DNA of 32,416 bases, from NCBI GenBank assembly GCA_016875015.1, contig VGSJ01000028.1, forward strand, positions 1 to 32,416, given 5' to 3'. A model generated the notes under the pieces. That model was not told the DNA's origin. It saw nothing but the letters and a program-made list of their open reading frames with translations, and searched no databases. The position numbers and the translations under genes were made by a program. Shown piece after piece: positions 1-32,416 of the stretch. Numbering within the stretch: the first letter of the stretch is position 1; the number at the start of each line of letters is the position of its first letter. This DNA is from Deltaproteobacteria bacterium (GTDB lineage Bacteria > Desulfobacterota > Desulfobaccia > Desulfobaccales > 0-14-0-80-60-11).

Positions 1-478
1 ACAGACCCTTAACCTCTTCCTGGTAAAAATCTACATCCTGGAGTTTCTCTGCTCTCACATCTATCCCCCAAGTTTCAGGAAGTTCGGATAAATGGTTCAA
101 ATTGGCTGCGATAGCCGAAAAGCTGCCCCTGATCTCTTTCTGGGCGAATTTACGCATTCCACGGGAAATATCTTGTTCAATATCCCTTACCAAAGGCATG
201 GCGATAAGAAATACCAACTCTTCCGGGTCTATAATGGGGTATGTTTTAGATTTGGGTGGGATTGATGCAATGTCCCTCCCTTTTAGGTTATCCCCCTCAA
301 AGATTCCGGACTTTATGATCTCAATAGCCGCATGCCGCACCAGATGAAAGGGATATTTCCATTGCCCTTCAAGGGGTTCTCTTGAAGCATGAACCATTTC
401 TGCCAAAATGGGTTGTCTGCTTAAAGGACGACTTGTTTCCAGGGCCTCAAGCAATTGAGCAAGAATACCTTTTTCCAT
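1..478 (-). CDS. hypothetical protein, partial (runs off left edge; absent from ORF track)
   Basis: Minus strand reads MEKGILAQLLEALETSRPLSRQPILAEMVHASREPLEGQWKYPFHLVRHAAIEIIKSGIFEGDNLKGRDIASIPPKSKTYPIIDPEELVFLIAMPLVRDIEQDISRGMRKFAQKEIRGSFSAIAANLNHLSELPETWGIDVRAEKLQDVDFYQEEVKGL without a stop. The frame stays open upstream to about 643. Confidence 0.7.
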   Translation of the reverse strand, partial: MEKGILAQLLEALETSRPLSRQPILAEMVHASREPLEGQWKYPFHLVRHAAIEIIKSGIFEGDNLKGRDIASIPPKSKTYPIIDPEELVFLIAMPLVRDIEQDISRGMRKFAQKEIRGSFSAIAANLNHLSELPETWGIDVRAEKLQDVDFYQEEVKGL

Positions 479-818
479 CCCGCCTCCCTTCGCGGTTCCC
501 TGATAGAAGGCCACCCAAGGCGGCCACGGATCGCCGTCCTGTCCCCCAGGGATCAATCTGGGGTACGGGGGGAAAGCCAATGTCAGTTTGCAGATGTCAT
601 CATCCGGGTTTGCTCCGGGCCAAAATCTCTGAAACCGGACTTCTCAGAGCGGTTTTTAGGTGAATATATAGGTGAATATTCACCTCGTTTTTGCTGCTGA
701 TTCTTGCTTTCTCTTACACAATAGCACAAGAGATAACTAATTGAAAAGGTTAAAAAGAAAATACTCCTCCTTTCCCCTGCTTTTTCCTGATAAATGTCTT
801 TTTTATCAATGAATAGGA

Positions 819-863
819 CTGTTAACCACTTGGTCGGCGGTTCGAATCCGTCCCGGGGAGCCA
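819..863 (+). pseudogene. 3' remnant of a tRNA (tRNA-Asn-like, GTT anticodon loop to CCA)
   Basis: ctGTTaaccacttggtcggcggttcgaatccgtcccggggagCCA: anticodon loop, paired T-arm (ggcgg/ccgtc), acceptor 3' strand and CCA. No matching 5' half upstream. Confidence 0.7.
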
Positions 864-929
864 CGAAAAAATAACCCATTGATATTTCAAGGGGTTTTGT
901 TTTCGGCATGGTTTTAACAGGTGAGCAAG

Positions 930-1160
930 TTATTCAGATAATTGCAGTGCCTCTTGCGCTTCTCGGGGCAATTGGACTGCTATGAAATAAGAGCGGGGAT
1001 AAAGATAATCTTCGCCTGATTCATCGATTACCCTGATAAAACCCTCCTTTTCGGCCTCTGCTTCTGGAACTACCTGATAAATCTTGCGTTTTTCCAGATC
1101 GTCGCAGTCCTTGTTCTCAATGCAAAGGGCGAAACTATAAGTCTCTTTTAGTTTAGCCAT
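930..1160 (-). CDS. small conserved hypothetical protein (76 aa)
   Basis: Acidic, protein-like ORF MAKLKETYSFALCIENKDCDDLEKRKIYQVVPEAEAEKEGFIRVIDESGEDYLYPRSYFIAVQL. Confidence 0.7.
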   Translation of the reverse strand: MAKLKETYSFALCIENKDCDDLEKRKIYQVVPEAEAEKEGFIRVIDESGEDYLYPRSYFIAVQLPREAQEALQLSE

Positions 1161-1335
1161 GATCTTAGTCCAAAAACCTCTTGATTTTCATCTTCCTTGT
1201 CCCGATGCCGTGGGCTTCATGTCAGTGCAATTCCGCTTTCCGGATATGGCCGCTTGGAAGCCTTACCTTGGCAAAGCCTTTGAGTTTTCGCCAGCGGCCG
1301 CGTTCCCTATAGACCATCCTGGCATAAGGGATTTA

Positions 1336-2433
1336 TTACAGCCACCAATAATCCTGAATATCTAGATTTGTAAGCCCCATATCTTTTGCCCTTTGGACAA
1401 CCTTTTTATATTCTTTGCCGGTTATTCTCCTAGATATTTCCGGATAATCATACGCTTTATGAGCCGGGGTGTATTGTGGCATGATATTTACATAAGTATC
1501 TTTGGGCAGATTTTCTGCTATCCACTCCATGATTTTCTCCGAACCGCCTGTATTATTTGGCATAACCAGATGACGAATTATCAGTCCTCTTTGCATAATG
1601 CCCTGTCTGGCGAATTTTACCACGCCAACCTGGCGGTTCATCTCAAGGATTGCCTCTCTGGTAATCTCAGGATAACTCTCTGCCCCGGCAGAAAACTTTG
1701 CCGCCATGGCACTATCCCAGTATTTGAAATCGGGGAGGTAAATATCAACGATTTCATCAAGAAGCGCGAGTACTTCAAGGCGCTCCCATCCACAGGTGTT
1801 GTAAGCCACTGGGAGCCGCAGCCCTTGGCCTGCAGCCACATCAAGAGCTTTTAAGATGTGGGGGGAATAATGCGTTGGGGTAACAAGGTTAATATTGTGA
1901 CAACCTTTTTCTTGCAGCCGCAGCATCATTCCGGCAAGTCCATTAATATTTTTTTCAGAGCCTCTGCCAAGATGACTGACTGTCCAGTTTTGACAAAAGA
2001 CACACCGTAAACTGCAATGGGAAAAAAAGATTGTCCCTGAACCGCCTTTTCCAACCAGTGGTCTTTCTTCGCCAAAGTGCGCATGATACGCCGAAACAAT
2101 AAGCCTGGCGCCAGGAGCGCGACAGAATCCGCTCATTCCGTTAAGACGATTATCCCCGCATTTTCTCGGACAGAGCTGGCAACTTTCCATCATGGCCCAG
2201 AGTTTTTCCGACCGCTTTTGCAGTTCACCAGTTTTGTGAAGTTTCAGATACGCCGGTTCAAAATCAGAGCCGGTTTTACCGGGTTTTCCAACTTCAGTCT
2301 TTGGCTCATTATTCGAGGATTCCGTCTCTGTGCAATAAAGGGAGATTGAAGACATCCCAACCAGGAAACAGAGTTTGGCAGTGTTTCCCAGGAAATCTCT
2401 TCGTGTGAATTTCTTGAGTAATAAATCGTCCAT
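1336..2433 (-). CDS. Tat-signal radical SAM protein (PflX / pyruvate formate-lyase-activating-like)
   Basis: TRRDFLGNTAKLCFLVGMSSISLYC twin-arginine-like leader; CxxC...C region and HCSLRCVFCQNW radical SAM CxxxCxxC motif. Internal Met (MDDLLLKKFTRRDFLG) preferred over the track start at 2493. Confidence 0.85.
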   Translation of the reverse strand: MDDLLLKKFTRRDFLGNTAKLCFLVGMSSISLYCTETESSNNEPKTEVGKPGKTGSDFEPAYLKLHKTGELQKRSEKLWAMMESCQLCPRKCGDNRLNGMSGFCRAPGARLIVSAYHAHFGEERPLVGKGGSGTIFFSHCSLRCVFCQNWTVSHLGRGSEKNINGLAGMMLRLQEKGCHNINLVTPTHYSPHILKALDVAAGQGLRLPVAYNTCGWERLEVLALLDEIVDIYLPDFKYWDSAMAAKFSAGAESYPEITREAILEMNRQVGVVKFARQGIMQRGLIIRHLVMPNNTGGSEKIMEWIAENLPKDTYVNIMPQYTPAHKAYDYPEISRRITGKEYKKVVQRAKDMGLTNLDIQDYWWL

Positions 2434-2493
2434 TTGGTTTACCTGCTCCTGGACCCAAAGGGGAGGCAAATTCATATCGATCAAAATTTTCAC
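2434..2493 (-). pseudogene. N-terminal remnant of a DUF5615 PIN-like toxin
   Basis: GTG start overlapping the DUF433 stop (GTGA), then MKILIDMNLPPLWVQEQ, typical of DUF5615 N-termini; runs straight into the radical SAM start. Confidence 0.65.
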
Positions 2494-2720
2494 GCAGAGG
2501 CCAGCGGCACTTCCCGTTCTTCGGCCCGCCAGGCGGCGTACGACAGCGCCTCCAATATATCCTCTCGCTCCGGGTAAGGATAATCGGCAAGCACTTCATC
2601 AACCGTTTTCCCGGAAGCGACCAATCCCACAATCGCCCCCACGGTCACCCGCATTCCACGAATGCAAGGTTTACCCCCCATGACCTCGGGATTAAAGGTG
2701 ATGCGAGTCAGATTATGCAT
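2490..2720 (-). CDS. DUF433 domain-containing protein (VapB-like antitoxin)
   Basis: MHNLTRITFNPEVMGGKPCIRGMRVTVGAIVGLVASGKTVDEVLADYPYPEREDILEALSYAAWRA: DUF433 signature GGKPCIRGxRVTV. Confidence 0.88.
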   Translation of the reverse strand: MHNLTRITFNPEVMGGKPCIRGMRVTVGAIVGLVASGKTVDEVLADYPYPEREDILEALSYAAWRAEEREVPLASA

Positions 2721-2908
2721 TTCCGCCTCCTGTACAAGCAATCGATGCCTATTATATACCAGCAAAGCCATCTTGGGTAAACATACCCGAAAATACAGTT
2801 TGAGCTTGGGACAATATTACGACATAATTTACGGCAAGCTCATGCCATAATTTGCGACATTAAGTTGTTGCCATTTTACCGAAACGAAAACACCAGGAAG
2901 GTAAACCA

Positions 2909-4822
2909 ATGCCGAATAAGAAGACACCACTGGATCGGTTTTCCGATCTGACCTGGAATGACATCGAAGCATGGGTCGGCGGGAAAATTGTCTCTCGGGG
3001 GAAAAATTATCAGCAGCAGGGACGTGTTTCCGATTTGGCCGTAACGGACGATGGTAGCCTGATTGCCTGGGTGGACGGTTCGGAGCGCTATGCCACCAGG
3101 GTGGTCATTGATGAAGACGGCCTGCCGGATTCGATCTGCACCTGTCCTTACGAAAGGGACTGCAAGCACGGGGTGGCCGTGGTGATCGAATACTTGAAGC
3201 GGGTCGAAGATAACCGGAGCGTTCCCAAAGCGAAGCAGGATGACGATCGCCTGAAACTGCTGGCAGATGAAGACCGGGATGCTGAACCGAATGATGCTGA
3301 AAACGGTATGTCCGAGGATCTGCGACAGGATATCGACGCTTTTCTCAAGGGGAAAACCAAAGCCCAGTTAATCGACCTGATCCATGATCTCGCCGGGCAG
3401 TACCCGGAGATGGCAAGGGAGCTAGGCGATCGCAAACAGGTGATCTCCGGCAACACCGAACCCCTGGTTAAACGCCTGCGTCAAGAGATCCATGACCTGG
3501 GGGAGGAGCCCGGCTGGCGGAACCACTGGAATAATGAGGGCTATACTCCGAACTATTCCAAGATTCGCCAAAAGCTCGAGACGCTGCTCAAAGCGGGGCA
3601 CACCGACGAGGTGCTAACCTTGGGTCTGGAACTGGTGGAGACCGGCACCCGCCAGGTGGAGGAGAGCGATGACGAGGGCGAAACCGAAATGGAAATTGCC
3701 GCCTGCATGCCGGTGGTCGTAGAGGCCCTTGAACGGTCCCCCCTGGAGGCTGCCGACAAACTGGCTTGGGCGCTGGATGTTTTGCTGGAGGATCAGTATG
3801 AATTGTGCGAGGCATTTGGGGAATATCTTCATCGGGGGCATCCCCCAACAGCCTGGCATACCCTGGCAGATCGGCTGTTGACGCGTTTGCATGGGCTTAA
3901 ACGGACCAAGGGCGCCGATGATTTCAGCCGCAACTACGAACGAGACCGGCTCAGCGATTGGGCCATTCATGCCCTGGATCAAGCCGGCCGCAAGAAAGAA
4001 ATCATCCCCCTGTGCATCGCTGAGGCCCAGAAGACAGTCAGCTACGAGCGTCTGGTCAAAAGGCTGGTTGAGGCGCGGCGCTATGATGACGCGGAAAAAT
4101 GGATAAAAGAAGGCACTCGGCATCTCGGCCCCAAATGGCCGGGCATCACCGCCGGACTGCGGGGGAGCCTACTGGAAATTCGCACCCTCCAACAGAACTG
4201 GCCGGTGGTGGCGGCCCTGCAGGTGGAAGAATTCGTGCGTCATCCTTCGCTACAAGCCTTCAGGGAATGCAAGATAGGCAGCGACAAAGCCAGGATTTGG
4301 CCCCAGGTGCGCGAATCTCTATTGCGCTACCTGGAAAAAGGTGAGCTGCCCTGGACACAGAAAGGCTGGCCCCTGCCGGAATCCGGCCTGGCCCGGCCTG
4401 ATACGGATCAGCGGATTCGATTTCCCCTGGTCGGCAATTTGATTGACATCGCTATTCTTGAGAAAAAGCCCGACCAGGTGCTGAAATGGTACGATCAGCG
4501 TCCCAAAGGCCATTTTAGATGGCTCGGGGCTGATGAAGACACCATCGCTACCGCGGTTCAAGGCCATGCGCCGGATCGGGCGGTGGCTATCTGGAAAAAC
4601 AAGGCGGAACGACTGATCGCCCAGGTCAAGCCCAGTGCCTACCAGGAAGCGGTAAAATTCCTTCGTAAAGCGGGAGATGTCATGTCCAAACAAAATAAAC
4701 AGGCGCAATGGGATCAATATCTAAGAAGCCTGAGAGATGCACACGCCCGCAAACGCCGTCTGATAGAGATCCTGGATGGCTTGGAGGGAAAACCGATCAT
4801 CAACAAGAAACTTCGTATATAG
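2909..4822 (+). CDS. SWIM zinc finger domain-containing protein
   Basis: N-terminal CTCPYERDCKHGVAVVIEYL matches the SWIM CxCx(n)CxH motif; long C-terminal helical repeat region. Confidence 0.85.
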   Translation: MPNKKTPLDRFSDLTWNDIEAWVGGKIVSRGKNYQQQGRVSDLAVTDDGSLIAWVDGSERYATRVVIDEDGLPDSICTCPYERDCKHGVAVVIEYLKRVEDNRSVPKAKQDDDRLKLLADEDRDAEPNDAENGMSEDLRQDIDAFLKGKTKAQLIDLIHDLAGQYPEMARELGDRKQVISGNTEPLVKRLRQEIHDLGEEPGWRNHWNNEGYTPNYSKIRQKLETLLKAGHTDEVLTLGLELVETGTRQVEESDDEGETEMEIAACMPVVVEALERSPLEAADKLAWALDVLLEDQYELCEAFGEYLHRGHPPTAWHTLADRLLTRLHGLKRTKGADDFSRNYERDRLSDWAIHALDQAGRKKEIIPLCIAEAQKTVSYERLVKRLVEARRYDDAEKWIKEGTRHLGPKWPGITAGLRGSLLEIRTLQQNWPVVAALQVEEFVRHPSLQAFRECKIGSDKARIWPQVRESLLRYLEKGELPWTQKGWPLPESGLARPDTDQRIRFPLVGNLIDIAILEKKPDQVLKWYDQRPKGHFRWLGADEDTIATAVQGHAPDRAVAIWKNKAERLIAQVKPSAYQEAVKFLRKAGDVMSKQNKQAQWDQYLRSLRDAHARKRRLIEILDGLEGKPIINKKLRI

Positions 4823-5025
4823 TTGAGTCAAGCGAATACGCCTATAAAAGATAAACCTTTTCGTGAACCTTTTCGGGATTTAACACGGGATGGAAGGTCC
4901 CAAAACCATTTATCGACTGTAGTGGCCAAGGTTGCCACATAATCTCGGATATCATCTTTTGAATTTTGGCAGAAAATATGCTAATGGAAATAAATAATCT
5001 GGAAAAAACTAAAGGAGGTGGCGAA

Positions 5026-5520
5026 ATGAAAACTTGTCGGATCTTGGTGCTCATGGCCTTGGTTGTCGGTTTGACGGTAGGTACCTGGCAGGCCCCGGCT
5101 GAGGCCATTCTGCTGGGGCGAGTCCAACAGTTTAAAAATCTTTATTATAGTAGTGGCAGCTGGTACGAGGTCTTGCCCAACGGCACTAATCAACTTTTTA
5201 GTCTGCCCCAGGGGCATTTTTTTATCATGACCATGTCGAGCGTCCGATTTTATGCCAACGCCGCCAATACCGGCCCTTACCGTTTTTACCTCCTGGGGCC
5301 CGGCAATTCGTTTATGTATCTCCTTAACTTAACAAATGTTTATGTTGGTTCCACCCTTTGGGGAGGGGCCGCAGGCGAAACCCTTGATCCCGGCATCGCC
5401 TTCTCCATTATGCCCACCTTGCAAGTGCGTCAGGTGCCAGACCCCCCGGCCAACCCTAACTCGGGGTCTGTCGTTGAGGGCACTTTCTACACTATGTTCA
5501 GGGGCTACATTGTTCCCTAA
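5026..5520 (+). CDS. secreted hypothetical protein
   Basis: AAAGGAGGTGGCGAA-ATG RBS; MKTCRILVLMALVVGLTVGTWQAPAEA signal peptide. Track start 4966 is upstream of this RBS. Confidence 0.75.
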   Translation: MKTCRILVLMALVVGLTVGTWQAPAEAILLGRVQQFKNLYYSSGSWYEVLPNGTNQLFSLPQGHFFIMTMSSVRFYANAANTGPYRFYLLGPGNSFMYLLNLTNVYVGSTLWGGAAGETLDPGIAFSIMPTLQVRQVPDPPANPNSGSVVEGTFYTMFRGYIVP

Positions 5521-5590
5521 AGTCGGGACCCCGCATCCAGGCATGCCTGCAGATAGAGGCCGTTTTTGCCCTCGGTCCCGAGTTTTCCAT

Positions 5591-5617
5591 TCGTTCCCAA
5601 GTTGCACTTGGGAACGA
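5591..5617. repeat. perfect 12-bp inverted repeat with 3-nt loop
   Basis: tcgttcccaagt-tgc-acttgggaacga; a degenerate half copy follows (cgttcccaagctcagcttt, about 5653). Confidence 0.8.
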
Positions 5618-5711
5618 AAATGTGTGCAAGCTTAGCTTGGCAGTTATAAAGATCGTTCCCAAGCTCAGCTTTGGATTGGCTGTCTTTATTGGCATAAAAA
5701 GCGCATTTGCC

Positions 5712-7757
5712 CTACAATTTGCAGAGGCCATGAATGACATCACAGGTCTTGCTGTAAAGTCTACCCACCCAGTCTTCCTGACGCTCCGGGGAGTCGGCGG
5801 GAAGTAATCGCCCTTCGGCCAGGCGGCGCAAAAGGCGGTGGGTAGTGGTGATGTAGGTGGCGTGGCTCCAGGTGAGGGGAGATACAGAAATGGGCTCACC
5901 GGAGATGGGATCAATTTGCTCACCCAGAACACCCGAGGGCAGGGCGTGGTTCGTGACCCAGGTGAGAATCTCCTGGGCCTGGGTAAGTTCTGCGTCGCTT
6001 TCTCTTTTTTCTAAGAGGTAGTCCGCCAGCCACAGGGTGCAGATTAACCAGGGGTTCCCGGGAACCTCAGGACTCACCCTTTGGTATGGATCGTCTTCGT
6101 AGCGGGCCATGCCCCCCACCGCAGTCTTTACCCACAGGCGCTCTCGTAATGCCTCCATGGTGGCGGATACCCGCGGGTCGCCGGCGCCGTACATGCCGAA
6201 GGCGAAGAGCCCCCAGAGGCTGGAGTCGCAGGTGGTGTCCACCTGCAACTCTCCCTGGGAATCGGGGTAGAGCATGCGGCAAAAGCGCCCCAGGTCCTCC
6301 TGCCAGAGATACTTGGAGGCCGCATCCCGAATCTCCGCGGCAACCTGCTGATACTGAGCCGCATTTTCATCTTCGCCAAAGACCGTGCAGAACAAGGAGG
6401 CCGCGGTGAGCCCACCGAAGACTGCGCCCACCGTGAAACTGAAGATGCCCCGCCTCTCCTCCCAAAGGTCGAAGCAAGGAGCCGGCAGCCCGGTCTTCTT
6501 ATCCCGGTATTGGCACATGAAATCCGCGGCTTTTTTCACCAGAGGGCGATAGAGCGACTTGATGAAGTCCAGATCCCGGTAAAGGACGAAATGGTGCCAT
6601 AAAGTCCAGAGCGCCAAGGCGGTGGAGTCTTCCTGGATGGGGAGCTGTGGTTTGCCGTCATAGCTCCAGGGATGCCAAGAAGAGGCTAACGTTCCATCGG
6701 GGTTGAACTTGTGGAGAAGGCACCCTTCAGGTTGCAGGAGTTGGGAAATGAAGCGGAAGAAATTCCTGGAGGCCGTGGGGTGTCCGGCCAAATCCAAGGC
6801 ATAGGCCACCAGGGCCCCGTCCCGAGGCCAGACGTAGGAGTAAGTATCCCGATTGAAATAGATGATGTCCGAGTCGTTGGCCGCCAGGATTCCACCTTGA
6901 GCGTCTATTTGAGTCCTGATGATCAAAAGACTGCGGCGGTAAAACTCCGCCAGATTCTCCGGCAAAAGCTCCAGCGGTGGGCTCTCCTTGCGGATCCACA
7001 GGCGCCAATAATCCTCCGTGCGCTTGATCAATTTCTGGGGATGCTTGTACTTGACCAGACTGTCCAGGCGCTGCACGTCGTACCAGTTAAAACCTGCCGC
7101 TATCCAGAAGAAAGCTGTGGCGCGGGATTTGGCTTCTACGGTGAGCATTACAGAGACCACAGAGTCCACCGAACCCTGGGCGATGAGGTTGCCGGACAAA
7201 CGTCCGTCTTCGGCATCCCGGAAGGTGCCTTCTTTGTCGGCGACCCCCTTCTGCCCCACGGCGTACTGGCTCAGACCGGCGCCATCCGGCCCCAGGCCGC
7301 TGATGAGAAAATAGCGAGGGCCTTTATAGTGGATCACGGCTCCTGTCTTGGGATCGAAGCCTGCCGTGTCCCCCAGGTCATTTCCGGCTATGCCCAAATC
7401 TAGATGAAAGAAGAGACGGACCTCCCTGAGCCTGGGGGCCAGGTTCTCCACCGTGATTTCCTTAAGATAAACATCCTCATGGAAGTCCACAGCATCGCGA
7501 CAGAGCAGGGAGATTTCCAAGTCCGGCTTATGCAGCCTAACCTCAGTAACCATAGTGTCAGGCGCATAGCGCAGCTCTTTGCGCCAGTCGGGACCTACCC
7601 AAGAAAATTGCTCTTCGGTCCACACACCTAAGCGGCAGACCTTGCCGTGCATATGGTTTTCCTGACCCACGTGCGGGAAGCAGATCTCCCGAAGGCGGTA
7701 TTCCCGGTCGAAGCAGAGCAACAGCTTGCCGTTGCCCACAGGGATGTCTCGCGGCAT
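5712..7757 (-). CDS. glycoside hydrolase family 15 protein (glucoamylase-like)
   Basis: YSYVWPRDGALVAYALDLAG, QEDSTALALWTLWHHF and PLTWSHATYITT match GH15 proteins. Confidence 0.9.
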   Translation of the reverse strand: MPRDIPVGNGKLLLCFDREYRLREICFPHVGQENHMHGKVCRLGVWTEEQFSWVGPDWRKELRYAPDTMVTEVRLHKPDLEISLLCRDAVDFHEDVYLKEITVENLAPRLREVRLFFHLDLGIAGNDLGDTAGFDPKTGAVIHYKGPRYFLISGLGPDGAGLSQYAVGQKGVADKEGTFRDAEDGRLSGNLIAQGSVDSVVSVMLTVEAKSRATAFFWIAAGFNWYDVQRLDSLVKYKHPQKLIKRTEDYWRLWIRKESPPLELLPENLAEFYRRSLLIIRTQIDAQGGILAANDSDIIYFNRDTYSYVWPRDGALVAYALDLAGHPTASRNFFRFISQLLQPEGCLLHKFNPDGTLASSWHPWSYDGKPQLPIQEDSTALALWTLWHHFVLYRDLDFIKSLYRPLVKKAADFMCQYRDKKTGLPAPCFDLWEERRGIFSFTVGAVFGGLTAASLFCTVFGEDENAAQYQQVAAEIRDAASKYLWQEDLGRFCRMLYPDSQGELQVDTTCDSSLWGLFAFGMYGAGDPRVSATMEALRERLWVKTAVGGMARYEDDPYQRVSPEVPGNPWLICTLWLADYLLEKRESDAELTQAQEILTWVTNHALPSGVLGEQIDPISGEPISVSPLTWSHATYITTTHRLLRRLAEGRLLPADSPERQEDWVGRLYSKTCDVIHGLCKL

Positions 7758-7892
7758 GTTCCGGCTCCCTTTATCCTGATGATAGCCTTTCTCTTAAGTA
7801 AACGTGAACCTCCCTGTTTTTCAAGACAATTCTTTATGAGGCGTCACCTCCAGGCAATCGCCCCTGATAAGGCTTGATTTTGGAAAATTATT

Positions 7893-7913
7893 CTCTATAA
7901 ATAATTATTAGAG
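7893..7913. promoter_or_regulatory. candidate Fur/PerR operator
   Basis: CTCTATAAATAATTATTAGAG, 8 of 10 palindromic positions, overlapping the RBS of the Fur-family gene. Confidence 0.5.
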
Positions 7914-7922
7914 GTAAATTTT

Positions 7923-8405
7923 TTGAAAGCCGATCCCCAACAACGTCTACCAGAGATGATCAGGGTGCTGAGGGAGAAAGACTGCCGCCTCACCCCCCAG
8001 CGGCTGGCTCTGTTAAAAATCATCGCTAGCAGTGAAGAGCACCACAGCGTGGACCAGCTTTTTGAGCTGATAAAAACCGATTTCCCCACCACCAGCCGGG
8101 CCACTATTTATAAGACCTTGAGCCTGCTAAAAGCTATGGGCGAGGTTTTGGAACTTAATTTGGCCGGGGTGGGCAGCCGTTACGACGGCAATAAACCTTA
8201 CCCGCACCCCCATGTCATTTGCACCAATTGCGGCCGCATTCTTGATCCCGAGTTTACGGGCTTGGCCGACATCTCTTCGGAAATGGCCAAAAAGACCGGC
8301 TATCACATCACCCATCACCAACTGAATTTTTTTGGCCTCTGCCCTCAATGCCAACAGGAAGGGCAACCGGCCGACATCAAGGAGGAACAAGATGGCAAAA
8401 GATAA
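7923..8405 (+). CDS. Fur-family transcriptional regulator (PerR-like)
   Basis: LTPQRLALLKII, TTSRATIYKTLSLL, HPHVICTNCGRI and CPQC motifs; TTG start with GAGG upstream. Confidence 0.88.
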   Translation: MKADPQQRLPEMIRVLREKDCRLTPQRLALLKIIASSEEHHSVDQLFELIKTDFPTTSRATIYKTLSLLKAMGEVLELNLAGVGSRYDGNKPYPHPHVICTNCGRILDPEFTGLADISSEMAKKTGYHITHHQLNFFGLCPQCQQEGQPADIKEEQDGKR

Positions 8406-8502
8406 AAAGCCCTTGACCACCGCCTTTGGCATACCGGTGGCCGATGACCAAAACACCATGACCGCCGGAGAGCGCGGTCCGGTCTTATGGCAAGAAGCAT
8501 AA
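8392..8502 (+). pseudogene. truncated monofunctional heme catalase, N-terminal 36 aa only
   Basis: AAGGAGGAACAAG-ATG then MAKDKKPLTTAFGIPVADDQNTMTAGERGPVLWQEA*; matches the N-terminus of KatA-type catalases (LTTAFGIPVxDNQNSxTAGxRGPVLLQD). Too short for the ORF track. Confidence 0.75.
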
Positions 8503-10722
<2,220 letters not shown>

Positions 10723-10960
10723 TCGCAGCATAAACGTCTTCGAGGGCTTCTGAAGCGTTTTCTGGACTGCCCATCGGATGATCAGGAGAAGAGATAACCC
10801 TCTGAACTGACGGATGTTTTGAACGATCAACAGAAGCTACAGCCTAACACTTAGTTGTGCCTTGACTCGATAAAGACGGGAGGAAAGTGACATCCCTCGA
10901 GGTGCTGATCCCGGTGTCTCGCTAGGAAGATATGGCTCTAAAGAGTTTTTACAGGAGTAC

Positions 10961-12487
10961 ATGATGACGGCTAAACCTGTTTTGGTCACCGGATCAACGG
11001 GATATGTGGGGGGGCGGCTGGTGCCCAAACTGCTGGAAGCGGGTTACCGGGTGCGGGCCCTGGGCAGATCAATCGCCAAGTTGCAGGCCCGGCCCTGGGC
11101 CAAACATCCGCTGGTGGAGTTGGCCAAAGGCGACGTCCTGGACTTTGAGTCCTTGCAGGAAGCGACGCAGAGCTGCCGGGCGGCCTTTTATCTGGTCCAT
11201 TCCATGGTGGCCGACCCCAAGGGGTTTACCGAGACCGATCGCACTGCAGCCCAAAATATGGCTCGCGCTGCGGCCGAAGCCGGATTGGAACATATCGTTT
11301 ATTTGGGTGGACTGGGCAGTACCGAGGACCCCCTACTGAGCCAGCATCTCCGCTCCCGCCAAGAGGTGGCTGAGATCCTGCAATCAGGCCCGGTGCCGGC
11401 CACCTTCCTGCGAGCCGCGATGATCCTGGGTTCGGGAAGCGCTTCCTTTGAAATTCTAAGGTATCTGGTGGACCGTCTGCCGGTCATGACCACCCCTCGC
11501 TGGGTGCACAACCCGGTCCAACCCATTGCCATCCGCAATGTGCTCAATTACCTGCAAGGGTGCCTGGAACATCCGGAAACCCGGGGCCAAACCTTCGACA
11601 TCGGCGGCCCGGAGGTGGTGACCTACCGGCAATTGTTCGACATCTATGCCGAAGAAGCCCATCTGCGGCGCCGTCTCATCATTCCGGTGCCGGTCCTGAC
11701 GCCCACCTTGAGTTCTTACTGGATACATCTGGTCACCCCAGTCCCGGCGAGCATCGCCAGGCCCCTGGCCGAGGGGCTGCGCAACCCGGTAGTTTGTAAG
11801 GACAATCGTATCCGGGCCATTATTCCCCAAGAGCTTTTGGATTGCCGCCAAACCATCAGGCTGGCGCTGGAGCGAGTGAAGCAGCAGCAAATCGACACCT
11901 GCTGGATGGATGCCGGCGGCGTCATTCCCCCAGAGTGGACCTACTGTGGAGATACTGACTATGCCGGCGGCACTATTCTATCGTGCGGCTACTCCGTCCA
12001 GATACAAGCGACTCTCGAAGAAGTCTGGCAGCCCATCTTAAGAATGGGAGGAGATACCGGCTATTATTTCGGCAACTGTTTGTGGCGGCTGCGGGGCTGG
12101 ATAGACCGACTCCTGGGGGGAATCGGGTTTCGAGGCGGCCGCCGCCATCCCTTGGAACTCCGGGTGGGAGATGCCCTGGATTTTTGGCGGGTCCTGGAGA
12201 TAGAACCGCCCCACCGCCTCTTGTTGCTGGCCGAAATGAAACTGCCGGGGGAAGCCGTCCTGGAGTTTCACCTCACTCCGCAAGGAGACGGCAGGGTGGA
12301 ACTCAAACAAACCGCAAGATTTTTGCCCCGGGGATTGGCAGGCATGGCTTACTGGTATAGCCTGGTTCCCTTCCACCGTTGGATTTATCGGGGCATGTTA
12401 GAAGCCCTGGCTGCGGCAGTGGGTAAACCGGTGGTGAAAGGGCCGGAACCATGCAATGCCGGTAGCCGCAAACAAGCCAAAAAATAA
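10961..12487 (+). CDS. SDR-family NAD(P)-binding protein with C-terminal DUF2867-like domain
   Basis: VTGSTGYVGGRLVPKLLEAGYRVRAL Rossmann motif; C-terminal GDTGYYFGNCLWRLRGWIDRLLGGIGFRGGRRHP. Confidence 0.85.
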   Translation: MMTAKPVLVTGSTGYVGGRLVPKLLEAGYRVRALGRSIAKLQARPWAKHPLVELAKGDVLDFESLQEATQSCRAAFYLVHSMVADPKGFTETDRTAAQNMARAAAEAGLEHIVYLGGLGSTEDPLLSQHLRSRQEVAEILQSGPVPATFLRAAMILGSGSASFEILRYLVDRLPVMTTPRWVHNPVQPIAIRNVLNYLQGCLEHPETRGQTFDIGGPEVVTYRQLFDIYAEEAHLRRRLIIPVPVLTPTLSSYWIHLVTPVPASIARPLAEGLRNPVVCKDNRIRAIIPQELLDCRQTIRLALERVKQQQIDTCWMDAGGVIPPEWTYCGDTDYAGGTILSCGYSVQIQATLEEVWQPILRMGGDTGYYFGNCLWRLRGWIDRLLGGIGFRGGRRHPLELRVGDALDFWRVLEIEPPHRLLLLAEMKLPGEAVLEFHLTPQGDGRVELKQTARFLPRGLAGMAYWYSLVPFHRWIYRGMLEALAAAVGKPVVKGPEPCNAGSRKQAKK

Positions 12488-12505
12488 GCTGGCCAGCTTG
12501 CAACC

Positions 12506-13066
12506 ATGAACCCCAGACGCGTAAGAGCTTTAAGGGCAGGAGACCTCAAAAAAGGTCCAGTGGGCTACTGGATGAGTCGTGACCAGCGCACCCGGGATAA
12601 TTGGGCTTTATTGTTTGCCCAAGAAGAAGAGGCCTTGAAGCAAAAAGAACCCCTGGCGGTGGTTTTCTGCCTGGTGCCCCAGTTCTTGGGAGCCACCTTC
12701 CGCCAATACGCCTTCATGATCCAGGGACTTGCGGAAGTCGAACAGAACCTGGCGGAGAAAAATATCCCCTTTTATCTTCTGTGCGGCTCTCCAGAAGTGG
12801 AACTAGTCGAATTTGTGAGAAAATATGGAGCTGGTTGTCTGGTCACGGATTTCGATCCCCTGCGCCTGAAAAGGGTGTGGAAGGAGGCAGTGGCAAAGAA
12901 ACTCGACATACCCTTCTTCGAGGTGGATGCTCATAACATCGTCCCTTGTTGGGTAGCTTCGGATAAACAAGAAAAACCTTTTGTTCCCTCCCCCTTGATG
13001 GGGGAGGGTCAGGGTGGGGGTGACGAAACCATGAAAAGACACAGCGCCTTATCCCCCTCCCCCTAA
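12506..13066 (+). pseudogene. class II CPD photolyase, N-terminal fragment
   Basis: [26 protein letters not shown]...DIPFFEVDAHNIVPCWVASDKQE is class II photolyase; homology stops after codon 156 and the frame runs into a palindromic repeat (KPFVPSPLMGEGQGGG...*). Confidence 0.85.
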
Positions 13067-13097
13067 CCCCCTCCCACCAGGGGAGGGGGAATTTTAA
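12984..13097. repeat. GC-rich intergenic repeat (ccctcccccttgatgggggaggg ... ccctcccaccaggggaggggg)
   Basis: Two facing G/C-rich hairpins; related copies at 20628-20673 and inside 21287-21527. Confidence 0.75.
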
Positions 13098-13126
13098 GAC
13101 CATAATCAGTAATTGGTTAAAAACAT

Positions 13127-13213
13127 TGGTGCCGGAGGCCGGACTCGAACCGGCACAGGCTTTCACCCGGGGGATTTTGAGTCCCCTGCGTCTACCAATT
13201 CCACCACTCCGGC
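13127..13213 (-). tRNA. tRNA-Leu (CAA)
   Basis: Reverse complement GCCGGAGTGGTGGAATTGGTAGACGCAGGGGACTCAAAATCCCC...GGTTCGAGTCCGGCCTCCGGCACCA; loop CTCAAAA gives anticodon CAA; long variable arm; encoded CCA. Confidence 0.95.
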
Positions 13214-13334
13214 GACCCGTTTATTGTAAATCTCTTAACCGGGATTTGGCAAGTAGGGAGACAAAAAAACCGGCAAAAGACCCGCATGCCCCCGGGTTAT
13301 TTGCCGGTTTTCCAGATTTTCCGGAATTTCTCTA

Positions 13335-13436
13335 ATACCATGTTCATATTCAGTCGCAACAAACTCTCTGAACACTGGCGGGCACGGAGGCCCGCCCCAC
13401 CAATGAGTTTGTTTCATGTGAAAACGAACATGGTAT
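13335..13436. mobile_element. MITE-like element, 102 bp, TIR ATACCATGTTC
   Basis: ATACCATGTTC...GAACATGGTAT terminal inverted repeats around cggg/cccg palindrome; related element at 15848-15949. Confidence 0.6.
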
Positions 13437-13474
13437 AAGTGGGCGGCGAAGGATCTATGGCTCCTTGTCCTGTC

Positions 13475-14044
13475 TTACTGAGGTGGACGGGAAACCGGGA
13501 TTTCCTGGGGAGGCCGCAGGGCTGGCGTCCCCATGCCTCCGGGGCCGCCCATGATGCCGGGGCCGCCTTGTCCGCCGGGTCCCCCCGTACCGCTTTTGAT
13601 GCTCCGGGCTTCCTTGATCAAAGACATGAGGTACATGAGATAGCGGGCTTGCTGCATCGGCGTGAGCAGGGCCGTCTCTTCGTCATCCTTGCGCTGCTGC
13701 AGGTTGAGCATCTCCAGCCGTTTGCGCTTCATATCGGCGAGCAGGGCCTTAATTTCCTGCTCCGGCGGGGCAGACTGGCTCATGAGCTGCTGCAGGCGGT
13801 GCATATCGCTTTTCATCCCCGTGACCAGCTGGTGCCGCATCGGCTTATACCGCGCATCGATGGCCAGCAGCTTGTCCACGGTCGGCTGGTTCACTCCCAG
13901 AGTTGGGCCCAACTGGTTCCGCTTGACTTCCATGAACCGGTCCTGAAAGCCCCCGCCGCCAAAGTCGCCACCCGGTTGCCCCCAGGCCAGGCTTGCTCCG
14001 GCCAGGGTTAGCCCCAGGAACAGAAAGAGAATCCTTCCACGCAT
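13475..14044 (-). CDS. Spy/CpxP-like periplasmic protein
   Basis: Signal peptide MRGRILFLFLGLTLAGASLAWG, helical LGVNQPTVDKLLAIDARYKPM...LLTPMQQARYLMYLM. Confidence 0.65.
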   Translation of the reverse strand: MRGRILFLFLGLTLAGASLAWGQPGGDFGGGGFQDRFMEVKRNQLGPTLGVNQPTVDKLLAIDARYKPMRHQLVTGMKSDMHRLQQLMSQSAPPEQEIKALLADMKRKRLEMLNLQQRKDDEETALLTPMQQARYLMYLMSLIKEARSIKSGTGGPGGQGGPGIMGGPGGMGTPALRPPQEIPVSRPPQ

Positions 14045-14056
14045 GACCTATCCTTC

Positions 14057-14683
14057 TTAACGTTTATGCAGTTTGTTGAGGAACGCATTCTTTTCCTGGT
14101 CGGTCATCCCCGCCAGTTCCGCATCCAGTTCCCAACCGGAAATATCCACGTCCTCCACCGGCAGGGACGCACCTTCCTCCAGAGCCACCGTGACAAATTG
14201 TTCCATCGGCGGGGCGGAAGCAGCCCGGACCTCGGCCAGCGGCGCCGGAGCCGGCTGGGGGACGGCAGCCATCTTGGCCTCGGACTCCCGCTTTACCAGG
14301 GCCTGGTCCTGAATCGGGAGGCTGGGTCCCGTGAACTGCACCGCTACATAGAGCAGCAGCACTGCCAGGGCCGGCGCCCCCAGGAGATAGGGCAGCCGAA
14401 ACCGCCGGGGGCTGGCCGGGGCGGGCGCGGTCTGGCTGTTCTGGGCGGCCTGGACCAACTTCAGGTGCATCTCCCGGGAAAATTCGCCCCAAAATTCCGG
14501 GGTCGGGTCCGCCACCGGAGTCGCCTCAATGGCGGCAACCACCTCCCTGAGTTCCGCCAGTTCCTGGCGGCAAGCGGAGCACCGCGCCACGTGGGACTTG
14601 AGCCAGCGCCTCCCCCAAGCAGGGAGGTCACCGTCGGGATACTCTGGCAGCCACCGTTGTAGAAGGGCGCATTGCCACTTCAT
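14057..14683 (-). CDS. anti-sigma factor with zf-HC2-like N-terminus
   Basis: HVARCSACRQELAELREV motif, single TM (YLLGAPALAVLLLYVAV), overlaps the sigma factor gene. Confidence 0.8.
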   Translation of the reverse strand: MKWQCALLQRWLPEYPDGDLPAWGRRWLKSHVARCSACRQELAELREVVAAIEATPVADPTPEFWGEFSREMHLKLVQAAQNSQTAPAPASPRRFRLPYLLGAPALAVLLLYVAVQFTGPSLPIQDQALVKRESEAKMAAVPQPAPAPLAEVRAASAPPMEQFVTVALEEGASLPVEDVDISGWELDAELAGMTDQEKNAFLNKLHKR

Positions 14684-15221
14684 GGTCGTCCTCGCTCTGT
14701 ATATGTTTTTTCAGGGTCTTTAACGCCTGGCAGTAATTAACCCGGGCCGCGCCGGCGGTCCCCCCCAGAACCTGGCTGATCTCCTGATAAGACAGGCCCT
14801 GTTCCACCTTCAGGGTGATCACCGCCCGCTGCTTGGCCGGGAGCCGCTCCAAGGCCTCATAGAGACGCCGGCGGTCGTCCCGGGCAACCAGGTCCGCCTC
14901 CGGGGAAGGCTCATCCCCCGCCAGATTCAATTCGGCACAGTCAACCGGATCGCCAAATTTTTTGCGGCTCTTCAAAAAGTTGTAGCACTGATTGATGGCG
15001 ATCCGGAACAACCAGGTGCGAAATTGCGCATCCTGGCGAAAACTCCGGATGTGGACAAAGGCCTGAAGAAAGGCCTGCTGGGCCAAGTCCTTAGCCTCCT
15101 CGGCATCGGAGACCATGCGGCATGCCAGACCGTAGACCTCCCGTTGGTACTTCTGCACCAGTTCTTCGAAGGCCGGAAGATCTCCTGCCTGGGCCCGGGC
15201 CACGAGCTGATCATCGGTCAT
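14628..15221 (-). CDS. ECF RNA polymerase sigma factor (RpoE-like)
   Basis: FEELVQKYQREVYGLACRMV, AKDLAQQAFLQAFVHIRSF, LFRIAINQCYNFLKSRKK, LERLPAKQRAVITLKVEQGLSYQEISQVLG. Confidence 0.92.
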   Translation of the reverse strand: MTDDQLVARAQAGDLPAFEELVQKYQREVYGLACRMVSDAEEAKDLAQQAFLQAFVHIRSFRQDAQFRTWLFRIAINQCYNFLKSRKKFGDPVDCAELNLAGDEPSPEADLVARDDRRRLYEALERLPAKQRAVITLKVEQGLSYQEISQVLGGTAGAARVNYCQALKTLKKHIQSEDDHEVAMRPSTTVAARVSRR

Positions 15222-15378
15222 GGGGTCTTAATTCCGGCTTTCATTGATATAGACCCCGTCGAGTTCTGAATGTTAAGCATAAGTTTATCATTTTGATAAA
15301 GTCACCGGGGTTCGACTACGGGCGGCGCATCCCCGCCAAACCACCCGGGGAGCCCCTCTCCTCTTTCATTATCGCTTA

Positions 15379-15639
15379 TTAGACGCCGGGGCTCAACTTT
15401 TCCTGGGGTTTTGCCGGCGCCGGCGGCTGCCGCATTTCCCGCAAACCCGTAGCCAGGGGCGCCGTCAGCATCATGAGGCCCAGGGCGGCCACCCCGTGCC
15501 AGCCCGCCTGCCCGTAGGCATAGCCGCTCAGGGTGATGCCCGTCGCCCCTCCCAGGTAGTAAGCCAGGACGTACAGAGAGTTGGCCCGGCCGCGGCTCCC
15601 GGTCAGGTTGCGGTTGAGGGAGCCCGCGGCCGCGGCGCT
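15379..15639 (-). pseudogene. MFS transporter C-terminal fragment
   Basis: Minus strand reads AAAGSLNRNLTGSRGRANSLYVLAYYLGGATGITLSGYAYGQAGWHGVAALGLMMLTAPLATGLREMRQ...*; stop codon directly upstream of the fragment. Confidence 0.65.
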
Positions 15640-15730
15640 CTACACCGCCCTGCTGCTGACCCTGTAGTGCGATGCCTCATAGATAAGATGGTTTTCCTCT
15701 TAAGGAAAAAGCCCCGATAAAGGCCAGAAC

Positions 15731-15819
15731 TTTACCCCCCTTTTTTAAAGGGGGGCAGGGGGGATTATATAACCATCTGATAATCCCCCTGAATCCCCCT
15801 TTAGTAAAGGGGGACTTTA
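15731..15819. repeat. palindromic intergenic repeat, uninterrupted copy
   Basis: tttaccccccttttttaaaggggggcaggggggatt...taatccccctgaatccccctttagtaaagggggacttt; interrupted copy at 21193-21559. Confidence 0.8.
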
Positions 15820-15847
15820 AAACAGCTTTTGTGGGGCCGGGCAATTT

Positions 15848-15949
15848 ATACCGTGTTCCCTTTGAAATGAAACAAACCATCCAGATAACCTATTAATATC
15901 TCTCGTAGGGGCGGGTTTCAAACCCGCCCCTACAAAACAAACACGGTAT
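15848..15949. mobile_element. MITE-like element, 102 bp, TIR ATACCGTGTT
   Basis: ATACCGTGTTC-N8-ATGAAACAAAC aligns with the reverse complement of the right end of 13335-13436; carries perfect hairpin gtaggggcgggttt-c-aaacccgcccctac (15905-15933). Confidence 0.6.
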
Positions 15950-16034
15950 TATTTGCCATACGATTTTTGCAGCATGACACCATCAACCTGGCAGAAGGGG
16001 AGGTCAGGGGAGGTAATGTCCCCCGGCCCTCTCC

Positions 16035-17012
16035 TCAAACTTTTTGCAGCGCTTGCACCTGCCGTTCCAGGAAGGTCCGGTCCGGGTAGCTATCCCGCCC
16101 GGCGCCCCGGAGGCTGACGGCCGCGGCCCGATTCCCCAGACGCACGCAGGCGTTGAGATGCAGCCCCTGGAGACGCCCGGCCAGGTATCCCGCCGCGAAG
16201 ACGTCCCCGGCCCCCAAAGTGTCCACCAGGTGGCCTCCCAGTTCCACCGGGAAATCCAGGTATCGGAGCGGCGTGAGCAGTCTGGCGCCCCGGGACCCCC
16301 GCTTGATCACCACCACGGGCGGCGCCCAGTTGGGGTGCACCGTCGGCTCTCCCCCCAACTGCCGCCACTCGGTCTCCGTGACCAGCAGGGTCTCCAGGCG
16401 GTCGATGATGTCTTCCAGGGCCCGCCACCCCATCCGGGCGTAGAGTTCCCCCGGATCGAAGCTGAGCCGGACCTGGGCCGGGACCCGGCCGGCGATGAGC
16501 CGCTGCACCAGGAGGGGGCCATCCCCCACCAAGGCGGTGAGATGGAGAAAAGGCGCGGCCGCCAACGCCTCCCAGGGAAGGTCCCGTTCCTTGAGGTCGT
16601 CATTGGTATTGGGCGCCACCAGGATGGTGCGCTCCCCTTCCCGGTCGGTCAAGATGTAGGCCCGGCCGCTCTCTCCCTGGGAGACCACGTGGGACAGGTC
16701 CACCCCGGCGAGACCATTCTTAAGGAATTCGCCGTCGGCATCGGCGCCCACCCGGCCCACCAGGCCCACCGGGAGGCCCAGGCAGGCCAGGGCATAGGCG
16801 GTGTTGGCCGCCATGCCGCCGCCGCCGCGCCCCGCCGGCCGGCCGTAACGGGCCAGCAACGCGGTCAGGCGCGCTTCCTGCTCCCGGGAGACGGCCTCCT
16901 CACCGCCCCGGCTGAGTCCGGCGCCCCAGTCTTTCAGGAAACCCTCCAGGTCATCCACCTGAAATTTCAGGTCCAGATTGATGGCGCCCAGGCAAAGTAT
17001 CGGAGACGGCAT
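16035..17012 (-). CDS. PfkB-family carbohydrate kinase
   Basis: GGGGMAANTAYALACLGLPVGLVGRVGADADGEF and LVDTLGAGDVFAAGYLAG signatures; start at MPSPILCLGAINLDLKF. Confidence 0.9.
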   Translation of the reverse strand: MPSPILCLGAINLDLKFQVDDLEGFLKDWGAGLSRGGEEAVSREQEARLTALLARYGRPAGRGGGGMAANTAYALACLGLPVGLVGRVGADADGEFLKNGLAGVDLSHVVSQGESGRAYILTDREGERTILVAPNTNDDLKERDLPWEALAAAPFLHLTALVGDGPLLVQRLIAGRVPAQVRLSFDPGELYARMGWRALEDIIDRLETLLVTETEWRQLGGEPTVHPNWAPPVVVIKRGSRGARLLTPLRYLDFPVELGGHLVDTLGAGDVFAAGYLAGRLQGLHLNACVRLGNRAAAVSLRGAGRDSYPDRTFLERQVQALQKV

Positions 17013-17187
17013 GCCTGGCAAACTACCAGGATTTGCGGCGCCGGTCAAGGCGAGGCGCTTCGCCGAGCCGGAGAATACCGCCAAGAGTCTGAAAATTTAC
17101 GTGCAAGCCTCAAGATAGCGCCATGCAATCCCTGGATTTTCTGAGAACACGTCTTATCTTGAAAAGAAATAACGGTTCGAGGAACCT

Positions 17188-17631
17188 ATGCACCGACTCA
17201 TTAAAATCAGAATAATCCGTGACTTCGAGCATCTGGAAGAGCAGATGCGCCGGGGTTTCGATACCTTGCTGGAGGCCTATAAAACCCCGGTTTCCTTCCG
17301 GCCGGCGGCCGATTTCTATGAAGCCGCCCAGGGCCTGGTCCTGCGCCTGGAACTGGCCGGGGTGGCGTCCGAGGACGTTTCCCTGACCCTGACGGGTCAT
17401 GAACTGGTGGTGCGGGGCCGGCGGCGGCCACCATCGTCTGAAGGCATCCGGCGTTTCGTCCATCTGGAGATGGCGTTCGGCATTTTTGAACGGCGCTTCA
17501 CGCTGCCCATCCCCGTAGACCCCCAGGGGGTGGAGGCCCGCTATGTGGATGGCGTCCTCATAGTCCACCTGCCCCGGAAGGCGCCCCACACCCGAACCAT
17601 ACCGGTGAAAGCTTCGCCGGCCTGCGAATAA
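17188..17631 (+). CDS. Hsp20/alpha-crystallin family protein
   Basis: LVLRLELAGVASEDVSLTLTGHELVVRGRRR...GIFERRFTLPIPVDPQGVEARYVDGVLIVHLPR. Confidence 0.9.
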   Translation: MHRLIKIRIIRDFEHLEEQMRRGFDTLLEAYKTPVSFRPAADFYEAAQGLVLRLELAGVASEDVSLTLTGHELVVRGRRRPPSSEGIRRFVHLEMAFGIFERRFTLPIPVDPQGVEARYVDGVLIVHLPRKAPHTRTIPVKASPACE

Positions 17632-17660
17632 CCGCACCTAACTGAGAACATGGAGATATC

Positions 17661-20036
17661 ATGGCCGATAATCACGAAACTGACGATATCCCGGTGGCCG
17701 CTGAGCCTGTTGTGCAGCCCGGCCCCCGGGTGCTGCCCATATTACCCGCAACTGACCTGGTGCTCTTTCCCCGCCTCATCATGCCCCTGGCCCTCTGGGA
17801 GGAGCCGGCCCAGAAGCTGGTGGACCAGGTCCTGCTCCAGGACAAAACCCTGGGTTTTTTGACCACCAGGGAGGAGAAGGCCACGGGGTTTGACCCGGAC
17901 AATTTCTTCAACGTCGGCACCGTTGCGGCCATCCTGAAGATGCGCAAAGCCGACGACGACTCCGTCCGTCTGCTCGTCCAGGGACTTTACCGGTTCCGGT
18001 TGGAAAGCTGGGTGGGTCAGGACCCTTTCCTGATGGCCCAGGTGACCCCTATCCTGGAAGAATACGAGCCCGGTCTGGAAGTGGACGCCCTGGTGTCCAA
18101 TGTCAAGGGCCTTTTCCTGAAGATGCTGGAGCTTTCACCCTACCTCCCCTCGGAACTAGGGAACCTGGTGCGGGAACTCAGCGACCCCAGGATGCTGGCC
18201 GACGTCACCGGCGGCAGCCTCAACATTTCCAAGACGGATAAACAGGAACTCCTGGAAACCATTGACGTGGGCGAGCGCCTGCGCCGGGTCCTGACCCACA
18301 TCAATCGGGAGCTTGAGATTCTGGAACTGGGCAAGAAGATCCAGAGCCAGGTGAAGAGCGAAATGGACAAGACCCAGAAGGATTATTACCTCCGGGAACA
18401 CATCAAGGCCCTGCAAAAAGAGCTGGGTGAAGGCGGTGACCCCACCCGGGAGGTCGATGAGCTCCAGTTCCGGCTGGAGGAGGCGGAGTTGCCGGCCCAC
18501 GCCATGAAGGAGGCGGAACGGGAACTGAAACGCCTCAAGCGGACCCCGCCCCACGCGCCGGATCACCAGGTCATCCGCAATTTCCTCGAGTGGCTCATTG
18601 ATCTGCCCTGGAGCAAATCCACCGAAGACAGCCTGGATCTGCACCAGGCCCGGGAGATTCTGGATGAGGACCACTACAACCTGGAAAAGGTGAAGAAGCG
18701 CATCCTCGAATACCTGGCGGTGCGCAAACTCAAGCCCGACATGAAGGGACCCATCCTTTGCTTCGTGGGGCCGCCGGGCACCGGCAAGACCTCCCTGGGC
18801 CGGTCCATCGCCCGGGCCCTGGGCCGCAAGTTCGTGCGCCTTTCCCTGGGCGGGGTGCGGGACGAAGCCGAGATCAGGGGCCACCGCCGCACTTACGTGG
18901 GGGCTTTGCCCGGCCGCATCATCCAGTCCATGCGCCGGGCCGGCTCCAATAACCCGGTGTTCATCCTGGACGAAGTGGACAAGATCGGCGCCGACTTTAG
19001 GGGCGACCCCTCCTCGGCCCTCCTGGAGGTTTTGGACCCGGAGCAGAATTCCACCTTCTCGGACCATTACCTGGAGGTGGACTTCGACCTCTCCAAGGTC
19101 ATGTTCATTACCACCGCCAACCTCCTGGACCCCATCCCGCCGGCCCTGAGGGACCGCATGGAGGTCCTGGAACTCACCGGCTACACCGAGGAGGAAAAGC
19201 TGGAGATCGCCTTCAGCCACCTCCTGCCCCGGCAGTTGGAAGCCCACGGCCTCACTAAAGCGCAGATGGAGGTCGCGCCCGAGGCCGTCCGCCGGGTCAT
19301 CGCCTCCTACACCCGGGAGGCTGGCCTCCGCAACCTGGAGCGGGAGATCGCGGCGCTGTGCCGGGGCGTGGCCCGGGAAGTGGCGGAAGGCGGCCGCCAG
19401 CAGGCGCAGCTCACCGAGGCCGACGTGGCCGTGTACCTTGGACCGCCCCGCTTCTTCCGGGATGCGGCCCTGGACCATCCCGAGCCCGGGGTGGCCACGG
19501 GTCTCGCCTGGACCCCCGCCGGCGGCGATATCCTTTTCATTGAGGCCCTGCGCATGCCGGGCAAGGGCAACTTGAAACTCACCGGCCAGTTGGGGGAGGT
19601 CATGAAGGAGTCGGCCAGCGCCGCACTGTCCTACATCCGGGCCCGGGCCCCATTCCTGGGGATCGAGGAGGATTTCTTTGAGAAGGCCGACATCCATATC
19701 CACGTCCCCGCCGGCGCCATCCCCAAGGACGGCCCCTCCGCCGGGGTGGCCATGCTCTGCGCCCTGGTGTCGCTCTTATCCGGGCGCCCGGTGAAAAAGG
19801 GCCTGGCCATGACCGGGGAGATTACCCTCCGGGGCCACGTCCTGCCCGTGGGCGGCATCAAGAACAAGGTCCTGGCCGCGCACCGGGCCGGCATCCAGGA
19901 GGTCATCATCCCGGCCCAGAACACCGTGGACCTGGAGGAGATACCCGAGTCCATCCGGGGCAAGCTCATCTTCCACCCCGTGGCGCGCCTGGACGAGGTC
20001 ATGGAGTTCGCCTTTCCGCCAGGAGGTAAAAACTGA
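17661..20036 (+). CDS. lon: ATP-dependent endopeptidase La
   Basis: Lon N domain, Walker [16 protein letters not shown], catalytic [10 protein letters not shown] region, 791 aa. Confidence 0.97.
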
Positions 20037-20286
20037 GAGGGGAGGGGGCCAGGGGCTTTTTCGGAAGTGGCACCGGCTTCCAGCCGGTGGACCCCCGGCC
20101 CTCCCGGCCTCCTGAATTTTTCAACCCAGGGGCGCATCGGGCTGCCCTTAAACATATCTTGCCGAAACGAGATATTATTCATTATTATAGGGCCACTAGG
20201 ATCATGGCCCGCCAGGCAAATCATGGCCTCTCACCGCCGTCGGCGCGCCGATAAACTCTGGCCTCATCTGATTCGGAGGTGTAATC

Positions 20287-20430
20287 ATGGCCGTCTTTAC
20301 CTGTGAAAAATGCGGCAAGCCCGTGGAAACCCGCTGCAAACCCAAGAAGTGCCCCCATTGCGGGGAGACCGGCGCCATGTGTAAAGCAGAGGCCCCGCCC
20401 CCCAAAAAAAGCAGAAGTAAGATGAATTAA
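20287..20430 (+). CDS. small zinc-ribbon protein (47 aa; not in ORF track)
   Basis: CGGAGGTGTAATC-ATG; MAVFTCEKCGKPVETRCKPKKCPHCGETGAMCKAEAPPPKKSRSKMN* with two CxxC pairs. Confidence 0.75.
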   Translation: MAVFTCEKCGKPVETRCKPKKCPHCGETGAMCKAEAPPPKKSRSKMN

Positions 20431-20454
20431 GCAGTTGCTCATGGGCCTATCGGC

Positions 20455-20506
20455 CCACCCGTAAAACATGAAAAGTCAGGTAGGGCGGGCGTCCTCGCCC
20501 GCCACC
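20455..20506. repeat. dispersed repeat CCACCCGTAAARCATGAAAAGTnnGGTRGGGCGGGC...GCCCGCCACC
   Basis: Near-identical inverted copy at 29794-29846; partial copies at 22603-22637 and 13376-13401. Confidence 0.75.
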
Positions 20507-20627
20507 TTTGGTGGCACAGGCTTCCAGCCTGTGCAGGCGCAGGCTAAAGCCTGCGGCTACAGAAAATAACCTTTTGAGTGCAACTCAGTATAAGGGGAAA
20601 TAAGGGGAAGAAAACGCTAGACCGGAT

Positions 20628-20673
20628 ATTTCCCTCTCCCTTGAGGGAGAAGGTCAGGGTGAGGGTGAAAATA
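20628..20673. repeat. GC-rich intergenic repeat copy (ccctctcccttgagggagaaggtcagggtgagggtg)
   Basis: Matches the family at 12984-13097 and 21335-21450. Confidence 0.65.
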
Positions 20674-20726
20674 TTCGGTGCTGGCCGGGTAGGGCTTTCA
20701 TGACCAAAAACCAAAAACGGTTTTAA

Positions 20727-21107
20727 ATGATTTACGGCATCGGCGTGGACCTGGTGAAGGTGCCCCGGATCGAGCGGGTTCTGGCGCGCTACGGCGACCG
20801 CTTTTGCGCCCGCGTCTTCACCGAACGCGAGATCGCCTACTGCCGGGGCAAGTCCTGGGCCGCGGCGGGCTTCGCCATGCGCTTCGCGGCCAAGGAGGCC
20901 TTCTCCAAGGCCCTGGGGGTGGGTCTGCGTCAAGGCGGCATCCGCTGGCGGGAGGTGGAGGTGATCCCCAACCCCCTGGGCAAGCCCGAAATTTTCATAA
21001 CCGGCCGGGCGGCGCAACTCTGCGCCGAGGCCGGCATCACCGGCATGCACCTCACCCTCACCGACGAAGACGGCCGGGCTTTGGCCGTGGTGATTTTGGA
21101 GAAGTGA
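20727..21107 (+). CDS. acpS: holo-[acyl-carrier-protein] synthase
   Basis: MIYGIGVDLVKVPRIERVLARYG...FTEREIAYC...FAAKEAFSKALGVG...LTLTDEDGRALAVVILEK. Confidence 0.95.
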   Translation: MIYGIGVDLVKVPRIERVLARYGDRFCARVFTEREIAYCRGKSWAAAGFAMRFAAKEAFSKALGVGLRQGGIRWREVEVIPNPLGKPEIFITGRAAQLCAEAGITGMHLTLTDEDGRALAVVILEK

Positions 21108-21192
21108 GGTGATTATGATAACGGCCCTGTTTCTCCTGGCCCTGCGCAACCGCCTGGGCCGCCGGCGTTGAGGCAATCAGGCAAGGCATTTG

Positions 21193-21559
21193 TTACCCCC
21201 CTTTTCTAAAGGGGGGCAGGGGGATTTTATATATAGCGTTTGCCAAAAGTTCTTTCCCATTGATGGTTTTTAAATCCCCCTAAATCCAATACGGTTCACT
21301 TAAGGTTTGGCTATTTCGATGGTTTGCTGGGGCGAGGATGCCCCCCCTCACCCCAGCCCTCTCCCCCCGCCGGGGGGAGAGGGAGAATTACCGGATATCC
21401 TTCTTTATTCCCTCTCCCCCAATGGGGGAGAGGGTTAGGGTGAGGGGGAATTAATCACTTTCTCCCTGTCGTTGATAAATGCGTTCCCGGATTTTTTGAA
21501 AGCTCGGGTGCTAAGTGAACAGCATTGCCCCTAAATCCCCCTTTTTCAAAGGGGGACTT
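21193..21559. repeat. palindromic intergenic repeat interrupted by an insertion
   Basis: Same family as 15731-15819, split at cccctaaatc. Confidence 0.8.
21287..21527. mobile_element. MITE-like element, 241 bp, with 10-bp target site duplication
   Basis: Termini CAATACGGTTCACTTA / TAAGTGAACAGCATTG; flanked by cccctaaatc at 21277-21286 and 21528-21537. Confidence 0.75.
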
Positions 21560-21700
21560 GGTTGTCCGAAATTTTAAGTTTCAGTAATGCAGGGCGGGCC
21601 TTGCCCGCCAGATAAGGTGGCCAGGGCGCACACACAAGCTGCGCCTGCACCGGCGAGACGCCTATGCCACCTGTTTGATGGGGACTTGAGTGTTGGTGAG

Positions 21701-22030
21701 ATGACCGATAACCCCGAAACCAGACTTATCGTCTACGGCAGCCTGGCCCCGGGCGGGGCCAACGCCTTCCTGCTGGCGGGCCTCGTGGGGGAGTGGTACA
21801 AGTGCCATATCCGGGGCTACCTGGGCGCCTATCGGGGCTTCAAATCCTTCCGCTATGACCCCCAGGGGCCGGAACACCCGGCCTGGCTCCTAAAATCCGA
21901 TGAACTCCCTCGGGTGATCTCCGAGTTGGACGACTTCGAGGGGGAGGAATACGCGCGCCGCGTCATCCCCGCCCAGGTAAATAACCGCTGGGTCATGGCC
22001 CAGGTCTACGAAGGCAGGTATGTGGATTAA
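21701..22030 (+). CDS. gamma-glutamylcyclotransferase-like protein
   Basis: RLIVYGSLAPGGANAFLLAGL...ISELDDFEGEEYARRVIPAQ...AQVYEGRYVD; GGCT fold motifs YGSL and LDxFEG. Confidence 0.85.
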   Translation: MTDNPETRLIVYGSLAPGGANAFLLAGLVGEWYKCHIRGYLGAYRGFKSFRYDPQGPEHPAWLLKSDELPRVISELDDFEGEEYARRVIPAQVNNRWVMAQVYEGRYVD

Positions 22031-22084
22031 GGATGATGACCGCGAGCTGATTTTCCCATTTTTCTCATTTATGGAGGGCAGACG

Positions 22085-22579
22085 ATGAAAATGCATCCTT
22101 TCAGGTTATGGCTTACGCTAATGCTGGGGTTTGGCCTGGCGGCCGCCGCCATGGCCCAGCCCCCCACGACCTCGGGGGGGTCGGGCCAAGCCCTGCTCAA
22201 CCTGGAAAACACCGTGGCCCTGCACGGCTACGACCCGGTGGCCTATTTCGCCGACAATGAGGCCGTTAGAGGCAACAAGAGGATTTTGGAACGGCTGGGA
22301 GGCGCCACGTACTATTTCGCCTCCCGGGGGAGCCGGTATGAATTTTTGCGAGATGCCCCGCGCTATCAGCCGCAATTCGGCGGGTATTGCGCCGCCTCCC
22401 TGGCCATGGGCCGGCTGGAGGACATCAACCCGCACCTCTTTGTCATCTATGATGGCAAGCTCTACCTGTTCAACAACCCCCAGGCCGAGGCCATATTTAT
22501 GCGCGACCCCCGTCGGGTTGTCTATGAGGCCAGGCAGCATTACTTCAAAATTGCCAGCGACCGGCGCAGCACTTATTGA
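22085..22579 (+). CDS. YHS domain-containing protein, secreted
   Basis: Signal peptide; NTVALHGYDPVAYFADNEAVRGN...FASRGSRYEFLRDAPRYQPQFGGYCAASLAMG. Confidence 0.85.
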   Translation: MKMHPFRLWLTLMLGFGLAAAAMAQPPTTSGGSGQALLNLENTVALHGYDPVAYFADNEAVRGNKRILERLGGATYYFASRGSRYEFLRDAPRYQPQFGGYCAASLAMGRLEDINPHLFVIYDGKLYLFNNPQAEAIFMRDPRRVVYEARQHYFKIASDRRSTY

Positions 22580-22671
22580 GCGGCCGGGTGGCGATTGACG
22601 GCGAAAAGTTTGGTAGGGCGGGCTTCCGCGCCCGCCGTCATTCTGGTCAGGTGTTGCGCCGGGCGCACCCC

Positions 22672-23784
22672 ATGTCGGCTGTCGGCAAACTCGCCCTGGG
22701 GCTCATCCTGGCGGTGCTCCTGGCCGGCGGGGCCGGGGCCGGGGAGGGCTTTGAGATGCCCCGGCCGGGCCGGGTCTTCCAGTTTCCCCGGGACCACGGG
22801 GCCCACCCGGAGTACAAAACCGAGTGGTGGTATTATGTGGGGCATTTGACGGCCGCGTCCGGGGAATCCTTCGGCTACCAGCTGACCTTCTTCCGGGTGG
22901 CTTTACGAAAATTAAGAAAACCCGACCTCCAGGCCCGCTCGGCCTGGTCGCTTCATACCGTCTATTTCGCCCACCTGGCCATAACCGATATAGCCCGGCG
23001 CACCTTTGCCTTTCGGGAGAAATCCGGCCGGGGGGCCTTAAGTTTGTCTGGGGCGGCGGCGGGGACCCTGAAGGTCTGGATCGACGACTGGCAGGCGGAG
23101 CTTCAAGGGGAGGAGTTTCACCTGTTAGCCCAAGACGGCGGCCTGGGGCTGGACCTGGTCCTCAAACCGATGAAACCCCCGGCCCTGCATGGCGAGGGCG
23201 GCTACAGCCGCAAGTCGGAAAAGTCTGACGCGGCCAGTTATTATTATTCCCTGCCCCGGCTTGACACCCGGGGAACCATCTTCGTGGACGGCCGCAAGCT
23301 GCCGGTCACCGGCGCCAGCTGGATGGATCACGAGTTTTTCAGCCACGCCATGGCCCCGGGTCTGGCGGGCTGGGACTGGTTCAGCCTGCAACTTGAGGAC
23401 GGCTGGGAGGTGATGCTCTATCTCTTGCGCCATCAGGACGGCTCAGTGGACCCGGCCTCCTCGGGCGCCCTCATCGACCCGCAGGGCCGCACCCGCCACC
23501 TGAAGCTCACCGATTTTCACGTCAAAGCCACCGGCGCCTGGACCTCCCCCCACACCCGGACCAAATATCCGGCGGGCTGGGAGATCGGTATCCCCGGGGC
23601 CGGCTACCGCCTGACCCTGACCCCGACTGTGCCCGACCAGGAAATCCGTTCCCAGACCCCGGCGAAGGTGATCTACTGGGAAGGCCAGGTCAAGATCGCG
23701 GGCGTCAAAAACGACGCCCCGGTGGCAGGCGTGGGCTACGCCGAACTCACCGGCTATGCCGGGGGGCTGGGGGGGAGGTTTTAA
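22672..23784 (+). CDS. lipocalin-like / AttH (CrtC-type) domain protein
   Basis: FPRDHGAHPEYKTEWWYYVGHL...FGYQLTFFRVAL...GASWMDHEFFSHAMAPGLAGWDWFSLQL. Start at signal peptide MSAVGKLALGLILAVLLAGGAGA rather than the repeat-derived upstream start. Confidence 0.88.
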   Translation: MSAVGKLALGLILAVLLAGGAGAGEGFEMPRPGRVFQFPRDHGAHPEYKTEWWYYVGHLTAASGESFGYQLTFFRVALRKLRKPDLQARSAWSLHTVYFAHLAITDIARRTFAFREKSGRGALSLSGAAAGTLKVWIDDWQAELQGEEFHLLAQDGGLGLDLVLKPMKPPALHGEGGYSRKSEKSDAASYYYSLPRLDTRGTIFVDGRKLPVTGASWMDHEFFSHAMAPGLAGWDWFSLQLEDGWEVMLYLLRHQDGSVDPASSGALIDPQGRTRHLKLTDFHVKATGAWTSPHTRTKYPAGWEIGIPGAGYRLTLTPTVPDQEIRSQTPAKVIYWEGQVKIAGVKNDAPVAGVGYAELTGYAGGLGGRF

Positions 23785-23909
23785 CAAGGAGTGAAAAGGG
23801 GAAAGGGGTGTAACGGCTAACTGCTAACGGCCCTTTCCCCCCCAAAAGCCAGGGAGGGGCAGAGTCGAAGCTCTGCCCCTCCCTGAACCGTCCTCTAGAT
23901 AATCGCGCC

Positions 23910-25277
23910 TCAGCGCGTGAGCCAGCGGTCGTTTCTGACGGTGATGAAGGCGTAGGGCTGCACCCAGTGGAGGGCGAAGAAGGCGAAGTAGGAGTAAATG
24001 ATGCCGTAGATGAAGTCCATGTCCCGTTCCTGGTGGATGTAGTAGTACATCCATACCAGGGTGAAGACCCCCAGCCCGGCCAAGAACTTCACCATGACGA
24101 TGGGATAGAGCCAGAAGGAGATGAGGAGCATCCCCAGGAAGAGGTAGGTCAGGGGGAACTCGATCTGGGTCATGAAGAAGTCGATAATGGGCAGCAGCCG
24201 GTGTTTGGTCCGGTACTTGCTCAAGATGAACTTGAGCTGGACCCAGTTTTCCCGGAAATTGCTGCGGTCCCAGCGAAGGTACATGCGGCACAGGCCCTTG
24301 TAGGTTTCGGGCACCATAGTGTGGACGAGGGCGCTGCGCTGGTAAGACGTGTGGTAGCCCTGGCGCAGGACAAAGTTGGTCAAGGCCCGGTCTTCGCCGA
24401 TATTGGCGGGCAGGCCCATGAAGGTCTGGGTGCGCCACTGCTTCAGGACGGGTTTAAGGGCTGCAGCCCGGTAAGCGGACAGGGCGCCGGGGGTGCAGGT
24501 GACGCAGCCGTACATGCTTTGGGAGGCCCGGAGGAAATCGAAGGCCAGGACGAAGCGCACCGCCAGCATCCGGGCCATGACACTGCGGCTCCGGTTGTAG
24601 ACCTTGACGTTGCCGGCCACCGCGCCGATCTGAGGATCGTGGAGCATGGGGGCGATGACCTGCCTCACGGTATCAGGCGTGATCACGCTGTCCGAGTCGA
24701 TGGTGACGAAATACTCGCCCTTGCCCCGGGTGAAGCCGGCGTAGAGCCCCTCTTTCTTGCCCCGGTTCTTGGGGAAGCGGATGGCCTTGATCAGCTTGGG
24801 GTAGAGTCGGCGGGCCCGGTCAATGTAAACCCAGGTATCGTCTTTGGAGCCGTCGTCGATGCAGATGATCTCCAGCCGGTCGGCCGGGTAGTCGGAGGCG
24901 ACCGCGGCGTAGATGGACTTCTCCACCATGGCGCCTTCGTTGTAAGCCGGGATGATGACGGTGACCCGGGGCAGCGGGCCCGGGGGGAGGGGGTAGGATT
25001 TATACCGCCACCACAGCACGGTCCGCACCAGCTGGAAGGCCAGGTAAGCCAGGGTGAACCCGGCCCCCAGGGCCATCAGGGGAGAACCGAAGCTCTGGCG
25101 GCTCAACAGCTGCAGATAGCCGCTGAAGGAACCCACCTTCAAGGATACTATCAGGCAAGCCGACAAGATTAACGGGACCAGGATTTTGAGGGCCAGGTCC
25201 AGGGTCTGTATTCGCTGTTCCTCTTTGAAGCGCCATTTCACCTGGCTCCAGGGAAAGGCAGAGGTTGTGGTTCGCAT
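23910..25277 (-). CDS. glycosyltransferase family 2, membrane-bound (hyaluronan/chitin-synthase-like)
   Basis: VTVIIPAYNEGAMVEKSIYAAVASDYPADRLEIICIDDGSKDDT...TIDSDSVITPDTV...GEDRALTNFVLRQG; QxxRW-like RWDRSNFRENW; TM segments. Confidence 0.92.
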   Translation of the reverse strand: MRTTTSAFPWSQVKWRFKEEQRIQTLDLALKILVPLILSACLIVSLKVGSFSGYLQLLSRQSFGSPLMALGAGFTLAYLAFQLVRTVLWWRYKSYPLPPGPLPRVTVIIPAYNEGAMVEKSIYAAVASDYPADRLEIICIDDGSKDDTWVYIDRARRLYPKLIKAIRFPKNRGKKEGLYAGFTRGKGEYFVTIDSDSVITPDTVRQVIAPMLHDPQIGAVAGNVKVYNRSRSVMARMLAVRFVLAFDFLRASQSMYGCVTCTPGALSAYRAAALKPVLKQWRTQTFMGLPANIGEDRALTNFVLRQGYHTSYQRSALVHTMVPETYKGLCRMYLRWDRSNFRENWVQLKFILSKYRTKHRLLPIIDFFMTQIEFPLTYLFLGMLLISFWLYPIVMVKFLAGLGVFTLVWMYYYIHQERDMDFIYGIIYSYFAFFALHWVQPYAFITVRNDRWLTR

Positions 25278-25469
25278 ATTAATTCAGTTCCTCTCGCATG
25301 GCAAAATCAAGCTCTCAGGCTACTCATGCAATTGGCTTGCCAAAAATCCCCAAAATCAAGATTTTTAACTGCTTGATATAATTACAAAAAAAGCATGACT
25401 AAAAACCCCTCGCCTGGGTCAAGCCGCGAACTTCTCTCCCTGAGAGGAACCCCCGGAGCCATGACAAAT

Positions 25470-25488
25470 ATTTCTCAAATTGAGAAAT
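25470..25488. promoter_or_regulatory. perfect palindrome, candidate operator
   Basis: ATTTCTCAA-A-TTGAGAAAT in the divergent intergenic region upstream of the 25711 operon. Confidence 0.4.
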
Positions 25489-25710
25489 TTCCTCAACCTG
25501 GCGTCCCCTCCCGGCTCCTCTTTTCGGGAGAAGCAGCCAATCCGGAGGCTTTCCCGGAAATAGGCGGTAAAAATTATTTGCGGCGAGACAAACCGGCGGA
25601 GTTCCCATTTACGGTATCTTGTGGTAATAAGACAGGGGAGAGAGGGACTGGCCGTTCGAGTTCGCAAGTTGGTTCGGCTCCTATAATTCTCAGTCCAAAG
25701 GAATGACGGC

Positions 25711-27150
25711 ATGGAGGCAACGGGGAAACCCTCAGGGGCAGAAATAACCGCAGGGTTAAAGCTCTGCCAGTTGGGGCAGGAAGTAGGCGTGCCCACCGGG
25801 GCGCGCATCGTCAGTCAGGGCGAGGCCCCGGAATTTTTCTACGTTATTCAATCAGGCCGGGTCCGGGTTTTCCGGGAGACCGCCGACCGGATTCAAACCG
25901 ATTTGACCGAGTTGGGGGCCGGGGCCTACTTTGGGGAGGTGGCCCTGGTCACCGGGCAGCTCCGCTCCGCTTCGGTGGAGGCATTGGAGGCTACCACCCT
26001 CATCAAGGTCTCCAAGGAAGAATTCGACCGCCTCTTGGACCAGAATCCCCAGCTGGCCCGGCATATCATTCAGCAGTTGGCCAGCTGGCTGGTGGCCGGA
26101 GACCAGCGCCTGGAAACCGAGGTGGTGCACCAGGTCAAGTTGCGGCAGCTCTCCTGGTTCGATTATGTCCTCATGTTGGGCTTGAGCCTGGTGCTCTCCC
26201 TGGTCGTCAACATCTACAACGACAACCGGATTCCCCTGATCCACGGTTGGGGCGACAAAAACGTCATTCCAGAAATTGGACTTGATCAGGCCCTGCAAAT
26301 GTACCAAAAGAACCAGGCCATTTTCGTTGACGCCAGGAAAAGCGCCTTTTTTAGTCAGCAACACATCAAGGGCGCTTCAAACTTGCCGACGATCTTATTC
26401 GATTTGATGTTCCCCATGTTTCAATTCACTTTGACCCAGACGGAGGGGGATAAGGACAAAACCCTGGTGGTTTACGGCGGGACTTTCAGTCGGCGTATGG
26501 ACCTCGATTTGGCCCGCCTGCTGAAGCACAAGGGTTTGGAACACGTGGTGGTGCTCAAAGATTACTCGGGTTGGCCCAAGGTCTTTCCCCTCCGAGAGAA
26601 AGCGGCCGCGACCCCAGGCAGCCTCGACTTGGGGTTAGCAGGCCTCCTGGAATGGCTGCCGGTGAGCATCTTTTTGCTGATCCTGATTCCTCCCATCCGT
26701 CGCAGCCCTTACCTGTCGGTGGTCTGCCGGGTGCTCCTGGCGGCTATCTTTATTTCCTTCGCCTTGAGCAAAATCATGCGCCCGGCGGTCTTTGCCTTGA
26801 ACGTGGTGGATTACAACCTGACGCCCGCCTGGGGGGTGAACCTGTGGTCCCTCGCCCTGCCGTGGGCCGAACTGGTCGTCGGGTTGTTCCTCCTCCTGGG
26901 CATCCGCACCCGGGCCGCGGCCACGCTGATCGGCGCCATGAACGTCATCTTCATCGTGGGGCTGGTCAATGCCATTTTGCATAACATGCCCATTAACTGC
27001 GGGTGTGTGGGCGAAGTGGGCGAACCGGTGAACTGGTGGAAAGTTATGAAGAATACTGGCATGCTGGTCATGTGCATCCAAATCTTCCTCTACGATCGGT
27101 TTATGGTTTTGGATCGGGGAGGGTTCATCTTGCGGGATAGAAAGATATGA
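25711..27150 (+). CDS. cyclic nucleotide-binding / rhodanese-like / MauE-DoxX fusion membrane protein
   Basis: FFYVIQSGRVRVFRET...LGAGAYFGEVALVTGQLRSASVEAL (cNMP binding); FVDARKSAFFSQQHIKGASNLP...LVVYGGTFSRRMDLDLARLLKHKG (rhodanese fold); ILLAAIFISFALSKI...PINCGCVGE (MauE/DoxX). Confidence 0.88.
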   Translation: MEATGKPSGAEITAGLKLCQLGQEVGVPTGARIVSQGEAPEFFYVIQSGRVRVFRETADRIQTDLTELGAGAYFGEVALVTGQLRSASVEALEATTLIKVSKEEFDRLLDQNPQLARHIIQQLASWLVAGDQRLETEVVHQVKLRQLSWFDYVLMLGLSLVLSLVVNIYNDNRIPLIHGWGDKNVIPEIGLDQALQMYQKNQAIFVDARKSAFFSQQHIKGASNLPTILFDLMFPMFQFTLTQTEGDKDKTLVVYGGTFSRRMDLDLARLLKHKGLEHVVVLKDYSGWPKVFPLREKAAATPGSLDLGLAGLLEWLPVSIFLLILIPPIRRSPYLSVVCRVLLAAIFISFALSKIMRPAVFALNVVDYNLTPAWGVNLWSLALPWAELVVGLFLLLGIRTRAAATLIGAMNVIFIVGLVNAILHNMPINCGCVGEVGEPVNWWKVMKNTGMLVMCIQIFLYDRFMVLDRGGFILRDRKI

Positions 27151-27524
27151 AGAAAGATATTTTGAAGTTGGGCGCGGTCCTGGGTCTGATCATGGTGGGG
27201 CTGGTCTTGGGAGGCTGTGGGGAGTCTCGCTCCGAGTTTGCCGGAACGTATAAATCCATGGAGCCCTTCGGCGGTAAAGATTACATTGATCTCGACCTCC
27301 AGGAGAATGGCAAGGGAACCTGGGTGCTGGCGGGAAAAACCGTTGAGTTCACCTGGGTGGTGAATGCTGGCAAGATCTTTATTTACACCAAGCCGGGCGC
27401 TATCCTCGTCGTCACTCCCAGCGAGGGTGGAAAAATGTTGTCCGTGGACACGACCGGTGATTGGCACCCCGGTTGTCCCCCCGGTTCCTGTGTGAACTTC
27501 AGGCGGGTCAAGGATGGAGGGTAG
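27147..27524 (+). CDS. lipoprotein, hypothetical
   Basis: MKKDILKLGAVLGLIMVGLVLGGCGES lipobox; ATGA overlap with upstream gene. Confidence 0.8.
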   Translation: MKKDILKLGAVLGLIMVGLVLGGCGESRSEFAGTYKSMEPFGGKDYIDLDLQENGKGTWVLAGKTVEFTWVVNAGKIFIYTKPGAILVVTPSEGGKMLSVDTTGDWHPGCPPGSCVNFRRVKDGG

Positions 27525-28746
27525 CGGCATTATCCGGCTGCAGGCCTTAAGCGCTAAACCGGGCAGCAGCCTGGCATGGCTGCTGGTGTTGCTGTTTTGC
27601 CTTGCCCAGCACGCCTGGGGGGCCGGCGGCGCCGTGGAAGTGCGCCGTCTGGGGTTGAGCAAGGTGGCGGAAAACACCCTCCTCACCGTGGTTCTGGACC
27701 GGGCTGCGACACCCCGCGTGAGTTCCCGGGAAGTGTCGGGCAAACCGCAACTGGTGGTGGATTTTCCCGGGGCCCGGTCCGGGCGGCTGCCCAACCACCT
27801 GCAGGGCGATGAGATGCTGGTGCAGCAGGTGCTCACCGAAACCGCCTCTCCCGGGGGCGGGGTGCGCATCATCATGGACCTCTTCCCCGAAAAGCCCTTT
27901 ACCTACTGGAAGCAGACCCGGCCCGGCGCCGGCGGGCAGTTCTTGTTCATCTTGGGATTAAAACCCGATCCCCAGGCCCGCCCGGTCCAGGCCAGAGTCT
28001 TGCCGTCCGCGGAGCCGGAGCCCGCCCCCACGGCGCCGCCCCGGGGGGAACTCCGGGAAAGCGAGACGCTGACGGAGCCTTCTGCACCTGGGGATGAGGG
28101 CGGCTACCAGGAGCCCGCAAGTAACGCGGCCCCCGGCAGCTTCGCCGAACTGCGCCGCCTGATGCCCAAGGCCGCCCGGTTGCTACAAGGCCTGGAAGCC
28201 GAAGGCTGGGCCGTGTCCGAGTCCAACCGGTATGACCGCCCGGGCCGGCGCTTCAGCCGCGATTTTATCCTCACCAACCGCAAGTACCCGGAGTTGGTGG
28301 TGAAGATCGCTTACCTGCCGGCCAACGTCCCCAATACCCCCAACATCGACATCATCATGTTGTCCACCGAAAACCACGCCGGCGAGGCTGCCACCGAATA
28401 CCGGGGTCTGCGCCAGTGGAGTTTCGCCAAGATCAAACAGAAATACGAGGACATCGGCGATTTCTTCGACGATGCTCTAAAACCCTTGAGGGTGAAGCTG
28501 CGGGAAGAGACCAAAAGCGTGGCGCTGCGCGACGCCGCGGTATTCCAGAACTTTCTGAAGCTCGCCTGCCCGGACAATCCCCAGGTCGCCGACCAGGTGA
28601 TGAATCACGTGCGGGCCAAAGTGAGCCCCAGGTTTGAGGGGGTGCAGTTCACCGTGTCCGAAAATCCTCTAACCATCCTCAATCTGGTGGATTTTCTCTA
28701 CGTCAAGATTTATTACCTGGAAACCCCTTCAGGAGGTGGACAATGA
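27514..28746 (+). CDS. AMIN domain-containing protein
   Basis: VEVRRLGLSKVAENTLLTVVLDRAATPRVSSREVSGKPQLVVDFPGAR is AMIN-like; overlaps upstream gene by 11 nt. Confidence 0.75.
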   Translation: MEGSGIIRLQALSAKPGSSLAWLLVLLFCLAQHAWGAGGAVEVRRLGLSKVAENTLLTVVLDRAATPRVSSREVSGKPQLVVDFPGARSGRLPNHLQGDEMLVQQVLTETASPGGGVRIIMDLFPEKPFTYWKQTRPGAGGQFLFILGLKPDPQARPVQARVLPSAEPEPAPTAPPRGELRESETLTEPSAPGDEGGYQEPASNAAPGSFAELRRLMPKAARLLQGLEAEGWAVSESNRYDRPGRRFSRDFILTNRKYPELVVKIAYLPANVPNTPNIDIIMLSTENHAGEAATEYRGLRQWSFAKIKQKYEDIGDFFDDALKPLRVKLREETKSVALRDAAVFQNFLKLACPDNPQVADQVMNHVRAKVSPRFEGVQFTVSENPLTILNLVDFLYVKIYYLETPSGGGQ

Positions 28747-28967
28747 CCCGGGAGATTACCATCTTCGGCAAGCAGGCCTGACCTTTCACCCAGCGGGCCC
28801 GGGAGGCCAAGGCCAATGAGGGGTTGACGGTCATTTTTCGGGATGTCAAAGCGGACGCCCAGGCCATGGCCGAGATGCTGCGGCTCACCCAGGGCAACCG
28901 CCGGGTGCCGGTTCTGGTGGAGGGCGAAAAGCTCAGCATCGGTTTTGGGGGTTCCTGAAGGGTGTGA
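28743..28967 (+). CDS. glutaredoxin-like selenoprotein (Uxx-star family), in-frame UGA = Sec at 28779-28781; possible second Sec at 28956-28958
   Basis: AGGAGGTGGACA-ATG; MTREITIFGKQA-U-PFTQRAREAKANEGLTVIFRDVKADAQAMAEMLRLTQGNRRVPVLVEGEKLSIGFGGS-(U)-RV*. Homology-like sequence on both sides of the first TGA; UPFT replaces the Grx CPYC motif; VPVLVEG is Grx-like. Confidence 0.85.
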
Positions 28968-29308
28968 ACCACCCGCGCGGCCGCGGGTCCCAAGGATTCA
29001 CGCCGGAGGGAGGATCAGGATGGCGACCCCGGGCCATTTGCCTGGCGTTCCCCCTACTTTTTCCCATCGCCTCTCTACCTCTGACTGCGGTCCGGACGGC
29101 AGCCGTTCCCTCTAATACTAATTATGCCTCTGCGGCGAGTCGCGCTTAGTCGGAACCGAGACGGGAATGGGCAAAGACTATACTTAAGCTGAGGAAAAAA
29201 GTAACTATCTGGCCGGCGTAGGGGCACGGCCTGCCGGGCCCGAACCCAGGCGCTTCGGGCGTTTAACCGGGGGACGGGGGCGGGACTCGAGCCGGGGCCG
29301 CCCTGGCC

Positions 29309-29731
29309 CTATTGCCAGCCGATAACCTCGTAGCCTTTCTCTTTGAGGCATTGGTCCACAAATTGCCGCGGCACCGGGTCCAGATCCCGGGAACCGAAGA
29401 TTCCCCGGATAAGGCCGCCGGCGCCGCCCCCGGCCGCGCCCATGGCTGCGCCCGCTCCGGCCCGGCCCGCAACCGCGCCCACGGCCGCGCCTACGGCGGC
29501 TCCGGCTGCGGCCCCCACCGCGGTGTTCCCGGCGACCTTGCCTTCTGGATTGCCGGCATATCCCGCCGCGGCGGCCTTCTGGAGGCAGTCATCAATATCC
29601 TGCTGGGCCGCCGCCGCGCCCACGGCCTCGAGTTGCGCATTGGGATAGAGAACGGGGCGTTTGGCCGCACATGCCAGGGTTGACACCACGACGCCGCCCG
29701 CCAGCAAGACTCTCAACAAGTCTTTGATCAT
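29309..29731 (-). CDS. glycine zipper-containing lipoprotein
   Basis: MIKDLLRVLLAGGVVVSTLACAAKRP lipobox; AVGAAAGAAVGAAVGAVAGRAGAGAAMGAAGG glycine zipper. Confidence 0.8.
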   Translation of the reverse strand: MIKDLLRVLLAGGVVVSTLACAAKRPVLYPNAQLEAVGAAAAQQDIDDCLQKAAAAGYAGNPEGKVAGNTAVGAAAGAAVGAAVGAVAGRAGAGAAMGAAGGGAGGLIRGIFGSRDLDPVPRQFVDQCLKEKGYEVIGWQ

Positions 29732-29793
29732 GTGAAACTCCTTAATGGCCTGTCTTAAAACGTTCTTTCGCAGACGCTGCGCACCATTTCACC

Positions 29794-29846
29794 GGTGGCG
29801 GGCACGGAGGCCCGCCCCACCGAACTTTTCATGCTTTACGGGTGGA
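29794..29846. repeat. dispersed repeat, inverted copy of 20455-20506
   Basis: Reverse complement ccacccgtaaagcatgaaaagttcggtggggcgggcctccgtgcccgccacc. Confidence 0.75.
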
Positions 29847-30163
29847 CCGGAAAGCTCAGGCGCGACTGTGGCGTATCCATAAGCATATCACAAGAAGAAG
29901 GGGGAGAAAAAGGGGTTGGCGCCTGGACAACCTCTGGCTATAATTATTAGTTAGAGCTTGGCGTTTACTTTTCCACCGGAAGGATTTGGTCCCCCTTTAG
30001 GGTTTGCAGCCCTGTTAATAAAATGGACCAAATGTTCACGTTATTAAACATGAGAGTAATAATTCAATCAAGTTATTTATTGTAAAATCAAGCAGATATA
30101 TGATATGGTATTGAACTTGCATAAAATTAATCAGAAGAAATACTTTCTGGACCGGGAGGCCCT

Positions 30164-30310
30164 ATGCTCAGGAAACCCATGGAAATTCTGCATACCTTAA
30201 TGACGAACCAGATGTTCATTTTTGCCGTGGCCATCGTGTTGTTTCTGCTGGTGATCACCCTTTCGGATCCAGGCAAGAGCGAAGCAGTGAGTGGGGAATT
30301 CTGGATTTAG
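30164..30310 (+). CDS. small single-TM membrane protein (48 aa; not in ORF track)
   Basis: GGGAGGCCCT-ATG; MLRKPMEILHTLMTNQMFIFAVAIVLFLLVITLSDPGKSEAVSGEFWI*. Confidence 0.6.
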   Translation: MLRKPMEILHTLMTNQMFIFAVAIVLFLLVITLSDPGKSEAVSGEFWI

Positions 30311-30642
30311 ATAATTCAGGCCATTTCCCGGGCTGACCCAACCGCCGCCAGCCCTGAAGACCTGCTCCGGGGTGCTTCGCCCGGCGATCAACTCCCTCTT
30401 TCTTAGAGTTCCGGGAAACCGGTCCCGGCGGCAAAGCGCCTGCTGGGGAAATTTGCTGTCCTCCCGTCCGCCGCCGCCGAAAGGTCCGGCGGGGTCCTCA
30501 TCTCCTGCCGCTATCCGCCGCTTTATAAAAAATAAAAAATAAAAAACTCGCCTGAAAATTGTCGCACCTTTGGGAGCATTTCAGGGGTCCCGTCCGTGTC
30601 GTGCCTCAATACCCTCCCGGGATCGGGGATTTTTTTCACTTA

Positions 30643-30656
30643 TTGACTTAGGTCAT
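30643..30656. promoter_or_regulatory. candidate CRP/FNR-family (HcpR-like) site
   Basis: TTGAC-TTAG-GTCAT upstream of the ferredoxin gene. Confidence 0.5.
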
Positions 30657-30767
30657 AGTGCTGACAATCTTAATGAGTAAAATATAATGAACGAAATAAA
30701 GCAAAGCCGGTTAACCCGGAATATCTCGGTTACAACCGACACTAAAGGCAACCAAGGAAGCTGGGTC

Positions 30768-31505
30768 ATGGGAAAAAGGCAAATCATTCAGATAGATCAG
30801 GACAAGTGTGACGGTTGCGGGATGTGCGTGCCGTCGTGCGCCGAAGGGGCCATTCAAATCGTCGACGGCAAGGCGCAGCTGCTGGCAGACCGTTATTGTG
30901 ACGGCCTGGGAGCCTGCCTGGGGGAGTGTCCCCAGGGAGCTTTGATCATTGAAGAACGGGAAGCGGAAGAGTTTGTGGGGCCGGCCCCCGGGGCCCCGCA
31001 TCCGGAAGCGCCGCCTCCGTCCCCGGCCCCGCCGGGAGAAGGGTTCGTGTGCCCCGGGAGCCGCATGCAGCAATTTCAGCCGGGCACTCATGAAAAAGCG
31101 CCGACTCCGGGGGGGGCCTCGGCGTTGGGCCACTGGCCCATAAAACTGCGCCTGGTGGCGCCCCAGGCCCCCTTTCTCAAAGGGGCCAGCCTTCTGGTGG
31201 CGGCCGACTGCGCGCCCTTTGCCGCCGGGGATTTTCACTCCCGCTACCTGGAAGGCAAAGCGCTGCTGTGCAGCTGCCCCAAATTCGACGATGTCCCGGA
31301 GGCCGTGGCCAAACTCACCGCCATTTTGCAGCAGAACGACATCAAGGAGATCACCATTGTCAATATGGAAGTGCCGTGCTGTTTCGGGTTGGTGCAGATC
31401 GTCCGCCAGGCCCTGGCGGCTTCGGGCCAGAGCCTGCCGGTGACCATCAGTACCCTGGGGACCGCCGGACAGGTCCTCCAACAGCAGAAAATCAAGGGAA
31501 GATGA
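30768..31505 (+). CDS. 4Fe-4S ferredoxin-domain protein (Hcp-associated type)
   Basis: CDGCGMCVPSCAEGAI and CDGLGACLGECPQGAL clusters; AAGGAAG RBS before MGKRQIIQIDQDKCDGCG. Confidence 0.88.
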   Translation: MGKRQIIQIDQDKCDGCGMCVPSCAEGAIQIVDGKAQLLADRYCDGLGACLGECPQGALIIEEREAEEFVGPAPGAPHPEAPPPSPAPPGEGFVCPGSRMQQFQPGTHEKAPTPGGASALGHWPIKLRLVAPQAPFLKGASLLVAADCAPFAAGDFHSRYLEGKALLCSCPKFDDVPEAVAKLTAILQQNDIKEITIVNMEVPCCFGLVQIVRQALAASGQSLPVTISTLGTAGQVLQQQKIKGR

Positions 31506-31512
31506 GGTTGCC

Positions 31513-32142
31513 ATGGAACAGATGAAATGCCCTGGCCAGGATACGCGCTTTTGGAAGCCCGACGATATCTTTGTGACGGAATGCCCCAAATGCGGGGCGG
31601 AAATCGAGTTCTTCAAGGACGACGCCCGGCGCCGCTGCGCCTGGTGCGGGCACATGTTCTACAATCCCAAGATCGAACTGGGGTGCGCCGAATGGTGCCA
31701 ATACGCCGAAAAATGCGTGCCGGACCTGGTGAGGGCCAAAAAAGCGGCCCAGAACTTTAAAGAGCTGCTCTCCGAGATGGCCAAGTCCCATCTAACCGGA
31801 GACCCGGCAGCCTGGGACCGGACCGCCAAAGGCGCAGCCTACGCCCAGGATCTGCTCAAGGCCGAAGGGGGCGACCCCAAGGTGGTCCTGGCCGCGGTGC
31901 TGCTCCATCGGGTTTCGCCGGACAAGGCCCGGGAGTTTCTGGCGGAACTGGAAACGGAACCGGAGATCGTTGAGGCCGTATTGGAGTTGCTGGCCGGCCG
32001 GGGCGCCGAGCGGGACCTGAACTGGCAGCTCTATAAGGATGTCCTGGCCCTGCTGGAGGAGAAAGGAGGACCCCCTCCGCAGTTCGCCACGCGCACCGCC
32101 CAGCGCCTGGCGGAGGAGGGCAAAGAGTCGGGAGAAGAGTGA
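31513..32142 (+). CDS. zinc-ribbon plus HD-like (AAVLLH) protein
   Basis: CPKCGAEIEFFKDDARRRCAWCGHMFYNPKIELGCAEWC; VVLAAVLLHRV; directly downstream of the ferredoxin. Confidence 0.75.
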   Translation: MEQMKCPGQDTRFWKPDDIFVTECPKCGAEIEFFKDDARRRCAWCGHMFYNPKIELGCAEWCQYAEKCVPDLVRAKKAAQNFKELLSEMAKSHLTGDPAAWDRTAKGAAYAQDLLKAEGGDPKVVLAAVLLHRVSPDKAREFLAELETEPEIVEAVLELLAGRGAERDLNWQLYKDVLALLEEKGGPPPQFATRTAQRLAEEGKESGEE

Positions 32143-32166
32143 CATTAGGGACAGACACAGTTTTAA

Positions 32167-32231
32167 CCGCGGCTTAACAGCCGGGTTCGGGATGGACGGG
32201 TGGGACTCCTGCGGCATGGCCACCGTGCCCC
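32167..32231 (-). pseudogene. 5S rRNA fragment (5' half)
   Basis: Reverse complement GGTGGCCATGCCGCAGGAGTCCCACCCGTCCATCCCGAACCCGGCTGTTAAGCCGCGG matches 5S rRNA; the expected GCGCCGATGGTA... half is absent. Confidence 0.65.
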
Positions 32232-32289
32232 AATTAAAACCTACGATAGGCTTTGCTGCGAGGTTCAAGAGAAAATACCTGGATCGTAA

Positions 32290-32416
32290 ATCGACATAGG
32301 TAGGCCCTTGCGGGCTTTCCCTGTCACACCACCGGGCGTACGGGTCCGTACCCGGCGGTTCGGATGGTTAAGCTATCTTTCTGGTGCTAAAGTTGGGAGG
32401 CCAAGCGAGATAAAAT
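32290..32416 (-). mobile_element. group II intron, 3' end (domains V-VI), continuing past right edge
   Basis: Reverse complement ACCGCCGGG-UACG-GACC-CGUA-CG-CCCGGUGGU (32328-32359): 9-bp stem, 2-nt 3' bulge, upper stem, tetraloop, as in domain V; followed by a domain VI-like hairpin GCCCGCAAGGGC and CUACCUAU. Confidence 0.6.

Follow-up and report, generated by a model that had tools for sequence, protein, structure and literature searches.

How did a 241-bp segment come to split a palindromic repeat, and was its place of landing determined by chance or by preference? The locus lies in the window, the whole stretch of 32,416 nucleotides analysed here, which is contig C28 of a 3.1-Mb genome in 148 contigs (G000). 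The Lon protein encoded in the window is 92-95% identical to those of CG07_land_8_20_14_0_80_60_11 (a MAG named Deltaproteobacteria bacterium), E21_metabat.bin.24 and, over a partial gene, Syntrophobacterales bacterium DeMMO3_32, and the window's genome is thus a close relative of these MAGs. A preliminary description had proposed that a MITE-like element was inserted into the palindrome with duplication of a 10-bp target; an orthologous empty site, dozens more insertions and a transposase-encoding partner now support this. The segment is very probably a non-autonomous MITE that was put into the sequence CCCCTAAATC of a hairpin by an IS4-subgroup-like transposase with a preference for such targets.

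The features of the locus, together with the uninterrupted paralogue of the host hairpin elsewhere in the window, are as follows.

15782..15817, + strand: uninterrupted paralogue of the host hairpin
21194..21227 (about), unstranded: CCCCCCTTTTCTAAAGGGGGGCAGGGGGATTT, the first of the hairpins in the composite host repeat; conserved in G002, the sister species
21232..21276, unstranded: fragment from the end of a separate MITE-like element, TATAGCGTTTGCCAAAAGTTCTTTCCCATTGATGGTTTTTAAATC, resembling L045 and L080
21277..21286, unstranded: target-site duplication, copy 1, CCCCTAAATC
21287..21527, + strand: 241-bp MITE of the CAATRCKGTTCACTTA family
21287..21302, + strand: left terminal inverted repeat, CAATACGGTTCACTTA
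21340..21455, unstranded: twin-hairpin core, CCCTCACCCCAGCCCTCTCCC ... GGGAGAGGGTTAGGGTGAGGGG, present in related genomes without these ends
21512..21527, - strand: right terminal inverted repeat, CAATGCTGTTCACTTA as read on the - strand
21528..21537, unstranded: target-site duplication, copy 2, CCCCTAAATC
21533..21559, unstranded: host hairpin, AAATCCCCCTTTTTCAAAGGGGGACTT, split by the insertion

The element is in a non-coding interval flanked by a gene for an ACPS-type phosphopantetheinyl transferase (20727-21107) and a GGACT-like gene (ORF 21587-22030). Downstream of the former is a possible short reading frame (21115-21171, with the end ..ALFLLALRNRLGRRR*), which is conserved in G002 and G003. 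The 10-bp duplication is perfect and its sequence occurs at no other site in the window; the coordinates first given for its two copies and for the segment between them proved exact. The terminal inverted repeats, CAATACGGTTCACTTA / TAAGTGAACAGCATTG, are imperfect as had been claimed, being complementary at 14 of 16 positions, and the inner repeat type that had been noticed in the segment corresponds to the twin-hairpin core. The element has a folding energy of -120.5 kcal/mol (z = -6.6 against shuffled sequences). It holds no open reading frame of 100 or more amino acids and no transposase gene, and a search of Rfam returned nothing at the element, the sole match being to a tRNA elsewhere. 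Like bacterial MITEs in general, it is shorter than 500 bp, is devoid of a transposase gene, is bounded by terminal inverted repeats and a target duplication, and is present in multiple dispersed copies.

Removal of the element and one duplicate restores the hairpin repeat, and the uninterrupted copy that the preliminary description had placed at 15781-15818 is found intact at 15782-15817. A comparison with empty sites in relatives, which had been suggested as a check, is provided by G002, a sister species in the same genus. Its orthologous spacer, AAAATCCACCTAAATCCCCCTTTAAGAAAGGGGGACTTGG, contains the host hairpin with a single target copy, CACCTAAATC, and the MITE is absent. In G003 the orthologous spacer is without hairpins entirely.

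The nesting of repeats at this locus had been described as three levels deep. Nesting is indeed seen; the count was too low, as it omitted the extra hairpin at 21194-21227 and the MITE end fragment at 21232-21276. The latter, a piece of 40-odd bp directly to the left of the target, is present in the window and missing from the orthologous site in G002, and it is similar to an end of a separate MITE-like element (see L045 and L080). The host hairpin is itself found inside another MITE-like element, between TATAGCGTTTGCCAAAAGTT-type ends (L045, L080), and in the relatives G005 and G001 the twin-hairpin core is bracketed by unrelated CTTAGTACAGTGGTTTCATAAATACGGTAACGT-like inverted repeats of 34-36 bp (L083, L094). 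From these arrangements, cores and ends look exchangeable between elements. REP/BIME repeats, a class to which the host hairpin may be compared, are palindromes tagged GTAG or CGTC and accompanied by a REP-associated tyrosine transposase (RAYT). Two further repeats were seen in the window. One, TACCGTGTT...AACACGGTA at 15849-15949, is a MITE-like element of another kind that carries a GTAGGGGCGGG palindrome; a further copy of it, at L031, interrupts an IS4-type MITE at an apparent TA target. The other, GTGGCACAGGCTTCCAGCCTGTGCAGGCGCAGGCTAAAGCCTGCGGCTAC at 20510-20595, is also dispersed and recurs many times in each of the four genomes of the genus.

When the element was searched against its own genome, 75 matches were found at E <= 0.001, the element's self-similar hairpins included. 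A search with the 16-bp end, as had been recommended, gave 76 matches (40+36) against 3 (2+1) for a reversed control pattern. The genome thus holds dozens of copies, among which are 17 complete elements with these ends, 150-258 bp in length. Seven are of 240-242 bp and carry the twin-hairpin core, and there is one 190-bp version. Six others (150-155 bp) have a GTCATTCTGAG core and two (156-157 bp) a GGGCGGGC core. The longest, at 258 bp, is of the 150 type and is broken up by a second element, TACCGTGTT...AACACGGTA. The shorter elements, with ends as in the 241-bp MITE and other cores, occupy the identical target. Duplications agreeing at 9 or 10 of 10 bases flank 14 of the 17, the chance of two given 10-mers agreeing at 9 or more positions being 3.7e-5 at this base composition; the other three, which are without matching duplications, are best read as products of later recombination between copies. 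Many more copies are cut off at contig ends, as is to be expected because near-identical repeats break assembly. At L037 (G000:C99:10513-10788) a 151-bp and a 241-type element stand in tandem with one copy of the duplication common to both, as if an already duplicated target had been used a second time.

A full-length relative with a transposase, which the preliminary description had advised looking for, was found as an insertion sequence (IS) of 1457 bp. Fragments of this coding element, with its two ends, lie at contig ends of G000, and a complete copy is present in G011:C219 (L061), with CCCCTAAATC on both sides and inside the same type of hairpin as the MITE. Its ends, CAATACTGTTCACTTA / TAACTGAACAGTATTG (second end CAATACTGTTCAGTTA), are near-identical to those of the MITE, CAATACGGTTCACTTA / CAATGCTGTTCACTTA, and the MITE thus shares its ends with an autonomous element present in its own genome, as bacterial MITEs do. 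The complete IS was read only from the contig binned with G011, in G000 the ends alone being assembled. Over 1500 bp that contig matches the start of contig C10 of G000, and over 159 bp the end of C3, in each case with 100% identity, and so bridges the two. It is probably DNA of the window's own population, and possibly a contig misassigned to the G011 bin (6% contamination) or else shared DNA. The contig-end fragments with both IS ends and the bridging contig rule out that the autonomous IS has been lost from the window's genome. The 1827-bp contig C148, which has a near-match to the end, was also considered as an autonomous element and was rejected, as on inspection its only long ORF does not encode a transposase. 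The sequence common to MITE and IS is limited to the terminal 16 bp, and thus the MITE is not a simple internal deletion of the IS.

The IS4 subgroup comprises elements of 1400-1650 bp with a single-ORF transposase and duplications of 10-13 bp, some members being strikingly target-specific (De Palmenaer et al. 2008, PMC2266710). The partner IS resembles them in its length, in its 10-bp duplication and in its ends, CAATACTGTTCACTTA agreeing with the pattern -AATR--------WTW (PMC2266710, Table 1). Its protein matches the IS4 N-terminal domain (Nterm_IS4, PF13006, 8.5e-25) and the DDE domain (DDE_Tnp_1, PF01609, 1.7e-11), and a Y(2)R(3)E(6)K (YREK) motif can be read in the translation as YHERREIETALDELK. 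Unlike members of the subgroup, it does not have its transposase in a single ORF, a C-terminal stretch being in the +1 frame, and it is for this reason termed IS4-subgroup-like.

This change of frame is the most surprising side result of the analysis. In six lineages (G011, G027, G028, G048, G286 and the acidobacterial record L186), the transposase reading frame is left at a run of C, and the conserved C-terminus, corresponding to the last 60-odd codons, follows in the +1 frame. The loci are L061 (G011:C219), L079, L216, L070, L248 and L186, and the sites at the C run are CCCCCC-AGG, CCCCCC-TGA, CCCCCC-TCA and CCCCC-TGT; in G048, seven matches of identical score all have TGA. The +1-frame tail is conserved as protein, with dN/dS at about 0.1 to 0.4 in comparisons that allow dS to be measured, and is under purifying selection. 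Such a conserved, apparent frame change would fit either slippage during transcription or programmed +1 frameshifting. Among DDE_Tnp_1 transposases, changes of frame are known, mostly at A-rich sites (PMC3711429), and a small literature search found no report of one at a C run in IS4-type elements.

The preliminary description had treated the insertion as a single event; instead, the family as a whole has a preferred target. Among 74 element ends, 46 (about 60%) adjoin exact CCCCTAAATC or its complement. The 10-mer has about 104 occurrences in the genome, and of 100 exact sites listed, 44 adjoin an element end and 56 are free. Because contig breaks may split one insertion, the 44 sites correspond to about 22 to 37 occupied places, from which the occupied share of all exact places is estimated at roughly 28 to 40%. 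By a strict test, 18 of 21 occupied hairpin-side ends lie within the hairpin; the remaining three comprise two variant hairpins and one end adjoining a second element. The same ends also occur in cyanobacteria, acidobacteria, planctomycetes and other deltaproteobacteria, with 10-bp duplications at sites centred on YTAR or YATR. The central preference thus belongs to the transposition machinery, and CCCCTAAATC is what the repeats of this genome offer. The 19-bp end CAATACGGTTCACTTAAGG, among the matches listed, is found in Nostoc and relatives, acidobacteria, planctomycetes and deltaproteobacteria, and many of these matches are MITEs of 91-257 bp with 10-bp duplications.

It could be supposed that the hairpin and the 241-bp segment belong to a single large repeat and spread together, the duplication being part of it. 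Many copies of the segment do lie within one type of hairpin, and host repeats elsewhere do literally contain it, an observation that the preliminary description had named in advance as grounds for abandoning an insertion. The insertion nevertheless stands, because the element occurs in both orientations (13 ends against 11), the host hairpins of the copies differ in their outer flanks, and different elements (of 150-157 bp, 190 bp and 258 bp, and the IS) are found at the same 10 bp, all of which point to recurrent insertion. With the orthologous site empty in G002 and other insertions lying outside the hairpin with other duplications (CCCTTAGCCC, GGGTTAGGGC), an inherited composite is most improbable.

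Recurrent insertion leaves the question of what directs the element to the hairpin. The general preference for YTAR/YATR is weak. Under this general profile about 2% of the 10-mers in the window score as high as CCCCTAAATC, and thus the focus on CCCCTAAATC needs an extra factor, be it the sequence of the arms, the context of the hairpin or the survival of insertions in non-coding DNA. The transposase might recognise an extruded or cruciform hairpin rather than the 10-bp sequence, as nearly all of the occupied exact sites checked are in the hairpin, compared with 15 of 20 sampled free sites within the CCCCTTT-N-AAAGGGG hairpin. This is nonetheless unlikely, as the cut is at a constant position beside the loop and never in it, insertions outside hairpins lie at similar 10-mers with a central TA (CCCTTAGCCC, GGGTTAGGGC, GATTTAAACC), and in cyanobacteria and others the same ends lie in YTAR/YATR sites without this hairpin. 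Alternatively, insertion might be near-random at YTAR sites, with hairpins appearing preferred solely as harmless non-coding places where insertions survive. The weakness of the general preference accords with this, as do the 5 of 20 sampled free exact sites that lie outside a repeat context, yet survivorship by itself is quite unlikely given that about 60% of ends are at a 10-mer matched in score by so many others. Survival of insertions in non-coding DNA could still account for part of the hairpin preference.

The reading preferred here, recurrent transposition of a MITE into a favoured target, may be set out as follows. An IS4-subgroup-like transposase would cut the MITE at its 16-bp ends and insert it where CCCCTAAATC had been opened with a 10-bp stagger, whereby those 10 bp would be duplicated. 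The source of the transposase is probably the 1457-bp IS of this genome, which has the ends and the target preference of the MITE and would thus mobilise it in trans. The preferred target would be 10 bp long and fit NNNY-TA-RNNN, its outer arms being rich in G/C. Many near-ideal targets of this kind are offered in non-coding DNA by AAATCCCCCTAAATCCCCCTTT-N-AAAGGGGG, the dispersed hairpin, so that insertions accumulate there, and the preference for the hairpin is probably explained by sequence fit together with this safe location.

Insertion of IS4-family elements into extragenic palindromes, and the attraction of insertion sequences to MITE palindromes, are already known. ISRm22, of the IS4 family, is inserted in REP palindromes of Sinorhizobium meliloti, and in the part of that report consulted (Tobes and Pareja 2006, PMC1525189) it is likewise an IS4-family element in dispersed extragenic palindromes, with palindromic sites and G/C pairs at the ends of the duplication. 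It differs in belonging to subgroup IS4Sa and in its host and palindrome, and the same part of the report describes no MITE family dependent on it. In Coxiella, IS1111 lands in a palindrome within QMITE2, nested repeats again serving as landing sites; in contrast to the system described here, its transposase is of an unrelated type that recognises a GTAG REP, and it is the IS that enters the MITE rather than MITEs that enter the palindrome (PMC10969869). Chunjie of Geobacter uraniireducens and Nezha of cyanobacteria are, by description, bacterial MITEs of similar size, and the Geobacter host of Chunjie is likewise a deltaproteobacterium (PMC10969869). What is new is a further and richly documented case, in which a MITE family has repeatedly landed in dispersed hairpins.

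A broader possibility, put forward tentatively and somewhat doubtful, is that hairpins are exchangeable MITE modules, serving both as landing site and as cargo, with a partner transposase made by programmed +1 frameshifting at CCC-AGG / CCC-TGA. If so, unrelated pairs of ends would acquire identical hairpin cores, and carriage of a core would give other elements fresh landing sites, such that the repeats promote each other's spread.

The locus shows cleanly, in a natural setting, how transposition has recurred into a single class of dispersed palindrome, and the target, the empty site, the duplications, the dependent MITE subfamilies and the probable transposase have all been identified. It carries the caution that such repeats break metagenome assemblies, and that bacterial hairpin repeats may be mosaics built up by layered insertions. 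It also presents an IS4-like system in which experiment could separate sequence-directed from structure-directed targeting.
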